The notes under the pieces are model-generated. The model made no database searches. It was not told the origin of the DNA and saw nothing but the letters and a program-made list of their open reading frames with translations. The position numbers and the translations under genes are program-made. A stretch of DNA of 64,000 nt from Vulcanimicrobium alpinum (GTDB lineage Bacteria > Vulcanimicrobiota > Vulcanimicrobiia > Vulcanimicrobiales > Vulcanimicrobiaceae), in the NCBI RefSeq assembly GCF_027923555.1, contig NZ_AP025523.1:2112484-2176483 (forward strand), read 5' to 3'. This document shows positions 1-64,000 of this stretch, one piece after another; the first letter of the stretch is position 1, and every line of letters starts with the position of its first letter.

Positions 1-1143
1 ACGATCACGCTGGGCAACCGCCAAGCCACTGAGATCATCCTCGCCGCCGGCGTCGATGGCCGCGACGCTCATCGCGCCGCATACATGGCGTCGCTCGCCG
101 ACGAGACGCCGGAGGGGCGCTCGATCGTCACCCTGGCCGCTCCGCTCGCCGGGATCGACCCGAGCACGAAAGGGAAACTCCCCGCCGATGCGACGATCGT
201 CCCGTTCAGCGCGTACACGCGCATGAGCGGCGTCGACTTCCCCGGCGGCCCGTCGTTGCGCAAGGGCGCGCCCGATGCGGTGCGCGCGTGGGTGGCGTCC
301 CAACCCAGCGGCACCATGTCGAACGAACTCGTCGGCGACGTCGAGCGGATCGCGCGCGCCGGAGGCACGCCGCTGCTGCTCGCCGAGAACAATCGCATCA
401 TCGGTGCGATCGCCTTGCGCGACATCCTCAAGCCGAACATGAAGGAACGCTTCGACCGCCTGCGCGCGATGGGGATCCGCACCGTGATGATCACCGGCGA
501 CAACCCGCTTACCGCGAGCGCGATCGCGCGCGAATCAGGCGTCGACGACTTCCTCGCCGAAGCGACGCCGGAGACGAAAATGGCGCTGATCAAGCGCGAG
601 CAGACCGCGGGCCGGCTCGTCGCGATGACCGGCGACGGCACCAACGACGCACCGGCGCTCGCGCAAGCCGACGTCGGCCTCGCGATGAACAGCGGGACGC
701 AGGCCGCCAAAGAGGCCGGCAACATGGTCGACCTCGACTCCGATCCCACCAAGCTCATCGAAGTCGTCGAGGTCGGCAAGCAACTGCTGATGACGCGCGG
801 CGCGCTCACGACCTTCTCGATCGCGAACGACGTCGCGAAGTACTTCGCGATCCTGCCCGCGATGTTCATGACTGCGTATCCCGCGATGGACGCGCTCAAC
901 ATCATGCGGCTCGCCACGCCGGCGAGCGCGATCCTCTCAGCGATCATCTTCAACGCGATCATCATCATCGCGCTGATCCCGCTCGCCCTGCGCGGCGTGC
1001 GCTACCGCCCGCGCGGTGCCAACGCCGTGCTTCGCGAGAACGTACTCGTCTACGGGCTCGGCGGCATTATCGTCCCGTTCATCGGGATCAAGGCGATCGA
1101 CCTGATCCTGGTCGCCTTGCATCTCACCGGAGCGCACGCATGA
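1..1143 (+). CDS. kdpB: Potassium-transporting ATPase subunit B (KdpB), 5' truncated by window edge
   Basis: Catalytic P-type ATPase subunit of the high-affinity K+ pump KdpFABC in the inner membrane. The frame is open from base 1, so the true start and the phosphorylated DKTGT site lie outside the window. The 380 visible residues hold the later nucleotide-binding and hinge parts: [27 protein letters not shown] near residue 164, [20 protein letters not shown] near residue 209, then the C-terminal membrane helices. These are diagnostic for KdpB. Its stop overlaps the kdpC start (ATGA), showing translational coupling within kdpABC. Confidence 0.97.
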
Positions 1144-1733
1144 TCGTCACGCAACGCCATATCGTGACCTCGGTGCTGTACACGATCGTCACGGTCGTGC
1201 TGCTCGGCGTGCTGTATCCGGTCGCGATCTGGGCGATCAGCGTCGTGCTGTTTCCGCATCAGGCCGCGGGTTCGCTGATCACCGTGAACGGCACCGTGAT
1301 CGGCTCCGAACTCGTCGGCCAAAACTTCAGCAAGCCCACGTATTTTCACCCGCGCCCGTCGGCTGCCGGGAAAGGGTACGATCCGACGTCGACGGGCGGC
1401 ACCAACCTCGGACCCACGTCGAAGAAACTGATCGACGCGACGAAGGCCGCCGTGGCGGCGCTTCGTAAAGAGAACCCGGATGCGACGGGCCCGATTCCGA
1501 TGGATCTCGTGACCTCAAGCGGGAGCGGGATCGACCCCGACATCTCGCCCGAGGGCGCGTACTATCAAGCGCCGCGCGTCGCGAAGGCGCGCGGGAGCAC
1601 CGTCGCGGCCGTGCGCGCGCTGATCGGCGCGCACGTCACTCCTCGTACGCTCGGCATCCTCGGCGAACCGCGCGTGAACGTCCTCGAACTCAATCGCGCG
1701 CTTGACGCGCAAGGAGCCCCCCCGTCCAAGTGA
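1140..1733 (+). CDS. kdpC: Potassium-transporting ATPase subunit C (KdpC)
   Basis: Single-span accessory subunit of KdpFABC that stabilises the complex and assists ATP binding. The 197 residues begin [20 protein letters not shown], one membrane helix at about residues 8-36. The family hallmarks follow: [20 protein letters not shown], a long polar region with [16 protein letters not shown], and the C-terminal [18 protein letters not shown]. Length is normal for KdpC. The ATG is inside the kdpB stop, and the stop overlaps the next gene's GTG. Confidence 0.97.
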
Positions 1734-2590
1734 TTCGCACCATCGTCGCGGCAGCGCTCGTCGCGCTGCCGTCGGCCGCTCTCGCGCAGACCGCGCCGTC
1801 CCCGGCTGCGTCGCCGTCCGCATCGCCCGCAGCGAACGACATCTGCTCGAGCGGCCTCAACGCCGTCGTCAGCCGACCGACGCAAACGACGTCGGCCTGC
1901 GTCGTCAAACCGAACCGGATTCTGATCGAAACCGGATATCAAACGCAGACCGCCGACGTCTCCGGCGGCGGTTCCTACACGTATCAGTCCGTGCCGAACG
2001 CGACGATCCGCATCGGCACCGCGATGCGCAACGTCGAACTGCAGGTGCTGCCGCCGTCCGCGATCCGTTCCGCCGGGCTCACTGTCACCTCCGACGTCGG
2101 CGCCGGCGTGAAATGGCAGGCCGTCTCGACACCGACGTTCGCGTTCGGCGTCGATACGATCCTGACGGCGCCGACTGGAACGGATCCGGCGCGTTCGCCG
2201 AACGCTCTCGGCAGTGCGAACGCGGCGACGTACGTCTACAACGCGCAGGTGCAGGGTTCGCTCGGCAAGATCTTCGGCTACTCCGCCGGCGTCGGACTGC
2301 AGTACCTCGCTTCGGCCGGCGCGCGCTATATCTCGACGGTGCCGTCACTCGGGATGAGCGCGTCGCTCCCCAACGGCTTCGCCGTCGTCGTCGAAGGCTT
2401 CCACGCGACCAATGGCGAGGGTCCGGCAACGCCGGGCCACACCTGGTTCGACGCTGCGCTCGAGAAAGTCGTGGGCAACGCGCAGTTCGACCTTAACTTC
2501 GGCGTCTCGGACCGCATCACGCCGGCGCCCGGCGTGCCGAGCGTCCAGCGCCGCTACGCCGGCTTCGGGATCAGCTATCTGATCCCGTAA
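1730..2590 (+). CDS. Secreted or outer-membrane protein of unknown role, downstream of kdpC
   Basis: The 286 residues begin with an obvious signal peptide ([20 protein letters not shown]) and an Ala/Ser/Pro linker. The rest is rich in alternating Gly, Ala, aromatic and polar residues ([20 protein letters not shown] and similar) and ends in a beta-like segment with a terminal hydrophobic motif ([11 protein letters not shown]). This resembles beta-barrels of the MetA-pathway/porin-like type. It starts at GTG inside the kdpC stop codon, so it is co-transcribed with the K+ pump. A role in ion passage through an outer membrane is only an inference. Confidence 0.6.
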
Positions 2591-2593
2591 GCG

Positions 2594-4687
2594 TCACTCA
2601 CTGGGCTCCGACGTTACCGACGCAGCGCGCGGCGCAAGGACGAGCAGTTCCTTCGCGCCGGCCTTCAGGACGCGCGACGCGAACGACGCTTTCCCGCCGA
2701 AGAGCCGCCGCGGTCCGCGCGGCGACTCGACGGCGATCACGTCCTGCGGCTCGGCGATCGCGACGAGCCGCTGCGCCGCATCGTCGCCGCGATCGGAGAG
2801 GAACGAGCCGCGCGCTTTTCGCGCCGTGCGCGCAAGCGCGTCGACGACAGCGTGCGGCGCGTCGTCACCGGGCTTGAGAATCGTTACCACGCGCAGATCG
2901 ACATCGAGCCGGCCCGCCAGCCGTCCCATCCGCTCGATCAGTGCGACGTCGCGCTCGCGCGGCAGCACGCCGACGACGATCCGCCCGAACGGACGCGCGT
3001 GACGACGCTGCAGGCGCGCGTGCAGAACCTCGCGGATCGCGAGCTCGCGCAGCGCGGCGAGATGCTCGGTCTTAAAAAAGTTGCTCAGCGCGGCGTCGAT
3101 CCGCTCGCGCGGGTAGATCTTCCCCTCGCGAAGACGCTGGCGCAGCACGTCGGGCGCGACGTCGATGAAGATCAATTCGTCGGCGACTTCGAGGATCGCG
3201 TCGGGGACGGTCTCGCGCACGCGCGTCCCGGTAATCCGCTCTACCGCATCGCCGAGCCCTTCGAGGTGCTGGACGTTGAGCGTCGTCATCACCGAGATCC
3301 CCGCGCGCAGCACGTTGATCACGTCGTCGTAGCGTTTCGCGTAGGGGCTGCCGGCAGCGTTGGTATGCGCAAGCTCGTCGATCAGCGCGGTCTGCGGACG
3401 GCGCTGCAAGAGCGCCTCGCGATCGAGCTCGCCGTTGGGAAGCCGCGCAAGCCGCTCGAGCCCTTCGAGCTTCGCCGCCGTCTCGGCGCGGCCGTGCGTC
3501 TCGACCAGCGCGGCGACGACATCGACGCCTTCGTCGCGCAGCTGCTGCGCGCGGTCGAGCATCGCGTACGTCTTCCCGCTGCCGGCGACCGAACCGAGGA
3601 AGATGATCAATTTGCCGTAGCCGAGCTTCATCCGGTCGCCTACGACGTGGCCGTAGGGATGGCGCGCGCCCTCCGGCGCCCGCACGATCGCCGGCCGGCT
3701 CGGATCGACGACGTAGATGTCGCGATCGACCGGTCGCATGAGAATCTTCGCCGCCAGCTCGCCGTTCGGAATCGCGATCAGCGCGGCGCGCACGGCGTCA
3801 AGTTCGCCGCGGTCCAGTTTCGCCGGCGGATCGACGCGCGACGCGTCGACTGCAAGCCGCGCGTCGAGATACGTCTCGGGATCGATCGCGCCCAGGCTCG
3901 TCGTCTCCAGCGCGAGATCGAGCGCGTCGGTCAGCCCCGCGAGCCGGCGCAGGTAGCGCTCGGCGTCGAAGCCCGGCGTGATCACCGCCAGCGCCGCCGA
4001 GGTGCGCGCGGGCGCAACGACCGGGATCGTGAGCCCGTCGATCGTGCGCAGCAGCAGCTCGCGGAGCAGTTCGAGGTTCTGCGGCTTGAACGCGCCGGCG
4101 TACGCACGCTCGATGTCTTCGGGTCGCACGATGCGCCCGTCGCGCAGGCGCGACTCCAAGATCGACGGCGAGACGTCGAGCGCGACGACGGTGTCCGCCG
4201 CTTTGAGAAACGACAGCGGGACCAGTTCGCGCACCGGAAAGCCGAGGATGCGCTCCGCGACGGGCGCGACCGTCTCAAGGTGCTGCACGTTGAACGCGCC
4301 GAGCACCGATTTCCCCGCGGCGCGCAGCGCGAGCGCGTCCTGCCAGCGCTTCACGTTGGGGGCGCCTTCGGGGTTGGCGTGCGCGAGCTCGTCGAGGACG
4401 ATCGTCTCGAAGTCGCTGCGCAGCGCGGTCTCGAGGTCGAAATCCTCGAACGCGCCGAAGCGGCGCGGCGGAATCACTGGAAGCCGTGCCGCGAGCGCGT
4501 CGAGGTCGGGACGGTCTTTCGTCTCGATCCAGCCGATCGCGACGCGGCGCCGCGCCTGCTGCTGACCGATCGCATCGGTCAGCAAACGATGCGTCTTACC
4601 TGCGCCCGGCGTGCTACCGAGGTAGATCGTGAGCCTCGGGCCCAGCCCGAGCTCCGTGAGCAGCGATTGCGGGCTCGGCCGTTCCAC
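2594..4687 (-). CDS. Stand-alone tandem KdpD sensor-domain protein with no kinase domain
   Basis: Two copies of the KdpD N-terminal (osmosensitive K+ channel sensor) domain in one 697-residue chain. Copy 1 has a P-loop (GSTPGAGKTH), VLDELAHANPEGAP and FNVQHLETVAP. Copy 2 has GSVAGSGKTYAMLDRA, LIDELAHTNAAGSPYAKRYD and LNVQHLEGLGDAVERITGTR. A Usp-like segment ends the protein. The histidine-kinase half of normal KdpD is absent. It lies tail-to-tail with the kdpC-linked gene and divergent from a histidine kinase. The start is uncertain: GTG at 4687 is preferred; a TTG at 4759 would overlap the divergent gene. Confidence 0.85.
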   Translation of the reverse strand: MERPSPQSLLTELGLGPRLTIYLGSTPGAGKTHRLLTDAIGQQQARRRVAIGWIETKDRPDLDALAARLPVIPPRRFGAFEDFDLETALRSDFETIVLDELAHANPEGAPNVKRWQDALALRAAGKSVLGAFNVQHLETVAPVAERILGFPVRELVPLSFLKAADTVVALDVSPSILESRLRDGRIVRPEDIERAYAGAFKPQNLELLRELLLRTIDGLTIPVVAPARTSAALAVITPGFDAERYLRRLAGLTDALDLALETTSLGAIDPETYLDARLAVDASRVDPPAKLDRGELDAVRAALIAIPNGELAAKILMRPVDRDIYVVDPSRPAIVRAPEGARHPYGHVVGDRMKLGYGKLIIFLGSVAGSGKTYAMLDRAQQLRDEGVDVVAALVETHGRAETAAKLEGLERLARLPNGELDREALLQRRPQTALIDELAHTNAAGSPYAKRYDDVINVLRAGISVMTTLNVQHLEGLGDAVERITGTRVRETVPDAILEVADELIFIDVAPDVLRQRLREGKIYPRERIDAALSNFFKTEHLAALRELAIREVLHARLQRRHARPFGRIVVGVLPRERDVALIERMGRLAGRLDVDLRVVTILKPGDDAPHAVVDALARTARKARGSFLSDRGDDAAQRLVAIAEPQDVIAVESPRGPRRLFGGKASFASRVLKAGAKELLVLAPRAASVTSEPSE

Positions 4688-4737
4688 GCCGCGGACTTCG
4701 GCGCAGGGCGGTGACGTCCGCTGCGGAAGGCACGGCC

Positions 4738-6273
4738 GTGCGCGCGCGATGGATTCCAATCCTCTCGTTCGCGATGCTGGCGGTCGCCTTCGTCATCGAC
4801 GTCAAGACCCCGCAGACGCTGGTTGTCGCGATCCTGCTCGACGTCCCGATCGTGCTCTCGGCGTTCGCCGGCAGCCGCAGTCTTACGGCGTGGCTCGTGA
4901 TTGCGGCGCTTGCCGCGAACGGTGTCGCCGGATACCTCAACGGCGTCGCCGCCGGAGGGTGGGACGCGATCGGCGTTGCGGACCGCGCCCTCGCCGCGCT
5001 CTCGATCGCGCTGGTCGGCTGGCTCGGCACGACGCTCCAGGAACGCGCTCGCACCTTCGGCCGGCTCGCCGCGCAGGAATCGCGCGCACGGCGCGAAGCG
5101 CAGCTCGCGGTCGCCGTCGACCGCATCCGCGCGTCGCTCTCGTACGAGATCGTTCTGCGCGCGATCGTCCGCGAGGCACCGGCGCTCTTCAACGCGCCCG
5201 ACGCCCGCTGGATCCCCGAAGATCGCGGTGAAGGGATGCTGACGGCGACGCGCGACCGCGACGAGGTCGCCCTCAGCGCCTACGCGGTGAGACCGGAGAT
5301 CACCTCGATCGCGCGTCGCGCGTTCGACGACGACGACGTCGTCGAGCTGCGAGCGGACGATCCGCTCGGGGGCATGGTGCTCGACGGCATCGGCGCACGC
5401 GCGGCGCTCGCGCTGCCGTACAGCGATCGCGGCGAGCCGCTCGGGACGCTGCTGCTGGGTTTCGCCGCACCGGCCGACATCGACGAGATCGCACGCGCGC
5501 TGGCCCGCGCCTACGCGCGCAGCGGAAGCGCGGCGCTCGCGCAGACGCGTTTGTTTGCGCAGCTTGCCGAGCGCAACGACGCGCTCGCCGAACGCGGCGG
5601 GGTGATCCGCGATCTCGTCTACGCGCTCTCACACGATCTGCGCACGCCGCTCGCCGCGCTCGGACTCACGTTCCGGCAAGCGAAAGACGGACTGTACGGA
5701 CCGATGCCCGGCGCCTATCTCGAGATCGTCGACCGCAGCATCGTCGCCACCGACGAACTGCAGCGGCTCGCGGAGACGCTGCTGCTCGTCGCGCGCTTCG
5801 AGTCGGGCGAACGCCGCCCGCGCCGGGAACCGGTCGACGTCGATCTACTGCTTGCCGAGGTGGTCGGCGAACTCGAGCCGATCGCCGCAGCGCGTCACGT
5901 CGATCTGCAGGTCGGCGACGTCTGCGGTTCGCGAATCGAAGGCGACCGCGGCGATTTGCGCCGGGCATTGACCAACCTGGTCGCCAACGCCCTCGAACAC
6001 ACGCCGGCCGGCGGGACCGTGAACGTCGCCGCGCACCGCAACGGCGAGGGAATTGCGATCGACGTCGTCGACGACGGGCCCGGCGTCGCGCCCGCGGCGC
6101 GCGCAACGCTGTTCGAACGCTTCGCGGGCGGCGAAGGCCGGCGCGGCGCGGGTTCTGGCCTCGGCCTCTACATCGTGCGCCGCGTCGCCGAAGAGACGGG
6201 CGGCACCGCGCGCTACGCGCCGCGCGCGCCGCACGGCAGCATCTTCTCGATCGTCGTTCCGGTGCGAGGATGA
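4738..6273 (+). CDS. Membrane sensor histidine kinase
   Basis: 511 residues. About four hydrophobic helices lie in the first 110 residues, then a coiled linker and a GAF-like region (to about residue 285). The HisKA dimerisation box has SHDLRTPLAALG with the phospho-acceptor His near residue 299, followed by the ATPase domain with the N box (LTNLVANALEHTP), the G1 box (DVVDDGPGV) and the G2 box (GSGLGLYIVRR). GTG 4738 is chosen because GGAAGG lies 7 bases upstream; GTG 4711 is possible. It overlaps the response regulator by ATGA, so the two form one two-component operon. It is divergent from the tandem KdpD-sensor gene, which suggests a link to K+ or turgor sensing. Confidence 0.92.
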   Translation: MRARWIPILSFAMLAVAFVIDVKTPQTLVVAILLDVPIVLSAFAGSRSLTAWLVIAALAANGVAGYLNGVAAGGWDAIGVADRALAALSIALVGWLGTTLQERARTFGRLAAQESRARREAQLAVAVDRIRASLSYEIVLRAIVREAPALFNAPDARWIPEDRGEGMLTATRDRDEVALSAYAVRPEITSIARRAFDDDDVVELRADDPLGGMVLDGIGARAALALPYSDRGEPLGTLLLGFAAPADIDEIARALARAYARSGSAALAQTRLFAQLAERNDALAERGGVIRDLVYALSHDLRTPLAALGLTFRQAKDGLYGPMPGAYLEIVDRSIVATDELQRLAETLLLVARFESGERRPRREPVDVDLLLAEVVGELEPIAAARHVDLQVGDVCGSRIEGDRGDLRRALTNLVANALEHTPAGGTVNVAAHRNGEGIAIDVVDDGPGVAPAARATLFERFAGGEGRRGAGSGLGLYIVRRVAEETGGTARYAPRAPHGSIFSIVVPVRG

Positions 6274-6908
6274 GCGAGACGATTCGCGCGGTGCTCGTCG
6301 AGGACCACGCGCTCACGCGCGCGGGCATGCGCGCCGCGCTGACGGCGAACGGCGTCGACGTCGTCGCCGAAACCGCCGACGGCGTCTCGGGCGAGGCGGC
6401 GATCGTGCGCGAACGTCCCGATGTCGCCGTCGTCGACATCGGCCTGCCCGGGATGGACGGGATCGCAGTGACGCGCGCCGTGAAGGCGGCCGGGATCGGC
6501 GTGCGCGTCGTCGTCGTGACGATGCACGAACTCGACGAGGAAGTGCTCGCGGCGCTCGCCGCCGGCGCCGATGCGTACTGCGTGAAATCGTCGGACACGT
6601 CGATCGTCATCGACGCGGTACGCACCGTCGCGGCCGGCGGTGCCTACTTCGATCCGCGCATCGCGCACGTCGTGCTGCGCCGCTTCAATGCGGCAGCGTC
6701 GCCGCAGGCACCCTCCCCGCTGACGCCGCGCGAACTCGACGTCCTGCGGCTGATCGCCGACGGCTTAGGCAACGTCGAGATCGCCGAACAGCTTCACCTA
6801 GGGCTCGGAACCGTGAAGGGCCACGTCCGCGACATCCTCGAGAAACTCTCCGCCTCGGACCGTGCGCACGCCGCCGTCACCGCGTTTCGGCGTGGGCTTC
6901 TGTCCTAG
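6270..6908 (+). CDS. NarL/FixJ-type response regulator
   Basis: The 212-residue partner of the upstream kinase. The receiver domain has the acidic pocket (VLVEDHALTRAGM), phospho-acceptor Asp56 in VVDIGLPGMDG, and the conserved Lys near 106 (AYCVKSSD). A LuxR-type helix-turn-helix follows (LTPRELDVLRLIADGL, IAEQLHLGLGTVKGHVRDIL). Normal Kdp systems use an OmpR-type KdpE, so this pair is not a canonical KdpDE even though it neighbours the kdp genes. Its start overlaps the kinase stop. Confidence 0.95.
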   Translation: MSETIRAVLVEDHALTRAGMRAALTANGVDVVAETADGVSGEAAIVRERPDVAVVDIGLPGMDGIAVTRAVKAAGIGVRVVVVTMHELDEEVLAALAAGADAYCVKSSDTSIVIDAVRTVAAGGAYFDPRIAHVVLRRFNAAASPQAPSPLTPRELDVLRLIADGLGNVEIAEQLHLGLGTVKGHVRDILEKLSASDRAHAAVTAFRRGLLS

Positions 6909-7035
6909 TCCGCCGCCGGACGGCCCGGCCTCGGGCACGACCACGCAGGCTCCCTCGAAGTTCATGGCAGAGTAAGCAGGGACGCGACAGCCGCATGTAA
7001 ATCTTCTTTTCGTACCGGGAGAAAGGACGACTCGT

Positions 7036-7761
7036 TTGGCCTACGAGGTCATTAAACGCGTCAGCGGCCGCGCGTACCGGTACCGGGTCGAGAGCTTTCG
7101 AGACCCGGAGACTCGTCGCGTCCGCGGCCGGTGGACGTACTTGGGCAGGGTCGATCCGGCCGACGCCGGGTTACCCCCGCGACCGCCCAAACCGAGCTCG
7201 AAAGAACGCCTGCTTGAAGCCGTCGCGCGCCTGCTGACCCAGCACGACGCCGAATCGCTTTCCGCGGGGTCGATCGCACGCGAGGCGGGCGTCGCTTACG
7301 GCACGTTTTACCGCTACTTCCGCGACCGCGCGCACGCCGTGCGCGAGACGCTGCTGCGCCACGGTCCCGCGCTCGGCGACGTCGCGGAGCGCTTCGCGCT
7401 GCCCGTCGGGACGCGCGGCGACGAACGCGGCCGGATGGAGTCGTGGATTCGCGAGAACGTCGCGGCGGCGCTGCGCGACCGCGGACTCGTCCGCGCCTGG
7501 CACATCTACTCGAACTCCGACGACGACGTGCTCGCGGCGCGGCGCACCGCGATCGACGCCGCGCATGACGCGCTCACCGGGCACCTCGAACGCCTGCATG
7601 CCGCCGGGATCGCGACGATCGCATCACCCGGCTTCACCGCGTACGCGCTCGTCGCGCTCGTCGTCGCCATGGGCCGCGACTGCGCGATCGAAGGAACGTT
7701 TCCCATCGAAAAACTTGACGGACTCGTCGCGCTCGCAACCGACCTCACCGGCCTCGCATAA
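7036..7761 (+). CDS. TetR/AcrR-family transcriptional regulator with a basic N-terminal extension
   Basis: 241 residues. The TTG start is supported by a GAGAAAGGA ribosome-binding site about 8 bases upstream. Residues 1-50 form a Tyr/Arg-rich strand-like segment (AYRYRVESFRDPETRRVRGR) unlike a standard TetR N-terminus. The TetR helix-turn-helix follows (AVARLLTQHDAESLSAGSIA, AGVAYGTFYRYFRDR), then a helical ligand-binding domain. No clear target operon is adjacent; the next gene, an S9 peptidase 66 bases downstream on the same strand, is a candidate. Confidence 0.85.
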   Translation: MAYEVIKRVSGRAYRYRVESFRDPETRRVRGRWTYLGRVDPADAGLPPRPPKPSSKERLLEAVARLLTQHDAESLSAGSIAREAGVAYGTFYRYFRDRAHAVRETLLRHGPALGDVAERFALPVGTRGDERGRMESWIRENVAAALRDRGLVRAWHIYSNSDDDVLAARRTAIDAAHDALTGHLERLHAAGIATIASPGFTAYALVALVVAMGRDCAIEGTFPIEKLDGLVALATDLTGLA

Positions 7762-7827
7762 CACTCCGTCACCCTGAGACCGCGTGACACGAGGACGCGG
7801 CGAACGGGCAGAGAACGCCGGGGCGCG

Positions 7828-10236
7828 ATGCAGGCGTCCCGTTCCGTTCTCGTTGCGCTGCTGTGCGCCGCGTGCTCCGCGCCGTCGTTCGCCGACGCGA
7901 CGCGCTACCGTACGCCGCCGCCGCCGATCGAGGCGGCGCTGCGCGCGCCGGCGATCCCCACCCTCACGGCGTCGCCGAATCGCGCCTGGATCGCGGAGCG
8001 CACGCCGCTGCGGTATCCGCCGGTCGCCGACCTCGCTCGGCCGATGCTCCGCCTCGCCGGTTTACGGATCGATCCGGCGACCAACGGAATCCACCACGCG
8101 TCTGCGTCGACGGCGCTCGCGTTCGTGCGCGTCGCCGACGGGAAGCACGTCGCCGTGGCGCTTCCGCCCGATGCACGCGTCACCGCGCTGGTCTTCTCGC
8201 CCGATGCGGCGCACTTCGCCTTCACCAACGCCACCGCGCGCGGGACCGAGCTGTGGCTCGGCACGACCGCGACCGGCGCAGCGCATCGCGTCGCGGGGCT
8301 CGCGGTCAACGACGTTTTCCCGAACGCGGTGACGTGGATGCCGGGCGGGACGAGCCTCCTGGTGCGCGCCGTCGACCGCACCGGACCGCCGCTGCAGCGC
8401 TCCGTCGCCGCGGGACCGGCGGTGCAGGAGACGGCCGGCGGCGCGGGGCCGATCGTCACGTACGAAGACCTGCTCGCCGACGCCGCCGACGAAGCGCTCT
8501 TCACGTACTACGCCGCCTCGCGCCTCGCGTTCGTCTCGGCCGACGGAACGCGCGTCGCGCGCACCGCGGCGCGCGGGATCTTCACCCGGTGCATCCCCTC
8601 CCCGCGCGACGGCGCGCTGGTGCTGACGACGCGCGTGCACGCGCCGTACTCGTACCTGTTCCCGTACCAGCGCTTTCCGCTCGCGACCGAGATCTACGAC
8701 GTGCGGGGCTCGCGCGTCGCGACGATCGCCGATCGGCCGCTCGCGGATCGCGTCCCCGCCGACGGCGTTCCGGCCGGACCGCGCGACGCGATGTGGCTGT
8801 CGTCGTCCCGTGCAGAGGTCGCATGGATCGAAGCGCTCGACGGCGGCGATCCAAACGTGACCGCGGCGGAACGCGACCGCATCGTCGCGCGCGCCGCGAC
8901 GGGCGGCGCACTGCACGAGCTGGCGCGCACCGCGCAGCGCGTCGCGCAGATCTCACCGCTGCACGCGGATTCACGTGTGCTCGTCGAAACCTACGATCCG
9001 CTGACCCGTACGAACGCGGTCGCCGCGATCGATACGCGCAGCCCGGGGTCGCCGCCGCGTGCGCTCTGGTCGCTGCGCGCCCGCGACGTATATCACGATC
9101 CCGGCGAGCCAATGACGATCGTCGAACCCAACGGCGCGAGCGCGGTGCTGCACGCCGGCGACGCGATCTACCTGCGCGGCGCGGGCTACGGTCCCGAGGG
9201 ACAGCGGCCGTTTCTCGACCGCTACGATCTCGCGACCGGCACGACGACGCGGCTGTTTCGCTCGGAGCTCGCGCCGCTCGAATCGGTCGGCTGGATCCTC
9301 GACGACGGCGCGTCATCGCTGCTGACGATCCGGCAATTGCCGGCCGATCCGCCCAACGCCTACGTGCGCGCGCGCGCCGGGACGCTGCGCGCGCTCACTG
9401 CGTTCGGCGATCCGCAGCCGATGCTGCGGGGCGTCGGCCGCCGCGTCGTGACGTACAAGCGCGCCGACGGCGTCGACCTCTCGTTCACGCTCTACACGCC
9501 GCCCGGCTGGCACGAGGGGACGCGGCTCCCGGCGCTGTTGTGGGCGTATCCGCTCGAGTTCGTCGACCGCGGTACCGCGTCGCAGAACGTCAACTCGACG
9601 CAGACGTTCGTCAACGTTACCGCCGGTTCGCCCGTGTTCTTCGCGCTCGCGGGATACGCCGTGCTCGACAACGCATCGATGCCGATCGTCGGCGATCCCA
9701 AAACCGTCAACGACACCTACATCGACCAGCTCACCGCCGACGCGCAGGCGGTGGTCGACACGGCGGTCGGGATGGGCGTCGTCGATCGCGACCGCATCGC
9801 GGTCGCCGGCCACTCCTACGGGGCCTTCATGACCGCGAACCTGCTCGCGCATACGCGCCTGTTCCGCGCCGGGATCGCGTGCAGCGGCGCGTACAACCGC
9901 AGCCTCACGCCGTTCGGCTTTCAGAACGAGACGCGCACGTATTGGGAGGCAACGGATCTCTACACGGCGATGTCGCCGTTCACGTACGCGAACCAGCTCA
10001 AGGATCCGCTGCTGCTGATTCACGGCGAGGCCGACGACAACACGGGCACCTATCCGATCCAGTCGCAGCGGTTCTACGCGGCGATCAAGGGCAACGGCGG
10101 GACGGCGCGTCTGGTGATGCTGCCCTACGAGGCGCACGGATACACCGGCCGCGAGTCCGTCGAGACGGTGCTCGCCGAGATGCTCGACTGGCTCGACCGT
10201 TACGTCAAGCCGCCGAAGGCGGCGTCAGCGCGCTGA
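7828..10236 (+). CDS. Secreted S9-family serine peptidase (glutamyl endopeptidase-like)
   Basis: 802 residues with an N-terminal export signal (SVLVALLCAACSAPSFA). The middle is a beta-propeller (about residues 60-540); the C-terminal alpha/beta hydrolase carries the prolyl-oligopeptidase triad: Ser663 in GHSYGAFMTANLLAH, Asp736 in HGEADDNTG and His770 in YEAHGY. Layout and motifs match the S9C/D branch that includes plant glutamyl endopeptidase, so cleavage after acidic residues is plausible but inferred. The 3' end overlaps the convergent acetyltransferase gene by 12 bases. Confidence 0.92.
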   Translation: MQASRSVLVALLCAACSAPSFADATRYRTPPPPIEAALRAPAIPTLTASPNRAWIAERTPLRYPPVADLARPMLRLAGLRIDPATNGIHHASASTALAFVRVADGKHVAVALPPDARVTALVFSPDAAHFAFTNATARGTELWLGTTATGAAHRVAGLAVNDVFPNAVTWMPGGTSLLVRAVDRTGPPLQRSVAAGPAVQETAGGAGPIVTYEDLLADAADEALFTYYAASRLAFVSADGTRVARTAARGIFTRCIPSPRDGALVLTTRVHAPYSYLFPYQRFPLATEIYDVRGSRVATIADRPLADRVPADGVPAGPRDAMWLSSSRAEVAWIEALDGGDPNVTAAERDRIVARAATGGALHELARTAQRVAQISPLHADSRVLVETYDPLTRTNAVAAIDTRSPGSPPRALWSLRARDVYHDPGEPMTIVEPNGASAVLHAGDAIYLRGAGYGPEGQRPFLDRYDLATGTTTRLFRSELAPLESVGWILDDGASSLLTIRQLPADPPNAYVRARAGTLRALTAFGDPQPMLRGVGRRVVTYKRADGVDLSFTLYTPPGWHEGTRLPALLWAYPLEFVDRGTASQNVNSTQTFVNVTAGSPVFFALAGYAVLDNASMPIVGDPKTVNDTYIDQLTADAQAVVDTAVGMGVVDRDRIAVAGHSYGAFMTANLLAHTRLFRAGIACSGAYNRSLTPFGFQNETRTYWEATDLYTAMSPFTYANQLKDPLLLIHGEADDNTGTYPIQSQRFYAAIKGNGGTARLVMLPYEAHGYTGRESVETVLAEMLDWLDRYVKPPKAASAR

Positions 10237-10830
10237 GCGGGTCGCCGAACGCTCGGCATGTTCGCGGCGCGCGCGATCCCAGCTCGCGCGCGTCACCGAG
10301 AACAGCAGCACGTCGACGTGCCGGCCGCGGATCACCGCGCCGCTCTTGAGCAGCCGCTCTTCGCGAAAGCCGTTGCGGTCGAGGACGCGGCGCGAGGCGC
10401 CGTTCTCGGGAACGATGCAGGCTTGGATCTCGTCGAGCTCGGCGGTCGCGAACGCTTCGTCGATCACCGCCTGCAGGGCTTCGCTCGCGTAGCCGTGCCC
10501 GCGCGCCTCGTAGACGAGGCTGTAGCCGACTTCGCCGACGCGCGGGGTGCGGTCGTTTACCCGCAGCGAGATCCAGCCGATCGGACGTTCCGGATCGCCG
10601 GCGCGCAACAGCCACTCGAAGCGTCCGGTCGCGTTGGGACGTAGCTGCCGCGGCCGCGAGCGGACCTGGCGTTCGAACTCCTCGGCCGGCACGCGCGGGA
10701 TGTCCTGGAACTTGCGCAGGTCGGGGGCGTTGAGCACTTCCCACAGGTCGCGGGCGTTGTTCGGGCCGACGGGGACCAGCACGACACGCCCCGTGCGCAC
10801 CGCTCTCATCGCGCGTCCGCCCCCGCGCAT
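10225..10830 (-). CDS. GNAT N-acetyltransferase (RimJ/RimL type)
   Basis: 201 residues with the GNAT fold of the RimJ/RimL group: an opening beta-strand (VRTGRVVLVPVGPNNARDLW), VGYSLVYEARGHGYASEALQ as the acetyl-CoA-binding motif A, and the C-terminal ENGASRRVLDRNGFREE motif typical of this subgroup. The substrate cannot be told. An internal ATG at 10809 (MRAVRTGR) is an alternative start. Its 3' end runs 12 bases into the convergent peptidase gene. Confidence 0.9.
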   Translation of the reverse strand: MRGGGRAMRAVRTGRVVLVPVGPNNARDLWEVLNAPDLRKFQDIPRVPAEEFERQVRSRPRQLRPNATGRFEWLLRAGDPERPIGWISLRVNDRTPRVGEVGYSLVYEARGHGYASEALQAVIDEAFATAELDEIQACIVPENGASRRVLDRNGFREERLLKSGAVIRGRHVDVLLFSVTRASWDRARREHAERSATRSAR

Positions 10831-10937
10831 GCTGCCGTGCCGGCTGTGCCGGCTCGCATCTCCCTCACGCCCGTCTCGCCTACGGCACCCCCTTGCCGCG
10901 CGCCTTCCGCCGAGGGAGACGCAGGCCGGAGGTGTCG

Positions 10938-11234
10938 ATGGAAGTTACGTACGCGGGAACCGTGCTCACGCTGCCCCGCTTCTTTCACGGAAAGCACTCG
11001 CGCTACGAGCACGAACAGTTCGACTGCCGCGACGCGCGCGGCGCGACGTTCCGCGTGATCGACAACGTGACGATCGGGCCGCGCATCCCGGTCCGTCCCG
11101 GCGACCACGTGACGGTCAAGGGCGAACTGGTGCACGATCGCGGTGCGCCGCCGATCGTGCACTTCACGCATCACGACCCGTGGAAGACCCACGAGGACGG
11201 CTTCGTGCGGCTCGATGGACGCACGTACGCGTGA
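10938..11234 (+). CDS. Small DUF3465-type protein
   Basis: 98 residues. The ATG at 10938 follows GGAGGT at 10928-10933. The sequence matches the DUF3465 pattern: GTVLTLPRFFHGKHSRYEHE, FRVIDNVTIGPRIPVRPGDH, then HFTHHDPWKTHEDGF and LDGRTYA at the end. It is predicted to be a compact beta-barrel with a conserved HxTHHDP motif; the biochemical role of the family is unknown. No signal peptide is seen here. It is convergent with the deacetylase gene. Confidence 0.85.
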   Translation: MEVTYAGTVLTLPRFFHGKHSRYEHEQFDCRDARGATFRVIDNVTIGPRIPVRPGDHVTVKGELVHDRGAPPIVHFTHHDPWKTHEDGFVRLDGRTYA

Positions 11235-11237
11235 CGT

Positions 11238-11942
11238 TCAGCGGCCGCCCTCGCCGCGCAGCAGCGATGCGAGCGTCACCATCCGCACGCCGCGCGCGCG
11301 CAGCGCGCGGATGAGCGCGGGCGCCTCGGCGGCCTGGTACGCGAGCTCGCCCGCGTCGCCGCGCCCGCGATCGCCGTCGTGCAGCAGCACGATCGCGCCC
11401 GGCCGCACCCGCGCCGCGAGCGCCGCGGGATCGCGGTCGTCGGCCGCGTTCCAAAGGACGACCTGCAAACCGTGGCGGCGCGCCGCATCGATCACGACCG
11501 CGTTGCGCGCGCCGAACGGCGGACGCAGATAACGCGGCGCCGGCGCCCCGGCGGCGACGATCGCGGCGTCCGTGCGCGCGAGCTCGGCGTCGATCCGTGC
11601 CGGGAGCATCGCGTTGAGGTGCGCGTGGGTCTCGGAGTGGTTTTCGATCTCGTCGCCGTCGCGCACCATCCGCGCGAGCAGGTCGGGCGCGCGGCGCGCG
11701 GCGCGCCCGACGACGAAGAACGTCGCGGGGACGCGTTCGCGTTCGAGCACGCCGAGCAGCGCGTCGGTGACGCCGCGGGTCGGACCGTCGTCGAAGGTCA
11801 GGGCGACCGCATTCGTCGCGGCGCCGCCGTGCGCGATCACCGGCGCGAACGCGGCGCTCTCGGGCCGCTCGACGAGTTCGTAGAGCGCGAAGAATCCTGC
11901 ACCTAGGATCGCGACGGCGGCGAGCGCGCGCGGCGCGTTCAC
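11238..11942 (-). CDS. Polysaccharide deacetylase (NodB family)
   Basis: 234 residues: an N-terminal hydrophobic anchor (ALAAVAILGAGFFALYELV), then a NodB carbohydrate esterase 4 domain. Its motifs are visible: ALTFDDGPT (catalytic base and metal Asp), HSETHAHLN (metal His pair), RYLRPPFGARN, LWNAADDRDP and IVLLHDGDR. It probably removes N-acetyl groups from peptidoglycan or another surface glycan outside the membrane. GTG 11942 overlaps the stop of the upstream gene (GTGA), so the two are coupled. Confidence 0.92.
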   Translation of the reverse strand: MNAPRALAAVAILGAGFFALYELVERPESAAFAPVIAHGGAATNAVALTFDDGPTRGVTDALLGVLERERVPATFFVVGRAARRAPDLLARMVRDGDEIENHSETHAHLNAMLPARIDAELARTDAAIVAAGAPAPRYLRPPFGARNAVVIDAARRHGLQVVLWNAADDRDPAALAARVRPGAIVLLHDGDRGRGDAGELAYQAAEAPALIRALRARGVRMVTLASLLRGEGGR

Positions 11943-12589
11943 GATTTGAGGAGTTTCTCCCGCGCCGCGGCGACCGTCTTGCGGAATCCCGGCGGGCCGA
12001 ACGACGCGAAGTCGTCGACGATCTTCTGATAGCGCCCGTCGGCCGTCGCGGTCGATTTGAGCGTGAGCAGATCGGGGACGGGCTTCGCCGGATCGAGATG
12101 GATGTTGTATTCGCGCCCCGCGCTCGTCGCGAGATAATGCGGGTCGGAGAACGTGAAGCGGTGCTTGCCGCTGCGGTCGCCGGCGGTCTGCGCGATCGAG
12201 ACGGTGTAGACGTTGTCGGTGTTGCCGCGCAGCGGGCGCGAACGCAGTTCCCACACGCCGTCGCGCACCAGCGCCTCGAACGCGAACGTGACGTCGTAGC
12301 CGTGAATCGGGTAGGTGAACTTCGCGACGCGCGAGCCGGCGCGGTTCGTCGCTTCGTACTGCGCCGTCGACGCACCGTCGAGATTCGAGAGGCGCCATTC
12401 CTCGCGGGCGATCGGGCCCTTGGCGTGTGTGACCGCTTGGGCGACGCGAATCTCGGAGCGCTGCAGGCGCACCTGGTCGACCGAGGCATAGCGCTTGTTT
12501 GCGGTCGGCCAGAAGATCAGCGCGGCGCCCGCCAGCGCCAGCACGGCGATGACGGCGATGAGCAGAGCGGTCGGGAAGCGGCGCATCAC
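11939..12589 (-). CDS. Membrane-anchored protein of unknown function
   Basis: 216 residues. An N-terminal helix (FPTALLIAVIAVLALAGAAL) is followed by a soluble extracytoplasmic domain with many beta-forming stretches (EEWRLSNLDGASTAQYEATN, TYPIHGYDVTFAFEALVRDG). No family is recognised. It is translationally coupled to the downstream polysaccharide deacetylase, so a cell-envelope role is likely. The start is GTG 12589 or ATG 12586, one codon later. Confidence 0.7.
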   Translation of the reverse strand: MMRRFPTALLIAVIAVLALAGAALIFWPTANKRYASVDQVRLQRSEIRVAQAVTHAKGPIAREEWRLSNLDGASTAQYEATNRAGSRVAKFTYPIHGYDVTFAFEALVRDGVWELRSRPLRGNTDNVYTVSIAQTAGDRSGKHRFTFSDPHYLATSAGREYNIHLDPAKPVPDLLTLKSTATADGRYQKIVDDFASFGPPGFRKTVAAAREKLLKS

Positions 12590-12601
12590 GGGTCAGAACC
12601 G

Positions 12602-13039
12602 TCAGCGGGACGGCGAGGTGTCACGCTGCGCGTCGAGCACCTGGTTCACCACCGCGTCGGCGGCCGCGTTCGCCTTGCGCGGGACGTGCCGCACGTCGAC
12701 GTGCGCGAACTTGCGCAGCAGCGTCTTCGCTTCCGCGTGCAGCGGGATCAAGCCGGGATGCTTGACACGGTACGCTCCGGAGAGCTGCTTGACGACCAGT
12801 TCGCTGTCCATCCGGATCGCGATGTCGTCGACGCCACGTGTGAGCGCCGCCTTGAGTCCTTCGAGAAGGGCCGTCCACTCGGCAACGTTGTTCGTCGCGA
12901 TCCCGAGGTAGGTGCCGATCGTCTCGACCACCGCGCCGTGCTCGTCGAAGAGCACCGCTCCGGAGGCGGCGGGACCGGGGTTTCCCCGCGAGCCCCCGTC
13001 GGCAAACAACGTCGCTTTCACGGCCTCCTGTATGCACAC
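12602..13039 (-). CDS. RNase HI family protein
   Basis: 145 residues with an RNase H fold. The acidic active-site positions are visible: Asp14 in LFADGGSRGNPG, a Glu in NNVAEWTALLEGL, an Asp in IAIRMDSELVV, and a last Asp in ANAAADAVVNQ. It would degrade the RNA strand of RNA/DNA hybrids. It resembles the short stand-alone bacterial/archaeal type rather than E. coli RnhA. Starts are GTG 13039 (GGAG 9 bases upstream) or GTG 13021 (AGGAGG only 2 bases away). The start region lies in a hairpin described separately. Confidence 0.88.
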   Translation of the reverse strand: MCIQEAVKATLFADGGSRGNPGPAASGAVLFDEHGAVVETIGTYLGIATNNVAEWTALLEGLKAALTRGVDDIAIRMDSELVVKQLSGAYRVKHPGLIPLHAEAKTLLRKFAHVDVRHVPRKANAAADAVVNQVLDAQRDTSPSR

Positions 13040-13045
13040 AGGAGG
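13024..13045 (-). promoter_or_regulatory. Hairpin over the RNase HI start region
   Basis: CCTCCTGT at 13024-13031 pairs perfectly with ACAGGAGG at 13038-13045 around a 6-base loop. In the minus-strand transcript the AGGAGG arm would act as a Shine-Dalgarno sequence for GTG 13021, while the other arm is its exact complement. The GTG at 13039 lies at the edge of the loop. The pairing is seen directly; a role in restricting translation is inferred. Confidence 0.4.
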
Positions 13046-13087
13046 GCTCCAACGCCTTTTCCGGTAAAAATGCCGTCACCCTCACGT

Positions 13088-13164
13088 CGGGCAGTAGCGC
13101 AGCTTGGTAGCGCATCAGTCTGGGGGACTGGGGGTCGCAGGTTCAAATCCTGTCTGCCCGACCA
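13088..13164 (+). tRNA. tRNA-Pro (GGG anticodon)
   Basis: A 77-base cloverleaf. The acceptor CGGGCAG (13088-13094) pairs with CTGCCCG (13154-13160), followed by discriminator A and an encoded CCA. The D arm is GCGC...GCGC. The anticodon stem TCAGT/ACTGG holds loop CTGGGGG, giving anticodon GGG. The T arm is GCAGG-TTCAAAT-CCTGT. A strong terminator follows after 17 bases. Confidence 0.97.
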
Positions 13165-13181
13165 TCCGCCGCCGAAAGGCG

Positions 13182-13213
13182 AAAAAAACCCCGCGACAAC
13201 CGCGGGGTTTTTT
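13182..13213 (+). terminator. Rho-independent terminator, potentially bidirectional
   Basis: CCCCGCG (13189-13195) and CGCGGGG (13201-13207) form a perfect stem with loop ACAAC, followed by six T and preceded by seven A. On the plus strand it ends tRNA-Pro; the A-run lets it also end minus-strand transcription from the lipoprotein gene. Confidence 0.92.
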
Positions 13214-13237
13214 CGTGCGTTCGCGTCGCCGCGCGCA

Positions 13238-13744
<507 letters not shown>

Positions 13745-13960
13745 CCGGCGAGCCTCTTCATCAGCGAAGGAAGGGGGAAAGCGATCCGTCGCTTTGCACA
13801 GGGTTCGTCATCCGTGCCGTCCGCCGCACGAACGACGAGACATCGTTCGTACACCGGCCGCGCCGTATTCCCCTACGCGATCGTTCTGCATGCGGAAAAA
13901 CACAACGGACCTTCGTTTCCGAAAGCCCGTCGTCGTTCATCGCTCACCCGTTGCGGTGAG

Positions 13961-14275
13961 TTACTTCTTCTTGCCTGCGGCTTTCTTTGCACCGCGCTTG
14001 GGTCCGCCGATCGCATCTTTGAGGCCCTTGCCGGGAGCGAAGGCGGGGACGCGGCGCGCCGCGATCTTGAGCGTTTCGCCGGTTTGCGGATTGCGGCCGG
14101 TGCGCGCTTTGCGTTCGCGCACCACGAAGCTGCCGAACGGGATCAGTTGCACTTTGTCGCCCGATTTGAGCGCCGCGGTGATCTCATCGAGGATCAGGTC
14201 GACGATTTCTCCGGCCTGCCGCTTCGAGAGCTCGTGCTCGTTGGCCAGGGAGTCGACGATATCGGCTTTGGTCAC
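13961..14275 (-). CDS. HU-family DNA-binding protein
   Basis: 104 residues. Residues 1-90 are a standard HU: MTKADIVDSLANEHELSKRQ helical base, then IPFGSFVVRERKARTGRNPQ, the DNA-clasping arm with the conserved GRNPQTGE. A short Lys-rich tail (PKRGAKKAAGKKK) adds non-specific DNA affinity, as in actinobacterial-like HU. Start is GTG 14275. A small hairpin (CTCACC/GGTGAG, 13943-13960) sits just past the stop codon. It is divergent from hslO. The 216 bases between this gene and the lipoprotein gene (13745-13960) hold nothing else I recognise. Confidence 0.96.
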   Translation of the reverse strand: MTKADIVDSLANEHELSKRQAGEIVDLILDEITAALKSGDKVQLIPFGSFVVRERKARTGRNPQTGETLKIAARRVPAFAPGKGLKDAIGGPKRGAKKAAGKKK

Positions 14276-14443
14276 TCTTTTTATGCACCTCTGGGAACGT
14301 CGTAGCGAAACGGCTCCGAAAGCTCCGCGGCGCCGCTCGATTGGATGTCAGGGAGTACGCTCGCACGCCGCGCCCTCCTTCTGCCGAAGCGTGGAAAAAC
14401 CGCGCCGCAACGGGAAAAAGCCGCGAGCGGTTATCAAGGGAAC

Positions 14444-15322
14444 ATGGACCGCATCGTCACCGCCTCCGCCGCGCGCGGCACCGTCTCCCTCGTGGCCGGG
14501 ATCACTACGCACCTCGTTCGCGACGCACGCGAGCGTCACGACCTCGCGCCGACCGCCAGCGCCGCGGTCGGCCGCCTGCTCACGGCCGCTGCGCTCCTGG
14601 GCACGTCGCTCAAGGGGCGCGAACGCCTCACGTTGCAGATCGCCGGAGACGGCCCGCTCGGCAAGGTGACGGCCGATGCGTGGAGCACCGGCACGCATGC
14701 CGTCGGCGCGCGCGCCTACGCGCGCAATCCCTCCGCAGACGTCCCGCTCAACGGTCGCGGGAAATTCGACGTTGCGCGCGTCGTCGGCGGCGGCAGCCTG
14801 CAGGTGACGAAGAATTACGAAGTGGGACACCCGTACAACGGGATCGTTCCGCTCGTCTCCGGCGAGATCGGCGACGACGTCGCCGCCTATCTCGCGAATT
14901 CGGAGCAGATCCCGAGCATCGTCGCGGTCGGCGTCCTCGCCGATCCGCGCGGGATCCGCGCCGCCGGCGGCGTGATCGCGCAGGTGATGCCGGGCGCCGA
15001 CGAGAGCACGATCGCGACGCTGGAACGCGCGTCCCAAGCGATGGCGCCGGTCACCACGCAGATCGTCGACGGTGCCGATCCGGCGGCGCTCATCGACGCC
15101 GTCGCCGGATCGCTCGAAGTCAAGCTGTTCGATACCTACGACGTCCGTTTCGATTGCCGCTGCACGCGCGAGAAAGTCGAGATCGTGCTGCTGGGGCTGG
15201 GGAAAGACGAACTCGCGAAGCTCGCGAGCGAGCAGCCCGAAACCGAAGCGACGTGCGACTTCTGCGGCGAACGCTACGTGCTCTCGGCCGACGACGTGCG
15301 CGCGCTCTCCGCGCGCGCCTGA
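14444..15322 (+). CDS. hslO: Redox-regulated chaperone Hsp33
   Basis: 292 residues. The Hsp33 substrate-binding fold (GIVPLVSGEIGDDVAAYLAN, QIPSIVAVGVLADPRGIRAAGG) is followed by the zinc-binding redox switch: CRC in FDCRCTREKVE and CDFCGE near the C-terminus. On oxidation the four cysteines release zinc and the protein becomes a holdase for unfolding proteins. ATG 14444 is used; the longer open frame upstream is not Hsp33-like. Its downstream flank was the target of an IS481 insertion 8 bases past the stop codon. Confidence 0.96.
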   Translation: MDRIVTASAARGTVSLVAGITTHLVRDARERHDLAPTASAAVGRLLTAAALLGTSLKGRERLTLQIAGDGPLGKVTADAWSTGTHAVGARAYARNPSADVPLNGRGKFDVARVVGGGSLQVTKNYEVGHPYNGIVPLVSGEIGDDVAAYLANSEQIPSIVAVGVLADPRGIRAAGGVIAQVMPGADESTIATLERASQAMAPVTTQIVDGADPAALIDAVAGSLEVKLFDTYDVRFDCRCTREKVEIVLLGLGKDELAKLASEQPETEATCDFCGERYVLSADDVRALSARA

Positions 15323-15336
15323 CGCGCCGCGCTAGC

Positions 15337-16365
15337 TGTAGAGACCACGCGCATCGTTGACAGGGACTGACCCCGAAGAGGTGGGTGTTCGACGCCTACT
15401 TCTCCGGAGGTCAGCCCTGTGATTATGCACCCTCAGGCCCGCACGACGCCCCTTATCCGGCGGGAAATTGTCGCTTTGGTTCAGGCCGGTGAGGCCGTTG
15501 CCGCGGTGGCTCGGCGCTTCAAGATCAGCCGGCCGACGGTGTACAAGTGGCTTGCCCGCTTTGCGCAGGCCGGAGAGTCTGGTCTGCGCGATCGGCGACC
15601 CGTTGCAATTCGCTTTCCGACGCGCGTCCGAAAGGCGGTTGAACGGCAGATCGACCGGCTTCGCCGCACTCGCCGGCTACTCGGTTGGCAAATCGCCGAA
15701 GCACTGTCGATGGCGCGCTCGACGGTCATCAAGGTACTCAAGCGGCTCAACATCGCGCGTCTGCGCGACCTCGAGCCGGCCCGCTTTACGCAGCGTTATG
15801 AGTATCGCCGACCCGGCGAGCTCGTTCACATTGACATCAAGAAGATCGCACGATTTGAGCGCGTGGGGCACCGCATCCACGGCGATCGCACGAAGTGCTC
15901 CAGGCACGTCGGCTACGACGTCATCTTTGTCGCGGTCGACGATGCCAGCCGCCGGACTGAAACACGCGTATACACGCGGGAAGACGCGACCTCGGCCGCA
16001 GACTTCTTGCGGCGGCTCGCGATTCTTTACGCTCGTCGCGGCGTGCGAATCGAACGAGTCATGACTGACAACGGCAAAGTGTTCAGCTCGAACGCGTTCG
16101 AGTCAATGATGAGGTCGATCGGTGCGCGACACATTTTCACGCCGCCCTACACGCCGCGTTGGAACGGCAAAGCGGAGCGCTTCATCCAGACCATGCTGCG
16201 CGAGTGGGCGTACGCGGTCGCTTATCGCACCAGCGACGAGCGCCGAGACGCCCTCCCGGCGTGGCTCCGGTACTACAACGAGGACCGCCGGCACACGGCC
16301 ATCAACTACGAGACCCCCGCCTCACGTTGGGCCGCGGCCCGTAAACGAGGCGCGTAGTCTCGACA
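15337..16365. mobile_element. Complete IS481-family insertion sequence
   Basis: A 1029-base element. The left end TGTAGAGACCACGCGCATCG (15337-15356) and the right end read on the other strand (TGTCGAGACTACGCGCCTCG) match at 17 of 20 positions. Both ends are flanked by GCTAGC (15331-15336 and 16366-16371), fitting the NCTAGN target duplication known for IS481. It carries one transposase gene and sits between the convergent hslO and an unknown gene on the minus strand. Confidence 0.93.
15419..16357 (+). CDS. IS481-family transposase
   Basis: 312 residues. The N-terminal helix-turn-helix (AVAAVARRFKISRPTVYKWL) is followed by an rve/DDE integrase core with Asp in ELVHIDIKKI, Asp in VMTDNGKVFSS and Glu in KAERFIQTML. 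GTG 15419 has GGAGG 8 bases upstream. It is full length with an intact triad, so the element is probably functional. Confidence 0.93.
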   Translation: MIMHPQARTTPLIRREIVALVQAGEAVAAVARRFKISRPTVYKWLARFAQAGESGLRDRRPVAIRFPTRVRKAVERQIDRLRRTRRLLGWQIAEALSMARSTVIKVLKRLNIARLRDLEPARFTQRYEYRRPGELVHIDIKKIARFERVGHRIHGDRTKCSRHVGYDVIFVAVDDASRRTETRVYTREDATSAADFLRRLAILYARRGVRIERVMTDNGKVFSSNAFESMMRSIGARHIFTPPYTPRWNGKAERFIQTMLREWAYAVAYRTSDERRDALPAWLRYYNEDRRHTAINYETPASRWAAARKRGA

Positions 16366-16383
16366 GCTAGCGCGCCGTGATCG

Positions 16384-16665
16384 TCAGTCGAGGTCCGCTT
16401 CGAGCGCTTCCGCGGTGCGTTGCATGACCTTCGCCAGCAGCGCGATCGCGCCGGCGCGATTCGTGTTGAGCAGCATGTACTGCATCCGGTCGTTCGGGTG
16501 CAGGACGACGAAAACGCCTTTGCTTCCTTGCGTGATCGATTTCAGAATGCGATCGATGAAGGCCCGGTCCTCATCGTCGAGCTGAATCGCGCCGCCCTCT
16601 TCTTTCAAGAGGTCGCGGAGGAAGGTGTCGAGATTATCGGGGACGTCCATGTGTACGATAAACAC
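16384..16665 (-). CDS. Small acidic protein of unknown function
   Basis: 93 residues, mixed alpha/beta: DVPDNLDTFLRDLLKEEGGA, then FIDRILKSITQGSKGVFVVL and a C-terminal helix (AGAIALLAKVMQRTAEALEA). No signal peptide or membrane segment, no recognised family. Starts are GTG 16665 or ATG 16650 (MDVPDNL). It was convergent with hslO before the IS481 insertion. The 192 bases upstream of it hold a GGATCCGTG/CACGGGATCC imperfect hairpin (16740-16767) but no gene. Confidence 0.6.
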   Translation of the reverse strand: MFIVHMDVPDNLDTFLRDLLKEEGGAIQLDDEDRAFIDRILKSITQGSKGVFVVLHPNDRMQYMLLNTNRAGAIALLAKVMQRTAEALEADLD

Positions 16666-16857
16666 CCTCGTAGTGAACGAGAAGACTCGCTGATTTCATG
16701 TATCGGTCGCCGGGTCTGAAAGTGAAGCGCAAACGTCAAGGATCCGTGAAGTTCCGGCACGGGATCCACGCCGGATGAACGCTCCGGGCGGCCGCCGAGG
16801 TTCCGGCGCCGGCCGCCGCGCGCAGGGAACGCCGCTCGGCGCGCGGAGAACGCGCCG

Positions 16858-18168
16858 ATGAACGAAGCAGCGGCCGACGTCGCCGTAATCGGAGCGGGCG
16901 CCGCCGGACTCGCCGCCGCGCACATCTTGTGCCGGGAAGGACTGCGGGTCGAAGTACTGGAGGCGCGCGAGCGAATCGGCGGTCGCCTGCTTCCCGTCGG
17001 CGATCCCGTCTTGCCGGTCGCCGTCGATCTGGGCGGCGAGTTCATCCACGGCAGCGCGCCCGAGACGTTCGCCCTCCTGCGCGAAGCCGGAACGGTCGCC
17101 GTCGACACCGTGCCGTCGGCACTCGCGTTCGTCGACGGCGAACTGCGCGAGCGCGACGATCCGTTCGACCGCACCGCGCACGTCCTCGCACGCGCGGCGA
17201 TGCTGCGCGAGGACGTTCCGGTCGCGACGTTCGCGCGCGACCTCGACGCCGACATCCGGCGCGACCTGCTAATGATGGTGCGCGGGTTCGATGCCGCCGA
17301 TCCGGCGCGCGCAAGCACGCTCGCGCTCGCCGCGGAGTGGAGCGACGACGTGAACGGGCAGACCGCGCGTCAATTCCGCCCGCTCGGCGGCTACGCGTGC
17401 GTCCTGCGCGCGATGCACGATCGGCTCGATCCGGCGTGCGTGCGCGTGCGTCTGGGCGCGCCCGTGCGCTCGATCGCGCGTGATGCCGGCGGCGTGACGG
17501 TCGCGCTGAACGGATCGGGCGGCGAGGCGGCCCTGCGCGTGCGCGCGGCGGTCGTCACCGTTCCGATCGGCGTCCTGCAGTCCGGCGGCCTGCAGTTCCA
17601 ACCGCCGCTCCCCGCCGCGACGCAGGACGCGCTTGGACGGCTGGTCATGGGGCCGGTCGTGAAGCTCGCGCTGCGTTTCCGGACCGCGTTCTGGGAACGC
17701 TCCGGCGACGGCCGCGCGCGCGACATCGCGTTCTTTCAGCGCGCGGGCGCACACTTTCCGACGTTCTGGACGCTGCTCCCGTTGCGCGCGCCGATCCTGA
17801 TCGCGTGGGCCGGCGGCCCCGACGCCGACGCGCTGGCCGCGTACGACGCCGGCGCGCGCGTGCGCCTCGCGCTCGACGACCTGCGCACGCTCTTCGGTCC
17901 CGGCTGCGACCCGCACGGCGAACTCGAGGCGGCCTATCAGCACGACTGGCAGTCCGATCCGTACGCGCGCGGCGCGTACAGCTATCTCGCGAGCGGCGGG
18001 ATGGGCGCGCGCGAAACGTTGGCGCGGCCGATCGACGCGACGCTCTTCTTTGCGGGCGAAGCGACGGCCGAAGCGAGCGAAGCCGGAACGGTCGCCGGCG
18101 CTCTGCGCAGCGGCGAACGTGCGGCACGCGAGGCGATCGCCGCGCTGCGGATCCGGCGCGCCTCCTAG
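16858..18168 (+). CDS. FAD-dependent amine oxidase
   Basis: 436-residue flavoprotein. The dinucleotide-binding motif VAVIGAGAAGLAAAHILCRE is followed by VEVLEARERIGGRLLPVG, both standard for the flavin monoamine/polyamine oxidase superfamily. The FAD-binding C-terminus is LFFAGEATAEASEAGTVAGA. It oxidises an amine (or protoporphyrinogen-like substrate) and produces peroxide; the exact substrate is not decidable. ATG 16858 has GGAGAA 7 bases upstream. No signal peptide. Its 3' end overlaps the convergent DoxX-like gene by 4 bases. Confidence 0.9.
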   Translation: MNEAAADVAVIGAGAAGLAAAHILCREGLRVEVLEARERIGGRLLPVGDPVLPVAVDLGGEFIHGSAPETFALLREAGTVAVDTVPSALAFVDGELRERDDPFDRTAHVLARAAMLREDVPVATFARDLDADIRRDLLMMVRGFDAADPARASTLALAAEWSDDVNGQTARQFRPLGGYACVLRAMHDRLDPACVRVRLGAPVRSIARDAGGVTVALNGSGGEAALRVRAAVVTVPIGVLQSGGLQFQPPLPAATQDALGRLVMGPVVKLALRFRTAFWERSGDGRARDIAFFQRAGAHFPTFWTLLPLRAPILIAWAGGPDADALAAYDAGARVRLALDDLRTLFGPGCDPHGELEAAYQHDWQSDPYARGAYSYLASGGMGARETLARPIDATLFFAGEATAEASEAGTVAGALRSGERAAREAIAALRIRRAS

Positions 18169-18539
18169 CCGCGCACCGCCCAGAGCACCCACGCGATCAG
18201 CGGCACTTGCAGCGGAACGCGCGCCCACAACGCCCAAGCGGGGGCGAGCTTCGCGTAGCGCTCGGCGTCGAGGGCCATCTGCACGTTCGCTGGCCACACG
18301 GCGAGGAGGAGCACGACCAGTCCCCAAGCCGCCGGGACGCGGGTTGCCGGAATCAGCAGACCGACGCCGCCGGCGAACTCCGCCGCGCCGCTGAGGACAA
18401 CCACCTCGTGCGCGTGACCGACCCAAGCGGGGACGATCCGCTCGTACATCTGCGGACGGGCGAAGTGCAGCAGCCCAGCGGCGATGAACAGCAGTCCGGG
18501 GGCGAGGACGCGCGTCATGGTCGAGCGTGTTGCACGCAT
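18165..18539 (-). CDS. Small DoxX-like membrane protein
   Basis: About 124 residues with four hydrophobic helices (VLAPGLLFIAAGLLHFARP, VVVLSGAAEFAGGVGLLI, AAWGLVVLLLAVWPANVQMA, PLQVPLIAWVLWAV). The arrangement matches the DoxX/DoxD-like group of small membrane proteins whose function is mostly unknown. ATG 18539 is preferred (GGA just upstream); ATG 18518 is possible. It is divergent from the large glycosyltransferase gene. Confidence 0.75.
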   Translation of the reverse strand: MRATRSTMTRVLAPGLLFIAAGLLHFARPQMYERIVPAWVGHAHEVVVLSGAAEFAGGVGLLIPATRVPAAWGLVVLLLAVWPANVQMALDAERYAKLAPAWALWARVPLQVPLIAWVLWAVRG

Positions 18540-18574
18540 GTTCCGGCCCCACCCGCCCCGAACCCGACCATCCG

Positions 18575-21500
18575 ATGACCGCAGCGACCGCACGCGCCGT
18601 GGAACGGCAGGCCTTCAACGTCCCGCTGTTCTCGATCCTCGGAATCGGACTGGTCCTGCGGCTCCTCTTCATCGGCAGCGACGGCTTTCACAACGACGTC
18701 GCTGCGTTCGAGTCATGGACCGTCACCCTGCGCGACAACCCGCCGTGGGCGTTTTACGCGAAGTCGGGCTTCGCCGATTATCCGCCCGGCTATTTCGTGG
18801 TGCTGTGGGTGCTCGCGAAGTGCTACGCCGCGCTCTCGGCGCTCGGCGGCAACGATGCGGCGCACGGCTACGGCCTGCTCAAGACGATGATCAAGCTGCC
18901 GGCGATCACGATGGATCTCGTCGACGCCGGCGTCGTCTACGCGATCGTGCGGCGCTACGCCGCGCCGCAGATCGCGCTGATCGGGACGGCGCTGCTGGCG
19001 TTCAACCCGGCGGCGATCTACGTCTCGTCGTACTGGGGTCAAGTCGACTCGATCTCGTGGGGACTCGTCTTGATCGGCGTCTGGTGCCTGCTGCGCGCCG
19101 GCGACGACCCGGCGAAGACGACGGCACGGATCGCGTGGGCGTGGGCGGCGCTCGCATTCTCGGTGCTGATCAAACCGCAGGGCGCGACGATCGGCCTGCT
19201 GTTTCTCGCCTATCCCTTCGCCACCGCCGACGCCGTGGTGCGCGCGCAACGCCTGCGCGGAACGGCCGCGGGGATCGGAGCCGCGCTGGCCTTGGCCGTC
19301 TTCGCCGGACTGGTCTTCCATCCGAATGCGGACGTGCTGCGCTGGCTCTTCGAGCGCTACCGTTTCGGCAGCAACGTCTATCCGTACACGAGCGTCAACG
19401 CGTTCAACCTTTACGCGGTTGCGCACAACTTCTGGCAGCCCGACGACGCGCCGCTGCAGCTCGGCTCGCTGAGCCTCGGTGCGCTCTCGGTCTGGGGCGT
19501 CGCGCTCGTCGCCGGGGCGACGATGCTCGTCACGGGACGCTATCTTCAGCGGCGCGACGACCGCGCGCTGATCGAGGGCGCGCTGCTGTGCGCGCTTGCC
19601 TTCTTCGTCCTCGCGACGCGGATGCACGAACGCTACGTCTACGGCGCGTTTCTGCTCACGATGCCGCTGGTCGCCTTCGGCCGTACCGGCTGGATCGCGT
19701 CGATCACGCTCACCGTCACGATGTATCTCAACCTCGCGTACTCGCTGGCGTATCAGACCGTGATGGAGCAGCACACGCAGGGCGTCGACGCGACGAACCT
19801 GTGGGGCGCGGGCGCCCATCTTTTGTCGCTTGCGAACGTCGTGCTCTTCTTCTGGCTGGGCTATCGCTATCTCGGCAGCGCCGAGCAGCGCGCCGTACCG
19901 ATCCCCGCCGCCGCGCCGGTGCCCGCCGGCGCCGAAGCCGGCGACGCTTGGCTGCGCCGGCTCGTCGCCTCGGGACGTGCCTGGTTCAGCCCGCGCGAGG
20001 GGATCGCGTCGTTGACGCGGACGGACTGGCTCGCAATCGCTGCGTTCGTCGCGGTCGCGTTCGCGATCGCGATCGTCAACTACGGCTGGCCGCCGGAGCG
20101 GATCTTCGATGAGATCTACTTCGCGCGCGCGGGCGAAGAGTATCTGCGCGGGATCAACCAGTTCGAGTGGACGCATCCGCCGTTCACCAAACTCGTCATC
20201 GCGCTCTCGATGCTGCTCTTCGGCGGCCTGCACGGCCTGGGAAACACCGCATTCGGCTGGCGTTTCCTCAACATCGTGATCGGTGCCGTCGAAGTCGGCG
20301 TCGTCTACGCGTTCGCGAAACGCCTGACGGCGTCGACGGTCTTCGCCGCGCTCGCCGCGCTGATGCTGACGTTCGACGGTTTCCACTTCGTCGAGTCGCG
20401 GATCGCGACCGGCGAGATCACGATCTCGACGCTGATCGTTTTCTCGCTCTACGCGTTCTACCGCTGGTGGCTGGCATCGCAGGTGCGCGTCGTGACGTTG
20501 CGCCGCGCGACGGCGGCGCCGCGGGCGTGGATGACCGCGCGGTTCGGTCTCCCGCTGATCGCAACGCTCGTCCTGGGGATCCCGGTCGCCTTCGGTTTCT
20601 CGCTGCTGGTGAATCTTACGCCGGCGCAACACAATGCGGAGATCGCCAACGGGATCGGCCAGGCGACCGCATCGTGGACGAACGACAACTGGGCCGGCAA
20701 CTTTTCCGGCCCCACGCAGTGGATCGTCGCGCACCTCGGCTCCTACGAGGTCGCAATCCTCTACGCGATGCTCGGCGTCTACCTCGTCGGGCGCACGATC
20801 GTCCCGCGCTTCCTCGCCCGCGCCGGCGCGCGCGCGGCGTACGCCGACGGTACCGTCGTGACGCTGACTGGCGGCGCGCCGCAGGTGACGATGCCGCCCG
20901 CGGCCTTCGATCCGCCCGAACTCCAGGTGCGCGCGGCGAAGAGCGGCGCGCTCGAGTACGCGACGCCCGACGGCAGCGCGACGTTCTCACCCGACGGCGT
21001 GATGACCGTCGACGGCGAGCGCCGCAGCGATCCGCGCGCGGCGACGACGTGGCTCATCGTCCTGCTCGGCGGGCTCGGCTTGCTCGCCTCGAGCAAATGG
21101 AACGGGATCTACGACTTCTTCGTCGTCGTCTCGGTAATCGTGCTGGTCGCGCTGCAGCGCTTTCTGCCGGCGCGCGCGCTCTACGGCAACCCGCGCGGCT
21201 GGAGTCCAGACGTCGCGATCGCGCTGATCCTCTTCAGCGCAGGCGCGATCTACACGCTCTCCTATCTGCCGTTCTTCCTGCTCGGTCACGGCTTCCCCGA
21301 CATGTACCAACTGCAATGGCAGATGCTGTGGTACCACTCGCACGGCGTCGCCAACGCGACGCATCCGTACGAGTCGAAATGGTGGCAGTGGCCGATCATG
21401 CAGGCGCCGATCTCTTACTATTATAAGGATTTCCGCACCGGCGTCGCGCTGCAGAACGGCGCCGCCTGCTGCGTCGCCGAGATCCTCGCGCTGCCGAACC

Positions 21501-21898
21501 CGCTGGTCTTCCTGCTCGGGTTGATCTCGGTTCCCTACGTCGCGTATCTCGCGTGGAAAGAGCGCCACAAAGGCTACGCGCTGCTGGTCGTTGCGTACCT
21601 CATGCAATGGCTGCCGTGGACGCGCGCGCCGCGCCTGCTCTTCGAGTACCACTTCTTCCCGAACTTGGCGCTGATCGTGCTCTGCAACGCGATCGCGATC
21701 CAGCACGTGTACCGCCGCATCAAAGAATCAGACCGCCGCTGGTACCTCGGCGGCTACGCGGTCGCGGTCGTCCTGCTCTTCGCGTATTTCTATCCGATTC
21801 TCGCCGGCGTTCCCGTCAACTACGACCTCTGGTTCAGCCGCATGTGGCCCGACCGGCTCCACATCCCGCACACCAGCTGGATCGTCCCGCCCCACTAG
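18575..21898 (+). CDS. Double GT-C glycosyltransferase (two polytopic mannosyltransferase-like halves)
   Basis: 1107 residues, over 20 hydrophobic segments. Residues 1 to about 470 are a polytopic GT-C domain like Gpi18/DUF2029 mannosyltransferases (FHNDVAAFESW, SSYWGQVDSISWG, ATRMHERYVYGAF). After a cytosolic linker near residue 480, residues 500-1107 are a protein O-mannosyltransferase (PMT, GT39) domain: the catalytic loop FDEIYFARAGEEYLRG near residue 511, FEWTHPPFTKL, FVESRIATGEI, and KWNGIYDFF later. Both use lipid-linked sugar donors and act on the outer face of the membrane. ATG 18575 is chosen over the longer frame. Confidence 0.88.
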   Translation: MTAATARAVERQAFNVPLFSILGIGLVLRLLFIGSDGFHNDVAAFESWTVTLRDNPPWAFYAKSGFADYPPGYFVVLWVLAKCYAALSALGGNDAAHGYGLLKTMIKLPAITMDLVDAGVVYAIVRRYAAPQIALIGTALLAFNPAAIYVSSYWGQVDSISWGLVLIGVWCLLRAGDDPAKTTARIAWAWAALAFSVLIKPQGATIGLLFLAYPFATADAVVRAQRLRGTAAGIGAALALAVFAGLVFHPNADVLRWLFERYRFGSNVYPYTSVNAFNLYAVAHNFWQPDDAPLQLGSLSLGALSVWGVALVAGATMLVTGRYLQRRDDRALIEGALLCALAFFVLATRMHERYVYGAFLLTMPLVAFGRTGWIASITLTVTMYLNLAYSLAYQTVMEQHTQGVDATNLWGAGAHLLSLANVVLFFWLGYRYLGSAEQRAVPIPAAAPVPAGAEAGDAWLRRLVASGRAWFSPREGIASLTRTDWLAIAAFVAVAFAIAIVNYGWPPERIFDEIYFARAGEEYLRGINQFEWTHPPFTKLVIALSMLLFGGLHGLGNTAFGWRFLNIVIGAVEVGVVYAFAKRLTASTVFAALAALMLTFDGFHFVESRIATGEITISTLIVFSLYAFYRWWLASQVRVVTLRRATAAPRAWMTARFGLPLIATLVLGIPVAFGFSLLVNLTPAQHNAEIANGIGQATASWTNDNWAGNFSGPTQWIVAHLGSYEVAILYAMLGVYLVGRTIVPRFLARAGARAAYADGTVVTLTGGAPQVTMPPAAFDPPELQVRAAKSGALEYATPDGSATFSPDGVMTVDGERRSDPRAATTWLIVLLGGLGLLASSKWNGIYDFFVVVSVIVLVALQRFLPARALYGNPRGWSPDVAIALILFSAGAIYTLSYLPFFLLGHGFPDMYQLQWQMLWYHSHGVANATHPYESKWWQWPIMQAPISYYYKDFRTGVALQNGAACCVAEILALPNPLVFLLGLISVPYVAYLAWKERHKGYALLVVAYLMQWLPWTRAPRLLFEYHFFPNLALIVLCNAIAIQHVYRRIKESDRRWYLGGYAVAVVLLFAYFYPILAGVPVNYDLWFSRMWPDRLHIPHTSWIVPPH

Positions 21899-21908
21899 CC
21901 CGTCTCCG

Positions 21909-22937
21909 TCACGGTGAGCGCGTCCCCGTCACGCTGAGCCCGTCGAGGCGCAGCCCCAACCGCGCTTCCGCCGCGATCGCAAAGGAACGCAGCCGCGCGC
22001 TATGGTCGTACACCTGCGCGGTCACCATCAGCTCATCGATCCCGGTCACCTCGACGAACCGCCGCATCCCCTCGCGCACCGTCTCCGCCGATCCGACCGC
22101 GGAACACGCCAGCGCCTCGTCGAGAATTGCGCGATCGCCCGGCTCCCACTGCATCGACGCGGGATCGCGGGGCGGCGGCAGCGGACCGCCCTTCCCGTAG
22201 CGTCGAAGTGCGACGAACCGCTGCTGCAGCGACGTGAACAGCCGCTCCGCCTCGGCATCGGTCTGGGCCGCGATCACGTTCAGCACCGCCATCGCATACG
22301 GCCGCTCCAGCGTCGCGGACGGCTGGAACTCACGCCGATACACGTCGAGCGCCGCGCCGAGATACGCCGGCGCGAAGTGCGACGCGAACGCGAACGGCAG
22401 CCCGAGCGCCGCCGCGAGCCGCGCGCTGTACAGACTCGAGCCCAACAGCCAGATCGGCACGTGCGAGCCTGCTCCCGGCACCGCACGCACGGCCTGCCCG
22501 GGCTCGACGTCCGCCAAGTATCCCTGCAGCTCCAGCACGTCGTCGGCGAAGTTTTCCGCGCCGAGATTGTCGCGGCGCAGCGCGCGTGACGTGCGCGGGT
22601 CGGTTCCGGGCGCGCGCCCCAGTCCCAGATCGATCCGCCCCGGGAAGAGCGCTTCCAGCGTCCCGAACTGCTCGGCGATCACGAGCGGCGCGTGGTTGGG
22701 CAGCATCACGCCGCCGGAGCCGACGCGGATCGTCGAGGTCCCGCCCGCGACGTACGCGATGACGACCGACGTGGCGGCGCTCGCGATGCCGGTCATGTTG
22801 TGATGTTCCGCCAGCCAGAAGCGATGATAGCCCAGCCGCTCGGCGTGCTGCGCGAGGTCGCGCGAGTTCCAGAGTGCCTGCGCTGCATCGGCACCCTCGA
22901 CGATCGGAGCGAGGTCAAGAATCGAGAGCGGAATCAT
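21909..22937 (-). CDS. LLM-class flavin-dependent oxidoreductase
   Basis: 342 residues of the bacterial luciferase-like TIM-barrel family: [20 protein letters not shown] at the start, [30 protein letters not shown]-type strand, [16 protein letters not shown] and [16 protein letters not shown]. This pattern is typical of the YhbW-like group (FMN-dependent, reduced-flavin requiring). Substrate unknown. It lies 51 bases downstream of, and probably co-transcribed with, the acyl-CoA synthetase. Confidence 0.9.
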
Positions 22938-22988
22938 GGTGACGAAACCCCACGACGCTCCCGTGGCGGGCAGGGTTTCAGCCCGCCG

Positions 22989-24557
22989 TCAGTTCACGCG
23001 TTTCGTGCGCCCCGTCCACTCGCGCTCGCGCAGCACGTATTTCTGAATCTTCCCGGTCGACGTCTTCGGCAAGTCGCAGAACTCGTAGGCTTTGGGGACT
23101 TTGAACGCCGCGATGCGCTCGCGCGCGAACAGCCGCAGCTCCTCGGCATCGAGCGTGCGTCCCGGCTTGAGCGTGACGAATGCTTTGGGGACTTCGCCCC
23201 ACTTCTCGTCGGGGATCGCGACGACCGCGACCTCGAGCACGGCGTCGTGCTCGAGCAGCACCTTCTCGACTTGCTGCGTCGAGATGTTCTCGCCGCCGCT
23301 GATGATGACGTCTTTCGAACGGTCGACGATCTCGATGTAGCCGTCGGGATGACGCACCGCGATGTCGCCGGAGTGGAACCAGCCGCCGGCGAACGCGCGC
23401 GCCGTCGCGGCGGGATCGTCGTAGTATCCCTTCATCACGTTGTTGCCGCGCATGACGATCTCGCCGTGTGTCGTGCCGTCGGCGGGGACGTCGCGCAGTT
23501 CGGTGTCGACGACGCGCACGTCGTTGGCACCGAGCGTCACCATCGGGACGCCTTGGCGGCTGCGCAGCCACGCGCGGCGATGCGCCGGCAGCACGTCCCA
23601 GTCCGGGCTGTGCCACGCGCACTCGGTGATCGGGCCGTACGTTTCGGTGAGCCCGTAGACGTGATGGATCTCGGCGCCGAGCCCTTCGACTTGCTCGATC
23701 GTCGTCGGTGAGGGCGGCGCGCCCGCCGTCGTCACGATGACGCGGCGCGGGAAGGCGACCGTCTCGGGATGGTTCGCGAGCGCGATCAGCACCGTCGGCG
23801 CCGCGCAGAAGTGGGTGACGCCGTCTTCGCGGATCGCGCGGTTGATGTTCGGCGCATCGACTTTGCGCAGGCACACGTGCGTCGCGCCGACGGCCGTGAC
23901 GGCCCACGGAAAGCACCAGCCGTTGCAGTGGAACATCGGGAGCGTCCAGAGATAGACGCTCTCCGGCCGCAGGTTCGCGTGGACGACCTCGGCGAGCGCG
24001 TTGAGGTATGCGCCGCGGTAGGTATACATGACGCCCTTGGGCTTGCCGGTCGTGCCACTGGTGTAGTTGATCGAGATCGTCTCGTCTTCGCCGGCGCGAT
24101 GCGGCGCGAGGGCGTCGGGATCGGACTCAGCGAGAAACGTCTCGTACTCGCGCACGCGCGGGATGCGGCTCTCGAGGCGCTCGACCAGCGGCTCGAGTTC
24201 CGGATCGTAGAACAGCACGCTCGCGCCGCAGTGGCCGAGAATATAGTCGATCTCCTCGGGCGCAAGGCGCGTGTTCAGCGCGCACAGCACGCCGCCCGCA
24301 AGCGGAACCGCGTTGGCGGCCTCGAGCGCGATCGAAACGTTCGGCGCCAGCACCGCGACCCGCTCGCCGTTGCCGATCCCCATCGCTTGCAGCCCCGCGG
24401 CGAAGCGCCGGACGCGGGCCAGAAACTCCGGATAGGTGCGCTGCGCGTCGCCGTCGATCACCGCGAGCCGCTCGGGGTAGACGAACGCCGCGCGTTCGAG
24501 AAACTCGACGGGATCGAGCGCCCGCACGTGGACGGCGGCCGAGGGTTCAGCGATCAT
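22989..24557 (-). CDS. Acyl-CoA synthetase (AMP-forming)
   Basis: 522 residues of the ANL adenylating superfamily, closest by motif to medium/long-chain fatty acid-CoA ligases: the P-loop NYTSGTTGKPKGVMYTYRG, YGLTETYGP (A5), GWFHSGDIAVRHPDGYIEIV (A7) and RSKDVIISGGENIS (A8). The catalytic Lys is near the C-terminus in KTSTGKIQKYVLR. It activates a carboxylic acid to the acyl-AMP and then to the CoA thioester. GAGGAAG lies 5 bases before the ATG. No targeting signal. Confidence 0.93.
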   Translation of the reverse strand: MIAEPSAAVHVRALDPVEFLERAAFVYPERLAVIDGDAQRTYPEFLARVRRFAAGLQAMGIGNGERVAVLAPNVSIALEAANAVPLAGGVLCALNTRLAPEEIDYILGHCGASVLFYDPELEPLVERLESRIPRVREYETFLAESDPDALAPHRAGEDETISINYTSGTTGKPKGVMYTYRGAYLNALAEVVHANLRPESVYLWTLPMFHCNGWCFPWAVTAVGATHVCLRKVDAPNINRAIREDGVTHFCAAPTVLIALANHPETVAFPRRVIVTTAGAPPSPTTIEQVEGLGAEIHHVYGLTETYGPITECAWHSPDWDVLPAHRRAWLRSRQGVPMVTLGANDVRVVDTELRDVPADGTTHGEIVMRGNNVMKGYYDDPAATARAFAGGWFHSGDIAVRHPDGYIEIVDRSKDVIISGGENISTQQVEKVLLEHDAVLEVAVVAIPDEKWGEVPKAFVTLKPGRTLDAEELRLFARERIAAFKVPKAYEFCDLPKTSTGKIQKYVLREREWTGRTKRVN

Positions 24558-24790
24558 GCAACTTCCTCTTCAGAGCGATGCATCCGTACCCGGGGTCTGG
24601 ACCCTTCGACGAAGGCGCGCGCAGGGTCTTGCGCAACGGGCCTGCGGTGAAGGATCGCTGCCGGCGTCCGTGCAAACGACCGCGACCGTGTTCCGTACTC
24701 GTCTGCCCCGACCGCCGAAAAGGCCCATGCGCATCGCATCGGGTTCGCTTCGCGCTCGCTGAAGACGAACCCGGAACGACGATAGCATGG
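24558..24790. other. Intergenic stretch with no protein gene, ending at a plus-strand terminator
   Basis: The minus-strand leader of the acyl-CoA synthetase occupies the left part. On the plus strand no convincing coding frame or known RNA motif is visible, yet the stretch runs into a strong plus-strand terminator at 24791-24820. A short untranslated RNA or an attenuated leader for the next gene is possible. Confidence 0.35.
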
Positions 24791-24820
24791 GCGCGCCGGC
24801 AACGGCGCGCTTTTTCTTTT
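24791..24820 (+). terminator. Strong rho-independent terminator or attenuator
   Basis: GCGCGCCG (24791-24798) pairs perfectly with CGGCGCGC (24803-24810) around a GCAA tetraloop, followed by TTTTTCTTTT. It ends 13 bases before the acetyltransferase start, with no plus-strand gene upstream for several kilobases. Confidence 0.85.
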
Positions 24821-24833
24821 GCCGGAGCCCCGC

Positions 24834-25295
24834 ATGGTCGATTCCGTCCTTCGCATCCACGTCCGTCAGGCCGACCGCTTCGACGCCGCACCGCTGGCGG
24901 CGCTGCGCTGCGCCTCCCTGGTCGAGATGGGCCTCTTGCCGCAGGCGCAGGCCGAGGGGTTCCGGCGACTCGCGCTGCCGGAGTTCTGGCGCGGGCTCTC
25001 CGAGGAGCGGATCGCCGCGTGGCTGCTCAGCGTCGACGACCGCATCGTCGGCTGCGCGTGCCTCGTGTTCTGGGAGCGCCTGCCGTACCCCGAGACCTCG
25101 CTCCACGCCGAACTCGCCGGGGTCTACGTCGCGCCGGAGTTTCGGCGCCTCGGCTACGCCCGCGAACTGATCGGCGAGGCGCTCACGACGGCGCGCGCCT
25201 GCGGCGTGCGCAAGACGGTCCTCCAGCCGACCGAACGGACGCGCGAGCTGTATCGCGCGTTCGGCTTCGCCGAGTCCGGCCAGATGCGCGCATGA
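24834..25295 (+). CDS. GNAT N-acetyltransferase
   Basis: 153 residues: an N-terminal strand (LRIHVRQADRFDAAPLAALR), then the acetyl-CoA motif A LAGVYVAPEFRRLGYARELI and the C-terminal LYRAFGFAESGQMR. Clearly a GNAT enzyme; substrate unknown. ATG 24834 has GGAG 6 bases upstream. The leader contains a strong terminator hairpin, so expression may be attenuated. Its stop overlaps an in-frame ATG of the following ClpS-like gene. Confidence 0.9.
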   Translation: MVDSVLRIHVRQADRFDAAPLAALRCASLVEMGLLPQAQAEGFRRLALPEFWRGLSEERIAAWLLSVDDRIVGCACLVFWERLPYPETSLHAELAGVYVAPEFRRLGYARELIGEALTTARACGVRKTVLQPTERTRELYRAFGFAESGQMRA

Positions 25296-25339
25296 GCCGC
25301 GCGGCTAGAATGCGCGGCGTCCGCGGCGAACCGGGGAAC

Positions 25340-25669
25340 ATGGCCCCCGTGACACTGGCCGACGACACCGTCGCGCCCGTCAGCAAGCCGCTTCCGCTCT
25401 ACAACGTGATCGCGCACAACTGCGACTGCCACACGTTCGACGACGTCATCTTCGGCTTCATCCGCATCCTCGGGATGTGCGCGCGCGACGCGACGGTCAA
25501 GGCCGACGAGATCGATCACTACAGCAGCGCCGTCGTCGCGCAAGCGCATCAGGAACTGGCGGAACATTACGCGGCACGGCTGCGCGACGAGATCATCAGC
25601 CGCGCGAACACTCGCCTTCGCACCTCGGTCCAGCCCGCGTCACGCTCATATGATGGGGTAGGGGGATGA
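25340..25669 (+). CDS. ClpS-like ATP-dependent protease adaptor
   Basis: About 109 residues (126 if started at ATG 25292, which shares bases with the GNAT stop). The core PLYNVIAHNCDCHTFDDVIF, IRILGM, then DEIDHYSSAVVAQAHQELAE follows ClpS: the Asn-Asp substrate-binding loop appears as HNCD, and a His corresponds to the N-degron pocket histidine. ClpS hands N-end-rule substrates to the ClpA/ClpC unfoldase. No clpA is adjacent. The stop codon lies inside a 12-bp hairpin. Confidence 0.65.
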   Translation: MAPVTLADDTVAPVSKPLPLYNVIAHNCDCHTFDDVIFGFIRILGMCARDATVKADEIDHYSSAVVAQAHQELAEHYAARLRDEIISRANTRLRTSVQPASRSYDGVGG

Positions 25670-25691
25670 CTCGAACGAATCATCCCCCTAC
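25658..25691 (+). terminator. Perfect 12-bp hairpin over the ClpS-like stop codon
   Basis: GTAGGGGGATGA (25658-25669) pairs exactly with TCATCCCCCTAC (25680-25691) around a 10-base loop. The stop codon forms the top of the left arm. No T-run follows, so intrinsic termination is doubtful; it could stabilise the 3' end of the mRNA. It is the last chromosomal structure before the IS110 left end. Confidence 0.5.
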
Positions 25692-25741
25692 GCGGTGTCG
25701 AGCGCCGTCGTCACGCCTGGGCCCGAGAGCCCGTAGCTCAG

Positions 25742-25846
25742 ATTGGCGCTCGCACCAACCTCCAAGCGATCAGCCGAACGGAATCGTGGGCCGTCTGCGA
25801 CGAGCCCGTATGCATGAGCCTGGTAAGATGATCGCTACGCCGGAAC
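25742..25846 (+). ncRNA. Candidate bridge RNA region of the IS110 element
   Basis: Known for IS110 elements: a non-coding RNA from the element end has one loop matching the target and one matching the donor junction. Seen here: GAGCCCGTA at 25802-25810 is identical to 25727-25735 in the left flank, and ACGGAATC at 25778-25785 is identical to 28148-28155 at the right end. Behind each, TCTG (25794) and CCTG (25819) are complementary to bases just across the junctions. Folding and expression are not shown, and the loop order looks reversed from my recollection of IS621. Confidence 0.4.
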
Positions 25847-25850
25847 CTAG

Positions 25851-27167
25851 CAGGCCGATGAAAAATCGGCCGAGTTGATGTTGGCGTGACGGCGTTTTTC
25901 GCGTATTATAAGAGCAAGTCTCCTCATACCTTGGTGAGGTTGCGGCCGATGCGGACTCATGATGAGCAGCGTGCATCCGTTTGGACGACGTTGCAGCCGG
26001 AAGACACCGTGCCCGGCGATCATCCGTTGCGCCCGATGCGCGTGATGGTCAACGAAATTCTGCGCGAACTCTCGCCGGAGTTTTCCAAGCTCTACTCCCG
26101 ACGGGGCCGGCCATCGATCGCGCCGGAGAAGCTGCTGCGAGCCTTGCTGTTGCAAATGTTCTACTCGATCCGCAGCGAGCCGATGCTGCTGGAGCAGTTG
26201 CGTTACAATTTGCTCTTTCGTTGGTTCGTGGGCTTGAGCATGGACGACAAGATCTGGGACCCCTCGACGTTCAGCAAGAACCGCGATCGGTTCTTGAATG
26301 GCGAAATCTCCGAGCGGTTCTTCGCCGCCGTGGTCGAGCGGGCGCGTGCCGACGAACTGCTCTCGAACGAGCATTTCACCGTCGATGGGACGCTAATCGA
26401 GGCGTGGGCCAGCCACAAGAGCTTTCGGCCCAAGTCGGACGACGAACCGCCGACCTCGAGCGGCGGTCGCAACGAGGGCGTGAACTTTCGTGGCCGGCCG
26501 CGCAGCAACGAGACGCACGTCTCGAGTACCGATCCGGACGCGCGGTTGTACCGCAAGAGCAGCGGCGCGCCGGCGATTCTCGGCTATCTCGGACATGCTC
26601 TGATGGAGAATCGCAACGGCTTGATCGTCGGCGTGAAGACCACTCGCGCGACCGGGATCGCCGAACGCGAAGCAGCGCTGGAATTGATTCGCGGGGTCAG
26701 CGGAAGCAACCGAATCACGCTCGGCGCCGACAAGGCGTACGATACCAAAGACTTTGTCGAGGCGTTGCGAGCGCTCAACGTGACGCCGCACGTTGCTCAA
26801 AATACGACCCGTCGCCGCAGCGCGATCGACCGCCGAACCGTCCGCCATCCGGGCTACACGGTGAGTCAACGCAGGCGCAAGTTGATCGAGGAGAGCTTCG
26901 GGTGGGGCAAGACGATCGGCCGATTGCGCAAGGTGCATTTCCGCGGGCTTGATCTGGTCGGCGACATTGTGCGCTGGACGGCCGCGGCGTACAACTTGAT
27001 CAGGATACGCAATCTGAGGGCCGCGACATGATGCGAAGTGATGCTGACCCGAGGGGCGTTTTCGAGATGAACCGCTCGGCAACGGGCTTCGAGGGGTCCG
27101 CCGACCTCCCGAAAACCGTGCTGAACGGGCAGTTCGCGAACCACGCGCCGATTTTTTCACGGGGCTG
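25851..27167 (+). mobile_element. IS5-family insertion sequence, copy 1
   Basis: 1317 bases, flanked by CTAG on both sides (25847-25850 and 27168-27171), matching the 4-base CTAR duplication of IS5 elements. The ends are imperfect inverted repeats: CAGGCCGATGAAAAATCGGC at the left and CAGCCCCGTGAAAAAATCGG when the right end is read inward. It is nearly identical to copy 2, which lies inverted at 34211-35527. It is inserted in the left end of the IS110 element. Confidence 0.93.
25886..27031 (+). CDS. IS5-family transposase (copy 1)
   Basis: 381 residues. An InsH-type N-terminal domain ([40 protein letters not shown]) is followed by a DDE domain with Asp in [14 protein letters not shown], Asp in [14 protein letters not shown] and Glu in [14 protein letters not shown]. 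Start is GTG 25886; ATG 25949 ([10 protein letters not shown]) is an alternative. Full length with an intact triad. The protein is identical to copy 2 by eye. Confidence 0.93.
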   Translation: MTAFFAYYKSKSPHTLVRLRPMRTHDEQRASVWTTLQPEDTVPGDHPLRPMRVMVNEILRELSPEFSKLYSRRGRPSIAPEKLLRALLLQMFYSIRSEPMLLEQLRYNLLFRWFVGLSMDDKIWDPSTFSKNRDRFLNGEISERFFAAVVERARADELLSNEHFTVDGTLIEAWASHKSFRPKSDDEPPTSSGGRNEGVNFRGRPRSNETHVSSTDPDARLYRKSSGAPAILGYLGHALMENRNGLIVGVKTTRATGIAEREAALELIRGVSGSNRITLGADKAYDTKDFVEALRALNVTPHVAQNTTRRRSAIDRRTVRHPGYTVSQRRRKLIEESFGWGKTIGRLRKVHFRGLDLVGDIVRWTAAAYNLIRIRNLRAAT

Positions 27168-27185
27168 CTAGAGGGAAATCCTGCG

Positions 27186-28139
27186 ATGAGCATGTTGGGC
27201 GTCGATATCTCTAAGGACACGTTCCACTGCTGCTTGCAACGCGGCGAGAAGCGCAGTGAGGCGAGTTTTGAGAACACGCGAACCGGCTTCAGAAAGCTTC
27301 GCAGTTGGTTGCGCACGCATCGCGCCCACGAGGTTCATGTGTGCATGGAGTCAACCGGGCCGTATTGGCGCAACTTAGCGGCGAACTTGCACAAAGCGAA
27401 AATCCGGGTGAGCGTGGTGAACCCGACGCGTACGGCATATTTTGCGAAGAGCCGTTTGCTGCGGACCAAGACCGATGCGGTCGACGCTCGAATGCTGGCC
27501 CAATTCTGCGCCTCCGAGCGCCCCGCGCTTTGGGAGCCTGATAGCGACGAAATCCTGTCCCTGCGCGGTTTGCTGGCGTATCGCGACCAGCTCATCGCGC
27601 AGCGTATTGCCCTTACGCAGATCGTGCAATCCGTCGCCGTCGGAGCAACGCTGCTCAAAATGAACGAAACGCATCTGGTCGGTATCGCGGAGATGGTCAA
27701 GCAGATCGAGTCGCAGATCCAAGGTGTTCTTTGCTCGGATGTCACGCTAAGCCGGAACGCGCAGCTTCTTCAGACCATACCAGGCGTCGCGTCCTTGACA
27801 GCGGCAAACGTGCTTGCGGAGTTGCCGGTGCATCGGCTCCATAGTGCCAAAGCCGCAGCGGCGTATGCCGGCCTTACGCCGGCAGAGCGGCAGTCCGGGA
27901 CCTCGGTGAAGGGCAAGCCGCGCATTTGCAAGACAGGCAACGCGAAGCTCCGGCGGGCACTCTACATGGCTGCCCTGACGGTAAAGCGCAAAGTCCCGGC
28001 CTTCAAGGAGCTCGCCGATCGCCTCGAAGCGCGCGGTAAGAGCGGCAAGCAAATCATCGTGGCGGTGATGCACAAGCTCGTGCGCCTGGCTTACTCGCTA
28101 CTCAAGAATCAGCGGCCCTATCAACCCGTATCGGCTTGA
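27186..28139 (+). CDS. IS110-family transposase (DEDD recombinase)
   Basis: 317 residues. The RuvC-like DEDD N-terminal domain has Asp in MLGVDISKDTFHCC, Glu in VHVCMESTGPYWRNL, and Asp residues in LRTKTDAVDARMLAQF. The Tnp20 C-terminal domain has LQTIPGVASLTAANVLAELP, AAAYAGLTPAERQSGTSVKG and the catalytic-serine region KTGNAKLRRALYMAA. Such enzymes recombine DNA guided by a bridge RNA. The ribosome-binding site (AGGGAAA, 27173-27179) is intact, but IS5 separates the gene from its native upstream region. Confidence 0.95.
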   Translation: MSMLGVDISKDTFHCCLQRGEKRSEASFENTRTGFRKLRSWLRTHRAHEVHVCMESTGPYWRNLAANLHKAKIRVSVVNPTRTAYFAKSRLLRTKTDAVDARMLAQFCASERPALWEPDSDEILSLRGLLAYRDQLIAQRIALTQIVQSVAVGATLLKMNETHLVGIAEMVKQIESQIQGVLCSDVTLSRNAQLLQTIPGVASLTAANVLAELPVHRLHSAKAAAAYAGLTPAERQSGTSVKGKPRICKTGNAKLRRALYMAALTVKRKVPAFKELADRLEARGKSGKQIIVAVMHKLVRLAYSLLKNQRPYQPVSA

Positions 28140-28175
28140 CGGCGGACACGGAATCTGAGCTCAGGGTGACTGCGG

Positions 28176-28406
28176 CTAGGCGGCTGTCCTCGGATCGAGC
28201 TGCGGGACCAGCGTCGCGTGCTCGGCGAGCAGCGCGTCGCGGCGCATCCGCCATGACTGCACGCAATGCGCGGCGATCGCATCGACATCCGCGCGCGACT
28301 CCGCATCGGCGATCATCGCATCGATGACGTCGACCAGGCGCACGATCGCGGTGGCTTCGAGGAGTGCGCGGACCTCGGCGCCGCGCAAGAAGGTTTCTAC
28401 GTCCAT
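28176..28406 (-). CDS. Small helical protein of unknown function
   Basis: 76 residues, almost entirely helical and acidic (MDVETFLRGAEVRALLEATA, VDVIDAMIADAESRADVDAI), with a C-terminal amphipathic part (CVQSWRMRRDALLAEHATLV). GGAG lies 5 bases before ATG 28406. No family recognised and no membrane segment. The IS110 right end lies 12 bases beyond its stop. Confidence 0.55.
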   Translation of the reverse strand: MDVETFLRGAEVRALLEATAIVRLVDVIDAMIADAESRADVDAIAAHCVQSWRMRRDALLAEHATLVPQLDPRTAA

Positions 28407-28783
28407 TTCGACTCCGTTCACACACGCCGTCCGTCGGCGCGTATTACTCGTATCGGCACCCGCACCTCGCTAGACGAGTCCCGGGCGCTAGGTCTTTGGT
28501 CCCAACTTTGGCGCCGTCCGGAGAGGCACCAGCGCGGCACTTCGCACGGCACTTAGAGAGACCGGTATCAGAAAACGATCCCGAGCGATGGCGAGTTCCC
28601 TCGGGCGCGTCCCTAGCACTATTTGTTTCTCCCTCTGCGGTTGAGCAGCCGGTTATCCTCGACGGCGATGCAGGTCGAACTTTTCCCAAGGCGCCGGATC
28701 GGCAGACCGGTCGGTCGCCTTGCGCTCGCGACGGCGATCTCGTCGTCCCGGCGACGCACGCTCTGCGCACCGCAAGGAGTCTC
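28407..28783. other. Intergenic stretch without a supported gene
   Basis: 377 bases between the divergent small gene and the hydrolase. Frames are open by chance but show no start with a ribosome-binding site and no recognisable protein. It contains a GGCGC...GCGCC inverted repeat around 28486-28516. Promoters for both flanking genes must lie here; I cannot place them with confidence. Confidence 0.4.
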
Positions 28784-29599
28784 ATGAAACGATCCGCCTT
28801 CGTCGCCGGCGCAACGGCCGGCGCGGCGCTCACCACAGCATTTCCCGCTGTCGTCCGAGGAGCTCGCATGAAACCGAACATCGTCCTCTGTCACGGTGCC
28901 TTCGCCGACGAAACCGCATGGAAGCGGGTCGCGCCGCTCCTCCAACAGGCCGGCGCGAAGGTCGCCGTCGTCACGCTCCCGGGTCACAGCGACGCGGACA
29001 CCGCGCGCGCCGGCGCCGTCACGCTCGCCGATTACGTCGCCGCGGTGAACGCCAAGCTCGACGAAGCCGGCCCACCGGCGCTGCTCGTCGGTCACAGCAT
29101 GGGCGGCGTCGCGATCACGCAAACCGCCGAGCAGTACCCCGACAAGATTCGCGCGCTCGTCTACCTCAGCGCGTACTTGCCCGCGAACGGCAAAGCGCTG
29201 CAGGACTATGCGAACGATCCCGAGAGCAAGCTCGGCCCCGGGCTGAAGATCGACGCGCAGCACGGCGTTGGCACGATCTCCGCGGACACGATGCGCGCCG
29301 CGTTCTTCAACAACACGAGCGCAGCCGACGCGGAGGCGGGGCTGGCGCGGCTGCGGCCGGAACCGCTGCAGCCGTTCGGGACACCAGTTCACACCACGGC
29401 GCAGAAGTGGGGCCGCGTTCCGCGCTTTTACATCACGACGCTGCGCGATCAAGCCGTCGGACCGGCACTGCAGAAGTCGATGTACACCGCGCAGCCGGTG
29501 CAGAAGGTCTACACCCTCGACACCGATCACAGTTCGTACTTCTCGTCGACGGATCAATTGGCGAAGATCATCCTCGAGGTCCGCGATTCGCTGGCCTGA
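28784..29599 (+). CDS. Exported alpha/beta hydrolase
   Basis: 271 residues. The N-terminus MKRSAFVAGATAGAALTTAF looks like a twin-arginine-like or Sec export signal (Lys-Arg rather than Arg-Arg). The alpha/beta hydrolase core has the oxyanion region IVLCHGAFADETAWKRVAPL, the nucleophile elbow LLVGHSMGGVAI and the late His in YTLDTDHSSYFS. The pattern is like esterases/hydroxynitrile-lyase-type hydrolases. AAGGAG lies 6 bases before the ATG. The reductase gene follows after 6 bases. Confidence 0.88.
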   Translation: MKRSAFVAGATAGAALTTAFPAVVRGARMKPNIVLCHGAFADETAWKRVAPLLQQAGAKVAVVTLPGHSDADTARAGAVTLADYVAAVNAKLDEAGPPALLVGHSMGGVAITQTAEQYPDKIRALVYLSAYLPANGKALQDYANDPESKLGPGLKIDAQHGVGTISADTMRAAFFNNTSAADAEAGLARLRPEPLQPFGTPVHTTAQKWGRVPRFYITTLRDQAVGPALQKSMYTAQPVQKVYTLDTDHSSYFSSTDQLAKIILEVRDSLA

Positions 29600-29605
29600 C
29601 CGGCG

Positions 29606-30595
29606 ATGAACGGCGACGAGCGCGCGATGCGCGCGGCGCGCGTCCGCCGGTTCGGCCCGCGCGCCGACGCGCTGCATCTCGACGACCTCGCAATTCCGGC
29701 GCCGCAGCCGGGCGAGGTCGTCGTGCGCGTGCGCGCCGCCGCCGTGACGCCGCTCGACACGTACCTGCGCGCGGGCGTGGCGGTGGGCGACTACACGCCC
29801 ATCCTTCCCTACACGCCCGGAAGCGCGTTCGCGGGGATCGTCGCCGAGATCGGCGCCGGCGTGACGGACCGCGTCCCGGGCGAGCGCGTGTACGGCCGCA
29901 CGCGCAGCGGGGCCGCCGCCGAGTGGGCGCGCTGCGATGCGCGCGAGGTGTTCCCGCTCCCGGGTCGGGTCGATTTCGCCGACGGCGCGGTCGTCGCGGT
30001 GCCGTTCGAGACCGCGTGGTGGAGTCTCGTCGACGTCGCTGCCGCGCGCGGCGGCGACGTCGTCCTGGTACAAGGCGCGGCGGGTTCGGTCGGCGCCGCG
30101 GCGGTGCAGCTCGCGCGCGCGATGGGTCTGCACGTCATCGCAACCTGCGCGGCCGACGACGCGGCGCGCGTGCGCGCGCACGGAGCCCATGCGGTCATCG
30201 ACTTCCGCGATCCGCACTGGACCGAGGCGGTGCGCGAGGCCTCTGGCGGACGCGGGGTCGACGTCGTCGTCGAAGTCGCGGCCGCGACGAATCTCGTCGC
30301 CGACGCTGCGCTCGCGGCGCCGGGCGGACGAATCGTCGTCGTCGGGGGCACCGGCGCGACCACCATCGATCCGCTCGTCCTCATCGCGAAGGGCCTGCAC
30401 GTCGCCGGCGTGGATCTGCGCGCGATCGCACCGGATCGCCGCGCGCAGATTCACGCCGGAATCGCCGCCGGTCTGGAGAACGGCACGCTGCGTCCGCACG
30501 CCGCGCACCGCTTCGCGCTGCACGAGATCGTCGATGCGCACGGCGCTCTCGAAGAACGGCGCGGCGCGGGCGGCGTGGTCCTCGTCATCGACTGA
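29606..30595 (+). CDS. MDR-family quinone oxidoreductase / zinc-free alcohol dehydrogenase-like
   Basis: 329 residues. The N-terminal GroES-like domain (PQPGEVVVRVRAAAVTPLDT, LPYTPGSAFAGIVAEIGAGV) is followed by a Rossmann domain with LVQGAAGSVGAAAVQLARAM, the NADPH-binding motif of quinone reductases (QOR/ZADH group). Zinc-binding cysteines are absent. It reduces quinones or enones with NADPH. It is close behind the hydrolase and probably in one operon. Its 3' end overlaps the convergent regulator by 11 bases. Confidence 0.92.
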   Translation: MNGDERAMRAARVRRFGPRADALHLDDLAIPAPQPGEVVVRVRAAAVTPLDTYLRAGVAVGDYTPILPYTPGSAFAGIVAEIGAGVTDRVPGERVYGRTRSGAAAEWARCDAREVFPLPGRVDFADGAVVAVPFETAWWSLVDVAAARGGDVVLVQGAAGSVGAAAVQLARAMGLHVIATCAADDAARVRAHGAHAVIDFRDPHWTEAVREASGGRGVDVVVEVAAATNLVADAALAAPGGRIVVVGGTGATTIDPLVLIAKGLHVAGVDLRAIAPDRRAQIHAGIAAGLENGTLRPHAAHRFALHEIVDAHGALEERRGAGGVVLVID

Positions 30596-31466
30596 CGCCG
30601 GCGCGCGCGCCTCCTCGATCTGCGCCGGCTCGCCGGTCGAGCAGCAAGAGCGGAACGGGACGCGCCGCCATGCGCCAAGCAGCGTCGCCGCGCGTCCGTG
30701 CCCCGCGCAGCGCGAGGGTCGCGAGACCCTGTACCGCGTCGACACGCGCGAGCGTCGTGGGACACGGCGGCCCGATGCGGCGATCCGCGAAACCGAACGC
30801 GCCGACGCAGGTGCCGTCGCTCTCGACCGTCGCGGTGAGGTAGCTGCGCTGGCCGGTCCGCGCGCATCGCTCGCGCATCTCGTCGGTCGCGATCAGCGCG
30901 AGATCGACGCAGCCCGACAGCCGCGCCGCGAGCGCCAGGTCCCAGCCGGCATGATGCTCCCGCTCCACATCGCCTTCGATGCCGGCGATCAAGCCGCTGG
31001 CCGCAACGTAGGCGACGCGCCGGGGCGCGCTTTCGGTGACGAGGCCGAAGACGCCGCGCTCGCGGTCGTGACCGTCGTGCAGGTTGCGGACGATCGCGGC
31101 GATGACGTCGTGCGCACTCGATGCAGCGGTCAGCTCCCGCACCAGCCGTCGCCAGGACGCCAGGTCGCCGCACGGAGCGGCCTTATCGACCGGGATGCCG
31201 ATCTCGGGACGCGCCAGAGCGAACAGCTCGCGGCGCTGCGCCGTCGCAAGCGACAATGCGTCGGCGAGCCGGTGCAGGGCGCGAACGGAGAAGCGGGCCT
31301 TTCCGGCCTCGCACCGCGCGTACCACACCTCGCTCACCCCGATCAGTTCGGCGACCTCTTCCCGCCGCAGTCCGGGAACCCGGCGACGCCCGGCGGCAGG
31401 CAGCCCCACATCCTGGGGCCCAAGACGTGCGCGCGCCGCGCGCAGAAAGATGCCGAGATCTGCCAT
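30585..31466 (-). CDS. XRE-type HTH regulator with a MmyB-like ligand domain
   Basis: About 293 residues. The N-terminal helix-turn-helix (FLRAARARLGPQDVGLPAAG, RRVPGLRREEVAELIGVSEV, WYARCEAGKARFSVRALHRL) has the RRVPGLRREEVA signature of regulators that carry a MmyB-like C-terminal domain. The rest looks like a PAS/GAF-type pocket (REHHAGWDLALAARLSG). Such genes usually repress a neighbouring dehydrogenase or hydrolase, here likely the hydrolase/MDR pair. ATG 31466 or ATG 31484. Confidence 0.87.
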   Translation of the reverse strand: MADLGIFLRAARARLGPQDVGLPAAGRRRVPGLRREEVAELIGVSEVWYARCEAGKARFSVRALHRLADALSLATAQRRELFALARPEIGIPVDKAAPCGDLASWRRLVRELTAASSAHDVIAAIVRNLHDGHDRERGVFGLVTESAPRRVAYVAASGLIAGIEGDVEREHHAGWDLALAARLSGCVDLALIATDEMRERCARTGQRSYLTATVESDGTCVGAFGFADRRIGPPCPTTLARVDAVQGLATLALRGARTRGDAAWRMAARPVPLLLLDRRAGADRGGARAGVSR

Positions 31467-31588
31467 GCGCCGCCATCCTAGCATGGTCGCCGCCGCCCAA
31501 GGACGCCGAAAAACTGCAAGCTCGGCAACGGCCCAGGGCGCACAAGTCGTTTCTGTTACGCGGCCGAGCCTGCGCCTACGGTAATCAC

Positions 31589-32008
31589 ATGCCGTTCGTC
31601 CGCATCCTGCACGCGCGAAACGCCCTCTCTGTCGAGCAAAAAGAGCGAATGCTGCAAAGCGTCCTCGATGCCGTCGTCTCGATCGAGGGCGAGGGAATGC
31701 GGACCGGAGTCGGCGTCGCGATCGAGGAGGCGCTCGCGTCGCGCGATGACGCTCGCAATTGCCTGCCGTGGGTGACGATCACGCTGATCCGCGACGCACA
31801 GCCGCCCGATGCCCGTCGCCGGATGATCGAACGTGTCACGGAGGCGATTGTTGCCGTCGAGGGGGAGGCGCGCCGCGCGCAGGTCTGGGTCGGACTCGAA
31901 GAGTCGATCGCGAGCGGTGAGTGGGGCATCGGCGGAAGGATGCTGACGTTGGAGGCGATGCGGCGGTTCAAGGCCGGAGGCAATCCGTGGCCCGAGGACG
32001 CGCGGTGA
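31589..32008 (+). CDS. Tautomerase-superfamily protein with two 4-OT-like halves
   Basis: 139 residues. Pro directly follows the initiating Met (MPFVRILHARNALSVEQKER), the catalytic N-terminal proline of the superfamily. The chain has two related beta-alpha-beta halves, VSIEGEGMRTGVGVAIEEAL and VAVEGEARRAQVWVGLEESI, each like one 4-oxalocrotonate tautomerase subunit. The second half lacks its own free N-terminal proline, as in fused or asymmetric tautomerases. It is followed after 67 bases by the SDR and epoxide hydrolase-like genes, suggesting a catabolic operon. Confidence 0.82.
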   Translation: MPFVRILHARNALSVEQKERMLQSVLDAVVSIEGEGMRTGVGVAIEEALASRDDARNCLPWVTITLIRDAQPPDARRRMIERVTEAIVAVEGEARRAQVWVGLEESIASGEWGIGGRMLTLEAMRRFKAGGNPWPEDAR

Positions 32009-32075
32009 ACGCGCTCGCGAGCAGAACGCGATCGATGCGTTCGGTGCGCCCCGGCAACCCGCACGCGCATCCGCT

Positions 32076-32894
32076 GTGATCGCTCGCCGGAGCACGGTCT
32101 TGATCACCGGCTCGAGTGACGGAATCGGGGTGGCCGTCGCCGAGCGGCTGCTGCGCGACGGGGCGAGCCGCGTCGTGCTGCACGCCCGCTCGCGCGAACG
32201 TGGGGAGCGGGTTCTGCACGCGCTCGCGCCGCTCGGAGACGTCTCGCTCGTGACCGGCGAATTCACCGTGCTCGATCAGGTGCGTGCGATGGCCGACGAC
32301 GTACTCGAACGATACGCGCGCATCGACATCCTCGTGAACGACGCCGGGGTCGGCAGTGCGACGCCGCGTCCGCGCACAATCGACGGGTTCGAGCTGACCT
32401 GGCAGGTGAACTACCTGGCCGCGTACCTGCTCACGGCGCGGCTGCGCGAGCGAATCGGCGCATCCGCACCCTCGCTGATCATGAACGTCTCGTCCGTCGG
32501 CCACGAACTGGAAGCGATCCACTTCGACGACCTGGCGCTCAGGCACCGGAGCTACCCGCGCATCGAGGCATACTGCCAATCGAAGCCCGCGATGATCATG
32601 TGCACCTACGATCTTGCCGACGCACTGCGTGACTGCAGCGCCACGGTCAACGCGCTCCACCTGGGAACTTACGTCGACACGAAGACCGTGCGTCAGTCGA
32701 AAAACGCGCCCCTGACGTCGCTCGACGACGGCGCCGCAAGCGTCGTGCACCTCGTCAGCGGGAGCGGCGTCGCTGACTCGACCGGCGGCTACTACGACAT
32801 GCTGCAGCACACCCGATCGTCGGCGGCAAGCCGCGATCGCGAGCAGCGACGACGCCTGCACGAGGTAAAGGAACGTTTGCGCCGATGGCTGTGA
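32076..32894 (+). CDS. Short-chain dehydrogenase/reductase
   Basis: 272 residues, classical SDR fold: cofactor motif VLITGSSDGIGVAVAERLLR, NDAGV in place of the usual NNAG, catalytic Ser in LIMNVSSVGHE and the YxxxK pair in EAYCQSKPA. Overall closest to retinol-dehydrogenase-like SDRs. Substrate unknown. GTG start at 32076. Its end overlaps the next gene by 10 bases. Confidence 0.92.
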   Translation: MIARRSTVLITGSSDGIGVAVAERLLRDGASRVVLHARSRERGERVLHALAPLGDVSLVTGEFTVLDQVRAMADDVLERYARIDILVNDAGVGSATPRPRTIDGFELTWQVNYLAAYLLTARLRERIGASAPSLIMNVSSVGHELEAIHFDDLALRHRSYPRIEAYCQSKPAMIMCTYDLADALRDCSATVNALHLGTYVDTKTVRQSKNAPLTSLDDGAASVVHLVSGSGVADSTGGYYDMLQHTRSSAASRDREQRRRLHEVKERLRRWL

Positions 32895-33745
32895 ATCCGC
32901 GCTGGGAGCACGCGTTCGCCGACGTCAACGGGACGCGGCTGCACTACGTCCGCACCGGCACAGGGCCGCTTCTCCTCCTGCTGCACGGCTGGCCGCAAAC
33001 CTGGTACGCGTGGCGCCACTGCATCGACGCACTGGCCCAGACGCACACCGTCGTGGCCCCCGACCTGCGCGGAATGGGCGAGTCGCAGTTCGCTGACGAC
33101 GGCTTCGATCAGCGCACGGTCGCCGCCGATCTGCATGCGCTGATCGCTGCGCTCGACTTCCCGCGCGCGGTGATTGCGGCGCACGATTTCGGCGCCCTAC
33201 CGGCCTATCAACTCGCCGTCGATCATCCGCAGACGGTCGAACGGCTTGCGATCATCGACGTCGGCCTCATGGGCGCAGGCTTCGAAGACCTGCTGCGGCT
33301 CACGCCGGAGTTGAATCTCTGGTGGTTCGGATTTCACCTCGTCGAGGGACTGGCGGAAGCCCTCGTCGCGGGTCGCGAACGCGCATATCTCTCGTGGTTC
33401 TACAACGGACCGCTCGTCGTGCAGCGAAACGCGATCGGTCCGGGCGACGTCGATGAATACGTGCGGCGCTACGCCCAGCCCGGCGCGATGCGTCGCAGCT
33501 TCGCCTGGTATCGCGCGCTGTTCGCGGACGCTGCGTGCACCGCCGCTGCGAAGGAAGGGCTGCTGACGATGCCCGTGCTCGCGATCGGCGGTGAGGGTTC
33601 GTTCGGTGCGTACGTCGAGCAGAATCTGCGCAACGTCGCAAGCGAAGTACGCGGCGTCGTCATCTCCTCGTGCGGCCACTTTGTCGCCGAAGAACAGCCG
33701 CAGGCACTGCTCGCCGCACTGATCCCGTTCGTGCGCACGTCCTGA
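32885..33745 (+). CDS. Alpha/beta hydrolase, epoxide hydrolase/dehalogenase-like
   Basis: 286 residues. HGWPQTWYAWRHCIDAL carries the HGxP oxyanion motif of epoxide hydrolases, APDLRGMGES follows, and the nucleophile is Asp in VIAAHDFGALPAYQLAV, which points to an epoxide hydrolase or haloalkane/haloacid dehalogenase rather than an esterase. The C-terminal His is in ISSCGHFVAEEQPQ. The lid around WWFGFHLVEGL should define substrate choice. It overlaps the upstream SDR by 10 bases. Confidence 0.9.
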   Translation: MAVNPRWEHAFADVNGTRLHYVRTGTGPLLLLLHGWPQTWYAWRHCIDALAQTHTVVAPDLRGMGESQFADDGFDQRTVAADLHALIAALDFPRAVIAAHDFGALPAYQLAVDHPQTVERLAIIDVGLMGAGFEDLLRLTPELNLWWFGFHLVEGLAEALVAGRERAYLSWFYNGPLVVQRNAIGPGDVDEYVRRYAQPGAMRRSFAWYRALFADAACTAAAKEGLLTMPVLAIGGEGSFGAYVEQNLRNVASEVRGVVISSCGHFVAEEQPQALLAALIPFVRTS

Positions 33746-33889
33746 GGGGGCGGAAATACCTGTCGCTGAAGCGAGCGCGTCGCTTGCGCGCCGCCGGAAC
33801 TTCGGTCACGTTTTAGCGCGCCCGGGCAAGGCCGACGAGGTGGTCACGATGTTGCGCGACATTTTCGGATGCGCACTGGGTGAGCCGGC
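33746..33889 (+). pseudogene. Possible gene remnant cut by the IS3 element
   Basis: One frame reads NFGHVLARPGKADEVVTMLR then DIFGCALGEP up to the IS3 left end, with codon use like the host. No start codon is in frame after the upstream stop, and the frame past IS3 stops soon (36411-36478). It could be the leftover of a small enzyme (monooxygenase or VOC type) or chance. Weakly supported. Confidence 0.3.
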
Positions 33890-33960
33890 TACGTTGCCCC
33901 GGTGATCCGGGTCAGTGATACCGTGGGTTTCCCCGGCCGATGGGCCGAAAGGAAGCCCGC

Positions 33961-34210
33961 ATGCGGAAGTCCCGCTTCACCGAGACGCAGATCGTCTCGA
34001 TCCTCCGAGAATACGACGCCGGCGCCTCGTTCATCGAGCTCGGCCGTCGACACGGCGTTCATCCGAACACCATCTCCGCCTGGAAATCCCGGTACGGCGG
34101 CATGCAGAGCAGCGAGGTCGCCCGCGGTCGCGTGCTCGAAGACGAGAACGGGCGCATGAAGCGCATCATCGCGAACCTTTCGCTCGAGAACGACGCGATG
34201 AAAGAGCTAA
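33961..34210 (+). pseudogene. IS3-family orfA, interrupted by IS5 copy 2
   Basis: MRKSRFTETQIVSILREYDA, GRRHGVHPNTISAWKSRYGG and LEDENGRMKRIIANLSLEND form the IS3 orfA helix-turn-helix and leucine-zipper region. AAGGAAG lies 6 bases before the ATG. IS5 copy 2 starts at 34211 in the codons after MKEL. The original 3' end continues at 35532 (IAKNSWGP...) to a TGA at 35573-35575, where orfB begins. Confidence 0.88.
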
Positions 34211-35527
34211 CAGCCCCGTGAAAAAATCGGCGCTTGGTTCGCGAACTGCCCGTTCAGCACGGTTTTCGGGAGGTCGGCGGACCTCTCGAAGCCCGTTGCC
34301 GAGCGGTTCATCTCGAAAACGCCCCTCGGGTCAGCATCACTTCGCATCATGTCGCGGCCCTCAGATTGCGTATCCTGATCAAGTTGTACGCCGCGGCCGT
34401 CCAGCGCACAATGTCGCCGACCAGATCAAGCCCGCGGAAATGCACCTTGCGCAATCGGCCGATCGTCTTGCCCCACCCGAAGCTCTCCTCGATCAACTTG
34501 CGCCTGCGTTGACTCACCGTGTAGCCCGGATGGCGGACGGTTCGGCGGTCGATCGCGCTGCGGCGACGGGTCGTATTTTGAGCAACGTGCGGCGTCACGT
34601 TGAGCGCTCGCAACGCCTCGACAAAGTCTTTGGTATCGTACGCCTTGTCGGCGCCGAGCGTGATTCGGTTGCTTCCGCTGACCCCGCGAATCAATTCCAG
34701 CGCTGCTTCGCGTTCGGCGATCCCGGTCGCGCGAGTGGTCTTTACGCCGACGATCAAGCCGTTGCGATTCTCCATCAGAGCATGTCCGAGATAGCCGAGA
34801 ATCGCCGGCGCGCCGCTGCTCTTGCGGTACAACCGCGCGTCCGGATCGGTACTCGAGACGTGCGTCTCGTTGCTGCGCGGCCGGCCACGAAAGTTCACGC
34901 CCTCGTTGCGACCGCCGCTCGAGGTCGGCGGTTCGTCGTCCGACTTGGGCCGAAAGCTCTTGTGGCTGGCCCACGCCTCGATTAGCGTCCCATCGACGGT
35001 GAAATGCTCGTTCGAGAGCAGTTCGTCGGCACGCGCCCGCTCGACCACGGCGGCGAAGAACCGCTCGGAGATTTCGCCATTCAAGAACCGATCGCGGTTC
35101 TTGCTGAACGTCGAGGGGTCCCAGATCTTGTCGTCCATGCTCAAGCCCACGAACCAACGAAAGAGCAAATTGTAACGCAACTGCTCCAGCAGCATCGGCT
35201 CGCTGCGGATCGAGTAGAACATTTGCAACAGCAAGGCTCGCAGCAGCTTCTCCGGCGCGATCGATGGCCGGCCCCGTCGGGAGTAGAGCTTGGAAAACTC
35301 CGGCGAGAGTTCGCGCAGAATTTCGTTGACCATCACGCGCATCGGGCGCAACGGATGATCGCCGGGCACGGTGTCTTCCGGCTGCAACGTCGTCCAAACG
35401 GATGCACGCTGCTCATCATGAGTCCGCATCGGCCGCAACCTCACCAAGGTATGAGGAGACTTGCTCTTATAATACGCGAAAAACGCCGTCACGCCAACAT
35501 CAACTCGGCCGATTTTTCATTGGCCTG
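34211..35527 (-). mobile_element. IS5-family insertion sequence, copy 2 (inverted)
   Basis: 1317 bases, the same length as copy 1, flanked by CTAA (34207-34210 and 35528-35531), again a CTAR-type 4-base duplication. By eye it differs from copy 1 at only a few positions: one near the 5' end (GGCCA versus GGCCG), one silent change in a Val codon, one in the 3' non-coding part and one near the 3' end. It interrupts the IS3 element. Confidence 0.93.
34347..35492 (-). CDS. IS5-family transposase (copy 2)
   Basis: 381 residues, the same protein as copy 1, with the InsH-type N-terminus and DDE residues ([24 protein letters not shown]). The only difference seen in the coding DNA is silent (GTA for GTG in VKT). 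Its recent duplication and intact ends imply current activity. Confidence 0.93.
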
Positions 35528-35535
35528 CTAATCGC

Positions 35536-35542
35536 AAAAAAC
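35536..35542 (+). promoter_or_regulatory. Programmed -1 frameshift site of the IS3 element
   Basis: The heptamer A AAA AAC in the orfA frame (codons GCA AAA AAC) is a standard -1 slippery site. Slipping there leads directly into the orfB frame ([16 protein letters not shown]), fusing OrfA to OrfB, the active IS3 transposase. IS5 is inserted only about 9 bases upstream, so the signal survives but orfA does not. Confidence 0.75.
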
Positions 35543-35571
35543 TCCTGGGGCCCTCGCAGCGAAAAGCCGCG

Positions 35572-36390
35572 GTGAGGGCCCTGCAAGACCTCGGTGTGAG
35601 CCAACGCGCCGCATGCCGCATCGCGCGTTGTCCGCGATCCGTCGCGCAGTATCGCGTGCGGCGGACGGACGATCCGGCGTTGCTCGAGCGGCTCAAGGCG
35701 CTCGCCGCAGAACGCCGTCGGTTCGGCTACCGCCGGCTCACGATCATGCTGCGCCGCGAAGGCTTCGTCGTGAACCACAAGCGAGTTCATCGGATCTATC
35801 GCAACGCTGGTCTACAGCTGCGCAGTCGACGTAAGCGTGGCGTACGATACGTCCGTGGCAACGTCGTGCCGCCGGTCACGCGGCCGAACGAACGCTGGTC
35901 GCTCGACTTCGTACACGACGCGCTTAGCAACGGGCGAAAGTTTCGCTCGCTGACGATTATCGACGACTTCACCCCAGAGTCGATCGGCATCGAAGTCGAC
36001 TTCTCGCTCACCGGCGAGCGTGTCGTGCGCGTGCTCTCACGTCTCGCGCAAGAGCGCGGTCTACCGCCGACGCTCAAGTTCGACAACGGAACCGAGTTCA
36101 CGAGCAACGCGATGCTCGGCTGGGCCGCGCGGGTCAACGTTGAGCTGCACTTTATCGAACCCGGCAAGCCGACTCAGAACGGCAGCGTCGAGAGCTTTAA
36201 CGGACGTTTCCGAGACGAGTTACTCAACGAGCACGCCTTTCCCACGCTCTTCCACGCTCGCACCGCGATCGAAGCATGGCGCATCGATTACAACCATCGC
36301 CGACCCCACACCGCGCTCGGCGGCTTGACGCCGGCCGAGTTCATCGAGCATCATCGCACTACCCCAAACTCACGGTTATCCGCGGCCTGA
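35572..36390 (+). CDS. IS3-family transposase orfB
   Basis: 272 residues of the IS3 orfB integrase. The HTH_21-type N-terminal segment ([20 protein letters not shown]) is followed by a DDE core with Asp in [11 protein letters not shown], Asp in [13 protein letters not shown] and Glu in [18 protein letters not shown]. The GTG start overlaps the orfA stop; normal expression would be as an OrfAB frameshift fusion. The reading frame is intact. Confidence 0.92.
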
Positions 36391-36520
36391 CATCCGGGGC
36401 AACGTCAGGCAGCGCCTGCTGTAGATCGAGTGCGAAGAGCGATCCGCACGATCTCACTGCACGCGGTGCTCATTTGATGCATTCGCGGCTTAACTGTATG
36501 CGCAACTGTATGCGGGGCGA

Positions 36521-36560
36521 AAAGAATAAAGGCCTAGATTCGCTCAAGGCCTTTATTTTG
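36521..36560 (-). terminator. Rho-independent terminator of tRNA-Asn
   Basis: AATAAAGGCCT (36525-36535) and AGGCCTTTATT (36547-36557) form a perfect 11-bp stem with an 11-base loop. Read on the minus strand the stem is followed by CTTTT just downstream of tRNA-Asn. The A-rich right side could also serve plus-strand termination. Confidence 0.88.
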
Positions 36561-36562
36561 TC

Positions 36563-36638
36563 TGGCTCCCGGAGTTGGACTCGAACCAACGACCCGCTGA
36601 TTAACAGTCAGCTGCTCTACCAACTGAGCTATCCGGGA
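36563..36638 (-). tRNA. tRNA-Asn (GTT anticodon)
   Basis: A 76-base cloverleaf on the minus strand: acceptor TCCCGGA pairs with TCCGGGA, then G and encoded CCA. The D arm is GCTC-AGTTGGTA-GAGC. The anticodon stem GCTGA/TCAGC holds loop CTGTTAA (anticodon GTT). The T arm is GTTGG-TTCGAGT-CCAAC. A terminator follows directly. Confidence 0.97.
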
Positions 36639-36816
36639 CCGACTCGCCACGATTCGCGGGGACCGGGAGAAATCCCGTCGCCCGCGGCGAGGGTTTCCGC
36701 AGCATTGCGGAGTAACCGCTCGGAACTATGCTGTAACGAGACGTTCCTCTCGCGTGGTTCCTGCGCGGGCTGTCGTGCCGACCATTTCCCCCTCTCGCAC
36801 GCTCCGGGACACTCGT

Positions 36817-38040
36817 ATGGCCACCGTAACCGCTCGCACCGCGAGCGTCTTTCACTCCGCTGCCTTTACGCGATTTTTCGCCGGACAGGCGCTCAGCTAT
36901 CTCGGCGACGGGCTTCGCACGCTGGCGATCCCGCTGCTGGTCTATCGCATCACGGGGTCCGGGACGGCGCTGGGCTGGACGTGGGGTCTGGAACTGCTGC
37001 CCTATGCCTTTGTCTCGATCATCGGCGGGTCGCTCGGCGATCGGGTCGATCGCCGGCGGCTGATGCTCGTCTGCGACGGTGTGCGCTTCGCGATCATGGC
37101 GCTGTTCACGCTGGCGTTCGCGACGGGGCATCTGACGCTCCCGATGATCTACGCCGGCGTCGTCGTGCTCGCCGTCGCGGGCTCGATCTTCCTCGGCTCG
37201 CAGACGCCGTCGATCCCGTATCTGCTCGGCAAGGAACGCACCAAGGCCGCGGTCGCGACGCTCGGTGCGACCGAGCAGAGCGTGAACTTGATCGCGCCGC
37301 CCCTGGGTGGCGCGATCTTCGCGATCGCCGGGCCGCTGCCGGCCCTCGCCGCCAACGCGCTGACGTATCTGGCATCGCAGGCGTCGATCGCCTCGGTGCG
37401 CACGTTCGGGCCCGACAACCCGGCCGGTCTGCCGTCGCTGCGCGACGTCGGGCACGACATCGCGGCTGGGTGGCGCTGGATGACCGCCGACACGCCGCTG
37501 CGCGTGCTCTCGTTCGCGCACTGCTTGATGAATTTCATCGGAACGGTCGGCGTGGTCGCGCTCATCCCGTACTTCAAGCGCGCGTTCGGCGCCGGCGATC
37601 ACGTCGTGGGGATCGCGTTCGGATGCTTCGCCGGCGGCGCGGCGCTCGGATCGCTGTTGGCCGGGCGCACGCATTGGCGGTTCGGCCCCGCAATCATCGC
37701 CGCGTTCTTTCTCGACGGCCTCGGCTGGCTGCCCCTCCCGTTTACACACTCGGTCCCGCTCGCGATCGCCGGGATCACGTTCTCGAGCGTCTGCGGCGGC
37801 TATCGCATCACGACGATCATCTCGTGGCGGCTGCGCATCATCCCCGAAGAACTGACGGGCCGCGTGTTCGGCGTCGTGCGTCTGGTGGTGCTGCTCGGCA
37901 TCTTCCCGGGATCGCTGCTGGGCGGCTGGTTCGCCGACACGCTCGGCGTGCGCCCGACGATGCTGATCAGCGCCTACGGCTACGTGGTGCTGGCGATGCT
38001 GCTCGCGCTCTCGCCTGCGGTGCGGCGCGAAGCACGCTGA
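36817..38040 (+). CDS. Major facilitator superfamily transporter
   Basis: 407 residues with about 12 membrane helices and the MFS loop motif GGSLGDRVDRRRLMLVCDGV between helices 2 and 3. It resembles the EntS/MFS_3 group of efflux proteins (FFAGQALSYLGDGLRTLAIP, GATEQSVNLIAPPLGGAIFA). Substrate unknown. ATG 36817 (MATVTARTAS) is preferred over the longer frame because it starts just before the first helix. It ends 3 bases from the convergent mtnC. Confidence 0.9.
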   Translation: MATVTARTASVFHSAAFTRFFAGQALSYLGDGLRTLAIPLLVYRITGSGTALGWTWGLELLPYAFVSIIGGSLGDRVDRRRLMLVCDGVRFAIMALFTLAFATGHLTLPMIYAGVVVLAVAGSIFLGSQTPSIPYLLGKERTKAAVATLGATEQSVNLIAPPLGGAIFAIAGPLPALAANALTYLASQASIASVRTFGPDNPAGLPSLRDVGHDIAAGWRWMTADTPLRVLSFAHCLMNFIGTVGVVALIPYFKRAFGAGDHVVGIAFGCFAGGAALGSLLAGRTHWRFGPAIIAAFFLDGLGWLPLPFTHSVPLAIAGITFSSVCGGYRITTIISWRLRIIPEELTGRVFGVVRLVVLLGIFPGSLLGGWFADTLGVRPTMLISAYGYVVLAMLLALSPAVRREAR

Positions 38041-38043
38041 CGT

Positions 38044-38778
38044 TCAGCGCGGCGGGACGACGTCGATCGCGCGGAAATCCGTCGCGGCGGCATGCGTGGT
38101 CGTCGCGCCGGGCGGCGTATCGGCGTCGCGCAGCAGCCGGATTGTCTGAAAGCCCACCTCGCGAGCGGCATCGAGTTCGGCATCGACGTCGCTGAGAAAG
38201 AGCAGTTCCGCCGGCGCGAGGCCGACTGCCGCGGCGATTTTGCGATACGACTCCGCTTCGCGCTTGGGTCCCGTCGTGGTGTCGAAATAGCCGCTGAAGA
38301 TCGGCGAGAGATCGCCTTCGGTGCTGTTGGCGAAGAGCGTCTTCTGCGCGGCGATCGATCCCGACGAATAGACGTAGAGCTTCGCGCCGCCGTCATGCCA
38401 CCGGCGCAGCCCCTCCGCGGCGTCGGGATAGAGATGCCCCCGCAGCCCCGTCTTCTCGTAGCCTTTTTTCCAGATCAGCCCCTGCAGCGTCTTGAGCGGC
38501 GTGACTTTGCGATCTTCTGCGATCCAGCGATGCAGGTGACGCAGGATCGTCGCGTCGTCGAGCGAGCGTGCCGCATCGCCGCCGTCTTCGGCGTTGATGA
38601 TCGCAGCGGACTCGCGCATCGCCTGAGCGACCGCCGGCTCGCCGCGATGTGCGGCGACGTATTCGTCGAGATGTTCGTCAGCGTACGGAAAGAGGACGTC
38701 GTGCACGAAGCGGATCGTGCTCGTCGTCCCCTCGATGTCGACGACGACGGCTCGCGCCGCGATCGTCGTGCGGGTCAT
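38044..38778 (-). CDS. mtnC: Enolase-phosphatase E1 (MtnC)
   Basis: 244 residues of the HAD superfamily. VVVDIEGTTSTIRFVHDVLF is the MtnC signature (the usual DxD has DIEGTTS), with YVYSSGSIAAQKTLFANS and the late LLFLSDVDAELDAAREVGF acidic motif. It converts 2,3-diketo-5-methylthiopentyl-1-phosphate to acireductone in methionine salvage. The ATG overlaps the mtnD stop by 4 bases (operon mtnB-mtnD-mtnC). Confidence 0.95.
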   Translation of the reverse strand: MTRTTIAARAVVVDIEGTTSTIRFVHDVLFPYADEHLDEYVAAHRGEPAVAQAMRESAAIINAEDGGDAARSLDDATILRHLHRWIAEDRKVTPLKTLQGLIWKKGYEKTGLRGHLYPDAAEGLRRWHDGGAKLYVYSSGSIAAQKTLFANSTEGDLSPIFSGYFDTTTGPKREAESYRKIAAAVGLAPAELLFLSDVDAELDAAREVGFQTIRLLRDADTPPGATTTHAAATDFRAIDVVPPR

Positions 38779-39332
38779 TCGTAGCGCGGAAAGCGCGAAG
38801 CGATGTCGTCGCCGGTGAAGTTCGCAACCCAGCCGTCGGGCGTCACGAACAAGCGGATCGCGGTGAACTCCGGATCCGGCCCCATGTCGAACCAGTGCGT
38901 CGTCCCCGCCGGAACGCCGATCAGATCGCCGCGCGTGCACACCGTCACGTAGACCTTGCCCTGGATGCGCAGGTAAAACGCGCCGCTGCCCTCGACGAAG
39001 AAACGCACTTCGTCTTCGGAGTGACTGTGCTCGTCGAGAAACTTCGCGCGCATCGGCGCCGTGTTCGGCGTTCCCTTGGCGAGGCGCAGCACGTCGGCGG
39101 TGGTGTAGCCGCACTCGTCCTTGAGCCGTTGCACGTCGGCCGCGTACGCGGCGAGAATCGACTCCTGATCGGCGTCCGCGGCGAGCGGAACGCTCGCCTC
39201 CCACTGCTCGAACCGCACGCCCGCGGCGTTGAGATGACGGGCGATCTCGGCGCGATCCGTCGTGTCGACGAGCGGCGTCGACGGACTCGTGTCGTCGTAG
39301 ACGCGCAGGGTCGAGGTCAGCGTCGCATTCAT
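38775..39332 (-). CDS. mtnD: Acireductone dioxygenase (MtnD)
   Basis: 185 residues, cupin fold. The metal ligands appear in FLDEHSHSEDEVRFFVEGSG (HxHxxxxE) and a later His in VPAGTTHWFDMG. With Fe2+ the enzyme makes the keto-acid precursor of methionine and formate; with Ni2+ it makes CO off-pathway. GGAG lies 7 bases before the ATG. It overlaps mtnB and mtnC at both ends. Confidence 0.95.
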   Translation of the reverse strand: MNATLTSTLRVYDDTSPSTPLVDTTDRAEIARHLNAAGVRFEQWEASVPLAADADQESILAAYAADVQRLKDECGYTTADVLRLAKGTPNTAPMRAKFLDEHSHSEDEVRFFVEGSGAFYLRIQGKVYVTVCTRGDLIGVPAGTTHWFDMGPDPEFTAIRLFVTPDGWVANFTGDDIASRFPRYE

Positions 39333-39961
39333 CGCAATCTCCGTTCTTCGAGGTGGCAGGCCAGCAGAAACTCCAGCCCTTCGAGATGCCGGCGCGCGTC
39401 GGCTGCCGTCGCGCCCCAAGCGTAGATGCCGTGCCCGGCGAGCAGATAGCCCGGCACCGCCGGGTCGGCGCCGAGCCGCGCTTCGACGCGAGCGGCGAGC
39501 GCGAACGTGTCCTGATCGTTCGCGAAAATCGGAATCTCGACGGTGCTCTCGTGCGTGCGCACGCCGATCGCCTTGTGCATCTCCAGGCCGTCGGTGCGCA
39601 CGACGCCCTCGCGCTCGTAGAGCCGCGAAAGCACCGTCGCGGCGACCGTGTGCACGTGAAAGACCGCGCCGACCGCCGCATCGCTGCGGTAGCGCGCGAG
39701 GTGCAGCGGCGTCTCGGCGGAGAGCCGCGGCGGGACCGGCTCGTCGATCGCGATCACCGCGACGTCGCCCGGTGCGATCGCGCCCTTGTCGATCCCGCTG
39801 CGCGTCACGGCGGCGTGGCGAGCGTCGACGCGGCGCGAGAAATTCCCCGACGTCGCCGGCACCCAGCCGCGCGAGGCGGCATAGCGGCCGAACGCCGCGA
39901 TCTCCTCGACAACCGCGCCGGGAAGCGCGGGGAGCACCGTCGTCACCTCTTGGCGAACCAC
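39329..39961 (-). CDS. mtnB: Methylthioribulose-1-phosphate dehydratase (MtnB)
   Basis: About 210 residues, class II aldolase fold: VPATSGNFSRRVD, VTRSGIDKGAIAPGDVAVIA, HLARYRSDAAVGAVFHVHTV (zinc His pair) and GYLLAGHGIYAWGATAADAR (third His). It dehydrates MTRu-1-P for MtnC. First gene of mtnB-D-C. GTG 39961 is chosen; the long open frame upstream is not MtnB-like. mtnA and mtnK/mtnP are not in the window. Confidence 0.92.
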   Translation of the reverse strand: MVRQEVTTVLPALPGAVVEEIAAFGRYAASRGWVPATSGNFSRRVDARHAAVTRSGIDKGAIAPGDVAVIAIDEPVPPRLSAETPLHLARYRSDAAVGAVFHVHTVAATVLSRLYEREGVVRTDGLEMHKAIGVRTHESTVEIPIFANDQDTFALAARVEARLGADPAVPGYLLAGHGIYAWGATAADARRHLEGLEFLLACHLEERRLR

Positions 39962-39989
39962 CGGGGATGCCGCGGGGGTTGCACGTCCG

Positions 39990-40337
39990 ATGAAGGACGA
40001 ACGGATTCGTGACGAGCGGGTGCTGGTATACTCCACCGACGGGTCGACGCCGCTCCCGGCGCCCGCCGCCCGGCGCAAGACCCAGCCGGTCGCCCGCGCG
40101 ATGCCCGACGACGGCGTGCTGCGCGTGAGCCGCGAGAAGCGCCGCGCCAGCGCCGTCACCGTCGTCCACGGCCTCGCCGCCGGCGAGCTCGAAGCAGTCG
40201 GCAAGGAGCTCAAGCGCCTCTGCGGCACCGGCGGTACCGCCAAGAACGGCGTGGTCGAATTGCAAGGCGACCACCGCGACACGGTCGTCGCCCACTTCGA
40301 GCGCCTCGGCCGCCGCGTGAAGCGCGCGGGAGGGTGA
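39990..40337 (+). CDS. yciH: YciH/SUI1-family (eIF1-like) translation factor
   Basis: 115 residues. The C-terminal SUI1 domain is clear: VLRVSREKRRASAVTVVHGL, KELKRLCGTGGTAKNGVVEL, QGDHRDTVVAHFERLG. In bacteria YciH affects start-codon selection fidelity and is found in scattered lineages. It is divergent from mtnB and overlaps the TauE-like gene by GTGA. Relevant here because several genes in this window use unusual start codons. Confidence 0.92.
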   Translation: MKDERIRDERVLVYSTDGSTPLPAPAARRKTQPVARAMPDDGVLRVSREKRRASAVTVVHGLAAGELEAVGKELKRLCGTGGTAKNGVVELQGDHRDTVVAHFERLGRRVKRAGG

Positions 40338-41095
40338 CGCCCGACCCGCTGCACGTCGTGCTGTTCCTGGTGCTCGGCGCGATCCTCGGCGCGCTGGGCG
40401 GCCTGTTCGGCATCGGCGGCGGCCTGATGGCGATCCCGCTGCTCGTCGTCGCGTTCCGCCTCGACGAACAGCACGCGCAGGGGACGGCGCTGGTGATGGT
40501 GCTCCCCAACGTGATGATCGGCCTGTGGAACTACGCGAAGCGCGGCGGGCTCGACCGCAAGGTCGCGCTCCTGCTCGGCGCGTGCGCGGTGACGTTCACG
40601 TTCTTCGGCGCGCTGTTCGCGACCCGCGTCGCCGGCCCGAACCTGCGCTACGGTTTCGGCGCGTTCCTCGCGGTGCTCGCGGTCTTATTCGCGTGGCAAA
40701 CGCTGCGTCGGCGCGACGGCGCGCATGCGCGCGCATCGCTGCCGTGGGGTTACACCGGGATCGTCGGCGCGCTCGGCGGGATCCTTTCCGGACTTTTCTC
40801 CGTCGGCGGCGCGGTGTTTGCGGTGTCGCTGCTGACGACGTTCTTCGGCTACGCGCAGTTCGCGGCGCAGGGGCTTTCGCTCGCACTGGTCGCGCCGGGA
40901 ACGTTCGCCGGGATCGCGACGTACGCGCAGACGGGCGACGTGGAGTGGGGGATCGGGATCCCGCTCGCGCTCGGCGGCACGTTCAGCGTGCGTTACGGCG
41001 TGGCGCTCGCCCATCGCCTGCCGGAGCGCACGCTGCGGATCCTCTTCTGCATCCTGCTCGCAGGTTCGGCGATCGCCTTGTTCGCGCGCGTCTAG
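40334..41095 (+). CDS. TauE/SafE-family anion permease
   Basis: 253 residues with about eight membrane helices arranged as two related halves: LGAILGALGGLFGIGGGLMA and VGALGGILSGLFSVGGAVFA are the twin glycine-rich signature motifs. Family members export sulfite or organosulfonate. GTG 40334 overlaps the yciH stop. Co-transcription with a translation factor is odd; linkage to the divergent methionine-salvage operon fits sulfur metabolism. Confidence 0.9.
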   Translation: MTPDPLHVVLFLVLGAILGALGGLFGIGGGLMAIPLLVVAFRLDEQHAQGTALVMVLPNVMIGLWNYAKRGGLDRKVALLLGACAVTFTFFGALFATRVAGPNLRYGFGAFLAVLAVLFAWQTLRRRDGAHARASLPWGYTGIVGALGGILSGLFSVGGAVFAVSLLTTFFGYAQFAAQGLSLALVAPGTFAGIATYAQTGDVEWGIGIPLALGGTFSVRYGVALAHRLPERTLRILFCILLAGSAIALFARV

Positions 41096-41146
41096 ATCGT
41101 GAACGTGTAGGTGCGCATACCGGGCTGATTCAGCTGCGCGTCGCTG

Positions 41147-42430
41147 CTAGCGGGCGCTTGCGTAGAGATCGCGGCGTGTCGCCGGCACGTCGGTGCGGCC
41201 GTCGCTGCGCGGTTTTCCGAGCAGGGTCTGCATCAATCCCATGCGGCCCAGCGCAAATCCGCGCGCGCTCCCGGTCATGTACATCCGCCAGATGCGTTCG
41301 GTGCGCACGTCGGTCGCATCGACCACCTCTTCTTCGTGCGCGATCAGGTTGGCGACCCATGCGCGCAGCGTGCGCGCGTAGTGCTCGCGCAGGTTCTCGA
41401 CGTCGCGCACTTCGAAGCCCGCCGATTCCGCGGCGCGCGTCGTCACGTGCAGCGGCACCAGGTCGCCGTCGGGGAAGACGTACCGGCCGATGAAATCGCC
41501 GGCGGCGCGGTATCCCTTGCCATCGCGGCTCTGCTGCACGATCCCGTGATTCAAAAACAGCCCGCCCTCGCGCAGCGCCCGAAACGCGCAGCGGAAATAC
41601 TCGCCGAGCCGCTCGCGTCCGACGTGTTCGATCATCCCGATCGACGCAACGGCATCGTACCGGCGGTCATCGACATCGCGGTAATCGCGCAGCTCGACGC
41701 TGGCCCGGTCCTCCAGCCCGGCCTCGGCGATGCGGCGGTTCGCTTCTTCGTGCTGACGGCGCGAGAGCGTGATCCCGTGGGCGCGCAAGCCGCGTTCGGC
41801 GGCGCGGATCACCAGCGCGCCCCAGCCGCAGCCGATGTCGAGCAGCGACCCTCCCGGTTTCACGCGGAGTTTGTCGAGCACGTAATCGAGCTTGCGGCGC
41901 TGCGCCTCGTCGAGGGTCGCGATGCCGTCGTCCCAATAGGCGCACGAATACACCAGCGCGCGCCCCAGGAACGCGCGGTAGAACGCCACCGGCTGATCGT
42001 AGTGAAATCCGATCGCGGCGGCGTCGCGCGTCTTCGTGTGCATGCGCCCGCGCAAGTGCGCGGTCGGGCTCGATTCGCCGGGCGGGGGCTTCGGCAGACG
42101 CGCGAGTTCCGCACCGATCCTCAGGAGCGCGAGTTTCGAGAGACCGTCCATCGCGCGTTCGAGCGTGTCGATCGCTGCTTCGAGGTTTCCAGTGATGTCG
42201 ATCCAGCCTTCGACGAACGCTTTGCCCGGATTGACGTCGAGCGGCGGCGTGAATGCGGCGCGCAGGGCGAACGGTGCGTTGACGGCGAGAGAGAACGCGG
42301 CGCCCGGCGCTTCGACGTCGGTGCCGTCCCACATGCGCACGCCGACGTCGCGCCCGAGTCGATCGCCCAGCAGCATGCGCAACACCGCCAGCGATCTCGC
42401 GACCGCCGGCTCTTCCCCCACCACTGCCAT
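41147..42430 (-). CDS. cfa: Cyclopropane-fatty-acyl-phospholipid synthase family protein
   Basis: 427 residues. Residues 1-130 are the CFA lipid-binding N-domain (NPGKAFVEGWIDITGNLEAA), then the methyltransferase: SCAYWDDGIATLDEAQRRKL, SAM motif SLLDIGCGWGALVIRAAERG, SIGMIEHVGRERLGEYF and a Tyr/Glu-rich C-terminus. It transfers a methylene group from SAM to membrane-lipid double bonds. It is divergent from the YcaQ-like gene. Confidence 0.93.
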   Translation of the reverse strand: MAVVGEEPAVARSLAVLRMLLGDRLGRDVGVRMWDGTDVEAPGAAFSLAVNAPFALRAAFTPPLDVNPGKAFVEGWIDITGNLEAAIDTLERAMDGLSKLALLRIGAELARLPKPPPGESSPTAHLRGRMHTKTRDAAAIGFHYDQPVAFYRAFLGRALVYSCAYWDDGIATLDEAQRRKLDYVLDKLRVKPGGSLLDIGCGWGALVIRAAERGLRAHGITLSRRQHEEANRRIAEAGLEDRASVELRDYRDVDDRRYDAVASIGMIEHVGRERLGEYFRCAFRALREGGLFLNHGIVQQSRDGKGYRAAGDFIGRYVFPDGDLVPLHVTTRAAESAGFEVRDVENLREHYARTLRAWVANLIAHEEEVVDATDVRTERIWRMYMTGSARGFALGRMGLMQTLLGKPRSDGRTDVPATRRDLYASAR

Positions 42431-42492
42431 GCGCGTTCACTCCGCCGCCGGGCGGCGCCGGTCCTTCGAAAGAAGCGTCGGGCGCAAGGGAC

Positions 42493-43674
42493 GTGAACAG
42501 ATCGCGCGTGACCCGCGATCTCTCGCTCGCACAGGCCCGCCGGATCGCGTTGGCCGCGCAAGGCTTCGCCGACCCGCCGCCGCGCGGCGCGGTCGACCGG
42601 CGCCTTCTGCGACGCGTCTTCGGGCGGATCGGTTTGCTGCAGATCGACAGCGTCAACGTCCTCGTGCGCTCGCACTACCTGCCGCTGTTCTCGCGGCTGG
42701 GCAGCTACGCGCCCGAACTGCTCGAGCGCGCCGCGTGGTCGCGCGACCGCATGCTCTTCGAGTATTGGGGGCACGAGGCGTCGCTGCTCCCGCTCGACCT
42801 CCAGCCGCTGTTGCGCTGGCGGATGGAACGCGCACGCGCGGGCCTCGGCACGTGGGGCCGCATCGCGCGCGCCGTCGCGGACGAGCCGCAGCTGCTCGAA
42901 CGCCTGCGCGCCGCGATCGCGGATCGCGGCCCGCTGGCGGCGAGCGCGTTCGACGGCGCGCGCGGCACCGGCTCGTGGTGGGGCTGGAGCGACGTCAAAG
43001 TCGGTCTCGAAGCGCTCTTCTGGTGCGGTGAGATCACGACCGCCTACCGTCAAGGCTTCGAGCGGGTCTACGATCTGCCCGAACGCGTCCTTCCGAGTGA
43101 GGTTCTCGCCGCGCCGACGCCGCCCGTTGAGGACGCGCAGCGCGAACTCGTCCGCATCGCCGCACGCGCGCACGGGATCGCGTCGGAACGCAATCTGCGC
43201 GATTATTTCCGCCTCGACGTCGCCGACGCGCGCGCACGGGTCGCCGAACTCACCGAGGCCGGCGAACTCGTCCCGGTCCGCGTCGAAGGTCTGCGCGGCA
43301 CGCGCCATCTGTGGCACGACGCGCGAATCCCGCGCAGCGTCGCTGCGCGCGCGCTGCTCTCACCGTTCGATTCGCTGGTGTGGGAGCGCGCGCGCACGCG
43401 CGAACTCTTCGGCTTCGACTACCGGCTGGAGATCTACACGCCGCAGCACAAACGCGTGCACGGCTACTACGTGCTGCCGTTTCTGCTGGGCGACCGGCTC
43501 GTCGCGCGCGTCGACCTCAAACACGACCGACAAGCCCGCATCTTGCGGGCGCACGCCGTCCACGTCGAACCCAAGGCGCCGCGCGCCGACGTCATCCTTG
43601 CGGTGCGCGAGCAACTCGAACGCATGGCAACCTGGCTCGGCGCCGAGACCGTAAGCGTCCCGAAGACAAAATAG
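42493..43674 (+). CDS. YcaQ-like winged-helix DNA glycosylase
   Basis: 393 residues of the HTH_42/YcaQ (AlkX) family: SLAQARRIALAAQGF opening helix, GLLQIDSVNVLVRSHYLPLF signature (the catalytic QxD-type motif is QID here), FEYWGHEASLLPLDLQPLLR and PFDSLVWERARTRELFGFDY. E. coli YcaQ unhooks interstrand DNA crosslinks. GTG 42493. It ends at a stable hairpin. Confidence 0.92.
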   Translation: MNRSRVTRDLSLAQARRIALAAQGFADPPPRGAVDRRLLRRVFGRIGLLQIDSVNVLVRSHYLPLFSRLGSYAPELLERAAWSRDRMLFEYWGHEASLLPLDLQPLLRWRMERARAGLGTWGRIARAVADEPQLLERLRAAIADRGPLAASAFDGARGTGSWWGWSDVKVGLEALFWCGEITTAYRQGFERVYDLPERVLPSEVLAAPTPPVEDAQRELVRIAARAHGIASERNLRDYFRLDVADARARVAELTEAGELVPVRVEGLRGTRHLWHDARIPRSVAARALLSPFDSLVWERARTRELFGFDYRLEIYTPQHKRVHGYYVLPFLLGDRLVARVDLKHDRQARILRAHAVHVEPKAPRADVILAVREQLERMATWLGAETVSVPKTK

Positions 43675-43746
43675 TGACGGTGATGGACCGAGCGCAGCAG
43701 CATCGTCCCATCACCGTCAGGTTCTTGCGAGGTCGGGCCCCGGGGG

Positions 43747-43768
43747 CCCCACGCCCGAAGGCGTGGGG
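43747..43768. terminator. Hairpin between convergent genes, no T-run
   Basis: CCCCACGCC (43747-43755) and GGCGTGGGG (43760-43768) form a perfect 9-bp stem closed by CGAA. It separates the ends of the YcaQ-like gene and the glycine-zipper gene. Terminator function is likely by position, though no poly-T follows on either strand. Confidence 0.5.
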
Positions 43769-43795
43769 GGCGCGCAGCGAGTGCGGAGCGCCGTG

Positions 43796-44482
43796 CTAGT
43801 GGTACGGGGTCGGGTAGGGGGTCGGGGCCGGGGGCTGGTTGTTGTAGTAGCCGCCGTTGTTATTGTTGTTGTTGTACTGGTTCGGGTAGCCGGCCTGACG
43901 GCGCGAGAGGACGGTCGATGGAGCGGTGGTCTTCATCGAGACCGTCGAGCCCTGATTCACGACGACGTTCTGGCCGATGTTTGCGCCGGCGATCGCGCCG
44001 CCGATCGCGCCGATCGCACCGCCGACGTCGGTGCCGATATGCTTGCCGATGTAGTTGCCGACGATCTGGCCGACGACGCCGCCGATGATCGCCTTGCTGG
44101 TGGTGTTGGCGCGATTCCCTTGCGCGTCGAGCGAGAGCACGCTGCCCTGCAGCGATGCCGTGGTGCCGTCAGCGAGCGTGAGACGGTCGAAGCCGAGCGT
44201 CACGCTGCCCTTGTGGGTCGTCCCGGCGTGCGTGACGTTCGCGACGTGGCCGTAGACTTTCGCGCCCTGATAACGCTGGTCGTCGGCGGGATACGGCGTC
44301 TGCACGTCGAGGACGAACGGGTCACCGACCTGCGCGCTCTTGCTGTTGATCGTCTGCTCGAGCGTCCCGGTGATCACGGTCTGCGACGGGAGCAGCTGGT
44401 CGCCCGTATATTGCGCGGAAGCCGCGAGAGGGAGGGCTGCGATCGCCGCGACGGCGAGCGCTTGGAGCGATTTGCGGAACAT
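43796..44482 (-). CDS. Secreted glycine-zipper protein
   Basis: 228 residues. A clean signal peptide (MFRKSLQALAVAAIAALPLA, cut after ASAQ) is followed by a beta-rich domain, a glycine zipper (GGAIGAIGGAIAGANIGQNV) that can insert in or associate with membranes, and a tail of Asn, Tyr and Pro (poly-Asn, TPYPTPYH). The glycine zipper is like those in outer-membrane lipoproteins (SlyB/Rick_17kDa type) but no lipobox is present. ATG 44482 with GAGG 6 bases upstream is chosen. Confidence 0.75.
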   Translation of the reverse strand: MFRKSLQALAVAAIAALPLAASAQYTGDQLLPSQTVITGTLEQTINSKSAQVGDPFVLDVQTPYPADDQRYQGAKVYGHVANVTHAGTTHKGSVTLGFDRLTLADGTTASLQGSVLSLDAQGNRANTTSKAIIGGVVGQIVGNYIGKHIGTDVGGAIGAIGGAIAGANIGQNVVVNQGSTVSMKTTAPSTVLSRRQAGYPNQYNNNNNNGGYYNNQPPAPTPYPTPYH

Positions 44483-44548
44483 CGAATACCTCATGGTGGA
44501 GTCGGTCGTATAACGCAGACCGGCGCCGTGACGTTCCTTGGAATATGC

Positions 44549-44578
44549 GGAGGGGCGCCGAGTGATCGGCGCCCCTCC
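44549..44578 (-). terminator. 13-bp hairpin after metK
   Basis: GGAGGGGCGCCGA (44549-44561) pairs exactly with TCGGCGCCCCTCC (44566-44578) around the tetraloop GTGA. It starts 24 bases past the metK stop on the minus strand. No T-run follows; transcript-end stabilisation or rho-assisted termination is likely. Confidence 0.65.
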
Positions 44579-44601
44579 TGATCGACGCGAGGAATCGGCG
44601 T

Positions 44602-45819
44602 TTACGCGCCGATCGGCGCGAGCTCGCGTTCCGCGGCGACCGCCGTGCGCAGGGCGTCCGCTTTGTCCGTCCGCTCCCACGGCAGGTCGAGGTCGGGGCG
44701 GCCGAAGTGGCCGTACGACGCCGTCTGCTTGTAGAGCGGACGACGCAAGTCGAGGTTGGCGATGATCGCCGCCGGGCGCAGGTCGAAGTGCGCCTTCACG
44801 AGCTCCGCGATCCGTTCTTCCGGGATCACGTTGGTACCGAACGTCTCGACGAGCACGCTGACCGGGTGCGCGACGCCGATCGCGTAGGCGACCTGGATCT
44901 CGCAGCGCTCGGCGAGCCCCGCCGCGACGACGTTCTTGGCGACGTACCGCGCCGCGTACGCGGCGGAGCGGTCGACCTTGGTGGGATCCTTGCCGGAGAA
45001 GGCGCCGCCGCCGTGACGGGCCATCCCGCCGTAGGTGTCGGCGATGATCTTTCGTCCGGTCAGACCGGCGTCGCCCTTCGGGCCGCCGATCACGAACCGC
45101 CCGGTCGGGTTCACGTAGATCTTCAGCGTCTCGTCGCGCAGTTCGCGCGGGATGACCGGATCGATCACGTGCTTGATGACGTCGGCGCGGATCTGTTCGA
45201 GCGTGACGTCGGGATCGTGCTGGGTCGAGATGACGACCGCGTCGACGCGCACCGGCTTGTGTCCGTCATACTCGACGGTCACCTGCGACTTGCCGTCGGG
45301 CCGCAGATACGGGAGCGTCCCGTTCTTGCGCACGTTCGCCAGCAGGCGGGTGAGGTCGTGCGCGAGCGTGATCGGCAGCGGCATGAGCTGCGGCGTCTCA
45401 CGACACGCGAAGCCGAACATCATCCCTTGATCGCCGGCGCCGGTGAGCTCGAACGGATCGCGGTCGCCGCTCTCCTTTACTTCGAGCGAGGCATCGACGC
45501 CCATCGCGATGTCGGCCGACTGCTCGTCGACCGAGACGCTGACGCCGCAGGTTTCGTAGTCGAAGCCGACGGCCGAGCGGTCGTAGCCGATCTCCTTGAT
45601 CGTGTCGCGCACGATCTTCGGGATGTCGACGTAGGTGGACGTCGTGATCTCACCGGCGATGTGGATCTGGCCGGTGATCGCGAACGTCTCGCACGCAACG
45701 CGGCCCTGCGGATCCTTTTCAAGGATCGCGTCGAGGACGGCGTCGGAGATTTGGTCGGCGACCTTGTCGGGATGTCCCTCGGTCACGGACTCCGACGTGA
45801 ACAGACGGCGGTAGGCCAT
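44602..45819 (-). CDS. metK: S-adenosylmethionine synthase (MetK)
   Basis: 405 residues with all landmarks: [18 protein letters not shown] (ATP/methionine site), [16 protein letters not shown] and the P-loop-like [19 protein letters not shown]. It makes SAM from methionine and ATP. ATG 45819 ([10 protein letters not shown]). It lies downstream of ahcY across a palindromic spacer, so methyl-donor supply and SAH removal are probably co-regulated. Confidence 0.97.
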
Positions 45820-46046
45820 TTATCGTGCCTCCGCTTCGCTACGGCACGGAGGTACCGTTGAAGCCTGTTCCGTCAGCGACTCCGTTGCGCTCCGTCGATG
45901 ACGAGTCTCCGCGTGTTTTTGTGCAAAAACACGCGGAGACGCACCGGAGCGCAGCGCAGGTGCTCCCGTCGCCGCACCGCGACGACGGCCATCAAACATA
46001 CCTTCACGCCGTAGCAAAGCGGAGGCGTTCTGCTGAGCACAAAGCA
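45820..46046 (-). promoter_or_regulatory. Palindromic ahcY-metK spacer, candidate leader RNA
   Basis: 227 bases without a gene. Nested pairing is visible: an outer 19-base pair (45828-45846 with 46010-46028, one mismatch), a middle GCGCTCCG/CGGAGCGC pair, and a central perfect 16-bp stem (GTCTCCGCGTGTTTTT, 45905-45920, with 45925-45940) with a 4-base loop. A small CGTCGC/GCGACG stem lies at 45967-45984. No known SAM or SAH riboswitch consensus was recognised. Confidence 0.5.
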
Positions 46047-48081
<2,035 letters not shown>

Positions 48082-48085
48082 ACGG

Positions 48086-48658
48086 TCAGTTTGCGGCCGG
48101 CGAGGGGCTGGGGCTCGCGCCGTTGCCGGCGATCGTCGGCGTCGCGAGCGTGCCGGGCGGCGGCGAGAAGTCACGCTGCGCGAGGATCGTCCACGCGGCG
48201 GCGAGCCCGCCCGCGATCGCGAGCGTCGTGAGGATCGGATGGCGCAGTTTTTCGTCGAGGCTGAGCGCGCGGTCGAGCGAGAGCGCGCCGTACCCGGTCG
48301 AGGCGAGCGCAAGCGCCCCGGCCGAGTAGACGACGTTGAGTTCGATCCCGCCTTTGGCCGCGAAGAAACCGTTCTTCGCGTGGACGCTCTGCGCCGCGAC
48401 GAGCATCGTCGCCAGCACGCCGGCCGGGCCGAGCGGCCCGCCGGCGCCGAGCGCGATCAACGCGCCCGCGGCGATTTCGTTGTACGACGCGGCCGCGGCG
48501 TACTGCGCTCCCGGCTTGAAGCCGAGCGTTTCGAAGTAGGCGCCGGCGTTCTGCGGTCCCGAGCCGTCGAACCAGCCGAACGCCTTCTGGGCGCCGTGCG
48601 ACGCGATGCTCGCACCGAGCGTGACGCGCGCGACCAGGAGCGCGAGATCGTTCATCAT
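48086..48658 (-). CDS. DoxX-family membrane protein
   Basis: 190 residues with four hydrophobic helices and the DoxX pattern: ALLVARVTLGASIASHGAQK, the AFGWFDGSG loop, then EIAAGALIALGAGGPLGPAG. C-terminal Pro/Ser-rich tail (PSPSPAAN). Function unknown; relatives couple to thiol/oxidative stress. It is 23 bases downstream of the small Sm-like gene on the same strand. Confidence 0.88.
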   Translation of the reverse strand: MMNDLALLVARVTLGASIASHGAQKAFGWFDGSGPQNAGAYFETLGFKPGAQYAAAASYNEIAAGALIALGAGGPLGPAGVLATMLVAAQSVHAKNGFFAAKGGIELNVVYSAGALALASTGYGALSLDRALSLDEKLRHPILTTLAIAGGLAAAWTILAQRDFSPPPGTLATPTIAGNGASPSPSPAAN

Positions 48659-48681
48659 GTGGTCATTCTACCGCAACGCGG

Positions 48682-48921
48682 TCACTCTACCGCGGCAGGA
48701 TCGTCCGATGCGTCTTCGATCACGGTGATGCGGTCGCCGCCGTGGATCGTCTCGACGACTTTCTCGCCGCCTTCGCGGACGGGATCGGAGATGACGGCAT
48801 AGTGGATGTGGCCGTGGCCGTGGCCGCCATCGGCGTGCAGCGTTCCGGCGAGCACGCGTCCGTCGTCGAGCGTGACGCGGACGGGCTTGCCGATGTACGG
48901 GCGGATTTCGTCGTCGGTCAT
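48682..48921 (-). CDS. Small protein with Sm-like beta fold, unknown function
   Basis: 79 residues. IRPYIGKPVRVTLDDGRVLA plus GTLHADG resembles the first strands of Sm/LSm-like small barrels. A His-Gly stretch (DGGHGHGHIHYAVI) could bind metal. It lies 42 bases downstream of the PHP gene on the same strand. No family assignment is claimed. Confidence 0.6.
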   Translation of the reverse strand: MTDDEIRPYIGKPVRVTLDDGRVLAGTLHADGGHGHGHIHYAVISDPVREGGEKVVETIHGGDRITVIEDASDDPAAVE

Positions 48922-48963
48922 AGTGGGGCCACTGTTCCGAGCGCGAGAGCGCGCGTCCTCGTC

Positions 48964-49773
48964 CTAAACACGCTCGGCAACGAGTTCCAAAAACGGACGC
49001 ACGTCCGACGGATCGACGTCGACCCCGACACCGCGCGCGTTCCAGCGCACGTCGTGGAAATCGGAGCCGGCGGTCATCACCAGATTCGCCCGCGCCGCCG
49101 CGGCGCGGTAGTGCGCGGTCTGCTGCGTGGTGTGCGTCGGATAAAAGACTTCGATCCCGGCGAGACCCGCCGCGACGAGGTCGTCGACGATCGCGTCGTC
49201 GCGCAACCGGCCGGGATGCGCGAGCACTGCGACGCCGCCGCAGGCCCGCACCACGTCGATCGCTTCGAACGGCGTGATGTGCGTCGAGGGCGCGTATCCC
49301 GGCGTGCCGCGCGAGAGCAGCGTGCGGAACGCGGTCTCGATATCGGGGACCATGCCGTGGAGCACAAGCGCCTTCGCGACGTGCGGACGACCGAGCGCAT
49401 GACCGCCGTCGGACTGCGCGAGGACCTGCTCGACGGTGAGCGGATAGCCGGCAGCGTTGAGCCCGCGGACCATCGCGTCGACGCGCGCCCGGCGATGCGT
49501 GCGGTTGCGCGCGAGCGTCTCGGCGAGCGGTGACGGACCGGTCGGGATCCCGTAGCCGAGGATGTGCACGTCGCTGCCGTCCCAGGTCGTATTGATCTCG
49601 ATGCCGGGGATGACGTGCTGGCCGGGCGCGTCGACGGCTTCGTACGCGCGGGTCGTGTCGTGATCGGTGATCGAAAACCACGAGACGCCGCGGGCCTTCA
49701 TCATCCCGACGAGCTCGCGCGGCGTGAGCGTCCCGTCGCTCTCGCGGGTGTGACTGTGAAAGTCGACCGTCAC
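48964..49773 (-). CDS. PHP-domain metal-dependent phosphoesterase
   Basis: 269 residues. The PHP metal motifs are present: VDFHSHTRESDGTLTPRELV (HxH), ITDHDTT, and later LAHPGRLRDDAIVDDL, with HGTP-like TAGSDFHDVRWNARG near the end. The stand-alone relatives include 3',5'-nucleotide bisphosphate phosphatases and tyrosine phosphatases; which one applies is unknown. GTG 49773, 7 bases after the spoVS stop. Confidence 0.88.
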   Translation of the reverse strand: MTVDFHSHTRESDGTLTPRELVGMMKARGVSWFSITDHDTTRAYEAVDAPGQHVIPGIEINTTWDGSDVHILGYGIPTGPSPLAETLARNRTHRRARVDAMVRGLNAAGYPLTVEQVLAQSDGGHALGRPHVAKALVLHGMVPDIETAFRTLLSRGTPGYAPSTHITPFEAIDVVRACGGVAVLAHPGRLRDDAIVDDLVAAGLAGIEVFYPTHTTQQTAHYRAAAARANLVMTAGSDFHDVRWNARGVGVDVDPSDVRPFLELVAERV

Positions 49774-49780
49774 CGTCGGC

Positions 49781-50098
49781 TCACGGCGCCGGCGGCGGGG
49801 CGGATTCCATGGCGCGGCGCTCCACCAGCAGCCGGATCGCGGTGCGCAAGTTCCCGTCAATTTCGACGTCGGTGAATTCAGGAACGCACCACAGATCGAT
49901 CCCGCTGGCGTGAAGGTAGGAGCGCGCGATCGCGATCGCTTTGACGGCTTGGTTGGTTGCACCGGCGCCGATCGCTTGAAGTTCGGCCGCGGGCTTTTCA
50001 CGCAACACGCCGGCGAGAGCGCCGGCGACGGAGTTGGGATTTGAATGAGCAGACACTTTGAGAACCCCGGAAGCCGGGATTCTCGGCGGCTCGATCAT
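49781..50098 (-). CDS. spoVS: Stage V sporulation protein S family protein (SpoVS)
   Basis: 105 residues with the highly conserved SpoVS core: LKVSAHSNPNSVAGALAGVL, IGAGATNQAVKAIAIARSYL, FTDVEIDGNLRTAIRLLVE. This Alba-like small protein is universal in endospore formers and also occurs in non-sporulating thermophiles and Thermus, so it does not by itself prove sporulation. ATG overlaps the upstream ymdB-like stop by 4 bases. Confidence 0.96.
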   Translation of the reverse strand: MIEPPRIPASGVLKVSAHSNPNSVAGALAGVLREKPAAELQAIGAGATNQAVKAIAIARSYLHASGIDLWCVPEFTDVEIDGNLRTAIRLLVERRAMESAPPPAP

Positions 50099-50880
50099 GC
50101 TAGGCCTCGAAGATTGATGCGTTTGATGTCGAGCGCACGTCCCGAAGCGACATCAATCGTCGTGACGGCCGCGCAAAATTGACGTGTACCCGTTTTTTGC
50201 ACGGCGAAGCGCTCCGAAACCGCATTCGTGAAACGCTCGAGGACTGCCGATGATTCCATCCCGATGACGCCGTCGGACGGGCCCGTCATCCCGACGTCGG
50301 TCAGGTAGGCCGTTCCGCCGGCGAAGATCTGCTCGTCGGAGGTTTGGACGTGGGTGTGCGTCCCGTACACAAGCGAGACGTCGCCGTCGAGGAATCGCCC
50401 CATCGCCATCTTCTCCGACGTCGCTTCGGCGTGCACGTCGACGATGATGACCGGGGTGATGTGGCGAAGCTCGTCGACCAGCGCGCGGCCGACCCGGAAC
50501 GGATCGTCGACCGGCGGCATGAAGACGCGCCCCATCAGGTTGAGCACGCCGATCGTCACGCCGTTGACCGTGAACGTCCCGACGCCGCGGCCGGGCAGGT
50601 TCGGCGGATAGTTCGCCGGGCGCAGGATGCGATCGGTCTCGTCGAGCACGGCGCGGAACTCGCGCTTGTCCCAGATATGGTTGCCGGACGTGATAAAGTC
50701 GACGCCGGCCGCGAACATCTCGTCGGCGGTGGAGGTCGTCAGCCCGAAACCGGCGGCGGCGTTCTCGCCGTTGGCGATCACCGCGTCGACGTGGTGCTGC
50801 TCGCGGGCGAGTGCGAGATGTTTCTTGAGGGTGTCGCGTCCCGGCGATCCCATGACATCGCCGACGACGAGGACGGTAAC
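50095..50880 (-). CDS. ymdB: YmdB/TIGR00282-family metallophosphoesterase with a non-canonical start
   Basis: 262 residues if started at 50880. The calcineurin-like core is clear: GENAAAGFGLTTSTADEMFA, SGNHIWDKREFRA, DVHAEATSEKMAMG, GTHTHVQTSDEQ. Family members (B. subtilis YmdB) hydrolyse 2',3'-cAMP. The first canonical start, ATG 50853, begins at GSPGRDTL and would omit VLVVGDVMG, which contains the conserved metal-binding Asp. In frame upstream there is only GTT, ACC and ATC, no ATG/GTG/TTG. A rare start at GTT 50880 (12 bases after the upstream stop) or mutation is possible. Confidence 0.85.
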   Translation of the reverse strand, partial: VTVLVVGDVMGSPGRDTLKKHLALAREQHHVDAVIANGENAAAGFGLTTSTADEMFAAGVDFITSGNHIWDKREFRAVLDETDRILRPANYPPNLPGRGVGTFTVNGVTIGVLNLMGRVFMPPVDDPFRVGRALVDELRHITPVIIVDVHAEATSEKMAMGRFLDGDVSLVYGTHTHVQTSDEQIFAGGTAYLTDVGMTGPSDGVIGMESSAVLERFTNAVSERFAVQKTGTRQFCAAVTTIDVASGRALDIKRINLRGLA

Positions 50881-50891
50881 GGTGCTCGGAG

Positions 50892-51446
50892 TTACGATCG
50901 GGCCCTTGCTTTCGCGCGTTTGCGGGCGTGGACGAAGTACACCAGCACCCGCTGTTCTTCCCGAAACCCGACCAGCCGCTGACGTTGCGACGGATCGCGC
51001 AGCGCATCGAGCGCGACGTCGACGAGCTCGTCACGCGCGGCCGGATCGTCGTCGACGGGGACGTCGGCGTGATCGCGGACGAGTATCGCGCGGAACGACT
51101 CGGCGAAGAGCGCAACGACGAGCTCGAGTTCCTCGCGGGAGAACGTCGCCGCGTCGCGGGTGACGTGGACGAACGAGACCGCCGCGTCGCGATCGCAGGT
51201 GACGGCGATCTTCGCCGGCACGTCGCCGCGCAGATCGAGGAACGTCCGCACATACTCGGAGAGGCGCTCGCCGAAGGCACGCGCCTGCACGCGGTCGAGC
51301 CGCTTGCGGACGGCGAACGACAGCGTCAGGGTCGCGTCGGCGGGGTTGGACCGGACGCTATGGATCTCCGGAAAACGCAGCAGCAGCGCCACGACTCGAT
51401 TGACCGTGTCGGCAGACTCGAAGGCTTGAAGGCGCGGCGTGGACAT
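50892..51446 (-). CDS. Protein of unknown function upstream of ymdB
   Basis: 184 residues from ATG 51446 (MSTPRLQAFES) with GAGAGA just upstream. Mixed alpha/beta: VVALLLRFPEIHSVRSNP, then alternating strands (KIAVTCDRDAAVSFVHVTRD) and a helical C-terminus (LVDVALDALRDPSQRQRLVG). It ends in Lys/Arg-rich KRAKARARS. No signal peptide or membrane helix, no family recognised. First gene of the ymdB-spoVS-PHP cluster. Confidence 0.65.
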   Translation of the reverse strand: MSTPRLQAFESADTVNRVVALLLRFPEIHSVRSNPADATLTLSFAVRKRLDRVQARAFGERLSEYVRTFLDLRGDVPAKIAVTCDRDAAVSFVHVTRDAATFSREELELVVALFAESFRAILVRDHADVPVDDDPAARDELVDVALDALRDPSQRQRLVGFREEQRVLVYFVHARKRAKARARS

Positions 51447-51594
51447 GGTTCTCTCGGCTGGGCGGGGGCGGGGGACGATCATTCGGACCCGGCTGCCGCC
51501 GGGACCTGCGGGACGGCACCCCTCCGCTGCGCGGTCCGAACGCGTCGGCTAGACCCTCACTAGGACGCCCGGGGGCGCCCGAGGGTGGCAGCCC

Positions 51595-52875
51595 TCAGCC
51601 GGCCTGCCCGGTGATCGTCAGGAAGCCCATCCAGAGTCCCAGGCCGACGCAGACAACCGCCACGGCGATCGCCACCGTGTTGCCCAGGGCCGAGTTGACC
51701 CGGTCGCCGAGGATCTTCCGGTCGTTGGCCATGACCAGCAAGAAACCGAGCACGATCGGCAGGACGAAGGCGTTGAACGCTTCGACCCAGACCGTGATGC
51801 GGATCAGCGGGAGGTGCGGGACGAGGACGATCCCGGCCGCCGCCGCCACCATCAGCATGTACATACCGTAGAAGCGCTTGGCTTCGAAGCAGCTCGCGTT
51901 GAGCGAGCAGCGCCAGGCGAAGGCCTCGCCGAAGGCCCAGGACGTCGCGAGCGAGACGACCAGCGCACCGAGCAGCGCGGCCCCCAGCAACCCTGCGCCG
52001 AACGCGATCCCCGCGAAGCGCGAGCCCGTCAACGGGACCAGCGCGAGCGCGGCGTGCGCCGCGTCGGAGATGCTGATGTGGTTGACGAACAGCGTCGCCG
52101 CGCAGGTCACGACGACCGCGACCATGATGACCTGCGTCAGCACCGCGCCGATCGCCGTGTCGAGCCGGGACAGCGGGAGATCGAGCGGCGTGAGTCCCTT
52201 GTCGACCGTCGCGGATTGCTGGTAGAAGATCATCCACGGCATGATCACCGCGCCGATGTTGCCGGCGACGAGCAGCAGATAATCGCGGTTTCCCAGCGGC
52301 TGGCTTCCGAAGAGTCCTTCGCGGATCAGCGCGCCGGGATCGGGATGCGCGACGATCGCCGCCGGGATGAAGAGCAGTTCCAACAGGCACAGGGCGAGCG
52401 CGAACACCTCGGCGCGACGGTAACGGCCGCTCAGCGCGATCCCGATGAGCACGGTCGCGCAGATCACCACGATCGGCGCGACCGGCAGGCCGAACACGAG
52501 CGCCGCGCCGGCGACGCCGATGAACTCGGTGACGAGCGCCGCGAGATTGGTGACCAGCATCGTCCCGAGCGACACCCACGTCCAGGCGAGGCCGTAGTGG
52601 CGCCGGATCAATTGGGCATGACCCTGGCCCGTCACGGTCCCCAGCCGAACCGTCATCTCCTGGACCACGAAGAGCGGCACGATCAACAGCAGCTGCAGCA
52701 GGACGAGCTTCATCCCGAACTGCGCGCCCGACGTCGCGGCCGTCGTGATGCTCCCCGCTTCGGTGTCCGCGAACGCGACGATCAAACCCGGTCCGGCGAC
52801 GGCGAGGTAACGCCACAAGCGCCCCTTGGGGCGCTGGACCGGAACGGTCTGAGAATGGGCGTGAACGGTCGCCAT
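51595..52875 (-). CDS. Nramp-family transporter with altered metal-site motifs
   Basis: 426 residues, 11 membrane helices of the Nramp/LeuT fold. Helix 1 normally carries DPGN; here the position reads GLIVAFADTEAGSITTA. Helix 6 normally carries MPHN; here it reads GAVIMPWMIFYQQSATVDKG. Met and Asp are kept but Asn and His are not, so the metal site differs from canonical Mn/Fe importers. ATG 52875 (MATVHAHSQT). Divergent from a secreted protein gene. Confidence 0.87.
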   Translation of the reverse strand: MATVHAHSQTVPVQRPKGRLWRYLAVAGPGLIVAFADTEAGSITTAATSGAQFGMKLVLLQLLLIVPLFVVQEMTVRLGTVTGQGHAQLIRRHYGLAWTWVSLGTMLVTNLAALVTEFIGVAGAALVFGLPVAPIVVICATVLIGIALSGRYRRAEVFALALCLLELLFIPAAIVAHPDPGALIREGLFGSQPLGNRDYLLLVAGNIGAVIMPWMIFYQQSATVDKGLTPLDLPLSRLDTAIGAVLTQVIMVAVVVTCAATLFVNHISISDAAHAALALVPLTGSRFAGIAFGAGLLGAALLGALVVSLATSWAFGEAFAWRCSLNASCFEAKRFYGMYMLMVAAAAGIVLVPHLPLIRITVWVEAFNAFVLPIVLGFLLVMANDRKILGDRVNSALGNTVAIAVAVVCVGLGLWMGFLTITGQAG

Positions 52876-53046
52876 GGTCCCCCGGCCGAAGAAGTGTAAC
52901 GGATCGGTAAAGCTCAGATTAGGAGGTCCGAAGTCGAAACTTAGGAACGATCTTCCCGTTTCCTCCGGCGCCGCGGTAGCGCTTTGGTCGGGGCCGTGCG
53001 CGCTCGCCCTGGCTGGAACCGTGCGCCGGCCGTCGAAGCCCCGCAA

Positions 53047-53904
53047 GTGATCGTTTTCGCTGCTGTGGTCTTGGCGCTCGCATCCCCGTCTCCGACGCCG
53101 GCACCGCACCACGCTCCGACCGCGCATGCCCACAAACCCGCTCCGCACGCGGCGGCGCCGAACCCGCTGGCGCGCGTGCTGGCGACCCCGGCGCCCACCG
53201 CCTCGGGGAACCCGTTCACGCTCGAACCGCTCCCGCCGACGCCGCTCCCGGTCATCGGGACGACCCGCAGCCGCGCGCTCTGCACCGCGATGCGCCGCGC
53301 CGTCGCGCCCGCCGTCGTCGCTGCGATGAAGAACGACGCGACGTACGGGGACTTCCGCAAGCAGCTCTACGACTACACCGTGTACGGCACCGAGACGTCG
53401 CGCGATCTCAAGCTGATGCAGATGGATCAGAAGGTCCAGTCGATGGTGAAGACGGTCGACGATCTCGAAACGGCACTGCAGTCGCACGCCTTCGACGCGC
53501 CGCCCAACGCGACGGCGAAAGACGCCGAGACGCTGGCCGCGATGCGCAGATCGATGCAGGCGGTGCTCTCCTCCCAGAAAGTGCAGCTCGACGCGATGAG
53601 CGGCTTCGTCGAAACCGAACGGATGACGCGCTTCGGCCGGCTGAGCGAATCCGAGGCCGCGCTGAAGACCGCGACGCAGCCCGAGCAGATCCGGCAGAAT
53701 CCGCAGCCCGGCGTCACGACCGAGCCGACCTCGCGTGCGTTCCTCAACGACTCGACCCAGCTGATCAAGATCCCGCAGGGGAAGATCAGCCTCGACACCG
53801 CGCGGAAACTCGACAACGACCTCAGCGATCTGGCGGCGGTGACGTCCAAACGCGAAGACGCGGCGACTGCCGTCATCGTGCCGGCGACGAATCTCTGCAA
53901 GTAG
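53047..53904 (+). CDS. Exported protein of unknown function
   Basis: 285 residues from GTG 53047. A signal peptide (VIVFAAVVLALASP) leads into a Pro/Ala/His-rich linker (PAPHHAPTAHAHKPAPHAAA). The rest is mostly helical with heptad-like stretches (LKLMQMDQKVQSMVKTVDDL, TLAAMRRSMQAVLSSQKVQL). No enzyme motif and no known domain. A short C-terminal Cys (ATNLCK) is the only cysteine pair candidate with Cys in RALCTAM. Confidence 0.65.
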   Translation: MIVFAAVVLALASPSPTPAPHHAPTAHAHKPAPHAAAPNPLARVLATPAPTASGNPFTLEPLPPTPLPVIGTTRSRALCTAMRRAVAPAVVAAMKNDATYGDFRKQLYDYTVYGTETSRDLKLMQMDQKVQSMVKTVDDLETALQSHAFDAPPNATAKDAETLAAMRRSMQAVLSSQKVQLDAMSGFVETERMTRFGRLSESEAALKTATQPEQIRQNPQPGVTTEPTSRAFLNDSTQLIKIPQGKISLDTARKLDNDLSDLAAVTSKREDAATAVIVPATNLCK

Positions 53905-53959
53905 CCGAGCAGCCTCTCGCGAGGCCGCGGCCGTCGTCCCCCCGAAGCCTCTGATCCCG

Positions 53960-54529
53960 ATGGGGGTCCCGCGCAAGCCGATCGAGCCGCCTACGCCCGA
54001 GGCGTCGGCGTTCCTCGAACAGGCGATGGACCAGTACGGGAAGGCGACCTATAATTTCGCCTACCGGCTGACCGGAAACGAGGCGGACGCACGCGATCTC
54101 ACGCAGGACGCGTTCATTCGCGTCTACCGGGCCTGGCGGTCGTTTCAGCCTGGGACGTCGTTCCTTTCGTGGATCTACCGGATCGTCACGAATCTGTACC
54201 GGGATGAACTAAGGCGACGAAAAGGACGTTTCCAGGAAGAGATACCGGGAGACAACGCTCCGCAGGAGTTCGGCGGCCAGCGACCTTTGGCGGTCGATCC
54301 CATCGAGGATTACCTCTCAGGGCAACTGGGGGAGCCACTGGCGAAGGCGCTGGCTCAGCTCTCGCCGGAACAGCGCCAAGTCGTCGTCCTCGCGGATATC
54401 GAAGAATACAGCTATCAGGAGATTGCCGACATCATGGGGTGCTCGATCGGGACGGTTCGATCGCGACTCCACCGAGCGCGGGCTCTTCTTCGTCGGCTGG
54501 TGACCAGGGCGCAACAGGAACAACGATGA
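53960..54529 (+). CDS. ECF-type RNA polymerase sigma factor
   Basis: 189 residues. Sigma region 2 (AYRLTGNEADARDLTQDAFI, RVYRAWRSF, FLSWIYRIVTNLYRDELRR) and region 4 (LSPEQRQVVVLADIEEYSYQ, IADIMGCSIGTVRSRLHRAR) are both present with no region 3, as in SigW/ECF factors. ATG 53960. It overlaps the anti-sigma gene by 4 bases, a classical sigma/anti-sigma pair. Confidence 0.95.
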   Translation: MGVPRKPIEPPTPEASAFLEQAMDQYGKATYNFAYRLTGNEADARDLTQDAFIRVYRAWRSFQPGTSFLSWIYRIVTNLYRDELRRRKGRFQEEIPGDNAPQEFGGQRPLAVDPIEDYLSGQLGEPLAKALAQLSPEQRQVVVLADIEEYSYQEIADIMGCSIGTVRSRLHRARALLRRLVTRAQQEQR

Positions 54530-55068
54530 CCACCCACTATGATCGCGACACCCTCATCGACTATCTTCACGGCGCGCTGAAACCGGCGACCGACGCCGCC
54601 GTCTTCGCGCACCTCGAATCGGGCTGCGACCGTTGCCAGCTCGTGCTCGACGAAGAGTCGGGGCTGACCGAGATACTGCGCCGCGCCGCAGCCGCTTCCG
54701 AACTCGAGTTCCCCGCGATGGTGAAAGCCCGCGTCTGGGACGCGGTCCGTCACGAGCGGCCGTCGGTCTTCGACCGAATTCGGAGCCGCTGGGGCCCGGC
54801 GATCGCCGTCCCCGTCGCAGCCGCGGTCGCGCTAGCCGCGTATTTCGGCACGCCCGTCCTGCGCGGCGGGAACACCGCCTCGGGGATCACCGCGAGCTAC
54901 TACCTCGACGAGCACAACGCCGAAGCGATGCAGAACCCGCTGGGGCCCAACGTCGGCCCCGCAGTGTACTCGCCCGACACGGCGACGAGCTCGAATTCGA
55001 CCGCTGCTTCGTACATCGATACCGCCGACGCCGCGACCCTCGACAGCGCCGACGGTGCGCTCCGCTAG
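54526..55068 (+). CDS. Probable anti-sigma factor (zinc-finger type, one transmembrane helix)
   Basis: 180 residues. The N-terminal part has a ZAS-like element: HLESGCDRCQLVL (H...CxxC). A membrane helix follows (AIAVPVAAAVALAAYFGTPV, about residues 85-105) and an extracytoplasmic Ser/Thr/Ala-rich tail. It would sequester the upstream sigma factor until released by a signal. ATG 54526 shares bases with the sigma stop; its own stop overlaps the RseB-like gene. Confidence 0.85.
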   Translation: MTTHYDRDTLIDYLHGALKPATDAAVFAHLESGCDRCQLVLDEESGLTEILRRAAAASELEFPAMVKARVWDAVRHERPSVFDRIRSRWGPAIAVPVAAAVALAAYFGTPVLRGGNTASGITASYYLDEHNAEAMQNPLGPNVGPAVYSPDTATSSNSTAASYIDTADAATLDSADGALR

Positions 55069-56143
55069 CCTCGGGCTCGGTCTCGGGCTCGCGCTTCTCG
55101 CCGCCGGTATCCCCGGCGTCCGTGCCGACGTTCCGCCGCACACGATGGCGCCGCGGCCGTCGCCGCGCGCGACGCCGGTCCCGGCCGCAGCGACCGATGC
55201 ACGGCCGCTGATCGTGCAGGCGGTCGCGGCGCCGAAGCACGTCTCGTTCGTCGGTCAGATGTCGACGATCCGGAGCGGAACGAGTCAGGCACTCGCGGTG
55301 ATCTCGAAGATCGAGCATCGCGCGCCCGACGACACGCGCCGCACGTATCTCGCGCCGCGCGCGCTCTACGGACAGTTCGTGATCAGCCGCGGCGCGATGT
55401 CGTGGGACGTCGATCCCAGCCGCAAGCGCGTCGTCGTCACCGAGAACAAGGCCGCCGTCGATCCGGTCGCCGTCGTCGACGATATCGCGCTGCTCGACAG
55501 CAACTACCGCGCCGTGCGCACCGCATCGGACGACGTCGCAGACCGGCACGCCGACGTGATCGATCTCGTCAGCCGGTACACCGGCGAGCGCGCGATGCGG
55601 CTGTGGATCGATCGCGACACGCATATCGTGCTCGCGAAAGAAGCGTATCACAGCGATGGTTCGCTGGCGTGGCGGACGCGCTTCGACGACATCCGCTACA
55701 CCGACGACATCCCCGCCGAAGTATTCAACGGCAGCGTTCCGCCGGGTTACGAGACGGTGCAGGGCCGTTCGTACGGCTCGCCGACGTCGGTCGCGACGTC
55801 GGTCCCCGACGCCGGTTTCGCGCCGGTCACGCCGAAGTATCTCCCCGAGGGCTTCTCGCTCGCCGGCAGCGACGTCAGCAGCGTCAAAGGCACGCGCAAC
55901 CTGCACCTGATCTATTCCGACGGGATCCGCACCCTCTCGCTCTTCGAGAACGCGACCGATCGTGCGATCGACTTCAGCGGGATGCAGACGCGCACGACGT
56001 CGTTTGAGGGCCACGACGCGCGCTACGTGCGCGACGGTCCGACGACGCTGCTCGCATGGCGCGAACGAAAGCTCGCCTTCGCCCTGGTCGGCGACCTCGA
56101 TCTCAAAGAGCTGATTCAGATCGCGAGCTCGGTCGTCCCGTAA
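55055..56143 (+). CDS. RseB/MucB-like periplasmic regulator
   Basis: 362 residues from GTG 55055. Signal peptide (LGLGLALLAAGIPGVRA), then a LolA-like beta domain (GQMSTIRSGTSQALAVISKI, RTYLAPRALYGQFVISRGAM) and a second small domain (FAPVTPKYLPEGFSLAGSDV, RTLSLFENATD). The YLPEGF and FSLFEN segments match the RseB/MucB C-domain style. RseB proteins shield the anti-sigma factor from proteolysis. Third gene of the sigma operon. Confidence 0.8.
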   Translation: MRSASLGLGLGLALLAAGIPGVRADVPPHTMAPRPSPRATPVPAAATDARPLIVQAVAAPKHVSFVGQMSTIRSGTSQALAVISKIEHRAPDDTRRTYLAPRALYGQFVISRGAMSWDVDPSRKRVVVTENKAAVDPVAVVDDIALLDSNYRAVRTASDDVADRHADVIDLVSRYTGERAMRLWIDRDTHIVLAKEAYHSDGSLAWRTRFDDIRYTDDIPAEVFNGSVPPGYETVQGRSYGSPTSVATSVPDAGFAPVTPKYLPEGFSLAGSDVSSVKGTRNLHLIYSDGIRTLSLFENATDRAIDFSGMQTRTTSFEGHDARYVRDGPTTLLAWRERKLAFALVGDLDLKELIQIASSVVP

Positions 56144-56185
56144 CGCGTCCCTTGCCGCGCGCCGGCGCACGCGTGAAGGCGGGGC

Positions 56186-57040
56186 GTGAGCATCACCCTG
56201 TCATCCATCAACGAACTCAGCGCGGCGATCCGCCGCGCGTCGCACGTCGAATTCGGGTCGTTCGTGCTCGGCGGCGGTCCCGTGCGCGACGCGCTCGCCG
56301 CAGCCGCCGAACGCGGCGCCGACGTCGACGTCGTCCTGGCGCTCCGCCCGTACGCGACGGGCGCCGACGGCGCGCGAGAGAACGCCGGGAGCGCCGAGAT
56401 CCTGCGCGATGCGGGCGCGCACGTCACCCTGATGCACGGCCGGGCGACGTGGTTTCACGTCAAAGGCGCGGTCTGCGACGGCGTCGCGTATCTCGACGAC
56501 CGCAACTTTCCGCGCGCCGATCAGACCGTGCTGCGCGACGACGATCCGAACGACGTGGCGCTCGTCTCGGCCGCGATCCACGGCACCGGCACCACGAGTC
56601 CGACGCTCGCCACCGAGAAAGACGACGCGCTGTGGCAGGAAGCGAACCTGATCCGCGGCGCAACCGGGAAGCCGGTGATCGTCGAGACCGAGACGTTCGG
56701 TCCCGGGATCGTGAGTTCGGCGCTTCGGCTGCACGCGCAGAGCGGTGCGCCGACGACGCTGATCGTCTCGCCCGAGTTCGCCGGGAAGCCTCAGACCCGC
56801 GCGATGCTCGACGGGATGCGCAAAGCCGGTGTCGAGGTGCACGAAACCGGGTCGAGCGAGAAGTGCGCGCTCGCGGGCGACACGGTGTGGGTCGGGTCGG
56901 CGAACGCGTCCTTTGCGTTCGGCGACGCGGGGAAGCAGATCGACTGGGGCGTCGTGACGCGCGAGCCGCCTGTCGTCGACGCCGTCCGCGCCGCGCTCGC
57001 GCGCGATCTCGGCGCCGATGCGCTCAGAGCGTCATCTTGA
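56186..57040 (+). CDS. Phospholipase D-like protein with one degenerate HKD motif
   Basis: 284 residues. The first motif is complete: HVKGAVCDGVAYLDDRNF (HxKxxxxD). The second should read HxKxxxxD...GSAN but here is SEKCALAGDTVWVGSANAS: His is replaced by Ser and the Asp is shifted by one. PLD enzymes need two half-sites, so this one may be catalytically impaired or use a dimer. No signal peptide; the GTG start at 56186 has GGCGGGGC upstream. Its end overlaps the convergent TlpA-like gene by 17 bases. Confidence 0.8.
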   Translation: MSITLSSINELSAAIRRASHVEFGSFVLGGGPVRDALAAAAERGADVDVVLALRPYATGADGARENAGSAEILRDAGAHVTLMHGRATWFHVKGAVCDGVAYLDDRNFPRADQTVLRDDDPNDVALVSAAIHGTGTTSPTLATEKDDALWQEANLIRGATGKPVIVETETFGPGIVSSALRLHAQSGAPTTLIVSPEFAGKPQTRAMLDGMRKAGVEVHETGSSEKCALAGDTVWVGSANASFAFGDAGKQIDWGVVTREPPVVDAVRAALARDLGADALRASS

Positions 57041-57620
57041 TCGCCTTCTCGATCTCCGCTTGCGCCGTCTCGCCCGACGTCATCCACACGACCTTCTTGT
57101 TCCGGTCGATCATCACGAGCGTCGGGAACCCGTTCTTCAGGTATTTCTGGGCGACGTCGAGCGTCGGATCGTACGCGATCGGATAGCGCACGTCGAACTG
57201 CTGGCCGAACGCGTTGACGTCGGCCTGCGACTCCGGATCGTTTCCGTTGATCGCGTTGGGGCTGCCGCTCACGGCGACCATCGCGATCTTGCCCTGATAC
57301 TTCGCGGCGATCTGATTGAGCACCGGGGTCTCGCGCTGGCAATGCGGGCACCACGTCGCGAACACTTCGAGCAGCACCGGCGACGAGACGGCGCTCAGCT
57401 CGAACGGGCCGGCGTTCGTCTTCACGCTGAATGGCGGCGCGGTATCGCCGACCTTGAGGTTCGCTTGGATCGGCGCGTTCGACGCGGCGTTGGGGACGGA
57501 ACTGCGGTTGAGCAGTCCGATCGCGACGATGACGGCGACAACGACCAGCGAGAGAGCTGCGTAGATGATGACGCGGCCGTTCGGTCGCGACGAGGCGGTC
57601 TTGCGCGCGGTTTGGCTCAT
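57024..57620 (-). CDS. TlpA-like membrane-anchored thioredoxin (redoxin)
   Basis: 198 residues. Helix anchor (VIIYAALSLVVVAVIVAIGL), then a periplasm-facing thioredoxin fold: LLEVFATWCPHCQRETPVLN (CPHC active site) and GFPTLVMIDRNKKVVWMTSG (cis-Pro loop). It probably reduces or shuttles disulfides for cytochrome maturation or thiol repair. It overlaps the MauE-like gene by 4 bases; the two form one unit. Confidence 0.92.
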   Translation of the reverse strand: MSQTARKTASSRPNGRVIIYAALSLVVVAVIVAIGLLNRSSVPNAASNAPIQANLKVGDTAPPFSVKTNAGPFELSAVSSPVLLEVFATWCPHCQRETPVLNQIAAKYQGKIAMVAVSGSPNAINGNDPESQADVNAFGQQFDVRYPIAYDPTLDVAQKYLKNGFPTLVMIDRNKKVVWMTSGETAQAEIEKAIKMTL

Positions 57621-58081
57621 GAGTGGATTCCGATTCTCCGGTCGAGGGCGAGTGCCCCGGGCGGTCGCAGTGCGATGACGAGCGCGAGCGCGACGAAGAT
57701 CGCGTCGCGGGCGACCTCGCTCCACGTCGTCGTCGTCGTGTCGTTGGGTCCGAAGCAGCCGCACGAGACGGTGAGCCCGCGCACCACGGCGGAGGCGATC
57801 GCGAGATCGAACACGCCGAGCAGCACGGCGGCGGCGAACCCGGAGATCCGGGTGAACAGACCGAGCACCAAGTACGCGCCGACCAGCATCTCGAGATACG
57901 GCAGCGCGATCGCCATCGGCCCGATCGCCGCTTGCGGAAGGAAGCCGATCCGGAAGCCGGCGATCTCGGCGGCGAAAAGGTCGGCGTGGCCGACCTTCAG
58001 CGCGCCGGCGGCGATGAAGATGCCGCCGATCGTCAGGCGCAGGACGAGGACGATCCACGGCGCGAGACGCTGCAGCGTCAA
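57617..58081 (-). CDS. MauE/DoxX-family membrane protein
   Basis: 154 residues with four membrane helices (VLVLRLTIGGIFIAAGALKV, LPYLEMLVGAYLVLGLF) and Cys-Gly-Cys in LTVSCGCFGPNDTTTTTW at the helix 4 entrance, the MauE signature. MauE with a TlpA-like partner supplies reducing equivalents across the membrane. TTG 58081 shares bases with the deacetylase stop (TTGA). Confidence 0.88.
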   Translation of the reverse strand: MTLQRLAPWIVLVLRLTIGGIFIAAGALKVGHADLFAAEIAGFRIGFLPQAAIGPMAIALPYLEMLVGAYLVLGLFTRISGFAAAVLLGVFDLAIASAVVRGLTVSCGCFGPNDTTTTTWSEVARDAIFVALALVIALRPPGALALDRRIGIHS

Positions 58082-59106
58082 CCGCGCGCTCCCGCCAAGG
58101 CAGCGGACTCGATCTCGCGCACCAGCGCGCGCTGCGCGGCCGGGATCGCCTGCACCTCGGTCCGCTCGGTCTCGAGCCCTTCATCGAAACCGGCGATCGT
58201 CTCGGCGACGCAGCCGGCGAGCGTCGGCGGATCGTAGCCGCCCTCGAGGACGAACAGCGCGCGGCCGTCACAGTAGCCGTCGGCGATCTCGCGCAGCAGC
58301 CGTCCCATCTGGCGCGCGAACGCCGGATCCACGCCGAGATCGCCGACCGGATCGCCCGCGACGACGTCGTAACCCGCGCTCACGACGATCAGCCGCGGGC
58401 GCACGCGCTCGGCGAGCGCGCGCAGCGAGCGCGCGTGGATCGCGAGGAATCCTTCGGTGCTGATCCCGCGCGCGTCGATCGGGACGTTGACGAGCGCGCC
58501 GCCGGAGACGATGCGGTTGTCGCGCGGATCGCCGGTCCCCGGATACGCCGGGTCGGCGTGCGTTCCGAAGTACGAGACGCCACCGCCGGTCGCCGCCTGC
58601 GTACCGTTCCCGTGATGGTAGTCGAAGTCGATCACCAGCACGCGTCCGCCGGCCTCCTGCGCGTAGGTGCGCGCCGCGATCGCCGCGTTGTTGAAGACGC
58701 AGAAGCCCATCCCGCGGGCGGGTTCGGCGTGGTGCCCGGGCGGGCGAACCAGCGCGAAGGCGCCGCGCCGTTCGTCGACGGCACGTTCGAGCGCGGCGAG
58801 CGTTGCGCCGGCGGCGCGCGCTGCGCCTTCGAACGACGTGCCGTCGACGAGCGTGTCGGGGTCGTCGCCGAGAAACGCGACACCGCCCCACGCGAGCTCG
58901 TCGCACGTGCGCCGCACCATCTCGATGTACGACGCGGGATGCACGCGCACGAGTTCGTCGGGGCGCGCGACCCGTGCGTCGATGCGGTCGCCGAGCATCC
59001 CGCGCCGCTCGAGCTCGCGCGCGACGACGCGCACCCGATCGGGACGATCCGGGTGCGGGACGTCCGCGAGGTGGACGGTCAGGGTGTCGTCGTACGCCAC
59101 GAGCAT
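58078..59106 (-). CDS. Histone deacetylase-superfamily amidohydrolase
   Basis: 342 residues, arginase-deacetylase fold. ALVRPPGHHAEPARGMGFCV carries the catalytic His pair, VLVIDFDYHHGNGTQAA the zinc Asp/His, then YFGTHADPAYPGTGDPRDNR and VSAGYDVVAGDPVGDLGVDP. Bacterial members deacetylate acetylpolyamines, acetyl-CoA synthetase or related small substrates. First gene of a unit with the MauE and TlpA-like genes, so redox coupling is worth noting. Confidence 0.93.
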   Translation of the reverse strand: MLVAYDDTLTVHLADVPHPDRPDRVRVVARELERRGMLGDRIDARVARPDELVRVHPASYIEMVRRTCDELAWGGVAFLGDDPDTLVDGTSFEGAARAAGATLAALERAVDERRGAFALVRPPGHHAEPARGMGFCVFNNAAIAARTYAQEAGGRVLVIDFDYHHGNGTQAATGGGVSYFGTHADPAYPGTGDPRDNRIVSGGALVNVPIDARGISTEGFLAIHARSLRALAERVRPRLIVVSAGYDVVAGDPVGDLGVDPAFARQMGRLLREIADGYCDGRALFVLEGGYDPPTLAGCVAETIAGFDEGLETERTEVQAIPAAQRALVREIESAALAGARG

Positions 59107-59131
59107 CGAACGAGGCCTGCGATCTCCCCGG

Positions 59132-60670
59132 TTACGACTTCTTCGGAGCCGGCTTCTTCGGCGCGTTCTGTTTGTCGAGCGCCGCGATCAGCGACTTGAT
59201 CTGACCGGCGGCCTGAGAGTTGGCGGGGACGTACGTGAGCAGTTTCTGGTACGCGCTCTTGGCCTTGTCGGGCTGGCGCGCTCCCTCGTAGCACTTGCCC
59301 AGGCTGTACAGGATCGTCGGATCGCGGCGCGAGAGCTGCGGCGCCCCGGCGTCGATCGCGGTGTACACCTGCGTGCACTCGGTGTAGTTGCGCAGCTGCA
59401 GGTCGGCTTGGCCCAGGCCCAGCAGGGCGTCGGGCGAGTGCTGCAGGTTGTAGCTGTTCTTGAACTCGTCGCGCGCCTGACCGTATTGACGGTTGGCGGC
59501 GTACGACGCGGCGAGCAGAAGGTGCGCGCGCGAATCGTTCTGCGCGAGCTGGGTGAGGCGTTTGAACTGTTCGATCGCCTTGGGGATCTGATTCTGCTGC
59601 GCGTAGAGCTGGCCGAGCCGGGCGACGGCGTCGGCCTGGTCTTTGTTGGGACCGGCGCCCGCGGTGAACTCGCGTTCCGCCCCGGCCTTGTCGTTCTTCG
59701 CGAGCAGGTAGTCGCCGTAGGCGGTGTGTGCGCTCAGAACGTTCGGGAACTGCGCGATCGCACGCTGGTACGCAGCGGTCGCTTCCGCATCCATCTTTTC
59801 GTTCGCGTAGACGATCGCTTCCTGATCGATCACCGCGACCTTGTCGTTGGGATCGGTCTGCTGCGCGAGCAGCAGTTCGTACGTCGCGATCGCGTCTTTG
59901 ACGTTGTGCTGGGCAGCTGCGAGGCGCGCCTTGCCGACCAGCGCTTCGCCGTTGTTCGGCTCGATCGCGATCGCGCGGTCGTAAAGGCTCGCGGCGAGCG
60001 CGATCGCCTGCTGCTGCTGGTACGTCTGCGCCTCGGCGAGCAGCGGACGCACGTCCTTGGGATCGAGCTTCACGGCGCCTTCGTACTGCTGGCGCGCTTC
60101 GTCGTACTTGCCTTCGCTCGCGAGCACGCCGCCGTATGCCATGTACGCGTTCTTGTCGTCCTTGTTGAACGTCAGCGCGCGCTTCGCGACGCGCTCCGCA
60201 TCCTGCGGACGGTTCAGCTGGAGGTACATCTGCGTGAGGCTGCCGAGGACGCCCGGGTTCGTCGGCTCGAGGTTCGCCGCGTTTTCGAGATCGGCGAGCG
60301 ACTCTTTCTGGTGACCGGCCGCGTTCTGCGCGAGTCCGTCGAAGTAGTAGACCTGCGCCGTTTTCGTCCCCCCGGCGAGCAGCTTCTGCGTCAGCGCGAG
60401 CGCCAGGTCGGGACGATTGATCTGCAGGTAGTCGGCGGCGAGTTCGGTCGCCGACGCCTTATCGTTCGGATCAACCTTGAGCTTGGCCTCGAGACGCGGG
60501 ATCGCTTTGTCGAGCGGTTCGGGCGTCGCGGTCGGCGAGGGAGCCGGCGACGGCGACGCATTCGCCGCAACGGCCGGCTTCGCGGCGTCGGCGACGCTCG
60601 GAAGCACGCCGACCGCCGCGACGATCGCGGCGGCCGAGAGTGCGAGAACGAAAACGGGACGGAACTGCAT
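59132..60670 (-). CDS. Secreted TPR-repeat protein
   Basis: 512 residues. Signal peptide (VFVLALSAAAIVAAVGVLPS), a Pro/Ser linker (ASPSPAPSPTATPEP) and then about ten TPR units (for example ALTFNKDDKNAYMAYGGVLA, EGKYDEARQQYEGAVKLDPK, GKARLAAAQHNVKDAIATYE). The C-terminus is Lys/Pro-rich (KKPAPKKS). A scaffolding role in the envelope is likely. ATG 60670 overlaps the etfA stop (TGATG), so it is translated with ETF. Confidence 0.88.
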   Translation of the reverse strand: MQFRPVFVLALSAAAIVAAVGVLPSVADAAKPAVAANASPSPAPSPTATPEPLDKAIPRLEAKLKVDPNDKASATELAADYLQINRPDLALALTQKLLAGGTKTAQVYYFDGLAQNAAGHQKESLADLENAANLEPTNPGVLGSLTQMYLQLNRPQDAERVAKRALTFNKDDKNAYMAYGGVLASEGKYDEARQQYEGAVKLDPKDVRPLLAEAQTYQQQQAIALAASLYDRAIAIEPNNGEALVGKARLAAAQHNVKDAIATYELLLAQQTDPNDKVAVIDQEAIVYANEKMDAEATAAYQRAIAQFPNVLSAHTAYGDYLLAKNDKAGAEREFTAGAGPNKDQADAVARLGQLYAQQNQIPKAIEQFKRLTQLAQNDSRAHLLLAASYAANRQYGQARDEFKNSYNLQHSPDALLGLGQADLQLRNYTECTQVYTAIDAGAPQLSRRDPTILYSLGKCYEGARQPDKAKSAYQKLLTYVPANSQAAGQIKSLIAALDKQNAPKKPAPKKS

Positions 60671-61638
60671 CAAGCGTGGGCGGCTTTCGCGTCGCGGACC
60701 GCGTTCGCCAATTCCGGAACGATGGCGAAGGCGTCTCCGACGACAAGGAGATCGGCAAACTCGGCGATCGGTGCGTTGGCGTCCTTGTTGATCGCGACGA
60801 TCGTTTCGGACGTGCGCATCCCGACTTTGTGTTGGATCGCCCCGGAGATGCCGACGGCGATGTAGAGCGGCGGGCTGACCGTCTTTCCGGTTTGCCCGAC
60901 TTGGTGACCGTGCGAGACCCAGCCGGCGTCGACCGCCGCCCGTGAGGCGCCCACCGCGCCGCCGAACGCGTCGGCGAGGTCCTTGAGGATCGTGGTGAAC
61001 GGTTCCGGACCGCCCATCCCGCGACCACCGCTGACGACGACCGAGGCCTCTTCGACCCCGAGCTCCGCTGCTGCTTCCTCGACCTCGTCCTCCACGGTAA
61101 TCGCGGAGGCCTTCCCGCTCGACGGAATCTGAACGATCTCACCGGCCCCGGAAGTTTCCTTGGCGGAGAAAACGTTCGGACGAATCGCCGCGACGCCGAA
61201 ATCGCCGTCGAGGGCGCAGGTGGTGATCACCAGGCCGCCGAGCTTCGGCATCACTGCAGCGATACCACCATCGGTGGTGAAGTCGACGACGTCGGCGTTC
61301 ATGCCGCAGTCGACGCGCGCGGCGAAGCGCGAGCCGACGTCGCGTCCCAGCATCGTGTTGCCGACCAGAACGAGCCCGTTGCCGGCCGCCTTCGCGACCG
61401 TTTCGAGCGCGTCGACGGCGTTCTCGAGGAAGCGCGTGTCGTCGCTGACGTGGATCTGATCGACGGGATACTTCTTGAGCGCTTCGGCGGCGGTCTGCGC
61501 GCCGTCGCCGACGACGACCGCATGCACCTTGCCGCCGAGCTTGTCGGCGAGCGCGCGCGCCTGGGTCGCGGCTTCGAACGAGACGCGGCGGACCGTGCCG
61601 TGCTTGTGCTCGACGAAGGCGATGACGTTCTGTATCAC
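60670..61638 (-). CDS. etfA: Electron transfer flavoprotein subunit alpha
   Basis: 322 residues. N-domain (FVEHKHGTVRRVSFEAATQA, GDGAQTAAEALKKYPVDQIH) and the FAD-binding C-domain: VVSGGRGMGGPEPFTTILKD, AVDAGWVSHGHQVGQTGKTV, PLYIAVGISGAIQHKVGMRT. Transfers electrons from acyl-CoA and other dehydrogenases to the quinone pool. GTG 61638 overlaps the etfB stop. Followed by the TPR gene. Confidence 0.96.
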   Translation of the reverse strand: MIQNVIAFVEHKHGTVRRVSFEAATQARALADKLGGKVHAVVVGDGAQTAAEALKKYPVDQIHVSDDTRFLENAVDALETVAKAAGNGLVLVGNTMLGRDVGSRFAARVDCGMNADVVDFTTDGGIAAVMPKLGGLVITTCALDGDFGVAAIRPNVFSAKETSGAGEIVQIPSSGKASAITVEDEVEEAAAELGVEEASVVVSGGRGMGGPEPFTTILKDLADAFGGAVGASRAAVDAGWVSHGHQVGQTGKTVSPPLYIAVGISGAIQHKVGMRTSETIVAINKDANAPIAEFADLLVVGDAFAIVPELANAVRDAKAAHA

Positions 61639-62423
61639 AGGAACTTCCGCTCCTTGAGGAACTGCACGATGATCTTGGCGCCTTCGGCGCCGTCGGCGGC
61701 TTGCACCACCTGACCTTTGCCGCGCACGGGCGGCGTCGCGACGTTCGTCAGCTTCGCCTTCGCGCCGTCGGTGCCAACGGCGGCGGTCAGCCCGAGATCG
61801 CCGAGCGCGAGCGCTTTGATTTCCTTTTTCTTCGCGCCCATGATGCCTTTGAGGTTGGCGTAGCGCGGTTCGTTGGCAGACTTCGTGACGCTCACCAGCG
61901 CCGGCAACGCGGCGGAGACGGTCATGTAGCCGTTGTCGGTTTCGCGCTGCACGCGCACGCGGCCGTCCGCGATCTCGATCTTGCGCGCGTACGTCAGCCC
62001 GGGGATGCCGAGTTTTTCGGCGAGCATCCCGGGGAGGTCGCCGCTGATCGCGTCGGTGGACTGCGTCCCGGTGAGGACCAAGTCGGCGTTCTGCGCTTTG
62101 ATCGCCGCGGCGAGCACGACCGACGTGCCCCACAGGTCGCTGCCGGCGACGGCGTCGTCGGAGACCATGACCGCGTCGTCGGCGCCCATCGCGAGCGCTT
62201 TGCGCACGATCTCCTTGCCCGTTGCGGGCGTCATCGAAAGGACGGTCACCGTGGAACCGTCGTTCAGCTTCTCTTTGAGCTGCAGGGCCGCTTCGATCGC
62301 ATACTCGTCGAACGGGTTGAGCACCGTTTCGACGCCGGTACGGACGAGGCGCTTCGTCACCGGATCGATACGCTTGTCGGCGTTCGTGTCGGGGACGAGT
62401 TTGACGGTAACGAGGATCTTCAG
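61635..62423 (-). CDS. etfB: Electron transfer flavoprotein subunit beta with probable CTG start
   Basis: 262 residues from CTG 62423: KILVTVKLVPDTNADKRIDP, LSMTPATGKEIVRKALAMGA, LVLTGTQSTDAISGDLPGML and MGAKKKEIKALALGDL are standard. EtfB binds AMP and pairs with EtfA. CTG 62423 has GGAGG 8 bases upstream (minus-strand; CCTCC at 62432-62436), ideal spacing; the nearest canonical start is GTG 62444, which would precede that ribosome-binding site. GTG 62444 cannot be excluded. Confidence 0.93.
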   Translation of the reverse strand: MKILVTVKLVPDTNADKRIDPVTKRLVRTGVETVLNPFDEYAIEAALQLKEKLNDGSTVTVLSMTPATGKEIVRKALAMGADDAVMVSDDAVAGSDLWGTSVVLAAAIKAQNADLVLTGTQSTDAISGDLPGMLAEKLGIPGLTYARKIEIADGRVRVQRETDNGYMTVSAALPALVSVTKSANEPRYANLKGIMGAKKKEIKALALGDLGLTAAVGTDGAKAKLTNVATPPVRGKGQVVQAADGAEGAKIIVQFLKERKFL

Positions 62424-62785
62424 CGCGCAAACCTCCGGACGCACGAAACCCGGCTGCTCGCCGGGTTCGTCGGGAACAGGACGGCATTCGGAGAGGAACC
62501 CCCTCGGGCCTCTCACCGCATATTCCTAACCGGTTATTTCGAACAGGTCAAGTCCCGGTGCCGCACGGCAAGCGAAGGCTGCATCGCTTCCACTGCAGTT
62601 TTCAATTCACGTCGTTCAGGAAAGAACTCTCCAAGCACGTGAGCCGATGCGGTTCGCCGATTCCGCGTTTGCCGCTGGGATGAGGAGTTCGCCCTGCAGC
62701 CCCGCCGCCTCGAGTACGTCGTCCGCGCACCGCCCATCCAGGCATCTTCCATCGCATCCGTGCTCGCCGATTCGACGATGCTGCA
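62424..62785. other. Intergenic stretch, divergent leader of etfB and the RsbW-like gene
   Basis: 362 bases with no convincing gene. The etfB leader contains AACCCGGC/GCCGGGTT (62447-62467) and GAGAGG/CCTCTC (62492-62515) hairpins. No other structure seen. Promoters for both genes must lie here; I cannot assign -35/-10 elements. Confidence 0.4.
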
Positions 62786-63202
62786 ATGCTGATCGTGCGC
62801 GTCATCGCGGTCGACGAACTCGACCTCCAGTTTTCCGCCACCGCATCAAACAGCCACCGCGCACGCTACGCCGTGCAGCGCGTCGTGGACGACTGCGAAT
62901 TCGAGCCGGCGCGCGGGGCTGATTTCGTGCTCGCCGTCGCCGAGGCGATGAACAACGCCGCCGAACACGCCTATCACGATCGATCCGGCGACGTGCGCGT
63001 CGTCATGCGCGCGCATCACGGCGAACTCATCGCAACGATCACCGACCGCGGCCGTTGGCGGCTCACGCCAACGCCCGATCGCGGCCGCGGGCTCTCGATC
63101 ATGCGTGCGCTGGCAGAGCGCTGCGACGTCTCAAGCGACGAGCGCGGAACGACGGTGACTCTCGCCGTCTCGCTCGCGCAGCGCGGAAGAGCGCGCGCCT
63201 GA
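62786..63202 (+). CDS. RsbW-like anti-sigma/serine kinase ATPase domain protein
   Basis: 138 residues, a single HATPase_c_2 domain: ADFVLAVAEAMNNAAEHAYH (N box), GELIATITDRGRW (G1 box, TDRG) and DRGRGLSIMRALAERCDVSS (G2 box). Such proteins hold a sigma factor or phosphorylate an anti-anti-sigma factor; neither is adjacent. ATG 62786. Its stop overlaps the next gene (TGATG). Confidence 0.87.
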   Translation: MLIVRVIAVDELDLQFSATASNSHRARYAVQRVVDDCEFEPARGADFVLAVAEAMNNAAEHAYHDRSGDVRVVMRAHHGELIATITDRGRWRLTPTPDRGRGLSIMRALAERCDVSSDERGTTVTLAVSLAQRGRARA

Positions 63203-63459
63203 TGCGCGATTTTCACCCGCTCTTAACGGACGACTGCGATGGGCCGCGGCCCGGCGTGGTGAACAAAAGCGGTATCATGGACGAACCGACACGCTGCCCC
63301 TGCGGTCACTCACTCGCCCTCCACACCGACCAGCGGTGCATCGGTAACCAGCTGCAACTTGGATGCTCGTGCAGCCTGGGAAAGCGCGACGCGCGCGCGG
63401 CCGCGATGCAGCCCCACCTCTCGAAAAAGGGCGCGGGAACCGGCGACTTCGCCGCCTGA
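63202..63459 (+). CDS. Small cysteine-rich protein
   Basis: 85 residues from ATG 63202, or 60 from ATG 63277. The core is RCPCGHSLALHTDQRCIGN then QLQLGCSCSLGK: six Cys and two His in 28 residues, arranged like one or two small zinc-binding knuckles. No known family. Coupled by TGATG to the RsbW-like gene if started at 63202. Confidence 0.55.
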   Translation: MRDFHPLLTDDCDGPRPGVVNKSGIMDEPTRCPCGHSLALHTDQRCIGNQLQLGCSCSLGKRDARAAAMQPHLSKKGAGTGDFAA

Positions 63460-63504
63460 CGGCGGCGGCTCGTGATTCGAGCCGCATCTGCCGATACAGG
63501 TAGC

Positions 63505-63663
63505 ATGTACCTGGCAATCGCGACCGGCATCGCGGCGTGGACCGGCATGGTCGCGCTGATGCTGCGGTTTCTGACGACCGCACGAAAGTTCGACCTGGCA
63601 TCCGAGGCGGCGAATCGCCGATGGATCGCCCAATACCGCGCCAACCGCCGAGCGGCGTTCTAG
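63505..63663 (+). CDS. Tiny membrane protein
   Basis: 52 residues: a hydrophobic N-terminal helix (MYLAIATGIAAWTGMVALML) then a basic C-terminus (RRWIAQYRANRRAAF). An AGG element lies 5 bases before ATG 63505. No family. Positioned between the cysteine-rich and helical small genes on the same strand. Confidence 0.45.
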   Translation: MYLAIATGIAAWTGMVALMLRFLTTARKFDLASEAANRRWIAQYRANRRAAF

Positions 63664-63678
63664 CGCCGAGGCGCCCTC

Positions 63679-63918
63679 ATGCGAGACGGCGACGAGCATC
63701 GCGCGTTCCTGATCCGGCAGGCCGAGGACTGGCTGGCCGTACTCGTCCGCTGGTCCGATCAGTGTGGTGACGACGACGAACGCGCACTCGCCGAGCGTGC
63801 CGTGCGCCTGCAAGAAGAGCGCATCGCCAAGCTTCGCGGCGCCGGTCAGCCGGCCGACCCGACCGAACACCGGCGAGCCGGCACCTCCGGCAAGACCCCG
63901 CAACGCGGCGCGCGCTGA
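63679..63918 (+). CDS. Small helical protein of unknown function
   Basis: 79 residues, charged and helical (FLIRQAEDWLAVLVRWSDQC, RALAERAVRLQEERIAKLRG) with a disordered basic tail (KTPQRGAR). No domain recognised. ATG 63679. The final 80 bases of the window after it hold no supported gene. Confidence 0.45.
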   Translation: MRDGDEHRAFLIRQAEDWLAVLVRWSDQCGDDDERALAERAVRLQEERIAKLRGAGQPADPTEHRRAGTSGKTPQRGAR

Positions 63919-64000
63919 GCGGGCATCGGACAGACCAACGCGCTGGGCTTTCTCCCCTAGGGACGGTACAGGCAGCCGAGCGATAGTAGACCCAATCTTC

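Follow-up and report, generated by a model that had tools for sequence, protein, structure and literature searches.

Within the 64,000-nt stretch of the Vulcanimicrobium alpinum genome analysed here (the window, whose numbering is used for all spacer positions), ahcY and metK lie in this order on the minus strand and are separated by a 227-nt spacer that carries nested palindromes. A first-pass annotation had considered several readings of this spacer, among them a SAM- or SAH-sensing RNA, an inserted palindromic (MITE-like) element and a processed hairpin between two messages; which of these accounts for the spacer, and how metK is translated behind it, are the questions considered here. There is strong evidence that the spacer is one copy of a dispersed mobile palindromic repeat. 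The fuller explanation, in which such an element restored a Shine-Dalgarno sequence between ahcY and metK, is held with good confidence.

Structure of the spacer and its hairpin units

The three nested inverted pairs of the first-pass annotation were all recovered. The outer pair, GCCTCCGCTTCGCTACGGC (45827-45845) with GCCGTAGCAAAGCGGAGGC (46008-46026), spans 19 nt with one mismatch and can be extended to 42 nt at 76%; the middle pair joins GCGCTCCG (45887-45894) to CGGAGCGC (45945-45952); and the central pair, GTCTCCGCGTGTTTTT/AAAAACACGCGGAGAC, forms 16 bp around a 4-nt loop (45905-45940). Additional hairpins occur in both outer arms (e.g., 45824-45848) and in two inner segments (45941-45963 and 45966-45988). 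Folded as RNA, the 227-nt spacer gives z = -7.6 for the plus strand and z = -8.7 for the minus strand, which is the mRNA and metK sense; since none of 200 shuffled sequences folded as well, a chance origin of the fold is dismissed. The parts of this copy are given in Table 1.

Table 1. The window copy of the element, its parts and the adjoining genes
Feature	Position	Strand	Remarks
metK (SAM synthetase)	44602-45819	-	gene downstream of the spacer
Dispersed palindromic element, one copy, about 205 bp	45824-46028	.	ends approximate; aligned to the six full palsa_1479 copies and the second full V. alpinum copy; missing at this junction in most relatives
End unit: hairpin CGTGCC/GGCACG around TCCGCTTCGCTAC	45824-45848	-	GTA-GC-GAA-GC-GGA on the minus strand
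GGAGG (CCTCC on the plus strand), putative Shine-Dalgarno of metK	45828-45832	-	8 nt before ATG; anti-Shine-Dalgarno duplex -9.5 kcal/mol
Inner unit/hairpin	45871-45903	.	diverged
Central hairpin GTCTCCGCG...CGCGGAGAC	45905-45940	.	outer 6-9 bp common to copies; inner stem replaced, pairing kept
Inner unit GCACC-GGAGCGCAGCGCA-GGTGC	45941-45963	+	
Inner hairpin CCGTCGCCGC/GCGACGACGG	45966-45988	.	window copy only
Other end unit ACGCC-GTAGCAAAGCGGA-GGCGT	46006-46028	+	outward GGAGG
ahcY (SAH hydrolase)	46047-47387	-	gene upstream of the spacer; stop codon about 18 nt from the element

Each full copy of the element consists of terminal inverted repeats, each of which is a small hairpin, usually further inner hairpins, and a central hairpin. 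The small unit, about 25 nt long, has a 5-6 bp stem around GNAGCGNAGCGGA; folding with DNA parameters gives a stem, a 3x3 internal loop, a GC stem and a 3-nt loop. Across an alignment of 22 distinct units from V. alpinum and a second species of the genus, palsa_1479 (see below), the loop GTA-GC(GNA)GC-GGA is nearly fixed while the stem covaries. Paired cells amount to 89% (80% when shuffled), double-changed stem cells to 22 (7.3 when shuffled, 0/500 shuffles as high) and the covariation score to 0.276 (0.099 when shuffled, 0/500), the cells not being independent because related units are pooled; slid registers of the alignment yield 0-3 double-changed cells. Central hairpins stay paired though the inner stem varies by copy (e.g., TGTTTTTG/CAAAAACA and CGGAATTCC/GGAATTCCG); the diverged copy between atpA and atpG has no recognisable GTCTCCGCG start to its central hairpin.

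The unit head holds GC-GNA-GC with a variable N, as do the d(GCGNAGC) mini-hairpins, which are extraordinarily stable DNA structures (Tm of 78 C for GCGAAGC; cited in PMC4686876). The mini-hairpins as presented in that source are described in vitro, whereas here the motif recurs in a natural repeat.

Copies in two genomes and empty sites in relatives

The spacer was used as a query against its own genome and 40 relatives. Full-length matches outside V. alpinum came from only one of the 40, the same-genus Candidatus Eremiobacterota palsa_1479 (genome 83% complete), whose full copies, six in number, measure about 190-310 bp and are accompanied by several fragments. In V. alpinum itself a second full copy separates atpA from atpG in the ATP synthase operon (3384902-3385186; L076 1401-1688), and a half copy lies at 1354474, next to the stop codon of a gene that, judged by its protein sequence, encodes a Clp-like ATPase. 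The suggestion of an inserted MITE-like element is supported, at a low copy number in V. alpinum (two full, one half) and with neither a transposase nor a clear target duplication detected. The copies are diverged (65-80%), which indicates that activity of the element in V. alpinum is old or absent. As far as searched, the element is confined to a few species of the genus.

In one palsa_1479 copy (L080 1465-1772), which is about 305 bp long, the two halves form an inverted repeat of about 90 bp, and between them stand two central hairpins whose loops, ACCCA and TGGGT, are complementary. About 27 further own-genome matches, to query positions 146-171, were set aside as a chance match within an insertion-sequence transposase gene. 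A 381-aa insertion-sequence transposase is encoded twice in the window (25886-27031, plus strand; 34347-35492, minus strand), and the chromosome has about 27 near-identical copies of it; beside the first window copy lies a 317-aa open reading frame (27186-28139) that resembles an IS110-type transposase.

The gap between ahcY and metK is 0-9 nt in 23 of the 29 readable junctions, and within the genus most species have the two genes separated by 0-2 nt. Wider gaps are found only in V. alpinum (227 nt), palsa_1479 (217 nt), two genomes of another family of the order (175 and 174 nt), G001 (116 nt) and G007 (48 nt). The atpA-atpG gap is 292 nt in V. alpinum versus -1 to 15 nt in relatives (36 nt in one), and at five other palsa_1479 sites relatives align over the junction without an insert of similar size. 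Tight spacing of ahcY and metK in most relatives, together with the empty sites of the other copies, argues that the spacer is an insertion and not a conserved leader.

The other wide spacers were rejected as copies: the inserts of G001 and G007 bear no significant likeness to the element, and the two from the other family (f2; L102 and L103) have a different inverted repeat that is unrepeated in those genomes. These single-copy spacers of 174-175 nt, with their own inverted repeat of about 21 nt, are 89% identical between the two species and are possibly metK leaders.

The metK copies of V. alpinum and palsa_1479 align with a score of 137 in opposite orientation versus 108, shuffled sequences reaching at most 60. 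In a four-gene tree well-supported branches lie between the two species, which are not sisters; a two-gene tree gave no resolution. Opposite orientations in non-sister species suggest repeated insertion: two insertions at one junction would fit better than one insertion with precise losses, and a single ancestral insertion, against which both the four-gene tree and the orientations speak, is less likely. Between the ahcY stop codon and the element, a segment of about 17 nt (window 46029-46046; L081 2379-2396) looks somewhat alike in the two genomes (..GCTC..CAGA), although the copies themselves appear oppositely oriented, and CAGA flanks a further element copy.

Putative Shine-Dalgarno sequences at the element ends

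In relatives the ahcY stop adjoins the metK start, and the metK Shine-Dalgarno sequence (GAGGG, GGAGG or GAAGG) lies within the last ahcY codons; in V. alpinum and palsa_1479 this ahcY-internal site is more than 200 nt from metK. The end of the element puts GGAGG 8 nt (V. alpinum) and 7 nt (palsa_1479) before the metK ATG. The V. alpinum copy between atpA and atpG, which starts right at the atpA stop codon, puts its GGAGG 7 nt ahead of the GTG that starts atpG; a spacing of 7-8 nt to the next start codon is therefore common to all three within-operon copies. Outward GGAGG is present at both ends in all eight full copies (8/8), so orientation should not matter. The three within-operon copies share a value of -9.5 kcal/mol for pairing with the anti-Shine-Dalgarno sequence; the empty sites tried range from -3.1 to -10.0.

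This layout supports replacement of the lost Shine-Dalgarno sequence of the next gene by the element end, whose GGAGG ribosomes would presumably use, and makes a ribosome-binding site built into the element probable. It is to be set against this explanation that selection would favour a GGAGG before metK whatever its origin, and that prediction places this GGAGG within a paired hairpin, though the same is predicted for the site of one relative with an empty junction; since the predicted pairing extends to that relative, no claim is made about the strength of ribosome binding.

The proposed course of events begins with a small non-autonomous palindromic mobile element, its hairpin units with d(GCGNAGC) heads nested around a central hairpin, which would have inserted between the formerly adjoining ahcY and metK at a time when it was presumably mobile. 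Insertion would have parted metK from the Shine-Dalgarno sequence in the last ahcY codons; because both ends finish in outward GCGGAGGC, either orientation would leave a GGAGG 7-8 nt ahead of the next start codon, and the end-borne GGAGG would restore a ribosome-binding site for the downstream gene. The hairpin would uncouple translation of metK from that of ahcY, and may insulate or stabilise both halves of the message.

Relation to known elements and wider occurrence of the hairpin head

Control of metK by a SAM- or SAH-sensing riboswitch, which the position between SAH- and SAM-pathway genes and the strong structure might suggest, is scarcely credible: the spacer has no Rfam match, at gathering thresholds or at E<=5, it is missing in most relatives that have the same gene pair, and the same element lies at atpA-atpG and at other unrelated genes. 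What it shares with the SAM and SAH riboswitch families of Rfam is genomic neighbourhood only; it differs in lacking a model match, in a locus that is not conserved and in having copies at unrelated genes, and this part of the first-pass annotation is not supported. REP hairpins are known to function in mRNA processing and stabilisation. Recruitment of the element as such a hairpin, giving differing levels of ahcY and metK, is compatible with a mobile origin and would draw on the very stable fold inside an operon and on the presence of the element at two tight operon junctions in V. alpinum; it is fairly unlikely, as presence varies among species and the central hairpin lacks a terminator tail. 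A scan for intrinsic terminators (a GC stem followed by a T run) gave only a weak 5-bp match, whose T run is inside the central hairpin.

The remaining alternatives concern the kind of mobile element. REPs and BIMEs are GTAG- and CGTC-tagged palindromes (PMC3733652, PMC8266576), and the element resembles them as a small extragenic palindrome, often just past stop codons or near gene ends, with hairpin units in both orientations, GTAG in the unit and no clear target duplication. That it is a classical REP, GTAG-tagged and mobilised by a RAYT, or a BIME is nonetheless unlikely: GTAG lies beside the head, inside the stem at the internal loop and not at the hairpin foot, the units are nested into one palindrome of about 200 bp, copies are few (exact loop motifs number 4 in V. 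alpinum and 21 in palsa_1479), and Y1 transposases (PF01797, the family that includes REP-associated RAYTs) are absent from both genomes, the latter 83% complete. Descent as a MITE from an ordinary DDE insertion sequence that these genomes have since lost is somewhat unlikely. The long terminal inverted repeats, size of about 200 bp, lack of a gene, dispersed copies and empty sites in relatives are those of MITEs (e.g., MITEAba12, PMC6382973), but the internal units covary, no related autonomous or parent insertion sequence was found by end sequence in V. alpinum or the incomplete palsa_1479 genome, and no clear target duplication was found at C34, the cleanest site, the remaining sites being too diverged. 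Neither a transposase nor any other gene lies between pairs of element ends in V. alpinum or palsa_1479 (again at 83% completeness). We infer mobility from the distribution of the element only, since no transposase between the ends, no Y1 transposase and no clear target duplication were found. By the tests run, the palindromic mobile element represents a new family of small mobile palindromes that has REP-like and MITE-like traits and is a full member of neither group; the literature searched, whether for the unit sequence or for repeats as a source of Shine-Dalgarno sites, held no prior description of it.

The head extends beyond the genus. Many phyla contribute to the at least 119 stretches in which GCCGTAGCGNAGCGGAGGCG is found, and 67 of these are left after removal of similar flanks; their unrelated flanks pair mutually at 2.82 of 5 positions versus 2.29 for shuffled partners (sd 0.11, 0/2000), the first position being fixed on one side by the search pattern. 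Among 23 motif-bearing genomes, most show a modest excess of the loop alone over its reversed control, and the only clear excess is in a Terrimonas genome (G162, record L177), with 23 exact loop motifs GTAGCGNAGCGGAG versus 0 of the reversed control. A link between the loop motif and RAYTs was rejected, Y1 transposases being present in only 12 of the 23. Because genomes were chosen for having a match, the occurrence across phyla should be read as a lead, not as a survey. It is improbable that GTA-GC(GNA)GC-GGA hairpins are widespread mobile repeats of single-stranded DNA, spread in many phyla by an unrecognised enzyme that reads the head and joined in this genus into composite elements with symmetrical ribosome-binding-site ends that land repeatedly at tight operon junctions.

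For the operons concerned, the element suggests how an insert of 200 bp can be tolerated at a shared stop/start junction, namely by bringing its own Shine-Dalgarno sequence in both orientations. The clean pairs of filled and empty sites offer a test system for the effects of repeats on operon expression, and the recurrence of the d(GCGNAGC) head on unrelated stems in different phyla may point to a common mechanism of recognition or formation.
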